A DNA stretch of 64,000 nucleotides from Candidatus Gastranaerophilales bacterium (GTDB lineage Bacteria > Cyanobacteriota > Vampirovibrionia > Gastranaerophilales > Gastranaerophilaceae): contig CALVGZ010000005.1 of NCBI GenBank assembly GCA_944327225.1, forward strand, positions 1-64,000, given 5' to 3'. Shown one piece after another: positions 1-64,000 of this stretch (position 1 is its first letter; each line of letters begins with the position of its first letter). Under the pieces are notes generated by a model. It had not been told where the DNA came from and did no database searches. It was given only the letters and a program-made list of their open reading frames with translations. The position numbers and the translations under genes were made by a program.

Positions 1-75
1 TTCGAACCCTCGAGGCAGATTACTCCACCTAACACCTTAGCAGGGTGCCGCCTTCAGCCACTCGGCCATTTCTCC
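1..75 (-). tRNA. tRNA-Ser(GCU), 3' part cut off by the window edge
   Basis: Read on the minus strand, the 5' end GGAGAAATGGCCGAG is typical of a class II serine tRNA. It is followed by a D-arm and an anticodon stem GCACC/GGTGT closing the loop CTGCTAA, which gives anticodon GCT. A long variable arm and the T-arm start GGGTTCGAA follow. The acceptor 3' strand lies outside the window, so the gene is incomplete here only because of the boundary. Confidence 0.93.
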
Positions 76-86
76 ATTTGTTTTTA

Positions 87-116
87 ATTTTAACATAAAA
101 AATGAATTTTTAGCAA
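87..116 (-). promoter_or_regulatory. Promoter of the tRNA-Ser gene
   Basis: On the minus strand TTGCTA (116-111) is followed after 18 nt by TAAAAT (92-87). The tRNA 5' end lies 11 nt downstream of the -10 box. Both hexamers are near the sigma-70 consensus. Confidence 0.55.
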
Positions 117-206
117 CCGTACCTTAAACAGATTGTATAATACTATATTTGTAGTAATTAAAATTAAATCCTGACGCCACTTTTCGCCACGTATTGTCTA
201 AAAAAG

Positions 207-235
207 TTGCAAAATATGAATTTTTGTGCTATAGT
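207..235 (+). promoter_or_regulatory. Extended -10 promoter of the lytic transglycosylase gene
   Basis: TTGCAA (207-212) and TATAGT (230-235) are separated by 17 nt, with a TGC extension just before the -10 box. Transcription should begin near 242, giving a leader of about 78 nt before the chosen start codon at 320. Confidence 0.6.
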
Positions 236-241
236 GTTGTC

Positions 242-319
242 AAAACTTAGGGTGTGTGGCTCAAGCAATTGATGATTGAGTTTTTTACCCGGTTGACGAG
301 AAAAATGAGGATACTATTT
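242..319 (+). promoter_or_regulatory. Possible structured 5' leader of the lytic transglycosylase mRNA
   Basis: The presumed leader can form CTCAA (260-264) with TTGAG (276-280), followed at once by six T (281-286), a weak terminator-like shape. GGGT (250-253) can pair with ACCC (287-290) around it. Cell-wall hydrolase genes in other bacteria are often under riboswitch or attenuator control, but I could not match this leader to a named riboswitch class. It may simply be untranslated sequence. Confidence 0.25.
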
Positions 320-820
320 ATGACGAAAAAGCTAGTAAAAACTTTGTTAGTTGCTTTTTGTTTCGTACTTATTGCTTCTAACACTGCGAATGCTTCCCAA
401 TCGCCAGAAAGTGCAAAAAAGTTGATTGTTCAAACTGCTCAAAAACTTGGAGTTGACCCGTATATTGCACTAAGTATTGCAAAAATCGAATCTAATTTTA
501 ATGCAAGTGTAAAAAGCCCAAGAGGGGCGATTGGATTATTTCAATTAACTCCTTCGACAGCCAAAAAATTAGGAGTAAATCCGTATATTGTAAGTGAAAA
601 TATTGAAGGCGGCCTAAAATATTATCAAATGTTATATAAAAAATACGGTTCAATGGATTTGGCATTGGCTGCATATAATGCGGGTCCTGGTAATGTTGCT
701 AAATACAATGGAATTCCACCTTTTAGTGCCACGAAGAATTTTATTAAAAATATCAAACGTGAATACAATACATTTAAGGCGGATGAAACAACGCAAACAA
801 TTGTATCTGATATGATATAG
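320..820 (+). CDS. Secreted lytic transglycosylase, SLT domain
   Basis: This 166-residue protein probably cleaves the glycan strands of peptidoglycan in the periplasm or outside the cell. Residues 1-26 form a signal peptide (MTKK, then a hydrophobic stretch ending in NANA). The rest is a single goose-type lysozyme/SLT domain: the catalytic Glu is in AKIESNFN, followed by GAIGLFQLTPSTA and the family signature ALAAYNAGPGNV. The ATG at 320 is chosen because GAGG (307-310) is well spaced from it and a signal peptide starts there. ATGs at 254 and 305 would add a non-signal extension. It has its own promoter and a terminator at 841. No LysM or other wall-binding domain is attached. Confidence 0.88.
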   Translation: MTKKLVKTLLVAFCFVLIASNTANASQSPESAKKLIVQTAQKLGVDPYIALSIAKIESNFNASVKSPRGAIGLFQLTPSTAKKLGVNPYIVSENIEGGLKYYQMLYKKYGSMDLALAAYNAGPGNVAKYNGIPPFSATKNFIKNIKREYNTFKADETTQTIVSDMI

Positions 821-840
821 TTTTATTTGAACAATCAACT

Positions 841-864
841 AAAAGCCTGCTTTAGCAGGCTTTT
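841..864. terminator. Bidirectional rho-independent terminator between the transglycosylase gene and tyrS
   Basis: AAAAGCCTGC and GCAGGCTTTT form a 10-bp stem around the loop TTTA. The A/T tails on both sides allow termination of the plus-strand gene ending at 820 and of tyrS ending at 873 on the minus strand. Confidence 0.85.
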
Positions 865-872
865 AGTATTTG

Positions 873-2087
873 TTATTTAACAAATACTTTGTGAAAAACT
901 TTTTTGCCTTTTTTGATTTTTAATCCTTTTTTTAAGTCATTAACTGATAATTTGTAATCAAATGATAAAATTTTATTGTCATTGATACTTATTCCGCCTT
1001 GTGAAATTAAACGTTTCGCTTCTCCTTTGCTTTGGCATAAACCGCAATCGACAAGTGCATCCGTTAATAAAATATTTTCGCCTTCAAAAATAAGTTCCGT
1101 TGCGGGCATATTTGAATCATCTGCTCCACCTTCAAATAATGCTCTTGCTGAGTTTTGAGCAGTAATTGCCTCGTTTTCGCCGTGAACAAGTTTGGTTAAT
1201 TCAAATGCCAGTATTTCTTTTGCCTTATTTAATTGTTCTCCATGCCAGTTTTCCATTTCTTTTATTTCTTCCAGTGAAAGAAAAGTCAACATTCTGATAC
1301 ATTTTAGAACATCTGCATCTTCAACATTCCGCCAATATTGGTAAAAATCGTAAACAGAAGTTTTATTTTTATCTAACCATATTGCACCAGAAGCAGTTTT
1401 GCCCATTTTTTTGCCTTGAGAGTTTAAAAGTAAAGTTATTGTCATTGAATGAGCGTCACGACCTGTTTTTTTTCTGATTAAGTCAGACCCTGCCAGCATA
1501 TTTGACCATTGGTCGTCGCCTCCGAATTGTAAATTACAATCATAATGACCATTGAGATAATAAAAATCATAAGCCTGCATTATCATATAATTAAATTCAA
1601 GAAAGCTTAACCCTTTTTCCATTCTCTGTTTATAGCACTCGGCTCTCAACATATTATTTACAGAAAAACACGAACCAACTTCTCTTAAAAGCTCAACATA
1701 ATTTAATTTTAATAGCCAGTCGGCATTATTTAGCATTATAGCTTTGTCATCACCAAATTCAATAAACCTTTCCATTTGTTTTTTAAAACAAGCACAATTA
1801 TAATCGATGGTTTCTTTTGTCATCATTGAACGCATATCACTTCTTCCTGAAGGATCACCTATGTGACCTGTTCCGCCACCAATTAAAACTATGGGTCTAT
1901 TGCCTGCCATTTGGAGCCTTTTCATTAAACATAATGCCATAAAATGGCCGACATGAAGTGAATCGGCGGTAGGGTCAAAGCCTATATAAAATCTTGCACC
2001 ACCTGAATTAATGAGATTTTTGATTTCTTCTTCATTTGTTGTTTGTGCTATTAGTTGTCTTTCTTGTAATTCTTCAAATATTTTCAT
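873..2087 (-). CDS. tyrS: Tyrosyl-tRNA synthetase
   Basis: The enzyme attaches tyrosine to tRNA-Tyr in the cytoplasm. At 404 residues it has the full bacterial length. The class I signatures are visible: HVGHFMAL (HIGH motif) within ARFYIGFDPTADSLHVGH, the tyrosine pocket region MQAYDFYYLNGHYDCNLQFGGDDQW, and KMGKTASG in place of KMSKS. The C-terminal S4-like RNA-binding domain (about residues 338-404) includes LVDCGLCQSKGEAKRLISQGG. AGGA lies 8 nt before the ATG. The WG-repeat gene is 15 nt upstream on the same strand, so the two are probably cotranscribed. Confidence 0.97.
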   Translation of the reverse strand: MKIFEELQERQLIAQTTNEEEIKNLINSGGARFYIGFDPTADSLHVGHFMALCLMKRLQMAGNRPIVLIGGGTGHIGDPSGRSDMRSMMTKETIDYNCACFKKQMERFIEFGDDKAIMLNNADWLLKLNYVELLREVGSCFSVNNMLRAECYKQRMEKGLSFLEFNYMIMQAYDFYYLNGHYDCNLQFGGDDQWSNMLAGSDLIRKKTGRDAHSMTITLLLNSQGKKMGKTASGAIWLDKNKTSVYDFYQYWRNVEDADVLKCIRMLTFLSLEEIKEMENWHGEQLNKAKEILAFELTKLVHGENEAITAQNSARALFEGGADDSNMPATELIFEGENILLTDALVDCGLCQSKGEAKRLISQGGISINDNKILSFDYKLSVNDLKKGLKIKKGKKVFHKVFVK

Positions 2088-2102
2088 TTATAATTTCCTA
2101 AA

Positions 2103-2978
2103 TTAGTTCATTTGTTTTTTTAAATTTGCTTTTACGTCTGCAAAAGGACCATTGTTAGGTGCTTTTAAATTATTTATATAATTTTTTCCGTATACAAACG
2201 GAAATTTTAATAGCCAAGAGGATTTTATTAAAATTGAAGCAGTGTCTGCTCCATGAGCTAAAATTAATTCATCTATTGTTTGTTCGTATGCGGGAGAAAT
2301 CGATGAAAAAAGTTTTATCAAATAATCACTGAAGCTAACAACTCCGTATCCTGCACTTGCGATAGGATTTTCAATTATTTGAGTAATTTTAAATTGTTTA
2401 CCCGCATCATCTGAAGTTAAAATTTCTTTTGGAATTTCAATAACATCTTTATCAGGTTGAGCTATTTCGTACCAAATGCCGTCATATTGTATTTTTATAA
2501 CATTTGGTTTTGGCATATAAATATCATCTGCAACCGGGGCAAGCAATATGTCTCCATCAAAACTGATTAAACCATATTTGTAATTTTTGCATACGAGAAA
2601 CATTTTTCCATATAATATATCGATTGAAGAATATTCACGGTCTATTATTATGTTACCGTCAGAGTCTACAATCATATATTTTCCGCCAAGACCGAGTTTC
2701 GCGTATTTTCCGACATATCTTTGTGCGGATGTGTATTTTATATCAATTAGAATCCGACCGGAATTATCAATAATTCCGTATTTATTTTTGTACATACATA
2801 ACCATGAAGTATCCGCCAACCTTATTAATTTGGAATAAATCGCGTCAGTTATTTTATTTTCACCTTGAATTAAACCAAATTTGTTTTCGATACTATATGT
2901 ATTAACAATTTCTTGCAGAGCAAAAACATTTTGTACGGTAAATAAAATATAAACAATATACAAAAATATTTTTTTCAT
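2103..2978 (-). CDS. Exported WG-repeat protein
   Basis: The predicted protein has 291 residues from the ATG at 2978. That start opens a clear signal peptide (MKKIFLYIVYILFTVQNVFA), whereas an upstream in-frame ATG at 2996 would put six extra residues before it. About residues 35-150 hold three to four WG-type beta repeats, for example KNKYGIIDNSGRILI, GKYMIVDSDGNIII and NYKYGLISFDGDILL. Such repeats are known as beta-rich surface or binding modules of uncertain role. The C-terminal half (about 185-291) is not recognised and includes a Gly/Ala-poor helical tail. It lies just upstream of tyrS. A -10 box sits 6 nt before the ATG and there is no Shine-Dalgarno sequence. Confidence 0.8.
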   Translation of the reverse strand: MKKIFLYIVYILFTVQNVFALQEIVNTYSIENKFGLIQGENKITDAIYSKLIRLADTSWLCMYKNKYGIIDNSGRILIDIKYTSAQRYVGKYAKLGLGGKYMIVDSDGNIIIDREYSSIDILYGKMFLVCKNYKYGLISFDGDILLAPVADDIYMPKPNVIKIQYDGIWYEIAQPDKDVIEIPKEILTSDDAGKQFKITQIIENPIASAGYGVVSFSDYLIKLFSSISPAYEQTIDELILAHGADTASILIKSSWLLKFPFVYGKNYINNLKAPNNGPFADVKANLKKQMN

Positions 2979-2984
2979 AGAAAT

Positions 2985-2990
2985 ATCATA
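2985..2990 (-). promoter_or_regulatory. -10 box 6 nt before the WG-repeat gene
   Basis: TATGAT (2990-2985 on the minus strand) is followed by only 6 nt before the ATG at 2978. If used, the transcript would begin at or next to the start codon. No convincing -35 hexamer was found. Confidence 0.4.
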
Positions 2991-3004
2991 CCACAAATTT
3001 ATGT

Positions 3005-3010
3005 TATAAT
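3005..3010 (+). promoter_or_regulatory. -10 box 9 nt before the AsmA-like gene
   Basis: A perfect TATAAT (3005-3010) precedes the ATG at 3020 by 9 nt. There is no Shine-Dalgarno sequence, so the mRNA would be leaderless or nearly so. It faces away from the TATGAT box of the WG-repeat gene, and the whole divergent intergenic region is only 41 bp. Confidence 0.45.
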
Positions 3011-3019
3011 TTTCTTGTT

Positions 3020-5782
3020 ATGATAAATAAAAAGTCAATAATTTTAACTATTACAATATCTTTAATAGCGTTATTTGTTTTAACAATTTTCGGATATATT
3101 AGTGTATTACCAAAAGTAGCTCAGTCTAAAATTTTAAAAAAAACTTTAAGTAAAATAGTATATGATGTCACAAAGACAGATTTTGATTATGACTTCGTCG
3201 AATTAAAAACATATTTAAAACCGCAATTAGACCTTAAAATAGGTCATTTGACATTGAATAAAAAGGGAGTTGAGCTAGTTAAGCTTGAAAATTTTGAAAC
3301 ATCAGTTTCTTTTGGTGATATTTTTTTAAAAAAAATTAAATTGAACAAATTTTTAGCAACAACTCTTGTAATAAAGGCGGATAAATTAATTGAAGCATTG
3401 GAAATAGAACAACAGGAACAAAAAAAAGAACAAGAGTTTGATTGGAAAATAGATATATATGATTCAAAAATTAAACTTGATGAACTTGAACTTTCTTATA
3501 AACAAAACGGTGCAACGTTAGACTTATATTCAAGAGATATTGCTCTTGTACAAGAGGGCAATCAAAAAAATCTTGAATTTAATTTTGAATCAGTTATTTC
3601 TAAGGGTTCAAAAGTGTATGCAAATATAGCTTCATCTTCAATTAATGAGGTAAAAATTTATAGCGATAAAATATCAACGGAAAATCTAACAGTTTTAATT
3701 AATGATTCAAGGTTGTTTTTATCGTCAAATATTACTTTAAAAGATGTTATTATTAATGCAAAATCAGATAAATTTACGTTAAATGATATTTTTAATTTAA
3801 TTAATTCGAATATTGTAATACCAAACGGAGAAAAATTACTTCAGCCGCTTAAAAATCCAAGCGGAAAGGTCAGTTTTGACGTAAATTCAAATAATGGTGA
3901 ATTATCAGGTTATATAAATATTGATAACACAAAAGCTTATCTTAAAGACGTTTCTTTAATACCTGTTAATATTTCGAAAGGTAAAATTATTATCTCAAAA
4001 GATAAAATAACTTTTTCAAATTTGACTGGTTTTTACGGAAAAAATAAAAATAACGGCATTAAAATATATGGTGATATTAAAGACTATTATAAAACTTTTG
4101 ATTCCAATATAACTATAGATACGGTTATTACAAATGAATTTTTTGGGGATTATCTTGCCAAATTGATGAATAATACTGTTTTATACGCATCAAAACCTTT
4201 TGGTACAAGGATAATTTATAAATCCAAAAATAATATTATGGATATAACTTGGTTGGCAAAAATCCCTAAGGGAGTTAATTTTGGAATTAAAGAAACAAAA
4301 TCTGCGTTAAGTGATTATGATAGAGCAGTAAAAGGTGATTTTCATATTGAAGGCGATTTGTTTGATGTAAAAAATATAAATTACTATATAGCTTCGGATA
4401 TAAAAAGAGGGGTTAAAATTAAACCAATACTTATATTGGACGCAAAAATGAATCTAAAAGGCGAGTTAAAAAATGCCGGTTTTAGTTTTGGAAGAGAAAT
4501 GCCTTGTGAATTTTTAAATATTTTTACAGGTCAAAAATTGTTTAAAAAAGGTACGGTTAAGGGTGATTTACATGTTGATTTTAAAAATAACATACCAGTA
4601 CTTGATGCTAATATGGAAATTGATAAAACAATCATTCCAACTCAAAGATTGTTTATAAAACATGCTTCTCTTAAGACTAATTCCAATATTATAAATGTTG
4701 ATGCACAAGGCAGATTTAAAAGAGCAAAATATATTTTTAGCGGAAAAATCAAAAATGAACTTCAACCTCCTTTTGTAATCAAAAATTTAGCATTAGATAT
4801 TGATAATATTGATGTTGAACGTTTCATAAGTGCCGTTAATAATCAAAATAAAAATCAAACAATCGATACAACAAAAATTGAATCAGAAAATGATATTGCA
4901 AACGATAATGATAATTATATGTTTGACACAAGTCTAATAAGAATTGAAGATGGTGATTTCACTCTTCATAAGGGTAATTATAAAGATTTAACTTTTGGTA
5001 ATATTAAAGCTAAATTGACTTTAGATGAAAACGGTATTTTGGAAATAATTTCAAATAGATTCGATATAGCGAGTGGAAATTCTTCGTTATTTGTAAAATG
5101 TGATTTAAAAAATATTAAATACTATGTGAAACTGGGAGTAAAAGCAATTGATTCAAACTTGATGGCAAAGGTTTTGTTTAATCTTGGAAAAGAAATAACC
5201 GGACATGCTTCAGGATTGATTGAGCTTTATAGTGATAAAAGTTTAAAATTAAATGGTAACATAAGGTTTTTGATACTTGACGGCACAATTGGTAAAATTG
5301 GTCTTGTTGAATATGTATTAAAAATTGCTTCAGTATTTAGAAACCCTATTGCTATGATGAGTCCGGGTGCAATAATGGATATTATAAGAATTCCTGAGGG
5401 TAATTTTGATAAAATTACAGGGGAACTTGCAATTAAAGATAATGTTGTTAATAAAATAAATATTAAATCATATTCACCCACTTTAAGTGCACTTATTAAG
5501 GGTAGATTTGACATGGAAAAACATGATACATCGCTCAGGATTTATACAAGGTTCTCATCAGATAAAAAAACTATGTTTAGTTTTTTAAGAAACATATCTT
5601 TAAGTGCTCTTGCAAACAAGGTTCAAATGAATACAAGAAACGATGCTAATTATTACCAATCCGAACTTGTGGAATTGCCTGAAATAAATGTGGCTAATGA
5701 AAAAACGCAAGTATTTTTAACTCAGGTTGAAGGAGATGTTGAACATAATAATTTTCTTTCAAGTTTGAAAAAAATTAAATAG
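3020..5782 (+). CDS. AsmA-like envelope protein
   Basis: This 920-residue protein has one N-terminal membrane anchor (about residues 6-28, IILTITISLIALFVLTIFGY). A very long beta-strand-rich body with AsmA/DUF3971-type features follows: a TDFDYDFVELKTYLKPQLDLKIGHLTL segment near the start and an AsmA C-terminal-like region near 690-890 (FNLGKEITGHASGLIELYS, SPGAIMDIIRIPEGNFDKITGEL). Members of this superfamily (AsmA, TamB, YhdP) are thought to bridge the periplasm and help move phospholipids or assemble outer-membrane components. That fits the lipid A genes elsewhere in the window. It is divergently transcribed from the WG-repeat gene, and its 3' end overlaps the next convergent gene by 8 bp. 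Confidence 0.75.
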   Translation: MINKKSIILTITISLIALFVLTIFGYISVLPKVAQSKILKKTLSKIVYDVTKTDFDYDFVELKTYLKPQLDLKIGHLTLNKKGVELVKLENFETSVSFGDIFLKKIKLNKFLATTLVIKADKLIEALEIEQQEQKKEQEFDWKIDIYDSKIKLDELELSYKQNGATLDLYSRDIALVQEGNQKNLEFNFESVISKGSKVYANIASSSINEVKIYSDKISTENLTVLINDSRLFLSSNITLKDVIINAKSDKFTLNDIFNLINSNIVIPNGEKLLQPLKNPSGKVSFDVNSNNGELSGYINIDNTKAYLKDVSLIPVNISKGKIIISKDKITFSNLTGFYGKNKNNGIKIYGDIKDYYKTFDSNITIDTVITNEFFGDYLAKLMNNTVLYASKPFGTRIIYKSKNNIMDITWLAKIPKGVNFGIKETKSALSDYDRAVKGDFHIEGDLFDVKNINYYIASDIKRGVKIKPILILDAKMNLKGELKNAGFSFGREMPCEFLNIFTGQKLFKKGTVKGDLHVDFKNNIPVLDANMEIDKTIIPTQRLFIKHASLKTNSNIINVDAQGRFKRAKYIFSGKIKNELQPPFVIKNLALDIDNIDVERFISAVNNQNKNQTIDTTKIESENDIANDNDNYMFDTSLIRIEDGDFTLHKGNYKDLTFGNIKAKLTLDENGILEIISNRFDIASGNSSLFVKCDLKNIKYYVKLGVKAIDSNLMAKVLFNLGKEITGHASGLIELYSDKSLKLNGNIRFLILDGTIGKIGLVEYVLKIASVFRNPIAMMSPGAIMDIIRIPEGNFDKITGELAIKDNVVNKINIKSYSPTLSALIKGRFDMEKHDTSLRIYTRFSSDKKTMFSFLRNISLSALANKVQMNTRNDANYYQSELVELPEINVANEKTQVFLTQVEGDVEHNNFLSSLKKIK

Positions 5783-6710
5783 AAAAATCCGAGTCTATTT
5801 TAAAGATTATTTTTATAATTAAATGCGATAATATTAAAACGGCGGGTGAGATGTAGCTTTTTGAAATAATTTTAAAATTTTGCTCGGGGTTGGCTTTGTT
5901 GAAAGTTTCTTTTTTTAATTTAAAATCTATGAAAGTATTAATGTTAATATCTTTAGAGAATTCCATAAGTATATTTTTAAATTTTTCTTTTGGAAATTGG
6001 TTATGTATATAAAAATATATAATAATGTCATTGTTTTGAGCACTTAAAGAACATAGGATATTTGAAAAATTTATTGTTTCAAACATTATTGACAAATCTT
6101 GGGATTTGATTACTTCTTTTTCTTCGTTATCTTCAACATTATATTCAACTTGTCTGTCAAAAATTTGCCCGTTAATTGGTATATATAAAAGTAAAAATTC
6201 TTTTAAAATATTTGAATTGCTAGAGCTTTGCGATTGAATATAAGTCAAAATTGATAATATATCTTTTAATTGCGAGCTTTCATCCGCTCCGAATTTTAAT
6301 GAAGAAGAAATAGTTTGAAGAATTTTATCTATTGCAACTTTTGATTTTTGATTTAAAAATTCAGAGAGTGCTTTTGTATCGATAAGATTTTCAACTAAAA
6401 TTTTTAGCATTTGAGAATCTTTTGAATCAGAATTTAGCTGTTGAATAAATTTATCAATAGAATCAGGAAGTGATAGTAAACTTTGCAGGTATTTAACTAA
6501 AACCTTATTATCCATTTTTGCAAGTTCTAAGCTATATATTAATGCAGGATTTATGGGTTCAAAAGTTTTGTTTAAGGGAATATTGCTGCTGTTTTGATTT
6601 GAGTTATTTAAAGTATTATCATCGGAAATTTCGGTTAAATTAGTGTTTTTAATATTATTTGACGGCAATCGTACAAAATTTAAATTGTTTATTGGATTAA
6701 AATTAGTCAT
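5775..6710 (-). CDS. Unrecognised 311-residue helical protein
   Basis: I do not recognise this protein. It begins MTNFNPINNLNFVRLPSNN, loosely resembling the 'xPVxN...F' N-termini of other small proteins in this window. About residues 25-50 are low-complexity Asn/Ser. The body (60-180) is predicted helical with leucine-rich segments such as LVKYLQSLLSLPDSIDKFIQQL. The C-terminus (275-311) is hydrophobic (SPAVLILSHLIIKIIFKI) but not a clear membrane helix. No signal peptide or catalytic motif is visible. The gene stands alone between a convergent AsmA-like gene (8-bp tail overlap) and a 255-bp intergenic region. Confidence 0.6.
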   Translation of the reverse strand: MTNFNPINNLNFVRLPSNNIKNTNLTEISDDNTLNNSNQNSSNIPLNKTFEPINPALIYSLELAKMDNKVLVKYLQSLLSLPDSIDKFIQQLNSDSKDSQMLKILVENLIDTKALSEFLNQKSKVAIDKILQTISSSLKFGADESSQLKDILSILTYIQSQSSSNSNILKEFLLLYIPINGQIFDRQVEYNVEDNEEKEVIKSQDLSIMFETINFSNILCSLSAQNNDIIIYFYIHNQFPKEKFKNILMEFSKDININTFIDFKLKKETFNKANPEQNFKIISKSYISPAVLILSHLIIKIIFKIDSDFSI

Positions 6711-6798
6711 GACAATTCTAGTTTATATTTATTTGTTATTCATTTCTTAATAAAGATGTTTAAATTGTAAACTTTTTTTAATTTCTTAAAATCCACTT

Positions 6799-6967
6799 GT
6801 TGTAGGATGAAAGAACACTACTACACATGTAAAATATAGATAGGTTTGAAGGATTTGCCTTTAACAGTACATTTAGTTTAAAATATTATTAAAGATAAAT
6901 ATTAATGGTTTATTAATAGGAAATTTTTTAATGGGGAAATGGGGGTTTTGATAACCTCCCTTTTTTT
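6799..6967 (+). ncRNA. Candidate plus-strand small RNA in the 6711-6965 intergenic region
   Basis: The flanking genes both lie on the minus strand, yet the region ends in a plus-strand intrinsic terminator (6941-6967). A possible promoter, TTGTAA (6765-6770), 16 nt, TAAAAT (6787-6792), would start a transcript of about 168 nt near 6799. The only small frame inside encodes 10 residues (MKEHYYTCKI, from 6807) with poor start context. I do not recognise the RNA family. Confidence 0.35.
6941..6967 (+). terminator. Plus-strand intrinsic terminator with no plus-strand gene in front of it
   Basis: GGGGGTT (6941-6947) pairs with AACCTCC (6953-6959), with one G-U pair, and is followed by seven T (6961-6967). 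The minus-strand reading has no T-run, so the orientation is clear. It overlaps the stop codon of the photolyase gene. Confidence 0.65.
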
Positions 6968-8213
6968 ATGCTTTATATTTGCTTATATATTCATTGATGT
7001 TAAATTTGTTTTTTGCACCATTGTATGTCATTTTTCTTATTTTTCCAAATATATAGCTATCTTTAAAAGGTCTGTCATGTAAACCTGCTATTGCCCAAAG
7101 TATTGAAGCATAACCGTTTGTTGATGGTGCATCGTAGGCATATTTATCATTTAAGTATATGGCTTTTTTTATTGCTTCAATATTTGAAATGCTCCATTTT
7201 AATATCATTTTCGCCCAATACATTCTAAGATATGAACTAATCCTGCCTTCTTTTAAAAGTTGTATTTGACAGGCATTCCATAAATTATCATTCGTTTTTG
7301 CATTTTCGAGTTCTGACATGGAATAAATTTTATCTCTTAAATCATTTTCGTGTTCTTTTATTGTTAATTTTGCCCAATTAGGAATACAGTTTAAATTTTT
7401 AAAGTTTTTACAATATAAACAAAAATTTTCGGCTAATTCTTTTCTTATTATTAATTCATCTAAAAAAGTTTCTTTGTTTTCTTTTGCGGCATTGGATTTT
7501 ATTATTTCAAGTGCAATTCTTTGCGAAGAAATAAAACCAAAATTAATATAGGGAGATAATTCGGATGTTATATATTTATTGGGGTCATTTCTTAAATCTG
7601 AATAAAAATCAAGTTTATTTAAAATAAAGTTATTTAAAATATTAAATGCCTCAGAATTTGAGTATTTAGTCTTTATAAAATCATTCAAAAAATAACCTAT
7701 ATTATTATAGATTTTTCTTCTAAAGGTCATTGCACTATATTCTTGTTTATTTGAAGCAAAACGAGCAGGAACAATGTTATGTCCGTCGACCTCGATAACA
7801 TTGAAGGGGTATTTTTTATATTTTGTTTTTTCAAGGGGATTAAAATCAATAATTAATAGGGAAATATTAAAATTGTCAAAGCTTTTAAATTCAGAAAAAG
7901 AGATATTTTTTTCAAAAAATGTTTCTTTTAATTCTTGAAAATTTTTATTAAAAAAAATTTTTTTAAATTTAGTATTTATTTTTGGGAAAACGTATAAAAC
8001 TTTAAAAGAAAGATTAAGTTTTTTTGCTAAATTTAATCCGTAAATAATTGCAAAATTATCATAAAAGCGAAATTCTCTGGTCATTAAATATATTATTTCG
8101 CCATTTTTTAAATTCGGTAAGTTATTTATGAAGAACAATCTTTCTGCCAAAGGAACAGTTTCAATATTTGATATATTAATATATGCTAGTATATTGTTTT
8201 TTTTATAATTCAT
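6966..8213 (-). CDS. Class II deoxyribodipyrimidine photolyase
   Basis: This 415-residue flavoprotein should split UV-induced cyclobutane pyrimidine dimers using light. The N-terminal Rossmann-like domain contains YLMTREFRFYDNFAI, the class II counterpart of WMSRDQRxxDNWA, and FNVIEVDGHNIVPARFASNKQEYSA with R-K-I following. The C-terminal FAD/DNA domain shows TSELSPYINFGFIS, RISSYLRMYWAKMILKW and the class II signature NGYASILWAIAGLHDRP...FGKIRKMTYNGAKNKF. The ATG at 8213 is chosen. A TTG two codons upstream lies inside a perfect palindrome. No Shine-Dalgarno sequence precedes either start. The gene is monocistronic. Confidence 0.9.
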   Translation of the reverse strand: MNYKKNNILAYINISNIETVPLAERLFFINNLPNLKNGEIIYLMTREFRFYDNFAIIYGLNLAKKLNLSFKVLYVFPKINTKFKKIFFNKNFQELKETFFEKNISFSEFKSFDNFNISLLIIDFNPLEKTKYKKYPFNVIEVDGHNIVPARFASNKQEYSAMTFRRKIYNNIGYFLNDFIKTKYSNSEAFNILNNFILNKLDFYSDLRNDPNKYITSELSPYINFGFISSQRIALEIIKSNAAKENKETFLDELIIRKELAENFCLYCKNFKNLNCIPNWAKLTIKEHENDLRDKIYSMSELENAKTNDNLWNACQIQLLKEGRISSYLRMYWAKMILKWSISNIEAIKKAIYLNDKYAYDAPSTNGYASILWAIAGLHDRPFKDSYIFGKIRKMTYNGAKNKFNINEYISKYKA

Positions 8214-8214
8214 A

Positions 8215-8239
8215 TTCAACTCTTAATTTAAGAGTTGAA
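8215..8239. promoter_or_regulatory. Perfect 25-bp palindrome abutting the photolyase start, candidate operator
   Basis: TTCAACTCTTAA and TTAAGAGTTGAA are exact inverted repeats around a single central base. They end one base from the photolyase ATG. A minus-strand -10 box TACAAT (8248-8243) lies just upstream, so transcription would start inside the palindrome. That position suits a repressor operator or an mRNA hairpin that blocks ribosome access. It does not resemble the cyanobacterial or Gram-positive LexA boxes I know. Confidence 0.5.
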
Positions 8240-8290
8240 CAGATTGTAGAAAATTTCATTAAACTAAAGGGTAGTTTTTAGACTTTTTAT

Positions 8291-8326
8291 AAAAAAAGAA
8301 CAAAAATATTATTTTGTTCTTTTTTT
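8291..8326 (-). terminator. Terminator of the 95-residue protein gene
   Basis: AAAAAAAGAACAAAA (8291-8305) pairs with TTTTGTTCTTTTTTT (8312-8326). On the minus strand the hairpin lies 41 nt downstream of the stop at 8367 and is bounded by T-rich sequence. It could act in both directions. Confidence 0.7.
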
Positions 8327-8366
8327 ATATGAAAAATTTTATTGTAATTTAGTTATCAATAATGCC

Positions 8367-8654
8367 TTATTTAGTTGCAGCTTCAGCTGCCTTTTCACCT
8401 TTTTCTGTGATTTTTGTTTTAACTGAAGAAAATTTATTTGCAATTCCTTCACCAATAACTTTAAAGCCTTCGCCTAATGTTTTAAATATGTTTAATTTTT
8501 TACCTTCTTTTTGAGCATTAATAAAAGCATCTGAACCTTTCCCTTTGATTGCAGCAGTGGCAACTAAAGCAACACCTGCAGCAGCACCTGCAACAACTGC
8601 AATTTTTTTCTTTGTTGAAAGATTTTTAAAACCTTGAACTGGAGCAATTTTCAT
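8367..8654 (-). CDS. Small Ala/Lys-rich protein with a lineage-type N-terminus
   Basis: This 95-residue basic protein starts MKIAPVQGFKNLSTKKK. That is close to the N-terminus of the 85-residue protein at 61935 (ITPVKNVQ...NISFKA). Residues 18-36 (KIAVVAGAAAGVALVATAA) are a moderately hydrophobic, small-residue segment that could be a membrane helix. The rest is a charged amphipathic helix ending AAEAATK. AAGGTG lies 8 nt before the ATG and a strong terminator follows. I do not recognise a family with known function. The gene stands alone. Confidence 0.65.
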   Translation of the reverse strand: MKIAPVQGFKNLSTKKKIAVVAGAAAGVALVATAAIKGKGSDAFINAQKEGKKLNIFKTLGEGFKVIGEGIANKFSSVKTKITEKGEKAAEAATK

Positions 8655-8802
8655 TATAACACCTTACTTTCTATTAAATTGATATACCTATACAACAACA
8701 CTGAATGCTTTTATTTGCTATTTTAAAAAAAAATTTAACAAATATTTACATTTACATGTATAATGATATTAAAATTTTAATTTTTTTTCAAGTGTCATAG
8801 CG

Positions 8803-8808
8803 TATAAT
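8803..8808 (+). promoter_or_regulatory. -10 box of the 168-residue protein gene
   Basis: A perfect TATAAT (8803-8808) lies 61 nt before the ATG at 8870. No good -35 hexamer is seen at the usual distance. Confidence 0.4.
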
Positions 8809-8869
8809 ATGTAAAATATTTAACATATCATTTTCTGGTGTTAGAATTAATCTATAAAAGAGTTTCAAA

Positions 8870-9376
8870 ATGGAAGATTTATTATATCCAAAAATAATTA
8901 TTAAGAAATTTAAAGCAATCAAAAATTTAGCTGAAAAAAATAATTATGAAAAAATTATAGAGCCGATTAATGATATTTTAATTTATTTTAAAGATTTGTA
9001 TGCTAATAATGTTATTGATAATCGTGAAAATGAGGTAAATATTAAAGAAAGCAGAGCTGAAATTATAGCTTATTACCTTTCTCGATTTGACCATTATGAT
9101 TTATTCCCAAGTTTAAACCAAAACCAAGCATTCGATAAAATAGCAAATACAATAAATGTTAAAAAAACTACATTAAGAATTTTAAGAGATCGTTATGATT
9201 CAAAAATAACTAAAATAAAAATGAAAGAAAGCCCGTATCTTAAAATAAGAAAGGGTATAAATGTGCCATTATCAAAAAAAGAAAAAGCTATTTTTGAATA
9301 TTATAAAAATAAAAAAAGAACAGAAATTTTAAAAGACGTTATACAAATATTTAAATCATATAAAAGGGGGATCTGA
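8870..9376 (+). CDS. Helical protein resembling the DNA-recognition domain found beside nucleases
   Basis: The protein has 168 residues, is strongly basic and all-helical. Residues 60-125 (ESRAEIIAYYLSRFDHYDLF, then QAFDKIANTINVKKTTLRIL and RDRYD) resemble a helical module I know from the N-termini of HNH or other restriction-type endonucleases. There it appears to recognise DNA. No nuclease motif follows. Residues 135-168 are a Lys-rich tail. It may be a stand-alone DNA-binding protein or a remnant of a larger enzyme. The stop codon lies in the loop of its own terminator (9362-9389). The Shine-Dalgarno sequence is weak. Function is unknown. Confidence 0.55.
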   Translation: MEDLLYPKIIIKKFKAIKNLAEKNNYEKIIEPINDILIYFKDLYANNVIDNRENEVNIKESRAEIIAYYLSRFDHYDLFPSLNQNQAFDKIANTINVKKTTLRILRDRYDSKITKIKMKESPYLKIRKGINVPLSKKEKAIFEYYKNKKRTEILKDVIQIFKSYKRGI

Positions 9377-9389
9377 ATGCCCCCTTTTT
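9362..9389 (+). terminator. Terminator overlapping the end of the 168-residue protein gene
   Basis: AAAAGGGGG (9362-9370) pairs with CCCCCTTTT (9380-9388). The TGA stop (9374-9376) sits in the loop and a T-run follows. Confidence 0.8.
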
Positions 9390-9395
9390 ATTATT

Positions 9396-9971
9396 TTATT
9401 TTTTTACTGAATGAGATTTTAAATATTCGATTTCTTTTTCGCCAGACACATTAACTCGACCGTCGGAATATATGTTTATTGAAAAAATATCTTGTTCTTC
9501 GCCGGAGTTTAGATTTGGAGGATTTTCTTTTCCGTTTACATCAATTTTTATAATTTTTTTTGTGGCAAAATCATTCAAGCCGGTTGGCATTGTCCAATAT
9601 ATACCATCAGTTGTTTCAAATGTACAATTTCCGCCTTCAAAAATGGGTTCACCTAAAATATTTAATTTTGAAGCAAATAATTTACATAGTTTGTTATCGC
9701 CTTCGGCAGCATCAGTGGTTCCGGGAATTTGAACAGCGTCAGTATTTAAAAAACCAATACGTTCAGGGTCGTATGGATATAACGTTTCATCATTTACAAG
9801 TTCAGCTATCGTCCTTTCTGTAACGGAGTATGCTTTTTTAAACATTGCTTTATTCTTGTCAGGAATCGAATTTACTAACGTTCCTATAACTAATATTGCG
9901 AGGATACCAATTATAGATAAAACTATCAATGTTTCCGCCAAAGTAAAGGCTTTTTTATATTTATTGTTCAT
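9396..9971 (-). CDS. Type IV pilin-like protein (prepilin with Ala at -1)
   Basis: This 191-residue protein begins MNNKYKKAFTLAETLIVLSI. That is a short basic leader, a prepilin-peptidase site A|FTLAE with Glu at +5, and a roughly 22-residue hydrophobic helix. Pilins and pseudopilins of this type assemble into type IV pilus or type II secretion filaments in the inner membrane. The C-terminal domain (about 45-191) has two cysteines (GDNKLCKLF, EGGNCTFE) and a DGIYWTMP/NGKENPP beta region common in such minor pilins. AAAAGGAAAA precedes the ATG. It is the last gene of the minus-strand pilin run, 13 nt after the giant prepilin. The cleavage residue is Ala, not the usual Gly. Confidence 0.85.
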   Translation of the reverse strand: MNNKYKKAFTLAETLIVLSIIGILAILVIGTLVNSIPDKNKAMFKKAYSVTERTIAELVNDETLYPYDPERIGFLNTDAVQIPGTTDAAEGDNKLCKLFASKLNILGEPIFEGGNCTFETTDGIYWTMPTGLNDFATKKIIKIDVNGKENPPNLNSGEEQDIFSINIYSDGRVNVSGEKEIEYLKSHSVKK

Positions 9972-9984
9972 TATATTTTCCTTT

Positions 9985-12900
9985 TTACCATGTAATAATT
10001 ACGGCTCCGTCTCCGCCTTTAAAATTTATATTTGCTGGTTTTAAATATTTATTTTTATATTTATCACTTGCAACTGATGCAGGAGAAGTATTTTCCGGTG
10101 TGCCGACAGAACTTGAGGGGCTTGATTTTTTGTAAATGATTCTTTGTGCAACTTTATTATTAAAGCTTGAATCAGCTGAAGCATTTACACCAAGTCTTGA
10201 ACCAAATACTTCAATTTCACCTTCGGATGTTCCAGCACCTTGAGCACCTCTGCCAAGACCTATTCCGATAATTTTGCTATTTCCTGCAAAAGACTTAATT
10301 GTGTCAAATAAGCTGTATCTAACATTTGTTGCTGAAACTTCTCTTGAATCTCTTGTTTTGCCTTCGCAACAAGTAATGCTACTGTTGTCTGAACAGGATT
10401 TATTTCTGTCATTGGCATAACATAAATCATAATTATCTGTTTTTAAGCTGCCTCTGCCGCCTTGACCGCCTTTTGCAACCAAGACTTTTTTGGCGGAAAT
10501 ATTGTTTAATCCCATTTTTATAACAGTATCCGTTCCATTTGGACCTTTTTTGCCTTTTTTCCAGCTATCATCAGACCAAACGCCACCCTTTCCAAGTTTT
10601 ACGAATAAAGAACCGTCAATTTTTGATAATTTGGTAGATGAATATTCACCTGCACTGCCTGCTTCGCCATAACCAAGGTAATTGGTTGAATATGGAATTG
10701 TCCAAGTGTAAATATAGTTGTATATTTCTGATGTTGAAGTTCCTATGCCGTAGCTATTGCCATTAAAATTATCAGTGTCGGGCATTCCTTTTCCGCCGGA
10801 CATACATTTTACAGATGTGCCGTCAGAAAAAGTACAAATGTCTTTATCAAATTTTGAAGTGTTTATTACTTCAGTTCCGTTTTTTCCGTTTTTTCCGTTT
10901 GTTATTGAACCGCTGGGAACAGGTTTGCACATAAAAGTAGTATCAAACGAGTAACATGATTTAACAGTTAAATAATTTATACTGTATCCTGAGTCACCCA
11001 TAGCTTGAACTCCGGGATGATCTCCGTCCATTGGACTGGTAGTTTGACCAGTTTCTTCATTTTTTGCATAAGATAACTCTTGAATGTATGGAGATCCGCC
11101 TTCTCCGCCAATAGAAGTAGCAGAAATTCCGTTTACGGTAGCAGAACAAGTTTTTCCGTTTTGACCGTATAAATGTTCAAAACACTTGACTCCGACATTT
11201 GCTACCCAATACTCAAGGTTTCTGGTGGTTACATTATTTCCGTTTGCACCGCTAAATCCAGATCCCAAACAACTGCTTTTAACTGAAACAGGTTTATTTG
11301 CAATTCTTCCAAGCCATACGCAACTTGGTTTTGCTCCACCGCTTCCACCATAATAGTATCTTACATACTCTGCATTTGTTCTTTCTATAGTATTATTACT
11401 TGGGCATTCAGCCGCATTTGAGCAACTGTGTTCTTTACAGCTTCCTTTTAATGTTTTATTGCCTTCTGTGCAATTATAGTACGGATTACTTGTTGGGCAA
11501 GTACATTTTCTAACTGCACAATATTTTTGTGTACTACAATTTTTTCTTGGATTGCAATAGTAATTTTTCAATGTTGTACTTGTGTATGGACAATTTGGAT
11601 CATAAATTGTTCTGCAATTATATTCACATTTTTTAGTTTGCGTGCATTCTTCTGTATACATTCCATAGTATTTTTTAATACAAGAGTTTTGATCATATTC
11701 TTTCGTTGTGATCCATTTAATAACTCCGCCGTCACCTCCTGCACCACCACAGGCAACAGCTCCTGCTCTAAATTTTCCGTCTATAATATTTTGCCAATCA
11801 AACCATTTAGGCATATCATGGATTTCTGCTACTTGTGTTTGAGCTCCTAATATCTTTGTGTAGTCGAGTAATTCGTGAGGCAGAATCATGCCTGTTCTAA
11901 CATCCGTTTTAACAGTTATTGTACCGTTTGATGCGTTAAGCAATATATAAGTATCATTATTTATAAATTCACTTGGTCTGTTTGCTGTACTTATATTTGT
12001 TTTATAAGTTATTTTAACGATTTGAGAATCGCTCAAATTTGCAAGATTATTCAAACCTTTGTTTTTTGCGACTTGTCTAAATCTGTTTGCCAATTGTTTT
12101 TTCATTATTTCTATTTGGTTAGAATTTGCTGTTTTTGGGTTAACATTTGCATTTAATGATGATTCATTTGGCCCGCCTCCGGCGCCACCACCGCCAACAG
12201 CATGTAATACAACATTTGCGGCATTTTCAGGTGGAGTAAAATGTCCGACAAAATCCCCGTTACTGTCTTGTTGTAATGGTCTGTCTATAATTTCTTTTGA
12301 ACCGCTTATTACTTTTTCCCAAGGAATTGTGATAACGTTTCCGTCATAATTTCCGGAAGATGCTTTTATGTGCCATAAAGGATTATTTGTTGATGGATTA
12401 TTTTTTGTATATTTTTCTGTCAAATTACCTTCAATAATTTTATTTTTGGATTTATCAAGTGTTTCTCCGTTTTTATCAGGTATAAAGGTTGTAACGCCGT
12501 TTACTACTTTTACAATACCTTTTTCGTAGGTAATTTGAGGATTTTCAAATATATATTTACTGTCTTCTTTTACAATTTCTTCTTTACCGTTTATTTTAAT
12601 TTTAGCTTTTGTAATATGACCGTCTTTATCTTTTATGGGGGTAGCCTCTGTTATTTCTTCATATAAGGTTGATTTTTTTTCTCCGCTTTCAGTGGGAATG
12701 CTTCCCGTTATTGATTTATATTCGGAATCATCTTTTTTTTGATAAACAATTAAATCATCTTTTGTTGTCGAATCAGTAACCTTTTCATAGCCAATTACTC
12801 CGCCACCAACAGAATCTTCGCTTTTTACCGTTAGAATCCATAAATCATTTTTAGTTTCAGGATTTTGTTTTTCAAATTTTGATGTAATATTGCCTTCGAT

Positions 12901-13473
12901 TACTCGATTTTTAGATTTATCAAGTATTTTTCCGTCATTTGAAACATATTTATATGTTGGATCTTCAAATATATATTTGTTTCCTGCAACATAAGTTTCT
13001 ACTTTGCCGTTTACGTTTTTTTTGGCTACTGTTATTGTCCCGTCTTCATTTTCAACAGGGGTTACTCCGGAAATTTCTTCATATATTGTTGAGGTTTTAC
13101 CTGTACCTTCAACAGGTTCTTTGCCTGTCATTTTTTTATAGAAATTTTTATCTTTTTTTTCGTATACAGTAACTGTGCTTGCAGCTGCAGAGGGGTCTTT
13201 TTCTTTTTTGTAATTTGAAATGTTGTCTGAATTGTCAAGATTTTCCGGAACTCTACTTGGACCGAATGTCAAAACTTCTTTTGTATAAATTTCATATCTT
13301 CCGTGACTTCCGCCACCAAGGGCTGCACCAATATCCGAATTATTAATAATTTTTCTCGTAATTATCGGAGTAACAGAGGCTACAACCACTGCTAAAACCG
13401 TAATCATGATAATTGTTTCCATTAAGGAAAATCCATGTTTTTTCTTTTGATTTTTTGTCATTTCTTTTACCAT
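9985..13473 (-). CDS. Giant glycine- and cysteine-rich prepilin (1162 residues)
   Basis: The protein opens with a canonical prepilin leader, KKKHG|FSLMETIIMITVLAV, with Gly at -1 and Glu at +5, but is about six times longer than a normal pilin. Residues 100-231 and 241-388 are a diverged tandem duplication (VYEKKDKNFYKKMTGKEP against VYQKKDDSEYKSITGSIP, both with YEEI, KYIFE, LDKSKN and IIEGN/VIEGN). About 420-450 start a glycine-rich domain (VVLHAVGGGGAGGG). About 590-720 form a cysteine-dense insertion. The remainder is Gly/Ser-rich with short collagen-like runs (GKNGKNG, GKKGPNG). It ends GAVIITW. Expected location is the cell surface, tethered by the pilin helix. The start is taken at the ATG overlapping the upstream stop (ATGGTAA); an ATG four codons later is an alternative. 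A role as adhesin is inference. Confidence 0.8.
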   Translation of the reverse strand: MVKEMTKNQKKKHGFSLMETIIMITVLAVVVASVTPIITRKIINNSDIGAALGGGSHGRYEIYTKEVLTFGPSRVPENLDNSDNISNYKKEKDPSAAASTVTVYEKKDKNFYKKMTGKEPVEGTGKTSTIYEEISGVTPVENEDGTITVAKKNVNGKVETYVAGNKYIFEDPTYKYVSNDGKILDKSKNRVIEGNITSKFEKQNPETKNDLWILTVKSEDSVGGGVIGYEKVTDSTTKDDLIVYQKKDDSEYKSITGSIPTESGEKKSTLYEEITEATPIKDKDGHITKAKIKINGKEEIVKEDSKYIFENPQITYEKGIVKVVNGVTTFIPDKNGETLDKSKNKIIEGNLTEKYTKNNPSTNNPLWHIKASSGNYDGNVITIPWEKVISGSKEIIDRPLQQDSNGDFVGHFTPPENAANVVLHAVGGGGAGGGPNESSLNANVNPKTANSNQIEIMKKQLANRFRQVAKNKGLNNLANLSDSQIVKITYKTNISTANRPSEFINNDTYILLNASNGTITVKTDVRTGMILPHELLDYTKILGAQTQVAEIHDMPKWFDWQNIIDGKFRAGAVACGGAGGDGGVIKWITTKEYDQNSCIKKYYGMYTEECTQTKKCEYNCRTIYDPNCPYTSTTLKNYYCNPRKNCSTQKYCAVRKCTCPTSNPYYNCTEGNKTLKGSCKEHSCSNAAECPSNNTIERTNAEYVRYYYGGSGGAKPSCVWLGRIANKPVSVKSSCLGSGFSGANGNNVTTRNLEYWVANVGVKCFEHLYGQNGKTCSATVNGISATSIGGEGGSPYIQELSYAKNEETGQTTSPMDGDHPGVQAMGDSGYSINYLTVKSCYSFDTTFMCKPVPSGSITNGKNGKNGTEVINTSKFDKDICTFSDGTSVKCMSGGKGMPDTDNFNGNSYGIGTSTSEIYNYIYTWTIPYSTNYLGYGEAGSAGEYSSTKLSKIDGSLFVKLGKGGVWSDDSWKKGKKGPNGTDTVIKMGLNNISAKKVLVAKGGQGGRGSLKTDNYDLCYANDRNKSCSDNSSITCCEGKTRDSREVSATNVRYSLFDTIKSFAGNSKIIGIGLGRGAQGAGTSEGEIEVFGSRLGVNASADSSFNNKVAQRIIYKKSSPSSSVGTPENTSPASVASDKYKNKYLKPANINFKGGDGAVIITW

Positions 13474-14420
13474 AATATCAATACAGCTCCATTCTTATTC
13501 GGTGCACCGGCATTTAAATTTGAAATTAATTTGGTTAGATCGCTTTTTCTTTGAATTGAAATTGTATCGACAATTTCACTCATTTTTGATTTATTTTGTT
13601 TGTTTGAATAATATGATGAGTCATTAAATTCTAAATTTAGAACAATATTATTGTAATAAAAATAATTTCCATTTTCTTTTGCAAATGATTTAATTTGAGC
13701 TTCAGTTGAGTCTTCTTTTAAAAATAATGATGAGGTTGAATAAGTCAAATCACTAAATTCTATTAAATTATCTCTGCTTACATAACCATATTCATCCTGG
13801 GCATCGCATCCGTTAATTCTTATTCTGTAATCTTTATGAGAAGTTAGATTATTATCGTTAATAAGTTCCACTATTTCACAGCTTTCTTGATTTTTGTTTG
13901 TTATATTTGGGCATGGTTGTCTTGAGCTTAGAAGTTTGCATGATTTTACATTAGAGGGAATTATGCCGTTTGGGTAATATTCGCCACCTTTTGCCCTAAT
14001 TTCTTCTATTCCGGAATCACTACTGCTTACAATGGTAATACCGTCATTTGAAGTTGTACCTATTGTGATATCCAAATCCGAGGCAATACCTGAAGCGTAT
14101 TTGGTAATTGTTTGACCCTGAACGCTATAGTTACCAGCACCGCTTGCAATTATATAATACATAGCCGGTCTTTGATCTAGATGGAGTTTGCATTTTGAAA
14201 CTGTTTGAGCCGGTCTTCTTGCAGTTCTTTCATCCATGTACTGCTCTTTTAATTGACCGTTTTCTATCCAGCAAGCATATTGTCCTCTTAAAGTAACACT
14301 TTGCATTTTTGGCTTTACTTTTGTTAAGGCAGGAACTAATGTTGCGGTTACAATCATAATTATTATCATAGACATAATAACTTCAATAAGGGTAAAGGCT
14401 TTTTTGCATTTTTTTACCAT
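13467..14420 (-). CDS. Prepilin of intermediate size ending in V-L-I-L-W
   Basis: This 317-residue protein starts MVKKCKKAFTLIEVIMSMII. The leader gives a prepilin site A|FTLIE with Glu at +5 and a hydrophobic helix to about residue 30. The body contains six to eight cysteines (for example CKLLSSRQPCP, ESCEIVE, NGCDAQ) and beta-rich segments. It ends NKNGAVLILW, matching the ends of both neighbouring prepilins. The start overlaps the upstream stop as ATGGTAA, and its own stop overlaps the next start in the same way. These overlaps imply translational coupling within one operon. It is probably a minor pilin or a surface protein presented by the pilus machinery. Confidence 0.8.
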   Translation of the reverse strand: MVKKCKKAFTLIEVIMSMIIIMIVTATLVPALTKVKPKMQSVTLRGQYACWIENGQLKEQYMDERTARRPAQTVSKCKLHLDQRPAMYYIIASGAGNYSVQGQTITKYASGIASDLDITIGTTSNDGITIVSSSDSGIEEIRAKGGEYYPNGIIPSNVKSCKLLSSRQPCPNITNKNQESCEIVELINDNNLTSHKDYRIRINGCDAQDEYGYVSRDNLIEFSDLTYSTSSLFLKEDSTEAQIKSFAKENGNYFYYNNIVLNLEFNDSSYYSNKQNKSKMSEIVDTISIQRKSDLTKLISNLNAGAPNKNGAVLILW

Positions 14421-15007
14421 CTTATAATTACCTCACCCATTGTGCCTGCTTGATTTGAGTTTCCTCCTCTGCCACAACCATTTTCACTATATTTGGAAGT
14501 TTCTCCTGATATATTGTATATTCCGTCTATTTCTTCCGCATTTTCATTGGTTGTAATTCCGCCTCTTGCAAATTCTAAAACCTTGATATTTGAACCGTTC
14601 ATTTTATATATTGTGGTTTGTCCGCCGTTTTTTCCGGCTTCACCACCTTCGCCTAATTTGATTTTATATGTTATATTATCCGAAACCGGAAGTGAAGGAT
14701 AATATACAACTTTGCCTTCACCTGATGAGCCACCTTTTTTATTATTGCCAACACCGCCTCCGGCTCCGCCGCCTAATATTTGTATTGTGTAAAATTCTTG
14801 ACTATATTGTTTTTCAGGTTTAAATATACATTCTCCGTTAGTACTATCTAAACAAGAACATACAAATAAACCAGCTTTTTTAGGTGCTTCTTTCGTAGTT
14901 GTAGCTTTTTTAAATATTATTGGAAACGCAGCAACAATCACAATAAACATTATAGCAATGCTCATTGTAAACTCGATAATTGTGAATCCGTTTCTTCGCA
15001 ATTCCAT
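14414..15007 (-). CDS. Prepilin with a glycine-rich domain (first gene of the operon)
   Basis: From the ATG at 15007 the protein has 197 residues and begins MELRRNGFTIIEFTMSIAIM, a prepilin leader cut at G|F with Glu at +5. AGAGGA lies close upstream and a strong promoter ends just before it. A longer in-frame extension to 15103 is rejected. After the membrane helix come two cysteines, then a glycine-rich domain (about 85-197) starting YTIQILGGGAGGGVG and ending GTMGEVIIRW. This is a compact version of the glycine-rich part of the giant prepilin. It may be the ancestral or minimal form of the three related proteins. The stop codon overlaps the next start (ATGGTAA). Confidence 0.8.
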   Translation of the reverse strand: MELRRNGFTIIEFTMSIAIMFIVIVAAFPIIFKKATTTKEAPKKAGLFVCSCLDSTNGECIFKPEKQYSQEFYTIQILGGGAGGGVGNNKKGGSSGEGKVVYYPSLPVSDNITYKIKLGEGGEAGKNGGQTTIYKMNGSNIKVLEFARGGITTNENAEEIDGIYNISGETSKYSENGCGRGGNSNQAGTMGEVIIRW

Positions 15008-15023
15008 TGTTCCTCTTACGTAG

Positions 15024-15052
15024 ATTATAATAGGTAACGACATATTTGTAAA
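15024..15052 (-). promoter_or_regulatory. Promoter of the minus-strand pilin operon
   Basis: On the minus strand TTTACA (15052-15047) is followed after 17 nt by a perfect TATAAT (15029-15024). Transcription would start near 15017, leaving a 10-nt leader that carries the AGAGGA ribosome site of the gene starting at 15007. Confidence 0.75.
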
Positions 15053-15139
15053 ATTCTTTAATAAAAAATTCAAAAACTTAATGTATTTTAAATATTTAGC
15101 CAATATGGTATTATATACTTTGTATTTTCGGAGTTTAAA

Positions 15140-16051
15140 ATGAATTTTAAGAGAAAAAAAGCCTTTAGTTTATTGGAATTGATGATAGTGTTTGTAATAA
15201 TAGGTATTATTACGGTAATTGAGATGATGATTTTGCAAACAAGAATTAATCAATACGGGGCTTTATACTATAATATATATTCTGCACTAAAAAAAGCTTC
15301 TTATAATGTGCTTGCTGATATGTATTGTCCGGATGAAAACAGTGATGATCCGGAATGTAGATTGGGTCCAAGGCCGTTTCCAGATAATTCTTATGATTTA
15401 TGTAAAAGATTATCGGAATTTATTAATGTTCCGAAGGGTGCTAATTGCGGAAGCGGAGAAAATGATAAGTCAAAAGACATAAATGATGAGGCTTCAAATA
15501 TAAATGATGATACCTTAAGGTTTACGGCTTCAAATGCGTCCCATTTTTATATGTCATCCTTAAAAACTTATAAGTTCGATTCAGGTGAAGAAATTAAATA
15601 TTTTATCGTATATGTAGATTTAAATGGTAAGGAACCTCCAAACAGGGTGGATAAGAAGCCTCAAGATAGGGTATTACCTGACATAGTACCTTTTGCCATA
15701 ACTACAAGAGGTGAAACAATACCTATGGGTTATCCGATTTATTCAAACACTTATTTGACTGCAAAAATAAAATATCCGGCTGCTGAAGTAAACGGAGCAA
15801 TTGTTGATGATCGTTATTCAAAATCAATGAGTTTTTATGAAGCAATAAAAGGTGCATGGGGTGATACAATCAGTCCGGACATTACATATAATATACCGTT
15901 TACTGATCAAATACCAAATAATAGTAAAGCAAAATCCTTCTTTTTGGGTGAAATTCCAACAGATTTTGAATTCAAATCTCAAGAAGGATGCAAAGGCGGT
16001 GAATATACTTGTAGAGTTGTAATAGACAGCTTCCAAGATAAAAGATTTTAA
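15140..16051 (+). CDS. Divergent type IV pilin-like protein
   Basis: The 303-residue protein begins MNFKRKKAFSLLELMIVFVI. This is a prepilin leader with site A|FSLLE, Glu at +5 and a hydrophobic helix to about residue 30. Its body has six cysteines, including PDENSDDPECR and EGCKGGEYTCR near the C-terminus, and a VDLNGKEPPN segment similar to the NGKENPP of the 9396 pilin. CGGAG lies 7 nt before the ATG. A -10-like TATACT is at 15114-15119. It is transcribed away from the minus-strand operon and probably supplies another minor subunit. Its 3' end overlaps the convergent epimerase gene by 4 bp. Confidence 0.82.
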   Translation: MNFKRKKAFSLLELMIVFVIIGIITVIEMMILQTRINQYGALYYNIYSALKKASYNVLADMYCPDENSDDPECRLGPRPFPDNSYDLCKRLSEFINVPKGANCGSGENDKSKDINDEASNINDDTLRFTASNASHFYMSSLKTYKFDSGEEIKYFIVYVDLNGKEPPNRVDKKPQDRVLPDIVPFAITTRGETIPMGYPIYSNTYLTAKIKYPAAEVNGAIVDDRYSKSMSFYEAIKGAWGDTISPDITYNIPFTDQIPNNSKAKSFFLGEIPTDFEFKSQEGCKGGEYTCRVVIDSFQDKRF

Positions 16052-17004
16052 TTTAATTTATTTTTAAAATAAGAAATTGTTAAATCCAATCCCTTGTCCA
16101 AAGAGATTTTTGGTTTCCAGTTAAGCTCTTTTTTTGCAAGGCTTATATCGGGTTTTCTTTTGTGTGGGTCATCAACAGGTAAAGGCATATAAATTATATT
16201 TATTTTATTATTGATTTTATTTTTTATCGATTCTGCTATTTCATTAATTGTATATTCAATCGGGTTTCCTAGATTAATTGGGCCTGAAAATTCTTTTTTT
16301 GTGTTCATGGTTTTAATTAGAGCATCGATTAAATCATCGATATAACAAAAAGAACGTGTTTGAGAGCCGTCTCCGTATACGGTAAGATTATTGCCTTTAA
16401 GTGCCTGACAGATAAAATTTGAAATAACACGTCCGTCCTCTATATCCATAAGAGGCCCATAAGTATTAAATATTCTAACTATTTTTACTTCAAGATTATA
16501 TATTCTTTTATAGTCAAAAAATAAACTTTCTGCACATCTTTTTCCTTCATCATAGCAGGCTCTGGGACCAATCGGATTAACATTTCCAAAATAATTTTCT
16601 TTTTGAGGATGTTCTCTTGAATCTCCATATATTTCAGATGTTGAGCTTTGAAGAATTTTTGCATTATTCTTTTTAGCTAATTCCAGTATATTAATTGCTC
16701 CAAAAACACAAGTTTTTGTTGTGTAAATTGCATTTTTGCCTTGATATTTTTTTGGAGAAGCAGGACATGCAAGATTATATATTTCATCAATTTTTTTGTT
16801 AATTTCAATGGGTTCTATAATATCGTGTTTAACAAATTTAAAACGAGGGTTGTTGATTAAATTTGAAATGTTATCAGTGGAGCTTGTAAAGTTACTATCA
16901 AGACAAATTATGAAATTATTTTCATCTTGAATTAATTTTTTACATAAATTTGAACCTATAAAACCGCATCCGCCGGTTATTAATATATTTTTTAAATTGT
17001 TCAT
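16048..17004 (-). CDS. UDP-glucuronate decarboxylase (UDP-xylose synthase) family enzyme
   Basis: The 318-residue extended SDR enzyme should convert UDP-glucuronate to UDP-xylose with bound NAD, supplying sugar for surface polysaccharide. The Rossmann motif is TGGCGFIGS near residue 11. The YxxxK catalytic pair lies in GPRACYDEGKRCAES. The stretch IYNLACPASPKKYQ and the block from STSEIYGDSREHPQ to NVNPIGPR are characteristic of the decarboxylase subgroup rather than of generic epimerases. GDGSQTRSFCYIDDL is also typical. A dTDP-glucose dehydratase-like specificity is less likely. It stands alone between the pilin island and a membrane protein gene. Confidence 0.85.
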   Translation of the reverse strand: MNNLKNILITGGCGFIGSNLCKKLIQDENNFIICLDSNFTSSTDNISNLINNPRFKFVKHDIIEPIEINKKIDEIYNLACPASPKKYQGKNAIYTTKTCVFGAINILELAKKNNAKILQSSTSEIYGDSREHPQKENYFGNVNPIGPRACYDEGKRCAESLFFDYKRIYNLEVKIVRIFNTYGPLMDIEDGRVISNFICQALKGNNLTVYGDGSQTRSFCYIDDLIDALIKTMNTKKEFSGPINLGNPIEYTINEIAESIKNKINNKINIIYMPLPVDDPHKRKPDISLAKKELNWKPKISLDKGLDLTISYFKNKLN

Positions 17005-17073
17005 CTGTTTTTCCGTTTTTATTTAAATTATATTATACAACAATTAATAGATGAAAATAATTTAAAAATAAAT

Positions 17074-17079
17074 TAAAAT
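17074..17079 (+). promoter_or_regulatory. -10-like box 8 nt before the PH/TPR membrane protein gene
   Basis: TAAAAT (17074-17079) precedes the ATG at 17088 by 8 nt and there is no Shine-Dalgarno sequence. A leaderless transcript is possible. The -35 region is weak. Confidence 0.3.
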
Positions 17080-17087
17080 TATACGTC

Positions 17088-19466
17088 ATGATGGATAATG
17101 ATGAATTAAAAATTTATGAAGTACCAAAAATAAAAAGTAAAATGTGTACCGCACCATTATTTCTTTTTTCATTGGTAGCTATATTATATTCAGTTATATT
17201 GGCATTATTTCCTTTTTTTAATTTTAAAATTGTAATTGGTTCGTTTATTACAATTTTAATATTCGGATTTTTTCTATTATATTTATCATTTTCAAAATAC
17301 ACTAAGTACGATAAAATCGGTTTTTCGGAAAAAACCAAAACAATAAGTTTTATAAAAAATAATGAAATTAAAAAAATCGTTCCCTGTAATTGCATTTCAA
17401 AATTGGAGTTATTTATGGGTGCTATAAATATAACTTCGATTGATGGTAAAAAATATTTTATTTTGCTTGATAATGACAGCTTATTAAATTTATATAATCA
17501 AATTAAAAATGAATATATTGAAAAATCGAATAATGCTCGAAAATTAAATATAAAAGGTTATTTTTACGGATTTTTCTTGTTATTTTTTATTTTGTTTTGT
17601 ATAGCAGTACTTTTTAATTCTATGAATTGTAGTTGCAATAAAAAAGAAAATATATGCACAATTGATACTTATGAATTTTTCAGTCAAAACAGAGTAGTTT
17701 TTAAAATTAATGATTTACAAAATGTTGAAATTAAAACAAAAAGATCCGGTAAACATTCTTTTGATGAAGTACATATTTTATTAAAAGAAAATGGAATTGA
17801 ATATACGTTGGTGCCTGAGATAAGTTTTTATGTACCATTTTTTGCTGAGTATTTTAAAAGTAAATTGTTGGATTATAAAAACGGTGATGAAAATATCTTT
17901 GAATATAATTATATTACCCCTCTTGTTGCATTAGGAATATTTGTTTTTATATATGTTTTAATGTTTTGTTTTAACAAAAATAAAGTATTAAGTAAAAACA
18001 CTACATTAATTATTTCCGTAATATCTTTTTTTCTTTATTTATTTGTTGCTTCTAATTATAAAATTGAAAAAAATCCCGATTTAATTAAGGAAAAAGAATA
18101 TATAAGTTTATATAATAAGGCGGAAGATTTTTTGTTTAAAGATAAAATTGATGATGCTCTTTATTTTTATGATAAAGCCGAAAAAATATATTCTGATGAT
18201 TATGTAACATCTCTTGATATTGGTGAAATATATATTGATAAAAAAGATTACAAAAAAGCACTTGAATATATTTTAAAATCAATTGATTTAAACGAAAGAA
18301 ATGAAAAATCAATTGTTGCTGATTCAAATAAAATGTTTAATAGAAAGTACAGTTATAAAACGCGAGCATTGATTCAAGCCGCAAATATTTATAAAAGTTT
18401 GGATGATTGTAATAATGCGATTATATATCAAACTAAACTTTTGGATGAAACAGAAAAACCAGACGAATTTCCGGCAACCAGAAAAAAACGAGCAGAGTGT
18501 TATTTAAAGTTAAATAAAAAAGAAGAAGCTTTTAATGATTATGTTGAGTATAAAAAATATGTGCAAGAACAAATCAAAAAAAATCCAAATGTTTATAATG
18601 CAAAGAATCTTGCTGAAATTGATTTTATACTTATGAATATAAATAAAGAAAAAGCAAAAAGTATAGTTTCAAAAAAAATAAATAATGCAGATAATTTATA
18701 TTCAAATTTTCAAAAAATACAAATTAATAGTCCAAGTGAATATGATGACTTAACAAAACAGCAGATACTTGATTTGAGAAAAGACTATGTTTCAAAATCA
18801 ATATTTTCATCAAAATGGTATAAGCCGAATGAAGAAATATTTGGAGGAATTGAAGATAAAAAACCTTGGTATGGTATTGATAACAATAATTGTCCGTTTG
18901 TAAGTGATGTTAATAAAGGAATGAGTGCTAGAAGTATTATAATAAATAATCCTGCAATGCTTGTAGGGGTGGTTAATCATTTAGGTTATAAATATTCAAG
19001 TGATACGCCTTTTTGTAAAAATAAAATATTACATTTTATTCCGGATACTATATATTACAATAAAGAACAAAAAACAATTGTAGTAGTATATAAAGTTGAT
19101 AATAGCGTTATAAAAAATATCCAAGAACCTCAATACATAATGCCTTTATCATTTATAGGGTTAAACGCTCGTGATTTTGGTTTTAAATATGCTATTGCAC
19201 AAAACAAGTATAATATTTATTTCACTAAACCAAATAATGTCTCAAAAGAAATATATGAATTTTTAGATTATTTACACGTCGGATACAGTTGTAAATTACC
19301 GGGTGGTTGCAACAATGTTTCACCGTTGCAACCAGAATTAGAATTTAGAATAAAAGAGCTCCCCGCAGGCTTGACTTTTAAATTATGGAAACGTATTCCA
19401 AGATATAAAGCTCAGAAGGCTGATATGAACTTAAAAGTAATTTTTGAAGAAATAAATAAAAAATAG
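17088..19466 (+). CDS. Membrane protein with PH-like and TPR regions
   Basis: This 792-residue protein is not assigned to a known functional family. Two hydrophobic helices (about residues 22-42 and 46-66) are followed by a roughly 80-residue beta segment like a bacterial PH domain (KYDKIGFSEKTKTISFIKNN). A third helix (about 157-178), a second similar beta segment and two more helices (about 275-325) come next. Residues 345-500 contain TPR-like repeats (ALYFYDKAEKIYSDDYVTSL, KKALEYILKSIDLNER). The C-terminal 250 residues contain KPWYGIDNNNCPFV and a beta-rich domain. The TPR and C-terminal parts should lie on the same side of the membrane. The gene is monocistronic, and its TAG stop overlaps the end of the convergent tRNA-Met gene. 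Confidence 0.7.
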   Translation: MMDNDELKIYEVPKIKSKMCTAPLFLFSLVAILYSVILALFPFFNFKIVIGSFITILIFGFFLLYLSFSKYTKYDKIGFSEKTKTISFIKNNEIKKIVPCNCISKLELFMGAINITSIDGKKYFILLDNDSLLNLYNQIKNEYIEKSNNARKLNIKGYFYGFFLLFFILFCIAVLFNSMNCSCNKKENICTIDTYEFFSQNRVVFKINDLQNVEIKTKRSGKHSFDEVHILLKENGIEYTLVPEISFYVPFFAEYFKSKLLDYKNGDENIFEYNYITPLVALGIFVFIYVLMFCFNKNKVLSKNTTLIISVISFFLYLFVASNYKIEKNPDLIKEKEYISLYNKAEDFLFKDKIDDALYFYDKAEKIYSDDYVTSLDIGEIYIDKKDYKKALEYILKSIDLNERNEKSIVADSNKMFNRKYSYKTRALIQAANIYKSLDDCNNAIIYQTKLLDETEKPDEFPATRKKRAECYLKLNKKEEAFNDYVEYKKYVQEQIKKNPNVYNAKNLAEIDFILMNINKEKAKSIVSKKINNADNLYSNFQKIQINSPSEYDDLTKQQILDLRKDYVSKSIFSSKWYKPNEEIFGGIEDKKPWYGIDNNNCPFVSDVNKGMSARSIIINNPAMLVGVVNHLGYKYSSDTPFCKNKILHFIPDTIYYNKEQKTIVVVYKVDNSVIKNIQEPQYIMPLSFIGLNARDFGFKYAIAQNKYNIYFTKPNNVSKEIYEFLDYLHVGYSCKLPGGCNNVSPLQPELEFRIKELPAGLTFKLWKRIPRYKAQKADMNLKVIFEEINKK

Positions 19467-19537
19467 CTGGGGAGAGATTCGAACTCTCGACCTTACGGGT
19501 ATGAGCCGTACGCTCTCACCAACTGAGCTACCCAGCC
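19464..19537 (-). tRNA. tRNA-Met(CAU), elongator type
   Basis: On the minus strand GGCTGGG pairs with CCCAGCT at the acceptor (first pair G-U), with discriminator A. D-arm AGCTCAGTTGGTGAGAGC, anticodon stem TACGG/CCGTA with loop CTCATAC (anticodon CAT), and T-arm GAGAGTTCGAATCTCTC are all present. The paired first base and overall sequence fit the elongator rather than the initiator tRNA. A tRNA-Ile with modified CAU anticodon is a less likely reading. CCA is not encoded. The 3' end overlaps the stop codon of the convergent membrane protein gene by 3 nt. Confidence 0.93.
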
Positions 19538-19616
19538 AAAATAGTAAATTCTATTAAATTATCAAAATTTGTAAGTCAATTTTCACATAAAAAAATAAAA
19601 ATTACAAGTTAAATTT

Positions 19617-19642
19617 AAAAAGCCCCGCCAGGGGCTTTTTTT
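19617..19642. terminator. Terminator after the His/Cys-rich protein gene
   Basis: AAAAAGCCCC (19617-19626) and GGGGCTTTTT (19631-19640) form a 10-bp stem with loop GCCA. On the minus strand it follows the stop at 19641 directly and ends in a T-run. It can also act on the plus strand. Confidence 0.85.
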
Positions 19643-19982
19643 AGTCTTCTATTTCCGGTTTTGGTTCAGGAGGTTTGGGCATTCCTTCCATATTTTTTAC
19701 CATTTTTTTTATCATTTTTTTATGACATGGACAATCACAATTATGTCTTTTAAAATGTTTCATGTGGTGTCCTGCATAAGGATGACCATAAGCCCCGACC
19801 ATTGGTGTTATCGGACCTATGGGAGCCGATGGAAGCGGTGGTTTGTTGAGTGCGGCAAATAAGCTTAATGCACAAAATACACCTACAAAACTTCCCCCTG
19901 CAATAATTAAAAATTTCCTAAAACTTTTTGATTTACAAAAACATTCTTCTTTAATTTCTGTTTCTTTAATTTCTTCAGTCAT
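19641..19982 (-). CDS. Small membrane-anchored His/Cys/Pro-rich protein
   Basis: The 113-residue protein has a short acidic N-terminus with ECFCKSK (Cys14, Cys16) and one membrane helix (about residues 25-45, LIIAGGSFVGVFCALSLFAA). A Pro-rich linker (KPPLPSAPIGPITP) and a His/Cys cluster follow, written HPYAGHHMKHFKRH then NCDCPCHKK. The tail is Lys/Met-rich, then Pro/Glu. The cluster has the look of a metal-binding site, but no named family is recognised and metal binding is inference. GGAG precedes the ATG, and a strong terminator follows. It is monocistronic. Confidence 0.7.
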   Translation of the reverse strand: MTEEIKETEIKEECFCKSKSFRKFLIIAGGSFVGVFCALSLFAALNKPPLPSAPIGPITPMVGAYGHPYAGHHMKHFKRHNCDCPCHKKMIKKMVKNMEGMPKPPEPKPEIED

Positions 19983-20117
19983 TTTTTACTCCTTTTTTTA
20001 AAAATTTGTAAACACATACTACGTACTCTTAAACGAAATCAAAATTAATTTGTTCATTTTTAAAATAACTTTTTTAAAATAAAAAAACAATTACTCTTTT
20101 GAAGGATATATATGATT

Positions 20118-21839
20118 TTATTTTTTTATGTCGTATAAAAAAGAAGAAATATTTTTTATGTTATTTAAAACATGATTCACGCCCAGATGTCTGTAGTTAT
20201 TAAGCATAATGTTATTATCTGCAAAAGGTGGGATAACACCGATTGATTCTACATCTGCGGAGTTGGCCGCAATAATGTCATCGACACTGCTTCCTAAATA
20301 TTTAATTGTTTTGTAGGGACAATGTTTTAATATTTCATATACGCCTTTTGGGTTTGGTTTTAACATACTTTTTGGTAAATCATCACTTGTTATATAAAAA
20401 TAAAAATATTTATCTATATCAAATTTTTTAAGAGTGTATTTAACTTCTTCCATCAAGCGGCCCGAAAATATAACCATGTCATAATTTTTAGATAATTCTT
20501 CAAAGGTTTCTTTTGATATTAAAAGCTTTTCTTCATCGATATATTCGGTAAGAATATTTTGAAAAACAGTTATGATTTCACCTAATTCAATATCTTTATC
20601 GTGAATTGATAATAAATATCTAACCGTTTCCCAGTTACAACTCATTTTTCCTTGATTTTTAGTCATAATGACTTCATTGAGTGAAATTTCATAACCTAAA
20701 AAATATTCGACCGTTTTAATTATTGTCTTTAAATATGATTCCGTTGAATCTACTATTATTCCGTCTAAATTAAAAATAAGCACGTCTTTTTTGACTAAAA
20801 GTTCTGATATATATTTTATTCCGCCTAATTTTGGTACAGTAATTCTTAAAAAAGTTGAATAAGAATCGTCATTAAAAAAGTTTTTAACTATTATGCCGGA
20901 TTTTTTGAATTTTTCATAATAAAATTTAGTGTAGTGACTAAAATCACAAAATATAAAATTACCTTCGCTTTTATAAGGCTTAAATCCTTTTTCATTTAAA
21001 ACATTATGAAATATTTTCCTTGCATTTAGATTTTGTTCTTTTATTTCCTCTATTCTTTTTTCATCATTTAAAACGGAATTTGCACAATTTAGGGCTATGG
21101 AATTTACACTATAAGGTAAAATAACTTTTTTTAAATTTTTAATAATTTCAAAATCTGCCACTGCAATTCCAAATCTTAATCCGGCTAATGCAAAATCTAT
21201 GGAAAAAGATTTGACAACAACGACGTTACTATATTTTTTGATTAAATCCGTATAATCCAAAAAAGTCGCATTATCGGAAAAATTAATATAAGTGCAATCT
21301 ATTATAAAAAGACAGTCAGGGAAGCTATGAAGTAAAATCTCAATAACGGAAGCTTTTGCAAGTTCTCCTGTAGGATTATTCGGGGTGGCTATATATATAA
21401 CTTTTGTTTTTTCCGATATATTATTTGCAATTTTCTTATAATCAAAAACAAATTTTTCATCATAATCGATAAATTTGACTTTTGAGCCGATGATTTTTGC
21501 ATAAATTTGTGCTGCAGTATAAGTCGGCCTATATGATAATAATTCATTATCAAAATCCAAATAAGCATTTAATATGACTTTTATTGCCTCATTGCAACCG
21601 TTTGTGAGTAAAATATTCTCTTTTAATATATTGTAATTTTTGGAGACTTTATCTAATGTTTTTCCATAAGATGGATATAATGAAATATCAGCAGTGTCTA
21701 TATTTTTAATAGTGCTTAAAGCAAAATTTGAAGGACCATATAAATTTTCATTTAAGTTTAATTTTAAACGCCAATCAAATTTATTTTCATCAATTTCATA
21801 AGAAAAAATATTCTCAATGGTTTTCCTTGGTTTGACCAT
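20118..21839 (-). CDS. HisC-like aminotransferase fused to a HAD domain, both active sites degenerate
   Basis: This 573-residue two-domain protein joins a fold-type I aminotransferase (residues 1-345) to a HAD phosphatase-like domain (350-573). The first part follows histidinol-phosphate aminotransferases closely: NENLYGPS near 27, TNGCNEA, YRPTYTAAQ, ATPNNPTG, IIDCTYINFSD, ALAGLRFG and FLRITVP. However, the Schiff-base lysine of the S-F-S-K motif is Ile214 (KSFSIDFALAGLR). In the HAD part the nucleophile Asp is Asn357 (IFNLDGIIVDS), and the first motif IV Asp is Ser517 (YLGSSVDDII). Motif II Ser (FSGR) and the motif III Lys (LKPNPKG) remain. PLP chemistry and phosphoryl transfer by the usual mechanisms therefore look impossible. 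A TATAAT box lies 6 nt before the ATG. Non-catalytic binding or regulation is inferred. Confidence 0.8.
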   Translation of the reverse strand: MVKPRKTIENIFSYEIDENKFDWRLKLNLNENLYGPSNFALSTIKNIDTADISLYPSYGKTLDKVSKNYNILKENILLTNGCNEAIKVILNAYLDFDNELLSYRPTYTAAQIYAKIIGSKVKFIDYDEKFVFDYKKIANNISEKTKVIYIATPNNPTGELAKASVIEILLHSFPDCLFIIDCTYINFSDNATFLDYTDLIKKYSNVVVVKSFSIDFALAGLRFGIAVADFEIIKNLKKVILPYSVNSIALNCANSVLNDEKRIEEIKEQNLNARKIFHNVLNEKGFKPYKSEGNFIFCDFSHYTKFYYEKFKKSGIIVKNFFNDDSYSTFLRITVPKLGGIKYISELLVKKDVLIFNLDGIIVDSTESYLKTIIKTVEYFLGYEISLNEVIMTKNQGKMSCNWETVRYLLSIHDKDIELGEIITVFQNILTEYIDEEKLLISKETFEELSKNYDMVIFSGRLMEEVKYTLKKFDIDKYFYFYITSDDLPKSMLKPNPKGVYEILKHCPYKTIKYLGSSVDDIIAANSADVESIGVIPPFADNNIMLNNYRHLGVNHVLNNIKNISSFLYDIKK

Positions 21840-21845
21840 AGGAAG

Positions 21846-21851
21846 ATTATA
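21846..21851 (-). promoter_or_regulatory. -10 box 6 nt before the HisC-HAD fusion gene
   Basis: A perfect TATAAT (21851-21846 on the minus strand) is followed by CTTCCT and then ATG. There is no Shine-Dalgarno sequence, so the transcript is probably leaderless. Confidence 0.45.
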
Positions 21852-21864
21852 CTATATATGTATT

Positions 21865-22662
21865 TTAGTGTCGAGCATAGTATGTTTTTTCTTGTACTTC
21901 AATTCTTATATTTGCAAGTTCTATATCATCATAGTCGACATACTCCGTTTGAAACAGGTTTCTTCCTGTTTTGATTACGAGTTCATTTGTATCTTTTAAT
22001 ATGCTTTTATTAACCGTAATTGTGTGATTATCTCCATTTACTTCAAGAATAGCAATTTTATGTCCGTTTACGAAAACTTCTGCAGGACTTGAATATACCT
22101 TTGCGATTCTGTTTTGACCTAATTGTTTTGCTTTTTTGGTATCAAGACCAATTATTGTTCCTATTTTTATTACAACGTCTTGATTTGCTCCGGCAGCCGG
22201 TCTTTTGAATGTTTGAGACAAGTAATGCCCTTTGGCATTTAATTTAAAATCACCGCTGTTTGCGGAATTATCGGAAAATAAATTATCACCTAAATGTATT
22301 ACGCCATCTGTAATTTGCATGTCAAATGGGCTTGTTTGTTCAATACCGAGTTTTAGCGGATTTTTTAATACGCTGTTATCAACTGTCAATGAAAAAACTT
22401 TATAACCTTCTTTTTCAACAAAAAGAACCGTCTTATCGCTAATATCGGCATTTAATTGAAAAGTACCGTCTTTATCGGAATAAGTTGTATAATGAATTTC
22501 CGGAATTGTTATTTTTGCATTACTCAAGCCTTTTTGAGTTTTTGAATCTATAATTTTATTTTGATAATTTGTATCGTATCTGTCAACCTTGCCGGAAATT
22601 ACATCTGCAAAAACAAATTGAGATACAAAACAAAAATAAATAATTAATAATATTTTTTTCAT
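21865..22662 (-). CDS. Exported protein with a carboxypeptidase-regulatory-like beta domain
   Basis: The 265-residue protein has a signal peptide (residues 1-19, MKKILLIIYFCFVSQFVFA). Residues 35-100 (IIDSKTQKGLSNAKITIPE, then TTYSDKDGTFQLNADISDKT and LFVEKEGYKV) match the prealbumin-like carboxypeptidase regulatory fold used in many surface proteins. The C-terminal half (about 120-265) is a second beta-rich region with YLSQTFKRPAAG and AEVFVNGHKIAILEVNG, perhaps a carbohydrate-binding-like module. No enzyme motif is seen. AGAGGT lies 6 nt before the ATG. A secreted or periplasmic structural or binding protein is likely. Confidence 0.72.
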   Translation of the reverse strand: MKKILLIIYFCFVSQFVFADVISGKVDRYDTNYQNKIIDSKTQKGLSNAKITIPEIHYTTYSDKDGTFQLNADISDKTVLFVEKEGYKVFSLTVDNSVLKNPLKLGIEQTSPFDMQITDGVIHLGDNLFSDNSANSGDFKLNAKGHYLSQTFKRPAAGANQDVVIKIGTIIGLDTKKAKQLGQNRIAKVYSSPAEVFVNGHKIAILEVNGDNHTITVNKSILKDTNELVIKTGRNLFQTEYVDYDDIELANIRIEVQEKTYYARH

Positions 22663-22750
22663 TTAAAACCTCTTTTATAAGGTTTTAAATGATTTTAATT
22701 TTTAAAACAATGTAAAAAAAAGTAATTGGTAATTATGAAAAAGTTTAATA

Positions 22751-22774
22751 AAAAAACCACCCTTTCGGGTGGTT
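22751..22774 (-). terminator. Terminator of the LysM protein gene
   Basis: AACCACCC (22755-22762) pairs with GGGTGGTT (22767-22774) around TTTC. On the minus strand the stem is followed by a T-run, 6 nt after the stop at 22780. Confidence 0.85.
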
Positions 22775-22779
22775 AAATT

Positions 22780-23337
22780 TTATCTGTCTTGCGAAACAGG
22801 AATTATAAGTTCCTGCCCAATACTGATGGCAGCCGGATTAACTATATGATTAATCCGTTGTATTTCTAAAATTTTTGCTTCATCGTATTTGCCATAAAAC
22901 CTGTACGCTATACCGTTTAATGTATCACCTTTTTTTACAACATATTTTTCTTCAGTAACTGTGTTTTCGTTACTGTTACCAGCATCTGTACCTATAACTG
23001 CAACATCATCTTTAATATCAATAGTATTTTTAGGAGTCATAGAACATATAGAAACTATGAAAAATATGCAGCTCATAAACAATACACCTGCTATAAAACC
23101 GATTGTTAAGTATACGGCAGGAGATTTTTGATATGTTGTTTTTGTGGCATTGTGTACTTTTTGTACTCCCTTTTGTACACCACCCCACAATATATCAAGC
23201 TCATGAGCTTTTTGAGTTTTATAGTAATGATTAAGCTGTGTTCTTGTGGCTTGTTTCTTATCGTTTTGAGATAAGCTCGCAAGTACACCCATTTTTTCTC
23301 GAGTTAAGCCCGATCTATGTAATGTTGAACCTTTCAT
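22780..23337 (-). CDS. Single-pass membrane protein with a LysM domain
   Basis: The 185-residue protein has a basic cytoplasmic N-terminal part (1-70), including HRSGLTREKMGVLASLS. One membrane helix follows (about 77-99, VYLTIGFIAGVLFMSCIFFI), then a linker and a C-terminal LysM domain (about 133-181: YVVKKGDTLNGIAYRFYG, INHIVNPAAISIGQELIIP). LysM modules bind N-acetylglucosamine polymers, here probably peptidoglycan in the periplasm. Type II topology fits that. AGGA lies 7 nt before the ATG. The role may be to tether a cytoplasmic partner to the wall, but that is inference. Confidence 0.8.
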   Translation of the reverse strand: MKGSTLHRSGLTREKMGVLASLSQNDKKQATRTQLNHYYKTQKAHELDILWGGVQKGVQKVHNATKTTYQKSPAVYLTIGFIAGVLFMSCIFFIVSICSMTPKNTIDIKDDVAVIGTDAGNSNENTVTEEKYVVKKGDTLNGIAYRFYGKYDEAKILEIQRINHIVNPAAISIGQELIIPVSQDR

Positions 23338-23429
23338 GTCTTATCCTATCAATCATAAATAGTCTTGTAGACATGTTATAAAGAGTTCGAAATAAAGTCA
23401 AGAAAGCATATATTTTATGTAAAGTTTTA

Positions 23430-24008
23430 TTAATTATTTGAAATTATTTTTTTCTTGGCACAATCAAACATAGAATCTATTATTTCTTTATTTTTTTCTT
23501 TTCCTCTGTCAATGTTAAAACCGCCTTCTTGCAGGTATTCGAGCATTCTTGATTTCCACATTTCAAAAAGCTCTTCATTTTTCATATTCAGTGCTTTTGC
23601 TATTTGTTTTAGTTCTTCAAAATCTATTTGTATTGGTTTTGCTCCCCTTAAAATATCAACAAGTTCAAGTCTTTTTTTTCTTTCAAACATTTTTAAAAAA
23701 TCCAATGTCGAAAGATTATTGTATTTAATTAAATCTTTTAACATTAATAGATTTTCACTGTAGCTTATAATATCGTTTGGAATTTGGTACTCTATGAATT
23801 CTTCGGGATTTATGTCCATAACTGTTGCAATTCGTTCTAAAGTTATTGAGCGTGTTGAAAAAGGGACATTTTCGTCTATTAAATTATATACATAAGATAA
23901 TGTAACACCTATCATTTGAGCAAATTCTTTTTTGTGAAGTCCTGTTTTTTCTAAGAAATCTCTGACTAATTTGGAACTTTTCTTTTGTACTTTAAAATTA
24001 TTTTTCAT
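23430..24008 (-). CDS. XRE-family DNA-binding regulator
   Basis: The 192-residue protein carries an N-terminal helix-turn-helix of the Cro/C1 type (about residues 10-65: LVRDFLEKTGLHKKEFAQMI, GVTLSYVYNLIDE, ERIATVMDINPEEF). A second helical repeat (about 80-150) ends in FEELKQIAKALNMKNEELFEMW, which resembles the recognition-helix end of the same fold and may be a diverged second copy. The C-terminus is charged and contains one Cys. GGAG is 13 nt before the ATG, which is longer than usual. It probably represses or activates transcription. The target is unknown, and the LysM gene 92 bp downstream on the same strand is a possible one. Confidence 0.78.
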   Translation of the reverse strand: MKNNFKVQKKSSKLVRDFLEKTGLHKKEFAQMIGVTLSYVYNLIDENVPFSTRSITLERIATVMDINPEEFIEYQIPNDIISYSENLLMLKDLIKYNNLSTLDFLKMFERKKRLELVDILRGAKPIQIDFEELKQIAKALNMKNEELFEMWKSRMLEYLQEGGFNIDRGKEKNKEIIDSMFDCAKKKIISNN

Positions 24009-24133
24009 TTATATTGATTTTACTCCGTCTTGTATGCTATTTTACAAATAACCCTTTTTATTTATTTTTAAATTACCGAAAAAGATAAATAATAATGATT
24101 AATTCAAATATTGTTTAAAAGAAGAAATAAAAA

Positions 24134-24688
24134 ATGAAAGCAATAATCGGCTTAGGAAATCCGGAAATAAAATATAAAAATACTCGTCATAATACGGGTT
24201 TTCTGATTATGGATGAAATATTAAGAGTTCATCAAATTACCTTATCCGATAAATTTAATTCTTTTTTTGCAAAAAAAGATGACTTGTTATATCTTCTGCC
24301 TAAAACCTATATGAATCTTTCAGGTAATGCGGTAGTTGAACTTTTAAATTTTTACAAGATTACAAATAAAGATATTCTTGTTATATATGATGATGCTACA
24401 ATTGAATTTGGAACATTTAGATTAAAAAAAAGCGGTTCTTTTGGTGGACATAACGGTATTAAATCAATTATTAACCGTCTTGGAACTGATGTTTTTGACA
24501 GATTAAAAGTAGGAGTCGGTCCTGTACCGAATAATATTCCCATAGATAAATTTGTTTTATCTGATTTTACAAGTGATGAGTTGGAAAAAATTAAAATTTT
24601 GGGTAAACATACCATTGAACTTGTTGATTGCTGGTTAAATGAGGGTATGGAAGCAACACAAAATAAGTTTAATAAAAAAATTGTATAG
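24134..24688 (+). CDS. pth: Peptidyl-tRNA hydrolase
   Basis: The 184-residue enzyme releases tRNA from prematurely dropped peptidyl-tRNA in the cytoplasm. The start MKAIIGLGNPEIKYKNTRHN contains the conserved N10 and the catalytic His in TRHNTGF. LPKTYMNLSG, VIYDDATIEFG (catalytic Asp) and SFGGHNGIKSI complete the family signature. The length is normal. The gene faces the FkbM gene convergently with only 2 bp between the stops. AGAAG precedes the ATG. Confidence 0.97.
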   Translation: MKAIIGLGNPEIKYKNTRHNTGFLIMDEILRVHQITLSDKFNSFFAKKDDLLYLLPKTYMNLSGNAVVELLNFYKITNKDILVIYDDATIEFGTFRLKKSGSFGGHNGIKSIINRLGTDVFDRLKVGVGPVPNNIPIDKFVLSDFTSDELEKIKILGKHTIELVDCWLNEGMEATQNKFNKKIV

Positions 24689-24690
24689 TA

Positions 24691-25794
24691 TTATTTTTTT
24701 AGTTCATTTGGAATACAAAAAATTACTGTTTCATATTGATTCATCGCATAATGCCCCAAATAAAAACTGTAATCTTTTAAAAGTTTTTTTAGATATATTG
24801 GTATATTAACAAAATCATTGCTTGAATGATAAATTGATATAGCCAATTGAGGTCTGTCATTTAATAAGATTTTTTCTGCTCCCTTGAGGGCGGGCAATTC
24901 AGCACCTTCAATATCCATTTTAATAAAATCGACCTTTTTGACATTAAGCATTTCTTTTGCTTCATTAAGGGTGATAGTTTCAACTTCTTTTGTAGTTGTT
25001 GGTTTGAGATTACTTATACCAACTACCCTTGAAGCGGGTCCGCTAACTATAAAGTTTAATTTTTCTTTTTTATTCCAAACACCATAAGGCACTATTTGAA
25101 CACAATTTAATTTTTTTAATAAAATATCAAGATTTTCTTCTTTTAATTCATCATACAGCGGTTCAAAAGCATAATCTGTTTTTAAATTAGGCAATGCTTT
25201 TTTAAATCCAAAAACATGTGCACCGTTGCAAAAACCGCAGTCAAAAATTGTTTGTATTACATCTTTGTTTATATATTCTAAATATTGAGCACCATAATTT
25301 CTCCCGCTTGCACCTTTTTTGATATTATGTTTTTTGGCAACATACTTAACTATTTTTGAATAGTCCATATTTAATTTTGCATTCCATAATTTTTCATAAA
25401 GTTTTTTAGATTTTTTATCTGAAAAAACTTTTAGTGCATTTTTGTAGTTATCTTGGTAAACTGAATTTCTTATTTTGCTTTCAAGTTGATATGGAATAAA
25501 AAGGTAGGGAATATTAAAGTATTTTAGAACTCCAATTGTAATATGAAGAGCATTTCTTACGGATATTAATATCATATCAATTTTATTTTTAATTTCATCA
25601 ATTTGTGATGTTTTATATATAGGAATATCAATTCTTTCATCATGTGTTTTGTTGGAGTCAATATAAAATTCAACATTAATATCTGGCAATTCTTTTCTAA
25701 TATTTTCGTATAGTGCCAGACCGCAAGTACCTGCACCATAAATAGCTACTTTTTTAACATTTTTTGGAATTTGTTTTAAAAATTTTTTATACAT
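24691..25794 (-). CDS. FkbM-family methyltransferase with an N-terminal Rossmann domain
   Basis: The 367-residue protein has an N-terminal nucleotide-binding-like region (KVAIYGAGTCGLALYENI, about 13-30, then EFYIDSNKT). A C-terminal FkbM-type SAM-dependent methyltransferase domain (about 180-360) follows, with YFGAQ-like YGAQYLEYINKD, TIFDCGFCNGAHVFGF and the signature DFIKMDIEGAELPALKGAEKIL. These enzymes often O-methylate sugars or lipids of surface polymers. The first half resembles sugar-modifying modules in such gene sets. AGAGG lies 6 nt before the ATG at 25794. Frames extending farther upstream run through the tRNA-Asp gene and are rejected. Confidence 0.82.
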   Translation of the reverse strand: MYKKFLKQIPKNVKKVAIYGAGTCGLALYENIRKELPDINVEFYIDSNKTHDERIDIPIYKTSQIDEIKNKIDMILISVRNALHITIGVLKYFNIPYLFIPYQLESKIRNSVYQDNYKNALKVFSDKKSKKLYEKLWNAKLNMDYSKIVKYVAKKHNIKKGASGRNYGAQYLEYINKDVIQTIFDCGFCNGAHVFGFKKALPNLKTDYAFEPLYDELKEENLDILLKKLNCVQIVPYGVWNKKEKLNFIVSGPASRVVGISNLKPTTTKEVETITLNEAKEMLNVKKVDFIKMDIEGAELPALKGAEKILLNDRPQLAISIYHSSNDFVNIPIYLKKLLKDYSFYLGHYAMNQYETVIFCIPNELKK

Positions 25795-25818
25795 GAATAC
25801 CTCTATAATTCTATAATA

Positions 25819-25842
25819 TAAAAGCACCTTTCGGTGCTTTTT
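25819..25842 (-). terminator. Terminator downstream of tRNA-Asp
   Basis: AAAGCACC (25821-25828) pairs with GGTGCTTT (25833-25840) around TTTC. On the minus strand it lies 8 nt after the tRNA 3' end and continues into TTTTATAT, just ahead of the FkbM gene. Confidence 0.75.
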
Positions 25843-25849
25843 ATAAATA

Positions 25850-25927
25850 TGGCGGGAACGACGGGGCTCGAACCCGCGACCTCTTGCGTGACAGGCAAGC
25901 GCTCTAACCAAACTGAGCTACGCTCCC
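25850..25927 (-). tRNA. tRNA-Asp(GUC)
   Basis: On the minus strand the acceptor GGGAGCG pairs with CGTTCCC, including one G-U pair. The D-arm AGCTCAGTTTGGTTAGAGC, anticodon stem CTTGC/GCAAG with loop CTGTCAC (anticodon GTC), and T-arm CGGGTTCGAGCCCCG are intact. Discriminator G and an encoded CCA end the gene. Confidence 0.95.
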
Positions 25928-25957
25928 AAACCATATTAAATTTTAATTGTTCGATTG

Positions 25958-26212
25958 TTATTTAGCGTATACGCTAACTTGTTTTCTTGTTCTTCTGTAT
26001 GGTTCAAATTTTACTACACCATCAATCAATGCAAATAAGGTATCATCTGAACCTCTACCTACATTATTTCCGGGATGAATTTTTGTACCACGTTGTCTTA
26101 CTATTATATTTCCCGCAACAACTTCTTCATTTGCGTATTTCTTAACGCCCAATCTCTTACTTTCGCTGTCACGACCGTTTTTTGATGAACCTACACCCTT
26201 CTTATGTGCCAT
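25958..26212 (-). CDS. rpmA: 50S ribosomal protein L27
   Basis: This 84-residue protein lies near the peptidyl-transferase centre. It begins [20 protein letters not shown], the mature-type N-terminus, without the cleavable extension seen in Firmicutes. [21 protein letters not shown] follows as expected. AGGAGAAG at the end of rplU serves as its ribosome site. It is 2 bp downstream of rplU. The ysxB-type protease gene often found between rplU and rpmA in Firmicutes is absent. Confidence 0.98.
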
Positions 26213-26214
26213 TG

Positions 26215-26568
26215 TTATTCTTCTCCTGTCGTTTCTTCACTCTTTGTTGATTTTGCTTTTGTGTTAATTTTATTAATCATGACACGAGTGAATTGCTGTC
26301 TATGCCCTTGTTTAACTCTTGTTCCTTTTTTAGGACGTTGTTTGTAAACAATTACTTTTTTAGCTTTGTCATTTTTAACAACGGTACCGTCAACAGTAGC
26401 AGAAGCCACATAGGGTTTACCAACTTTTGATTTTTTACCGTTAACAAGCATAACAACCTTGTCAAAGGTAACTTTTTCGTCCGCTTGGGCATCTAACAAC
26501 TCGATATCAACATATCTGCCTTCTTCAAGCTTGTATTGTTTTCCGCCTGTTTCAACTATTGCGTACAT
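26215..26568 (-). CDS. rplU: 50S ribosomal protein L21
   Basis: The 117-residue protein binds 23S r[22 protein letters not shown] at the N-terminus and the C-terminal [19 protein letters not shown] are diagnostic. A short Lys/Thr/Glu-rich tail extends the usual 103 residues. It heads a two-gene operon with rpmA behind a consensus promoter and a leader that can fold. Confidence 0.98.
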
Positions 26569-26636
26569 TTTTAATCCTTTCTTTTAAGGAATCGCAGCTT
26601 ATTTTCAAGCATTTATGAGCGATCAACCTATCTGCA
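26569..26636 (-). promoter_or_regulatory. Foldable rplU leader, possible L21-type autoregulatory RNA
   Basis: The 68-nt leader can form ATCGC with GCGAT around an inner hairpin GCTT/AAGC (loop GAAAAT). A second stem CCTT/AAGG encloses the AAAGGA ribosome site. Ribosomal protein leaders commonly bind their own protein, and an L21 leader is known in Firmicutes. The match here is structural plausibility only. Confidence 0.4.
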
Positions 26637-26642
26637 TATTTT

Positions 26643-26671
26643 AATATATCCAAGACAAAAAACTATGTCAA
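26643..26671 (-). promoter_or_regulatory. Strong promoter of rplU-rpmA
   Basis: TTGACA (26671-26666 on the minus strand) is perfect and separated by 17 nt from TATATT (26648-26643). The predicted transcript start is near 26636. Confidence 0.8.
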
Positions 26672-26688
26672 GAAATTGTTTACAATTC

Positions 26689-27396
26689 TTATTTTATAAG
26701 CTCCAGCATTTCTTTAACGGCTTTTTGGATTCCGACAAATACGGCTCTTGAAATAATGCTATGTCCTATGTTAAGCTCTGAAATTTCTTTTATTTCTTTC
26801 ATCAGATAGACATTTTTATAGTTGAGTCCGTGTCCGGCATTAACTTTTAGCCCTATATCTTTTGCATATTTTGCGGATTTTTTTAATTTATCAAGTTCTT
26901 TTGTGTAATTGCCGTTATCAAAAGCATTTGAAAAACAACCGGTATGCATTTCTATATAATCTGCATCTATATATCTTGATGCTTCAATTTGATTAATTTC
27001 CGGGTCAATAAACATACTGACCAATATACCTTTTTCTTTTAATGGTTTTATAAATTCTTTTAATTTGTCTTTTTGTTTGTTAACGTCTAAACCGCCTTCT
27101 GTTGTGATTTCTAAGCGTTTTTCCGGAACTATGCATACGCTGTATGGGACAATATCAAGTGCAATTTTTTGGATTTCATTTGTTGCAGCCATTTCAAGAT
27201 TAATTTTTGCACCTAATGCCTTTATATCATATAAATCCTTATCTTTTATATGGCGTCTGTCTTCTCTTAAGTGCATTGTTAGGGCTAAAATATTTTCTTT
27301 TAATATAATTTCAGCAGCTTCAACAAGTTTTGGTTCAATCCCGCCCCTTGCATTTCTTAATGTTGCTATATGATCAATGTTAACTCCCAATTTCAT
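26689..27396 (-). CDS. pdxJ: Pyridoxine 5'-phosphate synthase
   Basis: The 235-residue TIM-barrel enzyme condenses aminoacetone phosphate with deoxyxylulose 5-phosphate in the DXP-dependent vitamin B6 route. MKLGVNIDHIATLRNARGG, TMHLREDRRHI and KINLEMAATNE are family signatures. LKVNAGHGLNYKNV and ELNIGHSIISRAVF near the C-terminus carry phosphate-binding residues. It is a single gene, read towards rplU. Its presence implies the proteobacterial/cyanobacterial type of B6 synthesis rather than PdxST. Confidence 0.95.
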   Translation of the reverse strand: MKLGVNIDHIATLRNARGGIEPKLVEAAEIILKENILALTMHLREDRRHIKDKDLYDIKALGAKINLEMAATNEIQKIALDIVPYSVCIVPEKRLEITTEGGLDVNKQKDKLKEFIKPLKEKGILVSMFIDPEINQIEASRYIDADYIEMHTGCFSNAFDNGNYTKELDKLKKSAKYAKDIGLKVNAGHGLNYKNVYLMKEIKEISELNIGHSIISRAVFVGIQKAVKEMLELIK

Positions 27397-27478
27397 AACT
27401 AAATTCTACTACAATTAAAAAATAAAAAACTAAAAATTTACAAAGTTTACAAAAAGCATGTTTTTTTCATATTTGTAT

Positions 27479-27484
27479 TATAAT
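27479..27484 (+). promoter_or_regulatory. -10 box of the zinc-ribbon AAA gene
   Basis: A perfect TATAAT (27479-27484) would start transcription near 27491, about 30 nt before the proposed TTG start. It lies inside the longer possible reading frame from 27458, which argues against that upstream ATG. Confidence 0.45.
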
Positions 27485-27520
27485 CATTTTGAATATTACA
27501 GTTATACTGGGATAAAAATT

Positions 27521-30500
27521 TTGATTTGTCCGAAATGCAAAACTGAAGTGTCAGATAAAGAAACTTTCTGTCCGACTTGTAATTTAAGACTTGTGATTAA
27601 GTGTCCAAAATGCGGTTCCCCAAATCGTCTTGGCTCGGTTAGTTGTGCTTCGTGCGGTTATACACTTGTTAAATTTTGTCCTATCTGCAATAGTGCTAAT
27701 TATTCGACAAGCAAAAGCTGCAGAAAATGCGGGCATATATTTTCAAATAATGAAAATCAAACAGAAAGCAAAAAAATAAAAAAAATTGAAATAAAAGAAG
27801 AAAATAAAACTTCGAACAGAGTTATTGCGGATAGATTAAATGAAGAGAAAAAAGAAGACGATATTTTTTTAATTTGTGTAAATTTTCCTAATCTTGAAAC
27901 AACATTTGAAAAATATAACAAAGAAGAATTTAAACAAAAAGTTATTGAAAATATTAAGACTACAGTTAAAATAGCGTTTGGAGCTTTCTGTAAATTTTTA
28001 AATCCAAATACTGTAATTTTTAAATTTAATTATTCAAAAAATTTAAAAATTTTAGACAAGATAAATCAATTTGAAGTGGAATTTTCAAAATTTAATCAAA
28101 TTCTTGAAAAAACTTTAGACACCGGTATTTCGTATAAATTTACAATTTTAACTTTTGATGAATTTAAGAAGAATAAAAATATAAAACAATTGAAACTCGG
28201 TTCAAATAAAGACGTTGTCGTTACTAATGGAGCCTACGTGAAATTAAATAAAGAATTGTCTTTAATTAAAATTGCACCGGATTCCTATAAAATGGTTTTT
28301 TTAGATCAAAAACCAACTTTTGAGCATAGCGAATACAAAAAATATGATAAAGCTCTTGAAATGATTTTGAATAATCTTTCTGATAATAACTCTAAAGTGA
28401 GAGCAATCTCAATAAATGCTCCCAGAGGTGTCGGGAAAACACATCTTTTAAATGACTTATATTTTAGAATCAATAAAGCTTCATCACCTTCAACCATAAT
28501 ATTTTATGCACAGTGTTCAGCTTTAACGCAAGTTAGCCCGTACGGATTAATTCAAAGTTTTTTTGCAAGCTTGTTTAATTGTCCTGTTGTTTTAAAAGAT
28601 GAATTTAATATTAAAGTTTTTGAAAAGAAAGTTTTAGATAAACTTAATCTTGAAAAAATTGATGAAGAAAATTTAGAAACTTTAGCAAATCTTATTTACC
28701 CTCTTAAAAAAGATTATTTTGAAAATATTTTGATTAATAAAGAAATTACATATAAGCACTTAAAAGATGTTTTTGACTATTTAAAGCAGAGAAAAAATAT
28801 AATCATAATAATTGATGATTTTGATTTAATTGATGAGTCTTCTTACGGATTTTTGAAATATCTTGTTGACGAGGATTATTTTGCTAGAGACGCAAAAATG
28901 ATTTTAGGCTATAAAAATCAACACGCAATAGCCATGTATTTTCAGTCAAATAAACTTGATAATGACAATTGTTTAAATATTTCTTTGAGAAGTTATAACG
29001 CTTCTGAAAGTAAAAACTTTATAAAAAAAGTATTAGGTGAAGATGCCGTAATTCCAAATGATATATTGACTCAAATAGCGTACAATGCTCAAGGTAATAT
29101 TGCCTACATAGAACAGATATTGCAATATTTGTTTGAAAGAAAATATTTATTTATAAAAGACAAGAAAGTTAATTTTATAAATGATAGTGAAAATATTGAA
29201 ATTCCTGATACTCTTGAAAAGTGTTTTTATGAAAGACTTGAGTTTTTGAAAAATCAAAATCAAAAAGAATATGTTTTTCTGTGTGCTGCATCGCTTTTGG
29301 GAGATAAATTAGATTATAAAATTCTTGCAGGATTATATGAACTAAATGAAAATGAGTTTTTTGAAATTGTTGAAAAATTGAGTAAAAAGGGATATTTAAA
29401 AAGAAAGTTTGATGATATATATGGTTTTAAAAATTCCTTAACTTGGTCTTATTGCTATATAAAAGCAAAAGAAGAAGAATTAATCAAAAATGATGCAAAA
29501 AAACTTCTAATCGAATTAAACGGCAAGATTATATCAACGCCTTTAATTTGCCCGATTTTATCTCAAATAATAGGTAATAAGGAGCTGGCATATAGTTTGT
29601 GGACAAAAAATTTACAATATGCAAACTATATAGGCGACATTAATATATATTCAATGGCACAAAAGCAATGTCTTATTTTGCTTGAAAGTGTAAAGTTGGA
29701 TAATTTTGAATATACTAAAAATAATATTTGTGAAAGACTCGGAAAATTAATATATAAGAAAAGTCCGCAGGAAGCAAAAGATTATTTGTCTAATGCAATA
29801 ATTGCTGCACAAAAAAATGATGATGAGAATAAAGTTATTGATTTATCGGGTTTTTTATTACAAAGTGCAATGTTAACTCAAGACTATACCGGTGCTGTTG
29901 AAGTTTGTGATAATGTTTTAAAATATTTCGGTAAAAATGATAAAACAGAGAAAAAATCTGTCCGCGAGCTTCAAATAGCTTTAATTAAAGCGAGAAAACT
30001 TGAACCATTGTTAAAATTGGGTTCTTGGGAAGAAATAGCGAGTCTTGTAAATACTGAAATAAATCCGATTTTACAGAAACACTTGAATATTTTTTCAAAA
30101 CACAAATGGATAAGCCAGAGTGAAATTTTTTATTGTTGGATTAATTCGAACATTACGCTTGCACAAAGTTATTCTCAGCAAGGCTCTCCTCTTGCATTTG
30201 AATTAATAAATGAAATTACTAAAATTCTTGAAAAAGAAAAAGGTCAAAGGGCTGATTTTCTTAAAATACGTCTTGCTTATGCAGAAGCTATGGCAAATAC
30301 CGCAAAAGGATACTTTGATGAATCAGATGTTGTTTTAAAAGAAATAGTAGATAATTATTCGTATGCGATAGACAATCCTGAATGGGTTTGCAAGTGGAAT
30401 ATAATAAGTCTTATAAATAAAATTTTGAGACTTGACATGACCTCTATAAAAGATGAATTATTTGAAGCCAGTGCTTATGCAAATAACACAGGTGATGAAG

Positions 30501-31096
30501 TTTCTAAAAATATAATAAAAACTTTGTTAGCATACGTACTTTTGGAAGAGAAGTCTTATTTAAAAGCTATCGAAATAGCAACCGAGCAAATGCAATATTT
30601 TTCATCCAAAAAAATTGCATTCGGAGCACTTTTAGCTTGGTATATAAGTGCGGCTGCTACTGCAAACAATAAAGCAGATACATATTGTATAGAAATTTGT
30701 GAGAAGGCTGTTAAAATTTGTGAAAATGCCCAGAATAATAATCATTATTTTAAAATATTATTTCAAGAACTTCTTTCAAAAGCTTATTTAAAATTAAATG
30801 ATAAAGAAAATGCTAAAATGTTCTGTGAACTTGCACTTCAGGGTGCGTCCGAAAATGAACTTTTATATTTGCAAGCAAAGTTGTATAAATTAAAAACCGA
30901 AATTGCTCGTGAGCTTTTATCAAGTGAGCCGAACAGTAAAAAATATAATTATGCACAAAATATAATAAAAATGTATAATAAAACTATAGAACTGACTAAA
31001 AATTTAAATCTTAGGATATATACCAAAAAAATTGAAAAAGATTTAACGTCTTTTAGAGCTCATTGTCAATTAAATCGAATAATAGAGGACAAATAA
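27521..31096 (+). CDS. Zinc-ribbon / AAA ATPase / TPR protein (STAND-like signalling protein)
   Basis: The protein has 1191 residues from a TTG start giving MICPKCKTEVSDKETFCPTC, the usual opening of a zinc-ribbon protein. The ATG at 27458 would add 21 odd residues. Residues 1-75 hold three or four CxxC ribbons. About 105-290 may be a degenerate nucleotide-cyclase-like domain. The ATPase follows, with P-loop NAPRGVGKTH near 305 and Walker B IIIIIDDFD near 427. From about 640 to the C-terminus the protein is alpha-solenoid/TPR-like. This order resembles cyclase-AAA-TPR and MalT-like STAND regulators, which sense ligands and oligomerise. No output domain is obvious. It is followed by plsC at 12 bp, so the genes may be cotranscribed. 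Confidence 0.72.
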   Translation: MICPKCKTEVSDKETFCPTCNLRLVIKCPKCGSPNRLGSVSCASCGYTLVKFCPICNSANYSTSKSCRKCGHIFSNNENQTESKKIKKIEIKEENKTSNRVIADRLNEEKKEDDIFLICVNFPNLETTFEKYNKEEFKQKVIENIKTTVKIAFGAFCKFLNPNTVIFKFNYSKNLKILDKINQFEVEFSKFNQILEKTLDTGISYKFTILTFDEFKKNKNIKQLKLGSNKDVVVTNGAYVKLNKELSLIKIAPDSYKMVFLDQKPTFEHSEYKKYDKALEMILNNLSDNNSKVRAISINAPRGVGKTHLLNDLYFRINKASSPSTIIFYAQCSALTQVSPYGLIQSFFASLFNCPVVLKDEFNIKVFEKKVLDKLNLEKIDEENLETLANLIYPLKKDYFENILINKEITYKHLKDVFDYLKQRKNIIIIIDDFDLIDESSYGFLKYLVDEDYFARDAKMILGYKNQHAIAMYFQSNKLDNDNCLNISLRSYNASESKNFIKKVLGEDAVIPNDILTQIAYNAQGNIAYIEQILQYLFERKYLFIKDKKVNFINDSENIEIPDTLEKCFYERLEFLKNQNQKEYVFLCAASLLGDKLDYKILAGLYELNENEFFEIVEKLSKKGYLKRKFDDIYGFKNSLTWSYCYIKAKEEELIKNDAKKLLIELNGKIISTPLICPILSQIIGNKELAYSLWTKNLQYANYIGDINIYSMAQKQCLILLESVKLDNFEYTKNNICERLGKLIYKKSPQEAKDYLSNAIIAAQKNDDENKVIDLSGFLLQSAMLTQDYTGAVEVCDNVLKYFGKNDKTEKKSVRELQIALIKARKLEPLLKLGSWEEIASLVNTEINPILQKHLNIFSKHKWISQSEIFYCWINSNITLAQSYSQQGSPLAFELINEITKILEKEKGQRADFLKIRLAYAEAMANTAKGYFDESDVVLKEIVDNYSYAIDNPEWVCKWNIISLINKILRLDMTSIKDELFEASAYANNTGDEVSKNIIKTLLAYVLLEEKSYLKAIEIATEQMQYFSSKKIAFGALLAWYISAAATANNKADTYCIEICEKAVKICENAQNNNHYFKILFQELLSKAYLKLNDKENAKMFCELALQGASENELLYLQAKLYKLKTEIARELLSSEPNSKKYNYAQNIIKMYNKTIELTKNLNLRIYTKKIEKDLTSFRAHCQLNRIIEDK

Positions 31097-31108
31097 CAGG
31101 AAAAAATT

Positions 31109-31939
31109 ATGACAATAATTGAAACTCCGAAACATTTGTACAGTGATACACCGCCAACAATTTTAAGAAATAGAGAAGAAAAATTCAGAACTGCAAAGGA
31201 TATTCCTTTCTGGATGTTAATTGCAGATTATGTTTTTCCGAGGATGATTGAAGCAAGATTTCATTCTTTAATGTATAAAGGTATTGAAAATATTGAAAAA
31301 AGAGACAAAACAAAAGCAGTACTGTTTTATACCAATCATAATAATTGGTGGGATGGAATATTAGCATTTAACGTTGCAAGAAGAATAATGAAAGGGCGTT
31401 TGCGTTTAATGATTGAGGAGATGAATCGTTTTCCTCTATTCCAATATATAGGGTGTTTTCCGATTAATAAAAAATCGGCACAAGATGCTATAAAAGCTCT
31501 TAAGTACGCTGCAACTACTTTAAAAGACCCTGATATTAATTTTTGGCTGTTTCCGCAAGGTATTATAAGACCTCCACACTATAGACCCGAGGTTTTTCAA
31601 ACGGGATTAGCATATTTAGCCGAAAGTGCAGTTAAAAATTATGGCGGAATTAATCTTTGTCCGGTTTCGGTTAATTATACGTTTTTGAGACAGGATAAAC
31701 CCGAAATTGTACTTGAATTTGGCGAAGTCACAACTTATCATGAATTTAAATATGACAGAAAAGAATTTTGCCATAAGCTTGAAAAAGAGTTTGAAATATT
31801 CTGTGATAACCAGCAGGAACAAATTTCAAAAGGTAATTTTGACGGATATAGGTATCTTTTTAAGCAAAAACTCAGTTGGTGGAGAGACATTGAAAGAAGA
31901 TTAAAAAATATTGGAATGAAAGATAAAATTGAACAATAA
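31109..31939 (+). CDS. Lysophospholipid/1-acylglycerol-3-phosphate acyltransferase (PlsC family)
   Basis: The 276-residue enzyme should acylate lysophosphatidate or a related lipid at the inner membrane. The HX4D catalytic motif is in FYTNHNNWWDGI (about residue 73). The glycerol-phosphate-binding block is in FPINKKSAQDA, and a third motif is LFPQGIIRPP, where EGTR is more usual. There is no strong membrane helix. AGGA lies 8 nt before the ATG. Its stop overlaps the next start (TAATG), so translation of the ROK kinase is probably coupled. The substitution of FPQG for FPEG suggests an atypical acceptor. Confidence 0.82.
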   Translation: MTIIETPKHLYSDTPPTILRNREEKFRTAKDIPFWMLIADYVFPRMIEARFHSLMYKGIENIEKRDKTKAVLFYTNHNNWWDGILAFNVARRIMKGRLRLMIEEMNRFPLFQYIGCFPINKKSAQDAIKALKYAATTLKDPDINFWLFPQGIIRPPHYRPEVFQTGLAYLAESAVKNYGGINLCPVSVNYTFLRQDKPEIVLEFGEVTTYHEFKYDRKEFCHKLEKEFEIFCDNQQEQISKGNFDGYRYLFKQKLSWWRDIERRLKNIGMKDKIEQ

Positions 31940-32901
31940 TGAATAAATATGATATAGGAATTGATTTAGGCGGAACAAAGGTTCTTTGTGCTATTATCGA
32001 AAAAAAAGAAAGAAAAATTCTTTTTGAGGTAAAGAAAAAAACAAAGAAAGAAAAGGGAAATAAAAAGGTAACAGCAAAGCTAATAGAGGCTTTGGATGAG
32101 TTGTTTGAAGTATCAAATATCCCAAAAGAAGAAATTAATTCAATAGGAATAGCTGTCGCAGGACAAATTGACAGAGAAAACGGAATAGTTATAGATGCTT
32201 GCAATCTTGATTTAAAAAATCTTGAAATAAAAAAAATACTTGAAGAAAAATATTTAATTAATACTTATGTGTTTAATGACGTTGAAGCGGCTGCCATGGC
32301 AGAGTTAATACTTGGTTCGGGTAAAAATTATAACAATATTTTATGCGTGTTTATAGGAACAGGTATAGGTTCGTCATTAATAATTAATAGAAAAATATAT
32401 CATGGTGCTTCGGGTTCTGCGGGTGAAATAGGGCATATAATCGTAGATTTAAATGGCAGGAGCTGCTCATGCGGCGGCGTTGGCTGTCTTGAAGCTTACG
32501 CATCAAGAAGTGCCATTGAATCAAGAATACAAGGTGCGATAAAAAAAGGCAGAAAATCAATCATAACAGAATTAACCGAAAGTCAGCATATTTCAACAAA
32601 ATATATCAAACAGGCAATAGATGCCCATGATGAAGTAACAATGCAATATGTAAACGAAGCAATAGAATATTTATCCGGAGGGCTTGCAAGTGCAATTAAT
32701 TTCTTTAATCCGGAACTTATAATACTTGGTGGGGGTTTAATTCAGGGGATTGATGAAATATATTTAAAAACAGTAAAATTAGCCAGAGCAAAAGCACTTA
32801 AAATCGCAAGTGAAAAAACAGAGTTTAAAAAAGCCGAACTCGGAGATTACTCTGGAGTTATTGGAGCAACATTAACAGAAGAATATAATAATGTCTTTTA
32901 A
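31939..32901 (+). CDS. ROK-family sugar kinase (glucokinase-like)
   Basis: The 320-residue cytoplasmic enzyme probably phosphorylates glucose or a related hexose with ATP. The phosphate-1 motif is GIDLGGTKVLCAII near residue 5. FNDVEAAAMAE and the GTGIGSSLIINRKIYHGA block follow. The ROK zinc signature is GHIIVDLNGRSCSCGGVGCLEAYAS, with the conserved His and CxCGxxGCLE. An adenosine motif is LIILGGGLIQG. ROK repressors are excluded because there is no N-terminal helix-turn-helix. It overlaps plsC by 1 nt and mfd by 11 nt. Confidence 0.88.
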   Translation: MNKYDIGIDLGGTKVLCAIIEKKERKILFEVKKKTKKEKGNKKVTAKLIEALDELFEVSNIPKEEINSIGIAVAGQIDRENGIVIDACNLDLKNLEIKKILEEKYLINTYVFNDVEAAAMAELILGSGKNYNNILCVFIGTGIGSSLIINRKIYHGASGSAGEIGHIIVDLNGRSCSCGGVGCLEAYASRSAIESRIQGAIKKGRKSIITELTESQHISTKYIKQAIDAHDEVTMQYVNEAIEYLSGGLASAINFFNPELIILGGGLIQGIDEIYLKTVKLARAKALKIASEKTEFKKAELGDYSGVIGATLTEEYNNVF

Positions 32902-35900
32902 AAATATTACTTTTAACTGTATAAATAATTTCATAAAAAATTCAAATAAGCAAAATTTGGTTTTATCAGGACTTTTAAAACCGTTTAATTTATTTTTAAT
33001 AAAACATATAGTTGATAATAATAAAAAAGTTATTTATATAACTTTGGATGAACAATCTGCTCTTAAAGTTCAAAAAGATTTAAAGAATTTGTTGAATATT
33101 GAAAGTGAGGTTTTTCCTTCCCAAGAGATAAGCTTTTACAGTGAACTTGAAAAAAATTATTATATATATGAAGAACAAATTAATATAATTCAAAAACAGC
33201 CTGAAATAATTTTGATGCCAACAAAATCACTTTTTGAAAAGTTTAATAATATTGAGTTTTATCAAAATAATGTGTTTGAAATTAAAAAAAATGATACGGT
33301 TGATTATTCAAGCTTGGCTCAAAAATTAACTTTAATGGGTTACAAAAGAACAACCCAAGTAGTTGATATCGGAGAATTTGCACTCAGGGGAGATATTCTT
33401 GATATTTATACGCTCGATAAAAATCCTGTAAGAATAGAGTTTTTTGCAGATAACGTGGAAGATATAAGATATTTTTATTCCAATACTCAGAAAAGTTTTG
33501 AACATATTGATAAAATAAAAATAACTCCTCTATATAAATTTATTTTAGAAGATAAAAACAAAGCAGATTTCATAAAAGAAATTAAAAATATAAAAACTCA
33601 TGATAATGATTTTCTTGCAAATTTGAAAGATGAATTAATTGAAAAGATTAATGAAATAGGTTATTTTGAGGGAATTGAATATTATTTAAATTATTTTATA
33701 GAAAATCCAAGTTCAACTTTAGATTTTTTTAGCGATTATATCTTGATTTATGATGAATCATCACAAATTTTATCAAAATATAAAACAATAGATGAAGCAT
33801 ATATTAAAAATTATAATGATTCGATTGCATCTAATTTAAAATTGCCTTTAAATAAGTTAAATCATCTTTCTTATGATGATTTTTTTAAAAAAACAAAAAG
33901 TTTTAAAAGAATTGCTTTGGATAATTTTATATCTGATGATTACGACAAAATAATTGATTTTACAGTAGCTTTGGCACCGATTTTTTCGTCTGATATTTCT
34001 AATATATCAAAATATATAAGAAAAAAAATATCAGAGAATTATGAAATTAATATTTGCTCGAACTTTCCAAACAGGCTTAAAGAAATTTTTGAAGAATTTG
34101 AGATATTTTCAGATAATATAAAATATTTTCCTGATATATCATGTGGCGGGGCAATTAGTGAAGATAGTAAAATTTCAGATAATAAAATTTTATTTTTAAC
34201 GGATAAAGAACTTTTTAATAAGCATTCAAGGGATATTACAACAAAAAAATATTATTTTAATAAACAAACTCAGGATTTTATAGATTCAATAAATGATCTT
34301 AAAGTTGGTGAATATGTTGTTCATAGTGTGCATGGGATAGGAATATATAACGGAATAACGAAGCAAGCAATTGATAATAACCAAAAAGATTATCTTGAAA
34401 TCCAATTTCAAGGTACAGATAAATTGTTTATGCCGGCAGAACAAATAAATCTTTTATATAGATATCGAGGTACAGGCTCAACAAAGCCTAAGTTGTCTAA
34501 AATGGGCGGAAGTGCTTGGGAGATAACTAAATCAAAAGCAAAAAAAGAAGTTGAACTTATTGCCTACGATCTTCTTGATTTATATGCAAAGAGAAAAATG
34601 TCCTCAGGTATACAATTTGAACCGGATACTACTTGGCAGTACGAAATGGAAGATAATTTTGAATATACCGAAACTCCGGATCAAATGAAGGCAATTATTC
34701 AAGTTAAAAAAGACATGGAAGAAGAAAAACCCATGGACAGGTTAATTTGTGCGGATGTCGGCTTTGGTAAAACGGAAATTGCTCTAAGAGCAATGTTTAA
34801 AGCTGTTATGAGCGGTTATCAAACAGCATTAATTGCACCTACTACTATTCTTACAATGCAACATTTTGAAACTCTTAAAGAAAGATTTGAACCTTTTGAA
34901 GTAAAAATGGCATTAATGAATAGATTTTGTTCTAAAAAAGAACAAAAAGTTACCATTGAAAAATTAAAATCAGGCGAAATAGATGTTGTGATAGGGACTC
35001 ATAGGCTTTTATCAGATGATATTGAATTTAAAAATTTGGGACTTTTGGTAGTTGATGAAGAGCATAAGTTTGGTGTTCGTCATAAAGAAAAATTGAAAAA
35101 ATTCAAAGAAAATATTGACGTTTTGTCTTTGAGTGCTACTCCTATTCCAAGAACACTTAATATGGCATTATCCGGTTTAAAAGATTTATCCGTTATAAAT
35201 ACACCGCCTAAAAATAGATTGCCGATTAAAACTTATGTTGGAGAATTTTCAACAGAATATGTCAAAAATGCAATAAATCAAGAAATACAACGGGATGGAC
35301 AGGTTTTCTATCTTTATAACAGGGTTGAAACTATTGAAAAATTTAGAGAAAAATTAAAGGAAATTGTTCCCAACGCAAGAATTGCACTTGCACATGGTCA
35401 AATGCAAGAAAAACAGTTGGAAGAAGTGATTTGTGATTTTTTGGAAAGAAAATATGATATATTGCTATCCACAACCATAATTGAGTCCGGACTTGATATA
35501 CCAAATGCAAATACTATTATAATCCATGATGCTGATAAATTTGGACTTGCTCAGTTATATCAGTTGAGGGGAAGAGTGGGTCGTTCTGACAGACAGGCAT
35601 ATTGTTTTTGTTTTTATAAAAAATCAAAAGAATTAAATGAACAAGCAAGAAAAAGATTGGAATCCATAAAAGATTTTACAAATCTTGGAAGCGGTTATCA
35701 AATTGCATTAAGAGATATTGAAATAAGAGGAGTAGGAAATATTTTAGGAACTCATCAGCATGGGCAAATGGTGAATGTGGGCTTTGATACTTATTGTAAT
35801 CTTTTAGCAGAATGTATCGAAGATATTAAAGTTAGAAGAAGTAAAAATCCTTATGAAAAACAAAAGATAAAAAAAGAACCTGTTATTGTTGATATTAATG

Positions 35901-36367
35901 CACAAGCTTATATTCCGGATGATTGGGCTCAAACTTATGAGCAAAAAATCCTTGAATATAAAAGAATATCTGATGTTTCAACAATATCGGAATTAGAGGA
36001 AATGGAGCTTAATTTTAAAGACAGATTTGCTCGTATTCCAGAATGCGTCAAAAATCTTATTAAACTTGTAAAATTAAGAATTTTGGCTGATAGTGCAAAT
36101 GTTACATTGGTAAGACAAGCGGGAAACATAATCAGAATTTATACACCGTATACATTGCAAGAGTGGATGATTTTAAAATCTAAAATAGAAACTAAAATTA
36201 CAAAATTCTTTACATTTACTCAACCCCCTAAAACCCTTGCAAAAACTAAAGGTATATTACTTATGAATAAAAATGAAGATGATTTTGATGAAATATTTAA
36301 CAAACTGGCGGATTTGTTTTATCATGTTTCTGAGGTAGTTTTAAATTTTAAAGTTGAAAATAACTAA
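32891..36367 (+). CDS. mfd: Transcription-repair coupling factor Mfd
   Basis: The 1158-residue ATPase removes stalled RNA polymerase at DNA lesions and recruits nucleotide-excision repair. The N-terminal UvrB-like domain includes ALRGDILDIYTL. The RNAP-interacting domain starts LKVGEYVVHSVHGIGIYNG. The helicase motor has Walker A ADVGFGKTEIA, DEEH box VVDEEHKFGVRHKEKL, SATPIPRTL and QLRGRVGRSD. The translocation-in-repair and C-terminal domains are present. The length is normal. The start overlaps the ROK gene by 11 nt. Confidence 0.97.
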   Translation: MSFKNITFNCINNFIKNSNKQNLVLSGLLKPFNLFLIKHIVDNNKKVIYITLDEQSALKVQKDLKNLLNIESEVFPSQEISFYSELEKNYYIYEEQINIIQKQPEIILMPTKSLFEKFNNIEFYQNNVFEIKKNDTVDYSSLAQKLTLMGYKRTTQVVDIGEFALRGDILDIYTLDKNPVRIEFFADNVEDIRYFYSNTQKSFEHIDKIKITPLYKFILEDKNKADFIKEIKNIKTHDNDFLANLKDELIEKINEIGYFEGIEYYLNYFIENPSSTLDFFSDYILIYDESSQILSKYKTIDEAYIKNYNDSIASNLKLPLNKLNHLSYDDFFKKTKSFKRIALDNFISDDYDKIIDFTVALAPIFSSDISNISKYIRKKISENYEINICSNFPNRLKEIFEEFEIFSDNIKYFPDISCGGAISEDSKISDNKILFLTDKELFNKHSRDITTKKYYFNKQTQDFIDSINDLKVGEYVVHSVHGIGIYNGITKQAIDNNQKDYLEIQFQGTDKLFMPAEQINLLYRYRGTGSTKPKLSKMGGSAWEITKSKAKKEVELIAYDLLDLYAKRKMSSGIQFEPDTTWQYEMEDNFEYTETPDQMKAIIQVKKDMEEEKPMDRLICADVGFGKTEIALRAMFKAVMSGYQTALIAPTTILTMQHFETLKERFEPFEVKMALMNRFCSKKEQKVTIEKLKSGEIDVVIGTHRLLSDDIEFKNLGLLVVDEEHKFGVRHKEKLKKFKENIDVLSLSATPIPRTLNMALSGLKDLSVINTPPKNRLPIKTYVGEFSTEYVKNAINQEIQRDGQVFYLYNRVETIEKFREKLKEIVPNARIALAHGQMQEKQLEEVICDFLERKYDILLSTTIIESGLDIPNANTIIIHDADKFGLAQLYQLRGRVGRSDRQAYCFCFYKKSKELNEQARKRLESIKDFTNLGSGYQIALRDIEIRGVGNILGTHQHGQMVNVGFDTYCNLLAECIEDIKVRRSKNPYEKQKIKKEPVIVDINAQAYIPDDWAQTYEQKILEYKRISDVSTISELEEMELNFKDRFARIPECVKNLIKLVKLRILADSANVTLVRQAGNIIRIYTPYTLQEWMILKSKIETKITKFFTFTQPPKTLAKTKGILLMNKNEDDFDEIFNKLADLFYHVSEVVLNFKVENN

Positions 36368-36391
36368 TTTTCATAAACGAGGAGAGAAAAT

Positions 36392-37555
36392 ATGAAATAT
36401 ACAAAAATAGCATTGACACTTTTTTGTTCCTTGGCACTTTTTTGCGGATGCACAAAAGATAGTGATATAGTGTTAAAAATAAATGACAAAAGTATAACCA
36501 GAGCTGAATTTAATGAGGACTATAACAGAATTAAAAATTCGCAACTTAAAAATGCTCCTAAGGAAATTCAAAAGGATGACAGTTATGCTGCAATAGCAAT
36601 AAAAGAAAGATTTGTAAATGACCTTATTGTAAGAAGTTTATTGGAACAGGAATTTGAAAAAAGAAAAATTGAAGCTTCGGAAAAAGAAATAAAAGATAAA
36701 AAAGCTCAAATAATAGCTCAATTTGGTTCTGAAGAACAATTTAACAATGTTTTAAAGGAAAATAAAATAACAGAACAAAGACTAAATTCCGATATGGCAA
36801 ATGAAGTTAAAATAGCTAAATTAATCGATTCTCTTGGTGCAAAAGAAGCTACAAATGCTGAAGTTGAAAAGTATTATAAACAAAACAAAGATCAATTTGT
36901 TTTACCTGAAAGGATTAGGGCTAGTCATATTTTATTTGATGTAAATGCGGAAAGTTTAAAGAGGAAAATAACTGAAGCTGACAAAGAAGCTAAATTATCC
37001 GGTGCTGATATAGATAAGAAAGTAAAAGAAGAAATAGCGAGAAAAGAAAAATTAGCTCAGGAAGTGAGACAAAAAGCAGCTGATAATCCTAAAAGCTTTG
37101 CTGAGCTTGCAAGACAGTATTCTGAAGATTCTGCAACCGCTCAAAATGGTGGAGATTTAGGTTTTGTAACTCGTACAAATGTGGTTAAAGAGTTTGCTGA
37201 TGCTGCTTTTAGTCAAAAAGTGGGTACAGTAAGTCCTATAATTAAAACTCAATTTGGGGAACATATTATTTTGGTTACAGATAAAGCAGCGGCGGGAGTT
37301 CAATCTTTTGCAAGTGTAAAAAGTGACCTGAAGGCATATTTGACTGAACAAAAGAAAATACAAACATTGCGAAACTTAATTAATGGTTTAAAACAAAATG
37401 CAAAAATTGAATATGTTGACTTGTCATTAAGCCCTGATAATATTAAGAAACAATTAGAAGAAGCATTACCAAAACAAATTGATTTTCAAAAAAAACAAGG
37501 GGTACCCAAATCAAAGTTAAAAATTTTAGATAAAACAAAAAAAGAACAAAAATAG
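36392..37555 (+). CDS. Parvulin-type peptidyl-prolyl isomerase lipoprotein (SurA/PrsA-like)
   Basis: The 387-residue protein starts with a lipoprotein signal (SLALFCGC, Cys about residue 20) and an N-terminal SurA-like chaperone region (LKINDKSITRAEFNEDYNRI). About residues 170-295 form a parvulin PPIase domain: RIRASHILFDVN, FAELARQYSEDSATAQNGGD, LGFVTRTNVVKEFADAAFS and FGEHIILVTDK. It should assist folding of exported proteins at the outer face of the inner or outer membrane. A charged roughly 60-residue insertion lies inside the parvulin domain after SHILF. GAGGAGA precedes the ATG. Confidence 0.9.
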   Translation: MKYTKIALTLFCSLALFCGCTKDSDIVLKINDKSITRAEFNEDYNRIKNSQLKNAPKEIQKDDSYAAIAIKERFVNDLIVRSLLEQEFEKRKIEASEKEIKDKKAQIIAQFGSEEQFNNVLKENKITEQRLNSDMANEVKIAKLIDSLGAKEATNAEVEKYYKQNKDQFVLPERIRASHILFDVNAESLKRKITEADKEAKLSGADIDKKVKEEIARKEKLAQEVRQKAADNPKSFAELARQYSEDSATAQNGGDLGFVTRTNVVKEFADAAFSQKVGTVSPIIKTQFGEHIILVTDKAAAGVQSFASVKSDLKAYLTEQKKIQTLRNLINGLKQNAKIEYVDLSLSPDNIKKQLEEALPKQIDFQKKQGVPKSKLKILDKTKKEQK

Positions 37556-37558
37556 TTA

Positions 37559-37585
37559 AATAACCGCCAATATGGCGGTTATTTT
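37559..37585 (+). terminator. Probable terminator between the parvulin gene and the heptose adenylyltransferase gene
   Basis: AATAACCGCC (37559-37568) and GGCGGTTATT (37574-37583) form a 10-bp stem with loop AATAT. Only a short T tract follows, so termination may be partial. Confidence 0.55.
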
Positions 37586-37596
37586 AAGGGAAGAAA

Positions 37597-38076
37597 ATGG
37601 AAAAAATCATTAAAAAAGAAAATATTAAAAGTTTAATTGAAAAATTAAAAAACAAAGGCAAAAGTATTGTTTTTACGAACGGTTGTTTCGATATCTTACA
37701 TGTCGGACATGTGAGATATCTAAAAGAATCTGCTAAATTCGGTAATGTTTTGATTGTGGGGTTAAATTCCGATATTTCGGTTAAAAAATTAAAAGGTGTC
37801 AATCGCCCGATAAATAATGAAAATGATAGGGCGGAAGTGCTTAGTGCGTTATCATTTGTGGATTTTATAGTAATTTTTGAAGAAAATACACCGGAGAAAT
37901 TAATAGAAATAATCAAACCTGATGTTTATACTAAAGGTGCTGACTATACAATTGATACTCTTCCTGAAGCAAAAGTCGTTATCAAAAATGGTGGAAAAGT
38001 TGAGTTTATAAAACTTGTTGATGGAAAATCCACGACAAACATTATTAGGAAAACTCAAAAAACACCAAACTGCTAA
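37597..38076 (+). CDS. rfaE2: D-glycero-beta-D-manno-heptose-1-phosphate adenylyltransferase (HldE C-domain type)
   Basis: The 159-residue nucleotidyltransferase attaches AMP to heptose 1-phosphate, giving ADP-heptose for LPS core. The cytidylyltransferase-type motif is FTNGCFDILHVGHVRYL (HxGH), followed by GLNSDISVKKLKG, the R-P-I-N block and ENTPEKLIEIIKPDVYTKG. The C-terminal VDGKSTTNIIRK is the ISTT-like signature. The kinase domain of HldE is absent, so a separate kinase must exist elsewhere. GGGAAG precedes the ATG. It lies next to the lipid A genes. Confidence 0.9.
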   Translation: MEKIIKKENIKSLIEKLKNKGKSIVFTNGCFDILHVGHVRYLKESAKFGNVLIVGLNSDISVKKLKGVNRPINNENDRAEVLSALSFVDFIVIFEENTPEKLIEIIKPDVYTKGADYTIDTLPEAKVVIKNGGKVEFIKLVDGKSTTNIIRKTQKTPNC

Positions 38077-38091
38077 TTTTTGTTAAAAAAA

Positions 38092-38120
38092 TTGGCAAAA
38101 AACTTTTATTGTTATACAAT
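38092..38120 (+). promoter_or_regulatory. Promoter of the lipid A operon
   Basis: TTGGCA (38092-38097) and TACAAT (38115-38120) are spaced by 17 nt. Transcription should begin near 38127, about 25 nt before the lpxD ATG at 38152. Confidence 0.75.
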
Positions 38121-38151
38121 GAATATACAAACTAGTACAAAGGGAGTGAAA

Positions 38152-39276
38152 ATGGGTGAAGTAAATGCAGGCGAAAAGAAATTCAGCCTTGAAGAGTTGT
38201 CTCAGTTGGTAGGCGGTATTTTAACAAAAGCACAAGATGTGACTATAACAAAAGTTGCACCTCCAAAATTGGCTGATGAAAATACTTTGGCATTAGCTAT
38301 GAATGAAGATGAGATTGAAAATATGTCAGAATCTAAAGCGAAGGCTGTGCTGGTTCCTTTAGGGGTTAATTTGGAAGGTATATCAACAATTGAAGTTGAA
38401 CGTCCGAGACTTGCGTTTATGAAACTTTTAAATATTTTTTATATTGCTCCCGATACTCCGAGAAATATTCATCCATCAGCCGTAATAGATGAAACGGCTA
38501 AAATTGGTAAAAATGTTTCAATTGGAGCAAATGCCGTTATTTCAAGAGGCGTAAAAATCGGTGACAATACAGCTATAATGCCAAATGTTTATATTGGTAA
38601 AAATGCTATAATCGGTGCAGATTGCTTATTCCATCCGGGAGTTAATATTGGTGATTTTATCGAAATCGGTTCTCGTTGTGTAATTCACCATGGTGCAAGT
38701 ATCGGTGCGGACGGATTTTCTTTTGTAACAGAAGCTCCGAGTAATATTGAACAAGCCCGTCAGGAAGGAGCAATAAAAGAAACTAATACCGAAGTAAAAG
38801 TATTCAAAATACCTTCACTTGGCTCTGTTGTAATAGGTGATGATGTTGAAATCGGTGCAAATACTACAATAGATAGAGGTACTATTGAAAATACAACCAT
38901 CGGCAATCAAACTAAAATTGATAACCTTGTTATGATAGGACATAATTGTAAAATCGGCAACGCTTGTACGATAGTCTCTCAAGTCGGTATAGCCGGAAGT
39001 TGCGTAATTGGGGATAGAGTTGTGATAGCCGGTCAAGCAGGATTAAAAGATCATGTTGAAATCGGCGACGATTCAATTATATTGGCTAAAGCTGGTGTTA
39101 CAAAATCATTCCCTAAAAAATCAGTTATAATGGGTGCTCCCGCTGTTCTTAGAAAAGATTTTATCAAGAGATTAAAATATCTTGATGAAGCTGAAATTAT
39201 GGTTCAAAAATATAAAAAATATCAACATTTATTGGAAGATTACGAGAAATTTTTAAATGAAGACGCTAAAATCTAA
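38152..39276 (+). CDS. lpxD: UDP-3-O-(3-hydroxyacyl)glucosamine N-acyltransferase
   Basis: The 374-residue enzyme adds the N-linked hydroxyacyl chain in the third step of lipid A synthesis. The N-terminal uridine-binding domain (about 1-100) is followed by a left-handed beta helix of hexapeptide repeats ([28 protein letters not shown]). The catalytic His is probably in IGHNCKIGN, with [20 protein letters not shown] nearby. A C-terminal helix ends the protein. GGGAGTG lies 5 nt before the ATG at 38152. An in-frame ATG at 38080 would precede the promoter and is rejected. lpxC begins inside its last 20 nt. Confidence 0.95.
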
Positions 39277-40078
39277 TTTAATATTAAGTGGTACGGGGTT
39301 AATGTTTGCAGCTCCCGTAGAAATTACTCTTAAACCGTCAGATGAAAAAGGTATAAGATTTTTTATACAAGACGGTATGGTTGAAGCAAAAGTTGAAAAT
39401 GTTGTTTCAACGGAGCATTGTGTTATATTGGCAGATATTGAAAATGGTGCAAAAAGAAAAATAGCACTTATTGAACATTTTATGGCTGCTTGTGCAGTAA
39501 GGGAAATAGATGCACTGGACGTATATTTTAATTCTCAGGGTTTTGAAATGCCAATTTTTGACGGTAGTGCCAAGGTTTGGGTTGAGGAATTTGATAAAAT
39601 AGGTTATGTTGGTGAAAGAGAGGAAATTGCTCCGCTTTCAAGTGTTGTAACTTTTCAAAAGGACAATTCGTCCATTGTTATAATGCCTTCTAAGGTCGAG
39701 ACGACCATAACTTATTCTGTTAATTTTAATCATCCCGATTTAAGACAAAGATGGGTTAATTTGGATAAAAATAATATTAATGAGATAATTGAAGCAAGAA
39801 CATTCGGTTATCTTAAAGATCTCGAAAAATTCCAAGCTGCGGGATATTCAAAAGGTGTTACTGTTGAAAATACCGTCGGATTAACTGATAATGGTTATAC
39901 AACAACTCTCAGAAGCGAATTTGAACCTGCAAAACATAAAATCCTTGATATAATTGGGGATTTGTATTTGACAGGATATAATCCTTTTAAATTAAAGGCA
40001 AATATATTGGTAAAAGAAGCAGGGCATGCGTATCATATAGAATGTGCAAAAGCTCTCAAGCAGACATTAAATAAATAA
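39257..40078 (+). CDS. lpxC: UDP-3-O-acyl-N-acetylglucosamine deacetylase
   Basis: The 273-residue zinc enzyme carries out the committed step of lipid A synthesis. Zinc and catalytic residues are visible in LIEHFMAAC (Glu and His), in [17 protein letters not shown] (His and Asp) and in [15 protein letters not shown] (catalytic His). [15 protein letters not shown] is also conserved. The overlap with lpxD (20 nt) implies coupling. In many bacteria lpxC lies with fabZ and lpxA, as here. Confidence 0.95.
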
Positions 40079-40091
40079 CGAGGAGATAAAA

Positions 40092-40538
40092 ATGGATTCA
40101 ATAGTTACACCAATTTCACTTGACTATAGTCAGATTTTAGAGATGTTACCGCACAGATATCCGTTTTTGTTGGTTGACAGAATAACAGAATGCGTTCCGG
40201 GTAAATATTCAAAAGGCTATAAAAATGTAACTTTCAATGAACCTTTTTTTCAGGGACATTTTCCCGATAATCCGATTATGCCGGGTGTTTTGCAAATTGA
40301 AGCTTTAGCACAGACTTCTGCTCCAATCTTAATGACAATGGAGCAATATAAAGGAAAATTAACTCTTTTTGCAGGTGTTGAGGGTGCAAAATTTAAAAAT
40401 ATTGTAAGGCCCGGCGATAAACTTGAAATGGAAACAGAATGTTTAAAGGTTAAAGGCCCGATCGCAAAATGTTTAGGCAGGGCTTTTGTAGACGGTAAAT
40501 TGTGTACCGAAGCAGAATTAACAGTAGCATTAAAATAA
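40092..40538 (+). CDS. fabZ: 3-hydroxyacyl-ACP dehydratase FabZ
   Basis: The 148-residue hot-dog-fold enzyme dehydrates hydroxyacyl-ACP and thereby competes with LpxA for substrate. LPHRYPFLLVDRITEC holds the catalytic His, and FFQGHFPDNPIMPGVLQIEALAQ holds the Glu. CGAGGAG lies 5 nt before the ATG. It is 13 bp after lpxC and 11 bp before lpxA, in the usual order. Confidence 0.97.
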   Translation: MDSIVTPISLDYSQILEMLPHRYPFLLVDRITECVPGKYSKGYKNVTFNEPFFQGHFPDNPIMPGVLQIEALAQTSAPILMTMEQYKGKLTLFAGVEGAKFKNIVRPGDKLEMETECLKVKGPIAKCLGRAFVDGKLCTEAELTVALK

Positions 40539-40549
40539 AAGGATAAACA

Positions 40550-41377
40550 ATGAACTCCAGTAAAATTCATCCAAGTGCAATAATTGATAAAAGCGCTAAA
40601 ATTGCACCTGATGTAGAAATTGGCGCATATACAATAATAGGCCCGGAAACCGTAATTGAAGAAGGCTGTAAAATTGGTGAAAGTGCAAATATTCAATTTT
40701 CGCATATAGGGAAAAATACTAAAATCTCTCCTTTTGCTTCGATTGGCGGAGAGCCTCAAGATTTGGGTTATAAAGGTGAGAAAACAGGCGTTATAATTGG
40801 AGAGAATTGTTGGATTAGAGAATTTGCAACCGTAAACAGGGCATCGGGTGAAGGCAGTAATACTATTGTCGGTAATAACTGCATGTTAATGGCGTATACC
40901 CATGTTGCTCACAATTGTATATTGGAAGATAATGTCATTATGGCAAATGCAGCAACTATCGGCGGGCATTGTCGTGTTGGTTTTGGTGCTTTCCTTGGCG
41001 GAATGTCTGTTTTTCATCAACATGTACGAATTGGGGAAATGGCAATTATATCCGGTGCGTCTGCTGCAAGGGCTGATATTATTCCGTACTGTAAAGCAGA
41101 AGGCATACCATGTTTACCAATAGGATTGAATGCTATCGGTTTAAGAAGAAAAAATGTGGATAAAGAATCAAGAGATGCGATTCATAAAGCAATAAGATTA
41201 CTTAGAAATGAACAATACAATACCTCACAAGCTCTTGAATTGATTGAAAAAGAATTTAAAGGAAATAAATATATAGACAATCTTGTTGATTTTGTAAAAT
41301 CGTCCAAAAGGGGATGTACTTTAAGGTTTAAAGCAGCTTATCATGGTCAAATGGAAGAAGACGGAGATGATAATTAG
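40550..41377 (+). CDS. lpxA: UDP-N-acetylglucosamine O-acyltransferase
   Basis: The 275-residue trimeric acyltransferase starts lipid A synthesis. Hexapeptide repeats (IHPSAIIDKSAKIAPDVEIG) build the beta helix. The catalytic His lies in AYTHVAHNCILEDN. SIGGEPQDLGYKGEKT and the C-terminal helical domain with GLNAIGLRRKN are diagnostic. AAGGAT precedes the ATG. No lpxB follows in this window, so the disaccharide synthase must be elsewhere. Confidence 0.97.
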   Translation: MNSSKIHPSAIIDKSAKIAPDVEIGAYTIIGPETVIEEGCKIGESANIQFSHIGKNTKISPFASIGGEPQDLGYKGEKTGVIIGENCWIREFATVNRASGEGSNTIVGNNCMLMAYTHVAHNCILEDNVIMANAATIGGHCRVGFGAFLGGMSVFHQHVRIGEMAIISGASAARADIIPYCKAEGIPCLPIGLNAIGLRRKNVDKESRDAIHKAIRLLRNEQYNTSQALELIEKEFKGNKYIDNLVDFVKSSKRGCTLRFKAAYHGQMEEDGDDN

Positions 41378-42484
41378 ATGTTTAATCCTTTAATAAAAAA
41401 ATATGCAGATGTTCTTGTAAATTATTCTACAAAAGTTACCAAAGGGGATTTGGTTATAATTTATGCAAGAGGATATGCTTCACAGCCTTTGGTTAAAGAG
41501 ATTTATAAAGCATGCCTTATTAATGGTGCTAATCCCGTTGTAAGAACGTCAATGGACGAATTAGCAGAGACGTTTATTAAATTTGCGAATAACGAGCAGC
41601 TTGAATTTATAGATGAAATGTCAAAAATTGAAGTAGATATTGCAGATGTAATGATTTTTGTTGGTGCTCCAAACAATGTTAAAAATATGGCAAATGCTGA
41701 TTCGAATAAACTTGCTAAACGTTCAAAGGTACTTCAGCCTGTTTTGGCAAAGAGATTGGAGCGTTCTGCAAAAAATGAAATGCGTTGGGTTATAGCAGAT
41801 TATCCGACAAATGCACTAGCACAAGAAGCTTCTATGAGTCTTGAAGAATACAGTGAATTTTTAGTTAATTCTTGTTATTTGGATTTGGATGATCCTGTTA
41901 AAAAATGGGAAGAAATAGATAAGGAACAAAAAAGGATAGCTGATATTTTAAATTCAACATCAAAAATAAGGTTTTTAGGAGATAAAACTGACGTAACATT
42001 TTTGACTGAAGGAAGAGTTTGGGTTCCATGTTCCGGAAATATGAATTTTCCCGATGGGGAAATTTTTACATCGCCTGTTGAAGATAGTGGTAACGGTACA
42101 ATTTATTTTGATTTTCCTCAAAATTATCATGGTTCGAGTGCAAAAGAAGTATATATCACGCTTAAGGACGGGAAGGTTGTAGAAGCAAAAGCACAAAGCG
42201 GAGATGATTTTCTTCAAAATATGTTAAATACTGATGAAGGTGCCCGCTTTGTAGGTGAAATTGCAATAGGTACAAATGAAAGAATACAAAATGTTACAGG
42301 AAACATTCTCTTTGATGAAAAAATAGGTGGTTCAATCCATGTAGCTTTTGGTTCTAGTTATCCTGAAGCCGGAGGTAAAAATAAGTCCGGCTTACATTGG
42401 GATATGATTAAAAATATGAAAAATGGTGGTAAAATTTATGCCGATGATAAATTAATTTATGAAAACGGCAAATTTATAATATAA
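41378..42484 (+). CDS. M29-family (thermophilic-type) aminopeptidase
   Basis: The 368-residue metallopeptidase should remove N-terminal residues from peptides in the cytoplasm. Family motifs are GDLVIIYARGYASQPLVKEI, FPDGEIFTSPVEDS (a metal-ligand Glu), GEIAIGTNERI and FDEKIGGSIHVAFGSSYPEAG with NKSGLHWDMI (His and Asp ligands). The ATG directly follows the lpxA stop (TAGATG), so coupling is likely. It has no evident link to lipid A. Confidence 0.88.
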   Translation: MFNPLIKKYADVLVNYSTKVTKGDLVIIYARGYASQPLVKEIYKACLINGANPVVRTSMDELAETFIKFANNEQLEFIDEMSKIEVDIADVMIFVGAPNNVKNMANADSNKLAKRSKVLQPVLAKRLERSAKNEMRWVIADYPTNALAQEASMSLEEYSEFLVNSCYLDLDDPVKKWEEIDKEQKRIADILNSTSKIRFLGDKTDVTFLTEGRVWVPCSGNMNFPDGEIFTSPVEDSGNGTIYFDFPQNYHGSSAKEVYITLKDGKVVEAKAQSGDDFLQNMLNTDEGARFVGEIAIGTNERIQNVTGNILFDEKIGGSIHVAFGSSYPEAGGKNKSGLHWDMIKNMKNGGKIYADDKLIYENGKFII

Positions 42485-42485
42485 A

Positions 42486-43385
42486 ATGGGTAATATAAGA
42501 AATATTAAAGATATCACATCTGTTGTAAAAAATGAATCGGATATATTTGAAAAAAAATTAAAAATATTTATTGATAAAAATAAAAATTTTTTAAAAGAAG
42601 ATTTAAAAAATTTTATGTTTTCAAATCCAAAAAGATTGCGTCCGTTGTTTGTTTTTTTATTTTCGAAAATATTAAAAATAAATAATTTTAATCAGGTTTT
42701 AAATATTGCACTTGCTCTTGAATTTATACATAATGCCTCTTTAATTCATGATGATATTTTGGATAATGAAAAATTAAGAAGAAATAATCCGACTTTTTAT
42801 GAAAAATACGGTGCAAAGCTTGCTGTTTTGGAAGGAGATATGCTTTTAAGCATGGCATTAAATATTTTAAGTGACACAAGTTTGGATATTTTAAAAATTT
42901 TTTCAAATAAAATACAAAAAACACTTGAAGGCGAAATTGAGCAAAATTCCTGCTTGAATAAAATAATTGATGAGAGAACTTATATAAGAAAAACTTTTAA
43001 TAAAACGGGGAATCTTTTTTTTGCCGGGCTTGAATCACTTTTTGTTTTGAAAAATATCGATGATAAAACCAAATATAAACTTAGAAAATTTTTAAAAAAT
43101 TATACTCTTGCTTTTCAAATTAAAAATGATATTGATAATATCAAAAATAAAAATTTATCCGATATTAAAAATGGAAACTATACTTTGCCTGTGCTATACT
43201 TTTGCAGAGAGAACAACATTGATTTATTAAATTGTGAAAATGTTTGTTTCCAAAATTGTATAAATTTGGCAAGTAAAAAAGTAGACAAATATAAAAAATC
43301 TGCAATAATTTTTTTAAGTGAAATTGAAGATACTATATACAAAAAGGCCCTAGCGGATTTATGCGATTATACATTAAGGAGTTAA
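42486..43385 (+). CDS. Polyprenyl diphosphate synthase with an altered second Asp motif
   Basis: The 299-residue protein belongs to the trans-isoprenyl diphosphate synthases, which elongate isoprenoid chains. PKRLRPLFVF, the first Asp-rich motif HDDILDNEKLRRNN and GDMLLSMAL are conserved. The second motif, usually DDxxD after QxxD, reads FQIKNDIDNIK: the first and fifth Asp are Asn, and the GK loop that follows is shortened to KNKNLSDIKNGNYTLP. This motif binds the magnesium of the allylic or homoallylic substrate, so activity may be reduced or altered. It could be a subunit that pairs with another synthase. It starts 1 nt after the aminopeptidase stop. Confidence 0.78.
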   Translation: MGNIRNIKDITSVVKNESDIFEKKLKIFIDKNKNFLKEDLKNFMFSNPKRLRPLFVFLFSKILKINNFNQVLNIALALEFIHNASLIHDDILDNEKLRRNNPTFYEKYGAKLAVLEGDMLLSMALNILSDTSLDILKIFSNKIQKTLEGEIEQNSCLNKIIDERTYIRKTFNKTGNLFFAGLESLFVLKNIDDKTKYKLRKFLKNYTLAFQIKNDIDNIKNKNLSDIKNGNYTLPVLYFCRENNIDLLNCENVCFQNCINLASKKVDKYKKSAIIFLSEIEDTIYKKALADLCDYTLRS

Positions 43386-43387
43386 TC

Positions 43388-44725
43388 TTGATAAATACGG
43401 CAAAAATTAAAACTTTTTTCATAAAAAAAATTAAATTGATTATTTTTATTTTGACATTTTTGGCTGTATGTATAGTCTACAATATCAATAATCCGACTTT
43501 TAATTTTATTTTAAAAAGAGGAATACTTCTTGAATATTCTATTAGTTCAGAAAATAAAAATATAGAAAAAAAATTAGATAATTTGAAAATAAAATATCTT
43601 GCAGGAAAAGTTTTCGAGTTTGATGAAATTGAATATGATTCGGATAATGACGCCGTAGAGAATGTCCTATTGGTTAGACTTCCTTTATTATTGAATGATA
43701 AGAATGTTTCGCAAGTAAATAAAATATCGGATTTTATTTTCCAAAATTGTAAAAATGCAAAGTTAATTAATGTGAGTACTTTAGGCAGTTCTTATAATAA
43801 TCCCTACGAAGCATTTTTCAAATTTTTAGGTATTTTAATTACATCAATTATAATTTTTTATGTAATTTTAAAAATATTTTTCAATGAAACAATTTCTGTT
43901 ATGTTTATGAAAAATATGTTTGTATCTTTTTTTAATAGACAAAAAGAAGCATTTAAGAATTTAATTGAAAAAACTAAAGAGAAGGGTTTTGTTTATCTTT
44001 TAAAGAAAATTTTGTTTGATGATACTGAAGATGAAAACGGAAATGAAAAAGAAACGAGTTTCACAAAAGAAATAATAAGCACTATTGTTTTTGTATTAGT
44101 TTGTGTAATTATAATAAGATATTTTATAGGGGAGTTGCGTTGGATTCCTTCAGGTTCAATGCGTCCTACTATACTGGAAAAAGACAGAGTTTTCGTTGAA
44201 AAACTTGAGTATCCTAAGAAAGAAATTAAAAGAGGCGACATTCTTGTTTTTTATCCTCCCGAAGTTCAATTATCTAACTCGCCTTTAGCTGTTTTATCGA
44301 GATTATCGGGAATTTTTTGTAAAGATATAGCGTTTATTAAGCGTGTTGTCGGAATGCCGAATGATAAATTTGAAATAAAAAAAGATATCAATAATGGCCA
44401 ATATAGAGTTTATATTAATGATAAAGCGTTAAACGAACCTTATATAAGTTCTAAAACAAATTGGACGCCATGTAATGAGAATATGTATTGCGGACCTTTT
44501 GTAATACCTGAAAACAATTATTTTATGATGGGAGATAACAGAAATAACTCTCAAGACAGTCGTTTTTGGGGATTTTTAGATAAAGACAGAATAATCGGAA
44601 GGGCTAATTTTATGTTCTTCCCGATAAAAAGAATTAATGTTTTAAAAGATAAATATGTAGTATTGCATAAAAAACAGTCCGGAAAAATAATTGAAAGTGC
44701 CACATATATCATCGATAGATATTAA
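43388..44725 (+). CDS. lepB: Signal peptidase I with a long N-terminal membrane extension
   Basis: The 445-residue serine protease removes signal peptides at the outer face of the inner membrane. The catalytic core (about 235-440) shows RWIPSGSMRPTI (nucleophile Ser), FIKRVVGMPNDKFEI (general-base Lys) and GDNRNNSQDSRFWG. The N-terminal 230 residues, absent from typical enzymes, include helices near 15-35 and 138-160 and another just before the core (about 215-235). A TTG start at 43388 is chosen because AAGGAG (43376-43381) lies 6 nt before it, while the ATG at 43361 has no ribosome site. The gene overlaps the prenyl synthase end only through the Shine-Dalgarno. Confidence 0.87.
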   Translation: MINTAKIKTFFIKKIKLIIFILTFLAVCIVYNINNPTFNFILKRGILLEYSISSENKNIEKKLDNLKIKYLAGKVFEFDEIEYDSDNDAVENVLLVRLPLLLNDKNVSQVNKISDFIFQNCKNAKLINVSTLGSSYNNPYEAFFKFLGILITSIIIFYVILKIFFNETISVMFMKNMFVSFFNRQKEAFKNLIEKTKEKGFVYLLKKILFDDTEDENGNEKETSFTKEIISTIVFVLVCVIIIRYFIGELRWIPSGSMRPTILEKDRVFVEKLEYPKKEIKRGDILVFYPPEVQLSNSPLAVLSRLSGIFCKDIAFIKRVVGMPNDKFEIKKDINNGQYRVYINDKALNEPYISSKTNWTPCNENMYCGPFVIPENNYFMMGDNRNNSQDSRFWGFLDKDRIIGRANFMFFPIKRINVLKDKYVVLHKKQSGKIIESATYIIDRY

Positions 44726-44739
44726 TTTTTATATAAAAT

Positions 44740-44769
44740 TTGACATGTTTCAAGTATTTATAGTGTAAT
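44740..44769 (+). promoter_or_regulatory. Promoter of the smc-scpA-scpB operon
   Basis: A perfect TTGACA (44740-44745) is followed after 18 nt by TGTAAT (44764-44769). The smc ATG is at 44801, with GGAGTAGG in the leader. Confidence 0.7.
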
Positions 44770-44800
44770 TAATATACTGGAGTAGGTTTAAAGTCAATCA

Positions 44801-47800
44801 ATGTATATAAAAGAAATAGAAATAGATAATTTTAAATCTTTTGCAAATAAAGTAACAATTCCTTTGCTTCAAGGATTTACGGCAATTTCGGGTCCTAACG
44901 GTTCCGGAAAAAGTAATATAATTGATAGTATTTTATTTGCTTTGGGGTTGTCTTCTGCCAGAGCGTTGCGTTCGGAGCAAGGTTCTGCTGATTTGATTAC
45001 AAACCATAATAAGCGAGGAGAAGCATTAGTTAAAGTAACTTTTCAAGATGAAAACAATGAAAACAATGAATTTTCAATAAAAAGATATATAAAAAAGGGT
45101 AAAAACGGAGTTCAATCGAATTATTATTATAATGATAAACCTTGTACACTGACTCAGATACATCTTGAGCTTGAAAAATATAATATAACACCAAATAGTT
45201 ATAACGTTATTATGCAGGGGGATGTAACAGAAATTACTAAATGTTCACCAACGGAAAGAAGAAAGCTGATAGATGAAATTGCCGGAATTGCGGATTTTGA
45301 AAGAAAAATTAATCTTGCAACTGAACAAATTCAAGATGTTGAAGACAGAGTTGCTAACACAAATATTTTAATGGAAGAAATAGATAATCAAATTGAAAAA
45401 TTAAAAGAAGAAAGAGAAGTTGCACTAAAATATAAAAAATATAAAGATGAAAAAATCGCTTTGGAAAATCAAATACAAAGTGCAAAATATTTTGATACCG
45501 TTCGTTCTTTAGAGCTTGTGCATCAAAATATTCTTTTAGCAACAAAAGAAAAGAAAGAATTAAATCAAAAGCTAAAAGAAACTGAATTAAATATACAAAA
45601 TACAAAAATAAAATATGATGAAATAAATGCAAAAGTTAAAGCACAAGGTGAAGAAAAACAGCTTGAGGTTAAAAAAAATGCCGAAGAAAAAAAAGGCGAA
45701 ATAGAAAGGAAAAAATCTGCAATAGCCCAAGTTGAAAAAACAACTTTAGATAATACAAAATCGATTGAAAGTTATAAAAATGGAATTGAAGTTCAAAAAC
45801 AAAAAATAGAAGAATTTAAACAGGCAATCGAAGAAAAAAATAATGAACTTAAAATTTTGAATAAATCCTTAAAGGAAAAGAAAGCACAGCTCGATAAGAT
45901 AATTAATGAAATGACCGGTCTGAATAAATCTGCGGATGAACATGTACAAAACAGAAATAAACTAAGAAAAGATATAGAAGAACTGAAAGATAAAGAGACT
46001 CAATTGATTAAAGAACAACTTCCTCTTGAAAATGAATATAAAAATAATGAAGAAAAAATTACTTCTACAAAAGAAACAATTGATAAATTATTGAATTCCG
46101 CAAAAATTTTTGAAAATGAAAAAGACAAATTAAATTTACAAATTGAAACACTTGAAGCGGAAGTTAGTGAATTTAAAGTCTTACAAGCGAAAACTTTTGA
46201 AGAGCTTGATAAAACAAAAACTCAAAAAGAAGATTCATTTTATAAAATTCAACAGGCACAGAAAAGAATTGCTATTTTGGATGCTAATAAAAATGCTTAT
46301 AAATCAATTGGCATGGGTTCGGGAATTGAATCGGTAATGAAAGCACACATTCAAGGCGTGCATCAGCCATTGGCCCAATTGGCAGATGTTGAAAGTGAAT
46401 ATGTTGATGCAATAAATGTAGCGATGGGAGCAAGGGCCTTCTCAATAGTTGTAGACGATCAAGATACAGCCTATAAAGCAATTCAAGTATTGCGTTCGCA
46501 AGGTAGAGACAGGGCTTCTTTTATACCTATGGATGTGATTAAAAAAGCTCCTTTAAAAATGGCTTTACCTAAAGAAAAGGGAGTTATTGATTTCGCAATT
46601 AATTTGATAGATTTTGATGATAAGTATATTGATGCTTTTTATTTTGCATTGGGTGAAACAGTTGTTGTTGAAAGTGAAGTTACTGCAAAAAAACTTGCGG
46701 GAAAATACAGAGTTGTAACTCTTGAAGGTGATATTACCGAAAAGAGCGGTCTTATAACGGGCGGTGCCAAGAAGAAAAACACTTCATTTTTTGATAAAAG
46801 CCAAGAACGTGAGCTTGAAAAATATAAAAAGTTGTTAAAAGAAACTGAGGAACTTGCAAAAAATCTAAGTCAAAAAGAGAAGGACTTGGAGAGAAGACTA
46901 AATGATATAAGACAAAAATATTCAACATCTTTAAATACATTAAACTCGGCAAAAATAGAGCTTAAAAATTTAATTTCAAATAATGAGCAATCTTCTGAAA
47001 TAATTAAAAAAGGAGAAGAAGAATTAACAAATTTAAAAGAAAAAAATAAAAAAATATCAAAAGAACTCGATTTATTTGAAAATCGTCATATAAAATTAAA
47101 TGATAAAATCCAAGATGTACAGTTAAAGCTTGAAGAAGTAGAAAAACTTATTGACGAAGGTGAGTTAAAAAAATTAAAAGAAAAGACAAATGATATTGAA
47201 GAAGAAATTAAAACAGTTGAAAAGTCAATAATGACAATTGAAAATGATATTGAAAAAGATGAAAATCAAATTAAATTTCAACAAAGTCAAATTTTAACAA
47301 GACAAACAGACATTGAAAAATTGACTAAAGATAACGAAAATTTAAAAAATGAACGTGAACAATTTGTGCTGGAAATTGATAAAGTGCAAAAAGAACTGGA
47401 GCTTTTAGAAAACGAAATAAAAGAACTTGGAAAAAATCTTGTTGAGTTTCAGACAAAAAGAGATGAATTACAAGAAGAACTTTTAAATTCAAAAACAGAA
47501 AAAAATAAAATCCAAGATAATATAGGAAGACTTTTGGAACAGGAAGAAAGTTATAAAGCAAGAAGGAGAGAGCTTGAGCCAATATTGGAAAATATATTGA
47601 AAGAATTTGAAGCTTCGGGGATAAATCCGAAAGAACTTGAGCAAGCAGAAATTTCGCTCGATGAGATAAATTCAAAAATTTCAAAATTGCAAAAGAAAAT
47701 GGAAGATTTAGAACCTGTTAATATGAGAGCATTAACTCAATATGATGAAGCTATGGAACGTCAAAATAATTACAAAGAAAAAGTTTTAACTCTTGAGAAC

Positions 47801-48304
47801 GAAAAAAATGAAATTAAATCCAGAATGAACGGTTATCAAAAGCTAAAGAAAGAAACTTTTCTTGAAGCTTATCATGCAATTAATAATAATTTTAAAGAAG
47901 TTTTTGCAAAACTCTCGGAAGGCGAAGGAACACTTGTTTTAGAAAATGAAAATGATCCCTTTGAGGGTGGGCTTACTTTTGAGGCAAACATTAGAGATAA
48001 AAGAAATCAAAAGCTTGCAGGCATGTCCGGTGGTGAAAAATCACTAACTGCATTGGCTTTTGTATTTGCTATACAAAAATATTTACCATCGCCGTTTTAT
48101 GCGTTTGATGAAGTTGATATGCATTTGGATGGGCCAAATGTAGAAAAGTTAGCAGCTATCATAGAAAAACAATCTAAAGCTGCACAATTTGTGGTGATTT
48201 CTTTAAGAAAGCCAATGTTAGATAGTGCTGACAGAATGATAGGTGTTACACAAAAAGATAAGGGAGTTACAAAGGTCTCCGGAATTAAAGTGAAAGATGA
48301 ATAA
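44801..48304 (+). CDS. smc: Chromosome segregation ATPase SMC
   Basis: This 1167-residue condensin subunit organises the chromosome as a dimer with ScpAB. The Walker A is SGPNGSGKSNI (residue about 30). Two long coiled coils flank the hinge (about 500-650, VEYVDAINVAMGARAFSIVV, then ITEKSGLITGGAKKK). The C-terminal head has the ABC signature LAGMSGGEKSLTAL and Walker B AFDEVDMHLDG. The length is normal. Its stop and the scpA start overlap (ATAATGA), followed by scpB. Confidence 0.98.
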   Translation: MYIKEIEIDNFKSFANKVTIPLLQGFTAISGPNGSGKSNIIDSILFALGLSSARALRSEQGSADLITNHNKRGEALVKVTFQDENNENNEFSIKRYIKKGKNGVQSNYYYNDKPCTLTQIHLELEKYNITPNSYNVIMQGDVTEITKCSPTERRKLIDEIAGIADFERKINLATEQIQDVEDRVANTNILMEEIDNQIEKLKEEREVALKYKKYKDEKIALENQIQSAKYFDTVRSLELVHQNILLATKEKKELNQKLKETELNIQNTKIKYDEINAKVKAQGEEKQLEVKKNAEEKKGEIERKKSAIAQVEKTTLDNTKSIESYKNGIEVQKQKIEEFKQAIEEKNNELKILNKSLKEKKAQLDKIINEMTGLNKSADEHVQNRNKLRKDIEELKDKETQLIKEQLPLENEYKNNEEKITSTKETIDKLLNSAKIFENEKDKLNLQIETLEAEVSEFKVLQAKTFEELDKTKTQKEDSFYKIQQAQKRIAILDANKNAYKSIGMGSGIESVMKAHIQGVHQPLAQLADVESEYVDAINVAMGARAFSIVVDDQDTAYKAIQVLRSQGRDRASFIPMDVIKKAPLKMALPKEKGVIDFAINLIDFDDKYIDAFYFALGETVVVESEVTAKKLAGKYRVVTLEGDITEKSGLITGGAKKKNTSFFDKSQERELEKYKKLLKETEELAKNLSQKEKDLERRLNDIRQKYSTSLNTLNSAKIELKNLISNNEQSSEIIKKGEEELTNLKEKNKKISKELDLFENRHIKLNDKIQDVQLKLEEVEKLIDEGELKKLKEKTNDIEEEIKTVEKSIMTIENDIEKDENQIKFQQSQILTRQTDIEKLTKDNENLKNEREQFVLEIDKVQKELELLENEIKELGKNLVEFQTKRDELQEELLNSKTEKNKIQDNIGRLLEQEESYKARRRELEPILENILKEFEASGINPKELEQAEISLDEINSKISKLQKKMEDLEPVNMRALTQYDEAMERQNNYKEKVLTLENEKNEIKSRMNGYQKLKKETFLEAYHAINNNFKEVFAKLSEGEGTLVLENENDPFEGGLTFEANIRDKRNQKLAGMSGGEKSLTALAFVFAIQKYLPSPFYAFDEVDMHLDGPNVEKLAAIIEKQSKAAQFVVISLRKPMLDSADRMIGVTQKDKGVTKVSGIKVKDE

Positions 48305-49173
48305 TGACTGAAGCAGTTAGTGATTTTTATACGAATAAAAAATTAAATTATGATGAAATCAAAATTTTGGACGGCACTGTTGATTTTGGTTCTAATACGG
48401 AATTTATTTCTCGTTCCGGTATTAAAAAAGATATTCAAGCGGATGCAATAGAAATAATTTTGGATCTTGTTAAAGAAGGAAAGCTTGATCCTTGGAATAT
48501 AGATATTGTTGATTTGTATGATAAGTACATGAAAAGAATAGTGGAGTTGAAGCAACAAAATCTTCGTTCTGTTGGAAAAGCGATACTTTTTTCCGCTACG
48601 CTTTTAAAAATTAAATCCGATATTTTACAAGGAATATCAATTAATGATTTTGACCCTGAACCGCTTGATTATTTTGATGATGAAAATTTTGAGACGGACT
48701 ATGAGCAAATGCAAATTCCGACAAATAATATTGTATCTTTTGATGAGGTTTTGCAAAGAAGAACATCAGTCCGTTTAAATAGAAAAAGAAATGTAACCTT
48801 AAAGGATTTAATCAGACATATTCAATTTTATGAAGATTTAGAGAAAAAATATGCAATAAAAAATGCATTGGAAAGAAAAGAACGTAGAGTCAGAAATTAT
48901 TCGAATTTAAAAGCGGAACAAATTAAAGAATTAGCTCACGAGGAATATGTTGAAGAAGTTGTTGAAAGAATGAGACAAAATTTGACTCAAATATTGTCTC
49001 ATGAAAAAAATATTGAATTAAGAGAACTTTGTTTGTTGGGTTTTGACAGAAGTTCAGCATTTATTGCGTTATTATTTTTAGCTCGTGAAGAAAAATATGA
49101 GATAATGCAAAAAGAATTTTATGGAAAATTGTATGTTCAAAATGCACCAAAAGAAGAGGTTGAAATAAAATGA
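48304..49173 (+). CDS. scpA: Segregation and condensation protein A
   Basis: The 289-residue kleisin links the SMC heads and binds ScpB. ADAIEIILDLVKEGKLDPWN, IDIVDLYDKYM and LLKIKSDIL are conserved N-terminal features. The C-terminal winged-helix part includes ELRELCLLGFDRSSAFIALL. A roughly 40-residue leader before the core is longer than usual. It overlaps smc by 1 nt and scpB by 4 nt, so all three are coupled. Confidence 0.95.
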   Translation: MTEAVSDFYTNKKLNYDEIKILDGTVDFGSNTEFISRSGIKKDIQADAIEIILDLVKEGKLDPWNIDIVDLYDKYMKRIVELKQQNLRSVGKAILFSATLLKIKSDILQGISINDFDPEPLDYFDDENFETDYEQMQIPTNNIVSFDEVLQRRTSVRLNRKRNVTLKDLIRHIQFYEDLEKKYAIKNALERKERRVRNYSNLKAEQIKELAHEEYVEEVVERMRQNLTQILSHEKNIELRELCLLGFDRSSAFIALLFLAREEKYEIMQKEFYGKLYVQNAPKEEVEIK

Positions 49174-49685
49174 TTGAAATGGAAAATTTAAAAGCCAAAA
49201 TTGAGGCCGTTTTATTTATAACTTCAAAAGCAATGCAACCTGCTGAAATTGCTGAAATTTTAAATACAGAAGAAGATAAAATAACAGATGCACTTTTAGA
49301 TTTGATGTTTGATTATTCATCAAGAAACGGGGCATTGGAAATAGATGATGAGGACGGATATATTATCCAAGTCAAAGCTGAACACATGGATATAGTTGAA
49401 AAACTTTGCCCTGTCGAACTAAAGCCTTCCGTATTAAAAACTTTGACGGTAATTGCCCTTAAAGAACCAATCAGACAGACAACTTTAAAAGAATTACGTT
49501 CTAATGCTTATGAACATATTGCGGAATTGTTGGAACAAGGTTTAATTTCAAAAACCAAAGATAAAAATGGCAGAAGTTTTAACATTCGGACAACAAAAAA
49601 ATTTCAGGAGTATTTTAAATTAAAAGGTGATATAAAAGCACTTGTTAAGAAGTTAGACGCAACAGAAGATCTTAAAAATCTATAA
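49170..49685 (+). CDS. scpB: Segregation and condensation protein B
   Basis: The 171-residue protein consists of two winged-helix domains that clamp ScpA. KAKIEAVLFITSKAMQPAEI at the N-terminus and VLKTLTVIALKEPIRQTTLK with NAYEHIAELLEQGLIS are typical. The start overlaps scpA (ATGA). An RNR-like gene follows after 1 nt and appears to belong to the same operon. Confidence 0.95.
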   Translation: MIEMENLKAKIEAVLFITSKAMQPAEIAEILNTEEDKITDALLDLMFDYSSRNGALEIDDEDGYIIQVKAEHMDIVEKLCPVELKPSVLKTLTVIALKEPIRQTTLKELRSNAYEHIAELLEQGLISKTKDKNGRSFNIRTTKKFQEYFKLKGDIKALVKKLDATEDLKNL

Positions 49686-49686
49686 A

Positions 49687-51024
49687 ATGTCAAAAATTAC
49701 TCCCATAAAATTTAATAAAAAATATACACCGGTTAATTTTAAATTAAATGGCGTTTCTTGTCCTGTTTTTAAAACATTTAAGGATTTTAAAGCTTCGATT
49801 TCTTCGGATTTAATTCAATTTCAAGAAATTAATTTTTCTCCTTTAATTCAAAGAAAAATAGCACGAAAAAATCAAAATCCGGAAGATTTTTTTGAAGAAA
49901 TTTCAAGTAAAATTTTTGCCGATAATAAAAATTTAAATGATTTAAAAAAATTATTACTTGAAGGTTATATTTCCCTTTCAACATCTTGTTATAATGGTTT
50001 ATTAAATTCGGGTAAATTAAATAGTGCTGTCGGTATAAAATTGGATAAAAATAAAAATACTACAAGACATTTGGCACTATTGGAACAATATATAAGAGAT
50101 GGTGTAGGCACAGGAATTAATTTTACGGAATTTGATAATCCAACGGAAAAAATAAAAGATATCAATTCATATTTTTTATTTAGGCAAAAGGAAAATGATC
50201 TGACCAGACCTCCTGCCGGAATTGCACTTTTAAGTATAAATCACCCTAAAATCTTGGATTTTATAACTTTAAAAAATGGTGCAAATTTTGATGAGTGGTG
50301 TTTTGATTTATCGGTTATTATTCCTGATGATTTTTTGAAAAAAGTTGATAATGATGAATATATAAGTTTATTAAACGGTAAAAAGATAAAAGCAAAAGAG
50401 ATTTATTCTACGTTATTAAATTCAATGTTAAAAAAAGGAGAGCCGGGGATAATTTTTTCAAATGATGAAAATTATATTTGTGATTGTTGTGCAGCTGTAC
50501 CGCTAAAACCTGAAGAAGGTTTAACATTGGCTCATATTAATCTTTCTAAATTTTATGATAATAAAAAGAAAATATTAAATTACGAAAAATTATCTCAAGT
50601 TGCTGATTTATTGTCTAAGGCTTTATCAAAATTGGATCAAAACGGGTATATAGGGATATTGGGTTATCAAAATTTGCTGGATAAAATGAATATAGAATAT
50701 GGAAGCAAAGATGCAATAGAAGTTCTTGAAAGTATGCTTAAAAGGATAAAAAAACAAGTTTCTTTATATAATCTTAAAATGGCAATTTCACCCACCGGTA
50801 CAATTTCAAGAATATTAAAAGTAGCTCCTTCAATTGAGCCTAAAAAAAGTGGAAATTATGAAACTGAGCTTGAAACTCTTAAAGTCGCACAAAGATATGT
50901 GGATGGAAATATATCAAAAACTGTTTTACTTAATCCAAATGCAACAACAGACGATATTGACATGATTATAAGAAAATCTTTTGAATATAAAATTAAAGGA
51001 ATTACTGTTTTTAAACCACAATAA
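49687..51024 (+). CDS. Class II ribonucleotide-reductase-like protein lacking catalytic residues
   Basis: The 445-residue protein follows the catalytic barrel of adenosylcobalamin-type ribonucleotide reductase large chains: TSCYNG, GVGTGINF, INHPKILDFITLKNG, the C-x-x-C-x-x-VPL loop, INLSKFY and SPTGTISRIL. The usual N-P-C-G-E reads D266-C267-C268-A269-A270, so the thiyl Cys remains but the catalytic Asn and Glu are gone. The partner redox Cys is Leu279. The N- and C-terminal regions of full enzymes, including the C-terminal Cys pair, are missing. Conventional reduction of ribonucleotides is unlikely. It lies 1 nt after scpB without its own ribosome site. A nucleotide-binding or regulatory role is inference. 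Confidence 0.7.
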   Translation: MSKITPIKFNKKYTPVNFKLNGVSCPVFKTFKDFKASISSDLIQFQEINFSPLIQRKIARKNQNPEDFFEEISSKIFADNKNLNDLKKLLLEGYISLSTSCYNGLLNSGKLNSAVGIKLDKNKNTTRHLALLEQYIRDGVGTGINFTEFDNPTEKIKDINSYFLFRQKENDLTRPPAGIALLSINHPKILDFITLKNGANFDEWCFDLSVIIPDDFLKKVDNDEYISLLNGKKIKAKEIYSTLLNSMLKKGEPGIIFSNDENYICDCCAAVPLKPEEGLTLAHINLSKFYDNKKKILNYEKLSQVADLLSKALSKLDQNGYIGILGYQNLLDKMNIEYGSKDAIEVLESMLKRIKKQVSLYNLKMAISPTGTISRILKVAPSIEPKKSGNYETELETLKVAQRYVDGNISKTVLLNPNATTDDIDMIIRKSFEYKIKGITVFKPQ

Positions 51025-52150
51025 ATTTTTTCATATTTAATTTTAAAAGATTTTTAATTTCATCTATTGAATTTGTTTTTGCAAAAATAATTGCAAAAAC
51101 AGGATTTTTGTTAGGATTAATTTTTCTTATTTCAAGAGGATTTTTAATATTTTTTAAATAATTTTCATAATCTATATTTTTTATTTTTTCTTTTTGAATA
51201 TCTGACGGAATATCGGCCATTGTAAAATAATAATAGCTATTTTCAACATTTGATAAAATTTTAGACCAGTCAGGTTTTAATTTTTTAAAGTAGTATTCAT
51301 AAACATTAATTCCCCAGGCAAAATATGCAATGTCGGTTATGCACCATCCGCAAAATCTTAAGGGATTTATTTCAATTGGTATGATTGTATTTTCGTTTGC
51401 TCTGAGTTCTATGTGAAATGGAAAATTTTTAAAATTACAACATTTTCCGATATTATCCAGTATTTTTTTGAATTTATTCAAATTATTTTTAATAATTTCT
51501 GGTGACGTATAATAAACTCTGTCTGATACATCATTATCATCAAAAAACGGATGTTTAAATATATTTAATATTACAGCTTCTCCATTTTCATCAAAATAAG
51601 CATCCAGAGCAAATTCATCCCCTTCAATCATTTCTTCGATTATGAATTCGTCAAAATTAACTACATCACAAGGAAAAACCCCTTTGTGTTTTTCAATTTC
51701 TTGTTTTAATTTCGATATGGTATTTTCCCATTCTGTTTGATTTTTAATAGGATATACACCAAAACTTAAAAACCCGACGGATGGTTTTAAAATAATTGGA
51801 AATTTAAGTTTATTCGAATTAATTGATTCGATTTCAGATAATAATACTTTTTTAAAATAAAAATGGGGGTATATTTGCTTTATGGATTCTCTGAAGCGAA
51901 CTTTGTTTTTGCATATTTTAATATAAGCAGAAATTTCTTCCGAGCCAAAATTTTTAAGTATCCAATCAATTGAATTTTCTGAATTTGAATAGAATAATTC
52001 ATTTTTTAACTCAACTGCCTTATTTTCTTCTATTAGAAAATTATCAGGTAAAATACTTTTTGATAAATTCGTTTTTAACACAGAAAAATTATTATTTTTG
52101 ATTGTGTCTGTTAAAAAATCCGATATGTAGGGCTTTTCTAAAATAATCAT
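51011..52150 (-). CDS. ATP-grasp ligase-type protein
   Basis: The 379-residue protein has an ATP-grasp core (about 100-310). FPIILKPSVGFLSFGVYPI carries the ATP-binding Lys, NFDEFIIEEMIEGDEFALDA carries the central strand Glu residues, and IPIEINPLRFCGW provides the metal-ligand E-x-N. FHIELRANEN completes the fold. Enzymes of this group join a carboxylate to an amine or thiol with acyl-phosphate intermediates; the substrates here are unknown. A hairpin upstream encloses its AGGA ribosome site. The stop overlaps the convergent RNR-like gene by 14 bp. Confidence 0.8.
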   Translation of the reverse strand: MIILEKPYISDFLTDTIKNNNFSVLKTNLSKSILPDNFLIEENKAVELKNELFYSNSENSIDWILKNFGSEEISAYIKICKNKVRFRESIKQIYPHFYFKKVLLSEIESINSNKLKFPIILKPSVGFLSFGVYPIKNQTEWENTISKLKQEIEKHKGVFPCDVVNFDEFIIEEMIEGDEFALDAYFDENGEAVILNIFKHPFFDDNDVSDRVYYTSPEIIKNNLNKFKKILDNIGKCCNFKNFPFHIELRANENTIIPIEINPLRFCGWCITDIAYFAWGINVYEYYFKKLKPDWSKILSNVENSYYYFTMADIPSDIQKEKIKNIDYENYLKNIKNPLEIRKINPNKNPVFAIIFAKTNSIDEIKNLLKLNMKKFIVV

Positions 52151-52152
52151 AT

Positions 52153-52189
52153 ATAAAATCCTGATACAAACTCTATATCAGGATTTTAT
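52153..52189 (-). terminator. 14-bp perfect hairpin between the HD-GYP and ATP-grasp genes, terminator or SD-hiding switch
   Basis: ATAAAATCCTGATA (52153-52166) and TATCAGGATTTTAT (52176-52189) are exact complements around a 9-nt loop. On the minus strand it ends in TTTTAT after the HD-GYP stop and contains AGGA, 8 nt before the ATP-grasp ATG, within the stem. It can therefore stop transcription and also mask translation. Confidence 0.65.
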
Positions 52190-52199
52190 CATAAAAATA

Positions 52200-53483
52200 T
52201 TATTTTTTAATTTCAATCAAAATATCTACAATTTTTGGATCCCATTTTATGCCTGATTCTTTTTTAATTATTTCTAGTGCTTCTGCATTTGAAAGAGCTT
52301 TTCTGTGTGCTCTGTCTTGTGTTAAGGCACAATATGCTCCGGCTAAAGCTATAATTCTGGAGCCAAGAGGAATAGAATTGCCTTTTAAACCTTCAGGGAA
52401 GCCTTTTCCATTATATCTTTCTTCCTGATAGTTTATGTATGGCACGACTTCAGACATGAAATTAATATTCATTAATAAATCAACCCCGACATTAGGATGG
52501 TTTTTAAGTTCATTCCATTCCGCGTCGGTTAATTTGTCTTTTTTGGTGAACAATTCTTCGGATAAAGTAATTTTTCCGATATTTTGTAATAATCCTGCGT
52601 AATATATTAAATCTGTTGTTTTTTCATTTAAACCCATGTGTTCGCAAATTTCTCTTGATAAATTTGCACATTCATTTGAGTGTGAGCGTTTGTATTGACC
52701 TTTTAAATCAACAGCATAAGCCAGTTTTTCAACGAATGTTTGCTGCTGATCACCTAAATCACCAATGATAGCCGTTAGTTGTGCTCTCAGGTTTTGTAAT
52801 TCCAATGTTGAAACACTGTCGAGTGCAACTAAACGTTTAACTTCATCAATCAGTTTTTGTAATCCCATTGATGTTACAAATAAACCTGCCATATTTTGAA
52901 TTAAATCAGCATATTCAAATTCTAAAGGTCGTTCGATTTTTCTTATAATTTCAATTACGCCGATACATTCAAAATTGTTTTTCATAGGAAAAATTGAAAA
53001 TTGCATTTCATCTTTTTCAAAACAAAATTCTTCCTCTTTTTCCATAACTTTTTTAATGTAGTCGGTTATATTTTCATTTGAAAGTTCTTCATCAGACGAA
53101 CCTGCGTGACGAAGCGGCTCACCTTTTTTTGCAAGAAAAATATTGCATTCAACCAAATTAAGCATTAATTTGATAGTTTTTGCAATAGAATTATATATTA
53201 CAAAATCCTCATTATTTTCAAAGCCTAATAAACTTAATGTATTATCTATTGAATAAATAGAAATAAGTTCATTTAATTGAGCTTTTAAACTTTCTTTTTT
53301 ATCTTTTTCTTTTACTTTTTTAGAAATTTTTTCAACAAGTTCAGGATTAATTAATTGTTCTGTTACAAAATCTCCTAAATTCAGGGCAAAAATTTCTTCT
53401 AACGGGTCATCTTCAAGAAGATTTATATTTCTTGTGTAAACTGAAGCATTTTCTGTAGCCTTCATTTTTTTTGTTTTACTCAT
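52200..53483 (-). CDS. HD-GYP-type protein with lost metal ligands
   Basis: The 427-residue cytoplasmic protein has an N-terminal helical part, a GAF-like domain (about 95-210, VIYNSIAKTIKLMLNLVECN, then FPMKNNFECIGVIEIIRK) and a C-terminal HD-GYP fold (about 245-420). HD-GYP domains hydrolyse cyclic-di-GMP with a binuclear iron centre. Here the HD pair in the LLHDIGK position is Gln300-Asn301 (LLQNIGK), the HHE triad is Y352-Q353-E (NYQEERYNGKGFP), and the later Asp is replaced (AGAYCALTQ). KNHPNVG keeps one His. Metal-dependent hydrolysis is therefore unlikely, and a binding or scaffold role is inferred. AGGA precedes the ATG at 53483. Confidence 0.8.
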   Translation of the reverse strand: MSKTKKMKATENASVYTRNINLLEDDPLEEIFALNLGDFVTEQLINPELVEKISKKVKEKDKKESLKAQLNELISIYSIDNTLSLLGFENNEDFVIYNSIAKTIKLMLNLVECNIFLAKKGEPLRHAGSSDEELSNENITDYIKKVMEKEEEFCFEKDEMQFSIFPMKNNFECIGVIEIIRKIERPLEFEYADLIQNMAGLFVTSMGLQKLIDEVKRLVALDSVSTLELQNLRAQLTAIIGDLGDQQQTFVEKLAYAVDLKGQYKRSHSNECANLSREICEHMGLNEKTTDLIYYAGLLQNIGKITLSEELFTKKDKLTDAEWNELKNHPNVGVDLLMNINFMSEVVPYINYQEERYNGKGFPEGLKGNSIPLGSRIIALAGAYCALTQDRAHRKALSNAEALEIIKKESGIKWDPKIVDILIEIKK

Positions 53484-53600
53484 AAATACCAATCCTGTGC
53501 CGCTTACATTTTTATAAACGACATTTTTTTTTAAAACTGAAGTATTTTTTAAAAAAATTATACATTAGTTAATATATTTTTATACTTTCGTTATAGATGA

Positions 53601-53606
53601 TAAAAT
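53601..53606 (+). promoter_or_regulatory. -10-like box 6 nt before metX
   Basis: TAAAAT (53601-53606) is followed by AATACA and the ATG at 53613. No Shine-Dalgarno sequence is present, so metX may be read from a leaderless mRNA. Confidence 0.4.
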
Positions 53607-53612
53607 AATACA

Positions 53613-54707
53613 ATGGAAATTGAGAATTATACGGAAACAAAAATTTATAAATTAAATGAACCTACCGTACTAAAATGTGGTAAGGTTCTTGATAATATAG
53701 AAATTGCATACCAAACATACGGCAAATTAAGTGAAAATAAAGATAATGCAATATTAGTTTTGCATGCTTTAACCGGAAGTGCCCATGCTGCTTTTTTGAA
53801 TAAAAAAACAAACAAAAAAGGCTGGTGGGACGATATGATAGGTCCAAATAAGGCTTTTGACACTAATAAATTTTTTATAATTTCATCCAATGTTTTAGGG
53901 GGCTGTTACGGTACAACAGGCCCAAAATCCATTAATCCCTCAACAAATACGCCTTATGCTCTCGATTTTCCGGTTGTTACTATTGAGGATATGGTAAAAG
54001 TTCAAAAAAAATTGGTGGATTATTTCGGAATTAAAAAAATAATTGTTGCAGGTGGTTCAATGGGTGGCATGCAGGCACTTGAATGGTCGATTGCATATCC
54101 TGAATACGTTAAATCAACTATTTTAATTGCAACTGCTGCAAGATTAAATGCTCAATCAATTGCATTTAATGCTGTTGCAAGAAATGCAATTTTAACCGAT
54201 AAGAATTTTAATAACGGAAATTATTATAATAAAGAATTGCCCGCTTCCGGTCTTGCAATTGCAAGAATGATAGGCCATATTACTTATTTATGTGAAGAAG
54301 CGATGTATAAGAAATTTGGCAGAGAATTCAAAGATACCCCAAGTTTTGATTTTGGTATTGATTTTCAGGTTGAAAGTTATTTGGAACATCAAGGAAAAAT
54401 TTTTGTAGATAGGTTTGATGCAAATAGTTATTTATATATTACCAAAGCCCTTGATTATTATGATCCGATTAAATCATACGGAAGTCTTGAAAATGCACTG
54501 AAAAATAGTCAGTCAAATTTTTTAGTAATTTCTTTTTCAACGGATTGGTTATTTACAACCGAGCAAGCTAAACAGATTGTAAGTACGCTAATTAAATTAA
54601 ATAAAAATGTATCTTTTGTTGAGCTTGAAAGTAAATGCGGACATGACGCTTTTTTATTGGAGTTTGAACAACAAACAAAAATAATTAAAAGTTTTTTAGG
54701 AGAATAG
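53613..54707 (+). CDS. metX: Homoserine O-acetyltransferase (MetX family)
   Basis: The 364-residue alpha/beta-hydrolase transfers an acyl group to homoserine, the first committed step of methionine synthesis. LHALTGSAHAAF and GWWDDMIGPNKAFDT are conserved. The nucleophile is in VAGGSMGGMQALEW, with the Asp in SFSTDWLFTTEQ and the His in KCGHDAFLLE. Succinyl versus acetyl specificity cannot be read here. metW starts directly at the stop (TAGATG). Confidence 0.93.
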   Translation: MEIENYTETKIYKLNEPTVLKCGKVLDNIEIAYQTYGKLSENKDNAILVLHALTGSAHAAFLNKKTNKKGWWDDMIGPNKAFDTNKFFIISSNVLGGCYGTTGPKSINPSTNTPYALDFPVVTIEDMVKVQKKLVDYFGIKKIIVAGGSMGGMQALEWSIAYPEYVKSTILIATAARLNAQSIAFNAVARNAILTDKNFNNGNYYNKELPASGLAIARMIGHITYLCEEAMYKKFGREFKDTPSFDFGIDFQVESYLEHQGKIFVDRFDANSYLYITKALDYYDPIKSYGSLENALKNSQSNFLVISFSTDWLFTTEQAKQIVSTLIKLNKNVSFVELESKCGHDAFLLEFEQQTKIIKSFLGE

Positions 54708-55316
54708 ATGACAACTAAAGAATTTAATTTAAATTATAAAATTGTTTGCAGTTTAATTGCCGCAAATTCACGGGTTTTAGATCTCGGATGCGGGGATGGC
54801 AGATTGCTAAAAATTTTGAAAAATGAGAAAAATGTGGGTGGTTTGGGAGTTGAAATAAATCAAGATTGTGTATTAAGAGCCTTGCAAAAAGGATTGAATG
54901 TCGTTCAAGGTGATTTAGATAAAGGACTTCAGGAATTTCAAGACAATAGTTTTGATTTTGCGATTTTAAATCAAACTCTTCAATCGACAAAAAATCCGGA
55001 GTTTGTGATATATGAAATGTTGAGGGTTGCAAAAAAGTGTATTGTATCTTTTCCTAATTTTGCTTATTGGAAAGTCAGATTTTATTTGTTTTTTAGAGGA
55101 AAAATGCCAAAATCAAAAGTTCTTCCTTATGAGTGGTATGATACTCCCAATGTTCATTTACTTACTATAAGTGACTTTTTTGAATTTTGCAAAAAAAGAA
55201 ATATTAATATTGAAAAGTCTGTATATTTGACTAAAAGAAAGTCTAGAAGCGGTTTTTTAATCAAAAATATAGCAAATTTTTTTACTGAAGAAGTTATTTT
55301 CGTTATATCAAGATAG
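54708..55316 (+). CDS. metW: MetW protein (methyltransferase-like)
   Basis: The 202-residue protein has the MetW signature. SRVLDLGCGDGRLLKIL is the SAM-binding loop, followed by LNQTLQSTKNPEFVIYEMLR, ISFPNFAYWKVR-like VSFPNFAYWKVRFYLFFRGK and LPYEWYDTPNVHLLTISDF. MetW commonly partners MetX, sometimes forming the active acyltransferase complex. It follows metX without a gap. Confidence 0.93.
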   Translation: MTTKEFNLNYKIVCSLIAANSRVLDLGCGDGRLLKILKNEKNVGGLGVEINQDCVLRALQKGLNVVQGDLDKGLQEFQDNSFDFAILNQTLQSTKNPEFVIYEMLRVAKKCIVSFPNFAYWKVRFYLFFRGKMPKSKVLPYEWYDTPNVHLLTISDFFEFCKKRNINIEKSVYLTKRKSRSGFLIKNIANFFTEEVIFVISR

Positions 55317-55404
55317 TGAAAGTTTAAATATATAAATGAATTTTATATATAATATATAAATATGATTTATTTTTTTTAATTTTTGTAGTAAAATTAATTT
55401 AATT

Positions 55405-55410
55405 TATAAC
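55405..55410 (+). promoter_or_regulatory. -10-like box 6 nt before the histidine kinase gene
   Basis: TATAAC (55405-55410) is followed by GCATTT and the ATG at 55417. There is no ribosome-binding sequence. Confidence 0.3.
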
Positions 55411-55416
55411 GCATTT

Positions 55417-56115
55417 ATGAAAAATATAATGAAAATTCAGAATCAAAAAGATGATTTTTTAGCAAAAATTATTCATGATTTAAAAACTCCTACAATTGCA
55501 CAAATCAAAGCACTTGAGTGTTTTTTGACTACTTGTTCTGATAAGTTTAATCAAGATGAAAAAGATTTAATAGAATTAACTTTAAATTCTTGTAATTATA
55601 TGCAAAAATTAATAGAAACATTTAATTTTGTTCATAAACTTAATTATGAGGAAATTATTTTAAACTATGAAAAATTTAGTTTGATTAGTTTGATTGAAAA
55701 TACTATTAATGAATTAAAAATTTTGCTTAAATATTATAATTTAAATGTTAAATTTAAATATGATGAAGAGATTGTTGTAAATGCCGATAAACTTCAAATT
55801 AAAAGAGTTTTAGATAATCTTATTTCGAATAGTATTAATTACGCTTTCAAAAATAGCACAATTTATATAAGTGTTGAATCAAAAAAAGGTGAAACATCAA
55901 TCGAAATAAAAAATAACAGCCCATATATAGAGCCAAAAGTTTTAAAAGAAATTTTCGAGAAATTTAAAACTTATCCTTCTAATTATAATAAAGCTGGTGT
56001 GGGGCTTGGGCTATACTTATCGAAAGAAATTATACATGCCCATTTTGGCAAAATGATTGCAAAAAGTTATCCGGATAATATAAATATTTTTGGATTTATA
56101 ATTCCTGAAAAATAA
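55417..56115 (+). CDS. Soluble histidine kinase without a sensor domain
   Basis: The 232-residue protein is little more than a kinase core. The dimerisation helix bears the phospho-acceptor in FLAKIIHDLKTPTIAQ (about residue 20). The ATPase domain has LDNLISNSINYAF (N box), IKNNSPYIEPKVLKEIFEKF (G1 region, without the usual Asp-Gly) and GVGLGLYLSKEIIHAHFG (G2). No membrane helix or input domain is present, so it must be activated by a partner. No response regulator gene lies next to it. G1 variation of this kind occurs in active kinases. Confidence 0.82.
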   Translation: MKNIMKIQNQKDDFLAKIIHDLKTPTIAQIKALECFLTTCSDKFNQDEKDLIELTLNSCNYMQKLIETFNFVHKLNYEEIILNYEKFSLISLIENTINELKILLKYYNLNVKFKYDEEIVVNADKLQIKRVLDNLISNSINYAFKNSTIYISVESKKGETSIEIKNNSPYIEPKVLKEIFEKFKTYPSNYNKAGVGLGLYLSKEIIHAHFGKMIAKSYPDNINIFGFIIPEK

Positions 56116-56143
56116 AAAAAATGCAAGCAAATCATGCTTGCAT
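56112..56143 (-). terminator. Terminator of the 409-residue helical protein gene
   Basis: ATGCAAGCA (56121-56129) pairs with TGCTTGCAT (56135-56143). On the minus strand it is followed by a run of T, 37 nt after the stop at 56180. The plus-strand side lacks a T-run. Confidence 0.8.
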
Positions 56144-56179
56144 TCAAGTAATTAAACTAAGCGGAATGTGGGTTTAAGG

Positions 56180-57409
56180 TTAAGCAAATGTTTTAAAAGA
56201 ACTTTCGATGTTATCATCAATCACTTTTTGTACTGATTCAACTTCTGTTGTTACTGCACTTCTTTGAGTTTCAATGTTATCAAGTTCTAATTCAAGTTTT
56301 TTATCTTGATTTTGAATTTGTGTTTGTAATCTATCATATTTTGCTTTTGCTTTGTCGTCATCTTCAGTGTAATAAGAGTCAGAAATATTTGCTGTTGTAT
56401 CCCAAGATAAACTGTTCCATTTTACTTCTTTTGTTTCGGCATCCAAGCTTCCTTTTTCAAGCAAATATTTACCGTTTCTTAAACAATCTTGAAGGTAGTT
56501 TGGACCGTCAGTTGTCCCGTTAATGTCTGTTGAACCGTATTTTAATGTATTATCAACAACATAACGTCTTAATACAACGCCGTTAGCATCAACCAAGCTG
56601 AATTTTCCATCCGAACCTTCAACTTTATTAACATTTGTTATGGTTTTAAGAGTAGATGAAGGTATAGACGATGAATCATTAACTATTGTAGCAGTTTCTG
56701 AGCTTTCAAATTCATTTTTCTTATTTTCATCAGTAATTTCTTTACCCGTTTTATAATTGTAATAAACTTTTGAACCATCACCTTTTACTATTTCAACCAT
56801 TTGGTGTTCGGTATCAATATTTAAATTTTTTGTGACTATATCTTTTGAAGATTCCAAAAAAGTTCCAAGAGCTGTTTGTGTGCTACCGTCTTTAGGAACA
56901 ACGATATAGTTGTCGCCGGTATTTTCTTTCTGTCCGTCCGAAGATTTTGAACCTACTCTGTACACACCATCATCATCTTGAGTAGTTGGTACATTTGAAA
57001 TTTTTGAAATTGTACCCGGTATTTCATCTTCACTCGAAACTACAATTGCACCGTAAGCGTCAACTAATCTGTATGCAGTTGTGCTTGCATATTCTTGATT
57101 TGCAGTTCTGTCATAAGCCTGTATACCGCTATCATCAGAAGAAAACTGATTTAACGTGCCGCTAATTAAAGTTGCATAAGTTAAATTTGCAGTTCTGTTA
57201 ACTGTATCATTGTCTGAATTTGTAGCTGCAAGTGCTAATGAAATTTTCATTTGCCTGTTTGAAGTTGCATCTTCATACTCAACTGCAATTTCTTCAAGTT
57301 GTTGAGCTAAAACCAATCTTTTTTGTGAAATTTGTTGTGCCCTGTATTCAAGGTCACTCTTTCTGGCAGTTAATAATAACATTCTGCCTTGACTTGCTGA
57401 TAATCCCAT
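56180..57409 (-). CDS. Filament-like protein with conserved helical ends and a variable middle
   Basis: The 409-residue protein begins MGLSASQGRMLLLTARKSDL and continues in a long helix (about 10-75). Its centre (about 80-350) is Asn/Ser/Thr/Asp-rich and beta-like, with repeats such as GDGSKVYYNYKTGKE and DGKFSLVDANGVVLRRYVVD. It ends in a coiled coil (about 350-400, RLQTQIQNQDKKLELELDNI) and the terminus NIESSFKTFA. Helical ends with a variable centre recall flagellin- or secretion-filament-type proteins. I know similar MGxSASQ proteins from Gastranaerophilales but not their function. There is no signal peptide. AAAGGTGG precedes the ATG. Confidence 0.65.
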   Translation of the reverse strand: MGLSASQGRMLLLTARKSDLEYRAQQISQKRLVLAQQLEEIAVEYEDATSNRQMKISLALAATNSDNDTVNRTANLTYATLISGTLNQFSSDDSGIQAYDRTANQEYASTTAYRLVDAYGAIVVSSEDEIPGTISKISNVPTTQDDDGVYRVGSKSSDGQKENTGDNYIVVPKDGSTQTALGTFLESSKDIVTKNLNIDTEHQMVEIVKGDGSKVYYNYKTGKEITDENKKNEFESSETATIVNDSSSIPSSTLKTITNVNKVEGSDGKFSLVDANGVVLRRYVVDNTLKYGSTDINGTTDGPNYLQDCLRNGKYLLEKGSLDAETKEVKWNSLSWDTTANISDSYYTEDDDKAKAKYDRLQTQIQNQDKKLELELDNIETQRSAVTTEVESVQKVIDDNIESSFKTFA

Positions 57410-57562
57410 TTTTTACCACCTTTACTATTTAATTACTTGTAGCAGATTTTCGACATCAAAAATAAGATGTTCTTTTATCCACTTAATTAGTTCCCAAAAA
57501 AAAATATTGATAACAAAATGGAATTTTTCTATTTACAAAACTTTACAAATATTTATTATAAA

Positions 57563-57594
57563 CAAAGCTCTTTCCGTATTTGGAAAGAGCTTTG
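57563..57594 (-). terminator. Strong hairpin after rplI
   Basis: CAAAGCTCTTTCC (57563-57575) and GGAAAGAGCTTTG (57582-57594) form a 13-bp stem with a 6-nt loop, 25 nt after the rplI stop. The following T tract on the minus strand is short. Confidence 0.75.
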
Positions 57595-57619
57595 ATAATT
57601 TTACATATTTTATATATTT

Positions 57620-58108
57620 TTATTCAGCTGTTTCTTCTTCAAAAACTTCTTTAATTGTTTCGGATGCACTAACTTCAACATTTAATTGCGCTTTTACTTT
57701 TGAAGAAAGTTTTACTGTCATAACAAAATTTCCGATATGGTTAATCGGACTATCCAAAATAATAGCTTTTTTGTCTATTTCTTTACCTGTTTTTGCCAAT
57801 AATTCTTCAGCTAATTTCTTTGTTGTTATAGTACCGAATAATTTTCCGGATTCTCCGGCTTTTGCACTTAATTTAATTGTTTCAATTTTTTCAATTTCTT
57901 CTTTTGTACTTAAGGCTTCTTGATGTAACTTTTCTGCTTTAGCTTTAATTCTTGCTATGTTTCTTTCTCTTTGAGCTAAAGCTCCGGGTGTTGCAATTTC
58001 TGCAAGTGAATTAGGAATTAAATAATTTCTTGCATAGCCGTCTTTAACATTTACAAGATCACCCATTTCTCCTATATTTTGTACATCTTTTTTTAATATA
58101 ACCTGCAT
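57620..58108 (-). CDS. rplI: 50S ribosomal protein L9
   Basis: The 162-residue protein binds 23S rRNA near the L1 stalk. MQVILKKDVQNIGEMGDLVN, VKDGYARNYLIPN and LFGTITTKKLAEEL are diagnostic. A short acidic tail extends the C-terminus. The ribosome site AGGAGAAAACC is 5-8 nt before the ATG. Confidence 0.97.
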   Translation of the reverse strand: MQVILKKDVQNIGEMGDLVNVKDGYARNYLIPNSLAEIATPGALAQRERNIARIKAKAEKLHQEALSTKEEIEKIETIKLSAKAGESGKLFGTITTKKLAEELLAKTGKEIDKKAIILDSPINHIGNFVMTVKLSSKVKAQLNVEVSASETIKEVFEEETAE

Positions 58109-58187
58109 TGGTTTTCTCCTTTTGCTTAATTAATCTTTTGTGATGAGCTAAACTTTATCATATTTAAAACATATTTAAATTTCAAGT

Positions 58188-58730
58188 TTAGTTATTTTGT
58201 TTTATTTTTTTATGTTGTTTTTCTTTTTGTGTATTTTCTTTGATTTCATCTTCTGTTGGAATTGTATTCTCGTCAGTATTTTCAATTTCTTCTTCATTTT
58301 CTTGAGATTTCTCTTTAGCTGTATCGGTCATTTGATCCGCAAGCTCTTGAGCCTTTTCTTTTACAAGTTCTTTTAATTCTCCGACTATTTCTTCTGTTTT
58401 TTCAATTTTTGCTTTTTCCTGAATTGATAGGGCTTCATCAATTTCTTCATCTGTTTTTGGTCTTAAAACGGGAATGCTTAAATTTAAAACAGTAGCATTT
58501 TCTGTTGCATCTATACTTAAATCAAAAGAATCAACATCGATTTCCAAGTATTTTGAAATACTGTCTATCATATCGTCTTTTAACATTTGCATGGCACGTT
58601 CTGAAAAACCAACTCTATCTTGCATAAGCACAGTTCTTAATCTGTTTTTTGCAACAAGCTTTGTATCATCGTTTTGGGTAGTAAAAAAACTCAAAACCTT
58701 ATCGTATAAATCCGAAAAAATATCTTTCAT
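58188..58730 (-). CDS. minE: Cell division topological specificity factor MinE with a long C-terminal extension
   Basis: MinE stimulates the MinD ATPase and keeps the division inhibitor away from mid-cell. Residues 1-90 fit the family: MKDIFSDLYDKVLSFF is the membrane and MinD-binding part, then AKNRLRTVLMQDRVGFSERA, MLKDDMIDSISKYLEID and VLNLSIPVLRP. The protein continues for about 90 more residues of Glu/Lys/Gln-rich sequence, roughly doubling the normal 85-90. The ATG at 58730 lies just after the minD stop (TAAAATG). A start eight codons upstream inside minD is rejected. Confidence 0.9.
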   Translation of the reverse strand: MKDIFSDLYDKVLSFFTTQNDDTKLVAKNRLRTVLMQDRVGFSERAMQMLKDDMIDSISKYLEIDVDSFDLSIDATENATVLNLSIPVLRPKTDEEIDEALSIQEKAKIEKTEEIVGELKELVKEKAQELADQMTDTAKEKSQENEEEIENTDENTIPTEDEIKENTQKEKQHKKIKQNN

Positions 58731-58731
58731 T

Positions 58732-59541
58732 TTAGCCCTGCACTTTCTTTGCAAAGAATTTCCTTATTTTATCAATAAATGTCGTAGGTTCGTCAATATC
58801 TAATAAAGGTACGTCTTCACCCATAATTCTTCTGGCAACATTTAAGTATGCTTGCCCCGCTAAGGATTTTTCATCATTTACAACAGGTTCACCTTTGTTA
58901 GTTGAGGTTATAATATTTGTGTCTTCCGGAATGACACCTATTAAGTCGCAAGATAAAATTTCAACTACATCATCAACACCCATCATATCGTTTGATTTAA
59001 TTAGTTTGGGCCTTACTCGATTTACTAAAAGTCTGTATTTTTCAACTCCTTCTTTAGATTCTAAAAGACCAATTATTCTATCTGCATCTCTAATTGCACT
59101 CATTTCGGGGGTTGTTACAACTATTGCTTCATTGGCTCCGGCTACAGCATTTTGAAAACCCTGTTCTATTCCTGCAGGACAATCAACAAGTACATAGTCA
59201 TAGTCTTTTTTTAACTGTTCGCATATATTTTTTAATTGTTCAGCATCGATTGCTGATTTGTCACGAGTCTGAGCGGCCGCCAGAAGACATAAGTTTGGAT
59301 TTTTTTTGTCTTTTACAAGGGCTTGTTTTAGCTTACAGCGTTCTTCCACAACATCAACTATTGTATATACTATTCTGTTTTCTAATCCTAATAATAAATC
59401 TAAATTTCTCAAACCTATATCCGTATCAATTAATACAACCTTATTTCCCATATGGGCTAAAGCTGTGCCGATATTAGCAGAAGTTGTGGTTTTTCCTACA
59501 CCGCCTTTTCCGGACGTAATTACAATAACAGAACCAGCCAT
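58732..59541 (-). CDS. minD: Septum site-determining protein MinD
   Basis: The 269-residue membrane-associated ATPase recruits MinC. SGKGGVGKTTTSANIGTALA is the deviant Walker A. LVDCPAGIEQGFQNAVAGA is switch II, and VTTPEMSAIRDADRIIG is conserved. The C-terminal FIDKIRKFFAKKVQG is an amphipathic membrane-targeting helix. It lies between minC (12 bp upstream) and minE (coupled). Confidence 0.97.
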   Translation of the reverse strand: MAGSVIVITSGKGGVGKTTTSANIGTALAHMGNKVVLIDTDIGLRNLDLLLGLENRIVYTIVDVVEERCKLKQALVKDKKNPNLCLLAAAQTRDKSAIDAEQLKNICEQLKKDYDYVLVDCPAGIEQGFQNAVAGANEAIVVTTPEMSAIRDADRIIGLLESKEGVEKYRLLVNRVRPKLIKSNDMMGVDDVVEILSCDLIGVIPEDTNIITSTNKGEPVVNDEKSLAGQAYLNVARRIMGEDVPLLDIDEPTTFIDKIRKFFAKKVQG

Positions 59542-59553
59542 TTATTTGCTCCT

Positions 59554-60669
59554 TTAATTTTGATTAATCTTAAACAACATAATTTCATTATCCACAACAC
59601 GTGCTTCTTCGGGTGTGAATATGGATGATCTTATAATATATGGTATATTTGTACCATCCGGACGTCTTGAATAACAATTTGCAATTCTTAATTGAACAGC
59701 ATTCATTTTTAGGGCACGAACCTTGGCATTTTTATTTCCTTTGTATCCGGCATGGGCAATTCCAGATAGAACTCCCCACACTGTAATGTCACCAATAGCC
59801 CTAATCTCACTTCCCGGGTGGCAATCACCGATAATCACAACATTTCCGTCAGATTCAAGGATTTGTCCTGAACGCAATGTTTGATTTATATATGTGGTGT
59901 TTTTAGAATCCGAAATAACAGGGTCAGTTGTAGGCGTTTCATAGAAGTCAATTTCTTCCCAATCATCGGAATCTATTTCATTTTCGTCATATGCTTTTTT
60001 ATATACGCCAATTGAGTTTTTCTCAACATTTGTATAATCTTCTATTTCTTCTAATGCAACAGATGTTTTGTTTGTTAAATCTGTTTTTAAGTTGTTTATT
60101 CCAGAAAATTCATCTATTGTATTTATTACTTCTTCTGGTTTTTTATATTGAGATATGACTTGTTGTTCTATTTTATTAAAATCTTCTTTTGGATTAATTC
60201 CTGCATTTTTTAAATCCGCACTTATATTTATTTCGTCCTGCTGTTTTTTAATTGCATCTAAATCAGCTTCAAAATGCAGTCCGTTAACATCTTTTAATGC
60301 AATTATATCATTGTTTTCACCAGTCGGGTTCATTGCAAATTTTTCAAACCCGGAATTATCAGATTGAATAAATGATTTATCTTCTACTCTTTTTTCAATA
60401 GGTTTTTGAACAAGTATATTCATATTTTCAGCTACAGATGCAGTTTCAGGATTTATTGTTTCAATAGTATCTAATAAACATCCGTAACTCGTGATTAATG
60501 ATTGAATGCTGAGCATTTGTGATTGATTTAAATTGCCGTCGTTTAATTTTAAAACTATTTTTTTCCCTGAATGATTTAATGTTTCAAGAGCCAAAGAAAG
60601 GCTATTTATAATTTCACCGGTTGATGAGCAAGACGACATGTCTACTACAAAATATTCGTTATCGTACAT
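59554..60669 (-). CDS. minC: Septum site-determining protein MinC
   Basis: The 371-residue protein inhibits FtsZ assembly when bound to MinD. The C-terminal beta-helical domain (about 262-371) has TLRSGQILESDGNVVIIGDC, RAIGDITVWGVLSGIAHAGY and the MinD-binding face KMNAVQLRIANCYSRRPD. The N-terminal part (about 1-100) looks like the FtsZ-binding domain (VVDMSSCSSTGEIINSLSL). A long acidic linker of about 150 residues separates them, making the protein much longer than the usual 230. The gene heads minC-minD-minE on the minus strand. Confidence 0.93.
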   Translation of the reverse strand: MYDNEYFVVDMSSCSSTGEIINSLSLALETLNHSGKKIVLKLNDGNLNQSQMLSIQSLITSYGCLLDTIETINPETASVAENMNILVQKPIEKRVEDKSFIQSDNSGFEKFAMNPTGENNDIIALKDVNGLHFEADLDAIKKQQDEINISADLKNAGINPKEDFNKIEQQVISQYKKPEEVINTIDEFSGINNLKTDLTNKTSVALEEIEDYTNVEKNSIGVYKKAYDENEIDSDDWEEIDFYETPTTDPVISDSKNTTYINQTLRSGQILESDGNVVIIGDCHPGSEIRAIGDITVWGVLSGIAHAGYKGNKNAKVRALKMNAVQLRIANCYSRRPDGTNIPYIIRSSIFTPEEARVVDNEIMLFKINQN

Positions 60670-60809
60670 ATAGTTTTAGTTACCTTAAAATTAATCTAAT
60701 ACTTATATTTAAGACTACATTAAAAAATATATAACTACAATTAAATATAAAGGAATGTAAAATAATTTTAGAACAATTTAGTTTGTTTACGTGTTTTAAT
60801 GAATTGTAA

Positions 60810-61589
60810 ATGTTATATGTGGATAAAAAACAAGAAAAAATATATAAAAATTTTGAATTTCCAACTAAGCAAGCACTTAATGCTATAAAACAGGAATTCG
60901 AAGTAAAAAAAGCAAGCAATGTCGGAGGTTTGATTGGTGTATGCATTGGATTTTTGGCATCTGTTGCACTTGCAAAAAAGGGACAGCCAATAAAAGATAT
61001 TTTTATAAAAGAAAATAAAAAAGAAACTTTTAAGAATATCTTAAAATATACAAAATTGGATTATGCAGGACTAAAAGGCTATACATATATGCTTTTTCAG
61101 GCTATAGGTGCAAGCATCGGAAGTTATATTGCTGGGTCTTTATATGATAAAAATTCAGATAACAGAATCGAAAAATTCAAGGAAGCTATTTTTACTGTAA
61201 ATAATGTTGCTATTCCTACTGCAATTGTGAAAATCATTGAGCATATTATACAAAATCTTGGAAAAACAACTAATAAGACTGCTTTACAAACAATTTCAAA
61301 AAGTAAAATATTAAAGAACGTTGTTATATTTGCAGGTCTAATTTCCGGGATGATTGTAAGCACAAGTGTATCAAATACAATTAATTCAAAAATTATAGAT
61401 AAAGATAACAAGAAAAAGAAAAAAATAAGACCTGTTGATTTTCTGGTACATATAGATGATATTATACCAATATTAATATCGTCTAAAGATAGTGTATTTA
61501 GGAAAATTTCATTGGATAGAATAATGCCTTTGTTGTATTATATTTCGGGTTCAAAAGTCGGGAAATGTAATTATTATACCCATGAATAA
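60810..61589 (+). CDS. Unrecognised multi-pass membrane protein
   Basis: The 259-residue protein has a charged N-terminus (MLYVDKKQEKIYKNFEF) and four likely membrane segments, near 40-58 (NVGGLIGVCIGFLASVALA), 93-113, 128-150 and 170-192 (NVVIFAGLISGMIVSTSV). Its loops are basic and Lys/Asn-rich. No enzyme motif or family is recognised. It resembles lineage-restricted membrane proteins of this group. No good ribosome site is seen. It is divergent from minC, with 140 bp between them. Confidence 0.6.
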   Translation: MLYVDKKQEKIYKNFEFPTKQALNAIKQEFEVKKASNVGGLIGVCIGFLASVALAKKGQPIKDIFIKENKKETFKNILKYTKLDYAGLKGYTYMLFQAIGASIGSYIAGSLYDKNSDNRIEKFKEAIFTVNNVAIPTAIVKIIEHIIQNLGKTTNKTALQTISKSKILKNVVIFAGLISGMIVSTSVSNTINSKIIDKDNKKKKKIRPVDFLVHIDDIIPILISSKDSVFRKISLDRIMPLLYYISGSKVGKCNYYTHE

Positions 61590-61591
61590 AT

Positions 61592-61686
61592 AAAAAAAAG
61601 GGGGCCTATAGCCCCAAACTGTCTGGAATTAAGAATAGCTGGAAGTATGAAAAAGATTAATTATATAATCAAATATTTATAAATTA
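61592..61686 (-). ncRNA. Candidate minus-strand small RNA, about 95 nt
   Basis: An intrinsic terminator read on the minus strand, GGGGC/GCCCC stem with loop TATAG then eight T (61615-61592), has no minus-strand gene upstream. A -10 box TATAAT with a TGTG extension lies at 61698-61693 on the minus strand, with a weak TATACT at the -35 position (17-nt spacing). Transcription would start near 61686. Confidence 0.35.
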
Positions 61687-61837
61687 AAAACAATTATACA
61701 CATGGGTAATTTTTAAGTATAAATTAAAGTTTGCTTTAAGAATTAATTAAGTGTAATTTTAACAGTTATTCAATAATTTTTTTATCATTTGTCTAAAACC
61801 AAGATATAGATTGAAAAAATATTTTTTTCAATAGGGG

Positions 61838-61866
61838 TTGACAAATATAATTTTTGGATGCATAAT
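61838..61866 (+). promoter_or_regulatory. Consensus promoter of the 85-residue protein gene
   Basis: TTGACA (61838-61843) is perfect, followed after 17 nt by CATAAT (61861-61866). The transcript start would be near 61873, giving a 62-nt leader with AGAGGTGAG. It is among the strongest promoters in the window. Confidence 0.8.
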
Positions 61867-61934
61867 AGAAGCATAAAGATAAAGTGTTAATGAAACACTA
61901 AAAACTAAACTAAACAAGAGGTGAGAAAACCAAA

Positions 61935-62192
61935 ATGTTAATGATAACTCCAGTAAAGAATGTACAAAATACAATTAATAAGAATATAAGTTTTAAAGCA
62001 GGTGTAAGAACTAATTATGGTGCGGATGTTATAAATAACACTGCAGATATTAAGCACGAAGGAAGCTTTTTAACTGATTTTTTGGGTACTATTAAACAAT
62101 CTCCGCTTTTTTATGACACATTTATTCAAAGACAAAAAAGTATTGAGAAAAACTTAGAAGCCCAAACAAATAAAATTAACGCTATTGCGTAA
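61935..62192 (+). CDS. Small protein with an ITPVxN...FKA N-terminus, strongly promoted
   Basis: The 85-residue protein starts MLMITPVKNVQNTINKNISF, then KAGVRTNYGADVINNTADIKHEGSFL. The first 26 residues carry the pattern I-x-P-V-x-x-x...I-S-F-K also seen, less completely, in the 8367 protein. The C-terminal half (about 45-85) is an amphipathic helix (FIQRQKSIEKNLEAQTNKIN). There is no signal peptide or membrane helix. A consensus promoter, good ribosome site AGAGGTGAG and strong terminator suggest high expression. An ATG two codons later is also possible. Function is unknown. Confidence 0.7.
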   Translation: MLMITPVKNVQNTINKNISFKAGVRTNYGADVINNTADIKHEGSFLTDFLGTIKQSPLFYDTFIQRQKSIEKNLEAQTNKINAIA

Positions 62193-62247
62193 ACAAGCAT
62201 TATCAACACCTAACAACACAATCTCGAAGCATAAACAACAAACAATG

Positions 62248-62272
62248 GCCTTATCAATTGATAAGGCTTTTT
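62248..62272 (+). terminator. Terminator of the 85-residue protein gene
   Basis: GCCTTATCA (62248-62256) pairs with TGATAAGGC (62259-62267), followed by TTTTT. It lies 55 nt after the stop codon. Confidence 0.85.
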
Positions 62273-62383
62273 AATTTATTATTAAATTTTGTAAATATTT
62301 TTTAAAAAATTATAAAGTATTGCACCTATTATGTCGTTAACGAATTTGAACAATAGTTTTATTTCTGAAAGGGACAATGGAAT

Positions 62384-64000
62384 ATGGGTAACGACTTATC
62401 ATCTTCTAACAATGAATTATTAAAGAAATTAAGTTCAACTGTCATGAATGATTCTTGGCTTAAAAATATGTATGGAGTAAATAAAGCTGATCAGCAAAAT
62501 GAGCTTAAGAAAATTTTTACTGTTGTTGCGACAAATGACATATCTGAAAGTGAAAGAAAAGCTCTTTTATCTAGAAAAGAGGTCTTACAAGATAAAGTTG
62601 AAAGACTGGAAGCAAAAATGGCGGTTCTTGAAGAAGAATTGGCAAAAAACCAAGCTGAAATTGCTCGTAAGGCTGATGAAATAACAAATTTGATCTCATC
62701 AGTTGAAGATAAGTCAGATGCCTTAGAGGAACAACAAAAAAGAAATGTTAAAAATGCCGTAGAAGACGTATTTTATGAGTATAAAAAGGGAATAATTGGT
62801 AAAGATGCAGTTTCGGGTGAAATTAAAAAAAGGGTAAAGAATAATTCCTATAAAGACAGAGAATCTGCTGCAATTGAAAAATTGTTGGATAAATTGGATT
62901 CTAAAGAGGCTGAAGTTGATGGACTTGTGAATGATGCCACAAAGTGGATAGACCAAAGAAATCTTTTGGAATCTCAGTATGGTGTCACAAAATCAACTTA
63001 TGATTTGATTAACGGAAATTTAGCAAAAATAGGAAATACTGAGACTAATTATACAAATTCGGATTTTGACAAGTTAATTCCTGTATATTCTCTTGAAAAA
63101 ACAGATATAGTGAGTGATTTCTTTGAAAATCCTGCTATGAATGTTGAATCAGGAAATAATAAAAATTATATTGATGGAACTGATGTTCCTGGACTTGACA
63201 GTATAAATGAAAAATATGGTCAATATTTTTCAACAAAGGCAACATCCGGAGTAGACTCAAACAGTATTAAGAATGAAGCGGTTGTAAATTTGGGTAAAGC
63301 AATAGATAATGGTTTGCTTGAAGAACTTAACAGTGCAGGAATATATGGAAAAGAATTAACTGATTTTTTGGTTAATAATTTTTCGGGTACAAATATAAAA
63401 TATTCTGACAAAGGAACTTTAAATATTCCGATTGGACATGGTACTGAAGCACAAAAAATATTTAGTAAATTAACTGATTTTATTAAAAATAATAAATTGA
63501 GCGATGATTCTTCTAAATGGTTAAAAGATAATTTTAAGGGTGCATTGAATACTTGGGATGAAGATGCTGGAAATACAATTGATTCTAATAAACAGATAGC
63601 AGCCTTGGCGGATAATTATGCAACTATTTTAGATAAAATGGGTTCTCAGGAGCCAAAATTTACTTTTAAAGAAGCAATGTATGCTTTATTTAATTCTGAT
63701 ACCGGCTTATTTAAAAATAGTGGTGTTGTTTATGATCCTGAATTACAAGGTGAAAATCCGAATTACTTTATAGAATACGCAGGAGATGATGAAACTGCGG
63801 AAATGTATAAAAATTTAGCAACGAAAATATACGACATTTGGGGTGTAAAGCCGTCAAGAGGTGCAGATGTTGAAAATTATGACGAAGAAACCGCAAGTGA
63901 TCCTGATGCTGATAAAGATATACCAAAAGTAAATAAAACAGATCCTATAACATTCAAGACAGAAAATGGTACAGAATATGCTTTTATAATAGACAGAAAT
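62384..64000 (+). CDS. Long coiled-coil protein, C-terminus beyond the window
   Basis: The frame is open for 539 codons from the ATG at 62384 to the window end, so the gene is partial only because of the boundary. AAAGGG lies 11 nt before the ATG. The protein begins MGNDLSSSNNELLKKLSSTV. About residues 60-125 form a strong coiled coil (VLQDKVERLEAKMAVLEEEL), and more helices run to about 215 (AAIEKLLDKLDSKEAEVDGL). The rest is acidic, Asn/Asp-rich and mixed. No signal peptide or enzyme motif is visible. I do not recognise a family. Surface, structural or secreted roles are all possible. Confidence 0.7.
   Translation, partial: MGNDLSSSNNELLKKLSSTVMNDSWLKNMYGVNKADQQNELKKIFTVVATNDISESERKALLSRKEVLQDKVERLEAKMAVLEEELAKNQAEIARKADEITNLISSVEDKSDALEEQQKRNVKNAVEDVFYEYKKGIIGKDAVSGEIKKRVKNNSYKDRESAAIEKLLDKLDSKEAEVDGLVNDATKWIDQRNLLESQYGVTKSTYDLINGNLAKIGNTETNYTNSDFDKLIPVYSLEKTDIVSDFFENPAMNVESGNNKNYIDGTDVPGLDSINEKYGQYFSTKATSGVDSNSIKNEAVVNLGKAIDNGLLEELNSAGIYGKELTDFLVNNFSGTNIKYSDKGTLNIPIGHGTEAQKIFSKLTDFIKNNKLSDDSSKWLKDNFKGALNTWDEDAGNTIDSNKQIAALADNYATILDKMGSQEPKFTFKEAMYALFNSDTGLFKNSGVVYDPELQGENPNYFIEYAGDDETAEMYKNLATKIYDIWGVKPSRGADVENYDEETASDPDADKDIPKVNKTDPITFKTENGTEYAFIIDRN

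Follow-up and report, generated by a model that had tools for sequence, protein, structure and literature searches.

The window analyzed here, a stretch of 64,000 nucleotides from a Candidatus Gastranaerophilales metagenome-assembled genome (MAG), contains a HisC-HAD fusion gene (positions 20118–21839, minus strand) in which both catalytic centers have lost key residues, in a genome that has lost the pathway for histidine biosynthesis. We regard the encoded protein, with a probability of about 0.7 on the comparative sequence evidence, as a selected pseudoenzyme which was orphaned by the loss of the pathway and had acquired a second role before that loss. Across this genus of gut bacteria, the catalytic losses accompany the disappearance of the pathway, in a pattern seen repeatedly. 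A pseudoenzyme is typically encountered as a paralogue alongside a working copy, whereas here the sole copy of a bifunctional metabolic enzyme would have become a pseudoenzyme after its pathway vanished, with the same course repeated in sister species. As intact, intermediate and fully dead forms are all on hand, the order of events (second function, then loss of catalysis) is directly testable. A HisC annotation is thus not a proof of histidine prototrophy in MAG-based metabolic models.

Domains and catalytic residues of the fusion

The open reading frame runs uninterrupted through positions 20118–21839 on the minus strand and encodes 573 aa plus a stop codon, so the long intact frame described in an earlier sequence-only reading was confirmed. 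Two domains were identified, namely a HisC-like aminotransferase domain (residues 1–347; 20799–21839, minus strand), recognized by TIGR01141 and by matches to HisC structures, and a HAD subfamily IA domain (residues 352–573; 20121–20786, minus strand), recognized by PF13419 (6.7e-15) and TIGR01548 (2.2e-22, domain alone). The AlphaFold2 model of the fusion, built from a 50-sequence alignment, is a confident two-domain structure (mean pLDDT 93.5, pTM 0.90), which answers the structure prediction proposed in that reading. In the fold search, whose matches cover the aminotransferase half of the fusion only (residues 1–351), HisC structures (3ffh, 3get, 8bj1 and 1gex) were matched with a Z of about 43 and an rmsd of 1.8 Å. 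The protein thus resembles HisC in sequence, in its fold-type I structure, in most pocket residues and in its descent from a gene next to hisB, whereas it differs in lacking the PLP lysine, in being fused to a HAD domain and in residing in a genome without the rest of the histidine pathway. Its TIGR01141 score (E 5.1e-72, 242.7 bits) is also under the curated NCBIfam cut-off of 276.55, though many intact fusion relatives likewise score just under it.

The three substitutions on which the earlier reading was built were found at the codon level and by alignment. Codon 214 (21198–21200, minus strand) is ATA and encodes Ile at the position of the PLP lysine, aligning with that lysine in the solved HisC structures 3ffh and 3get. 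Codon 357 (20769–20771, minus strand) is AAT and encodes Asn at the position of the motif I nucleophile Asp, while codon 517 (20289–20291, minus strand) is AGC and places Ser at the first Asp of motif IV; N357 and S517 both align with Asp in histidine-prototroph relatives. Lys214, Asp357 and Asp517 are the residues which we take to be required for catalysis. The remaining motifs (NPTG, ALAGLR, LRIT, FSGR and LKPNPKG) are preserved, as had been claimed.

Remnants of both sites are nevertheless present. The aminotransferase site maintains N155, D181, Y184, R222 and R332, which, from knowledge of the family, presumably hold PLP and substrate in HisC, and the domain carries the further changes D28N, D83N, F107Y, M109A, P110A and R319K. 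The HAD site retains the second Asp of motif I (D359), the motif II Ser (S459), the motif III Lys (K494) and the two final Asp residues of motif IV (D520 and D521). Compared with HAD subfamily IA hydrolases (TIGR01548/PF13419) and histidinol phosphatases, it therefore has the family membership and the motif II Ser/Thr and motif III Lys, whereas its nucleophile is Asn357 and the acidic set of motif IV is broken by D517S.

Histidine locus ancestry and loss of the pathway

Homologues of the HisC-HAD fusion were found throughout the order Gastranaerophilales and in some other families of the class. In all 38 histidine-prototroph genomes with both genes mapped, hisB lies downstream of the fusion on the same contig and strand, mostly at a distance of about 100–260 bp and never farther than about 0.9 kb, as measured between match edges, and most of these 38 fusions contain K214, D357 and D517 together. 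From the adjacency of hisB and the catalytic residues in most prototrophs, it follows that the ancestral fusion was very probably the pathway's own transaminase and phosphatase, with the position of the gene indicating that the HAD part is a probable histidinol phosphatase of the pathway. The window protein is a vertical descendant of the HisC-HAD fusion whose gene, in relatives that make histidine, lies immediately upstream of hisB. In the window, the intergenic stretch at 19983–20117 occupies the site of hisB in the prototroph relatives and holds the deletion junction common to the clade. It is flanked by a gene for a 113-aa protein (19641–19982, minus strand), which follows hisB in prototrophs and here directly follows the fusion. 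The conserved upstream neighbors, likewise used as synteny markers, encode a CarboxypepD_reg-domain protein (21865–22662, minus strand) and a LysM-domain protein (22780–23337, minus strand).

The histidinol phosphatases treated in the passages of PMC5516325 consulted are HisB-N (HAD), the PHP-type and HisN. The intact relatives of the fusion's HAD domain are similar in sitting in the his locus and would probably catalyze the same step, whereas the present type is HAD-IA and fused to HisC, with its activity predicted, and HisB-N is fused to IGP dehydratase; those passages contain no mention of a HisC-HAD fusion. Intact HisC-HAD genes next to hisB (L005, L024 and other loci) hint at a HAD-IA histidinol phosphatase fused to HisC in the order. 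A literature search, with most subscription journals outside its scope, returned no paper on either HisC-HAD fusions or the loss of histidine synthesis in Gastranaerophilales, and no account of the present orphan.

The search of the genome for his genes, which had been suggested together with the sequence-only reading, was decisive. No hisG, hisB, hisD or hisF was detected in the window genome (G000; a MAG, 99.8% complete), among the matches to the protein the sole candidate for an intact HisC elsewhere in it was a distant aminotransferase (26%), and TIGR01141 gave five aminotransferase matches there, none over the cut-off. Because this genome cannot make histidinol phosphate, the proposal that the protein senses this compound makes little sense.

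Among the 28 species of the genus, 14 lack hisB, hisD and hisG, and 12 of these 14 retain the fusion (hereafter, orphans), compared with none of the 11 pathway-less family members from other genera (Fisher p = 2e-5, in a test which ignores relatedness). Regarding the two exceptions, the well-assembled G007 has lost the fusion while its neighbors are present, and in G020 the fusion was not found, where an assembly gap is possible because the neighbor gene is missing too. The window species belongs to clade A (G000, G001, G003, G013, G020 and G023), of which all but G020 have the fusion. Two stretches, the one behind the fusion (site of the hisB loss) and the one behind the HisA-HisI-HisE gene (site of the hisD loss), are homologous among clade A species wherever they can be read. 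These common junctions indicate that hisB and hisD were deleted once, in the ancestor of the clade, so that the divergence within clade A happened without the pathway; they also rule out recent separate losses in each species. G002 and G008 have a common deletion junction different from that of clade A. Since the backbone of the Mfd species tree is weakly supported, we give no exact number of independent pathway losses that the fusion survived, only a minimum of four.

All 12 orphans have lost both D357 and D517, and seven of them have also lost K214, which was replaced by Ile (three), Cys (two) or Ser (two). N357 and S517 are common to all five clade A fusions. I214 occurs in the window species, G013 and G008, the first two being the only clade A members whose fusion has lost the lysine, while three of the four closest relatives of the window protein (G001, G003 and G023) maintain Lys214. 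In the gene tree G013 groups with G000 (support 85), and in the Mfd tree it groups with G003 (95), so K214I may have arisen either once or twice in the clade. The alignment of homologues at 214, 357 and 517 had been proposed as a check; its pattern goes beyond chance, with N357 and S517 shared by five species and I214 by three. A sequencing or assembly error, or damage restricted to a strain, is suggested by the apparent MAG origin of most of the genomes and by ATA being one base off AAA. Such an origin is nearly inconceivable, as five species that were assembled separately all carry N357 and S517, which rules out sequencing error for these two residues, and three carry I214.

The genus prototrophs retain K214, D357 and D517 except for G005 and G011, in which the HAD domain is degenerate and its cap is missing, with K214 and hisB still there. 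The cap region (about residues 369–432) is deleted in five members in all (L020, L023, L028, L051 and L053), G005 and G011 among them. G006 (L062 and G006:C9:32253-39066) carries a degenerate native fusion and, separately, a his gene cluster whose HisC is of the ordinary stand-alone kind and which was probably acquired horizontally.

Selection on the orphaned gene and its promoter

Since the pathway was lost, purifying selection has acted on both reading frame and promoter, which bears out the earlier claim that selection maintains a non-catalytic protein, with ω far below 1, no stop codons against 33–38 expected, and a conserved promoter. As the dS values are near saturation and pairwise NG86 estimates of ω are unreliable there, codon-based maximum likelihood was used, with estimates that are rough too. 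In the orphans G000, G003 and G013, ω ranges from 0.013 to 0.023 for the HAD domain and from 0.025 to 0.042 for the aminotransferase domain, against 0.016–0.027 and 0.018–0.019, respectively, in the intact relatives, and ω = 1 was rejected in every dead pair (2ΔlnL 40–280). A neutral simulation at the Mfd fourfold-site rate gave 33–38 expected stop codons per lineage for clade A together with G012 and G014, and about 23 per lineage for G002 and G008, while none was observed in either set. The window protein thus combines catalytic residues that are gone with later purifying selection on its reading frame, as expected of a pseudoenzyme of a lost pathway.

Constraint on the orphans is clearly relaxed yet present. 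On the fixed species tree, the HAD branch lengths reach 2.4–6.4 times Mfd in orphans versus about 1.5 in most intact members, and the aminotransferase branch lengths 1.3–3.9 versus about 1.3. Of the positions that never vary among intact members and persist in 11 or all 12 of the orphans, 36 lie in the aminotransferase half and 3 in the HAD domain. They include K26, L27, N30, E31, P153, D181, Y184, N205, K210, D215, G220, N294, R332, T334 and P336, with N30, E31, P153, D181, Y184, N294 and R332 retained in 12 of 12 orphans. The PLP-phosphate cup (82–83, 105–110 and 156) and K214 are eroding. The HAD site is better kept in clade A, and the orphans that have diverged most (G012, G014, G017 and G026) have also lost the phosphate-site residue K494.

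Upstream of the ATG, a strong σ70-like promoter is predicted at 21846–21874 on the minus strand, consisting of a TATAAT −10 box (21846–21851) located 6 nt from the ATG and conserved in the genus, and, across a 17-bp spacer, a TCGACA −35 box (21869–21874) which is identical in all five clade A members with the gene. TATAAT was observed 6–7 nt upstream of the ATG in 25 of the 26 gene-bearing members of the genus, including 12 of 12 orphans, and in the outgroup G029, with G006 (TACAAT) as the single exception. It is also kept where the fusion sits apart from its usual neighbors (G012 and G015). From this spacing, a leaderless transcript is predicted for intact and orphan genes alike.

Possible roles of the orphan and a second orphaned his gene

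Our preferred account runs as follows. In the clade ancestor, hisB and hisD were deleted, with hisG and hisF gone as well, and the fusion was kept. As the fusion was spared in several separate losses within one genus, its second function would predate the pathway loss, would require the fold and some pocket residues and neither transamination nor phosphate hydrolysis, and would be what selection now acts on. The mechanism that appears likeliest, although we put it forward tentatively, is a ligand-binding or scaffolding pseudoenzyme. In it, the HAD site, with its nucleophile changed from Asp to Asn and its motif IV Asp to Ser and with D359, S459, K494, D520 and D521 kept, would hold a phosphorylated ligand uncleaved, and the HisC part would act as a binding platform. 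The clade A combination of Asn357 with S/T459, K494 and D359 may, speculatively, resemble a phosphate site that binds without cleaving. The loss of K494 in G012, G014, G017 and G026 implies that binding of a phospho-ligand is not a role common to all orphans, and it counts against the main account together with the relaxed rates and the gene loss in G007.

The main rival to binding or scaffolding, which we hold rather improbable, is that, once the pathway was gone, the aminotransferase domain was recruited to a different transamination, that G001, G003 and G023 still run it, and that the window species and G013 lost it recently. In its favor, G001, G003 and G023 have an intact K214, PLP-phosphate cup, PNNPTG and LRIT and a low aminotransferase ω, and PriA in Actinomyces shifts its specificity after pathway loss (PMC5404923). 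Yet the lysine is gone in seven of 12 orphans, in several lineages, with the reading frame and promoter still kept, and the window protein bears the six further aminotransferase changes given above. Lysine-independent PLP chemistry of the ColD type, or another altered reaction, had also been proposed, and N155, D181, Y184, R222 and R332 of the window protein would accord with it. A ColD-type enzyme has a conserved His at the lysine position, whereas the orphans have Ile, Cys, Ser or Lys at 214, a drift which leaves no His or other conserved catalytic base, and other orphans show erosion of the PLP-phosphate cup; we consider such chemistry very unlikely. Hardly more credible is a slowly decaying relict without function, to which the raised rates, the gene loss in G007 and the stepwise erosion of pocket residues would lend themselves. 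No stop codons were found against the 22–38 expected per lineage, ω = 1 is strongly rejected after the common ancestral pathway loss, and the promoter box is kept even away from the usual neighbors; neutral decay is rejected by the stop-codon simulation and dN/dS.

For a selected pseudoenzyme left behind by its pathway, the nearest published parallel appears to be PriA (SubHisA2 and SubTrpF), which Actinomycetaceae have kept under relaxed selection after losing his/trp (PMC5404923). Both cases concern a histidine-pathway enzyme that outlasts its pathway in host-associated bacteria under relaxed selection, whereas the retained PriA forms are still catalytic, monofunctional and inefficient (PMC5404923) and the window fusion has lost both active sites.

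A second orphan was observed in the window genome, namely a HisA-HisI-HisE fusion of about 410 aa from its ATG (L117, G000:C7:59000-64000, ORF 1898–3154, plus strand). It is kept without hisG, hisF and hisD in clade A and in G002 and G008, and a search in the clade A member G013 found none. With a clade A ω of 0.001–0.012, equal to or under that of prototrophs, it is retained even more tightly than HisC-HAD. Its motifs have changed in clade A (HisE ADL to AEL; HisI WTKGETSGN to RTKGEKHGN), and the HisI Cys residues are lost in G002 and G008. Use of this fusion as a TrpF substitute was ruled out, as TrpF and TrpC were found in a single species of the genus, G022. Conceivably, both fusions gained non-metabolic roles before the pathway was lost in several independent events and are now pseudoenzymes, perhaps of one complex or regulatory system, although we hold this to be doubtful.

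Elsewhere in the window, a 1162-aa ORF (9985–13473, minus strand) gave no Pfam match at E 0.001. The 113-aa protein at 19641–19982 has a His-rich middle and a Cys/His cluster, HNCDCPCHKK, and its upstream leader (19983–20117) contains a conserved AAAATGAACA...TTTCGTTT stretch which was observed in many members of the genus.
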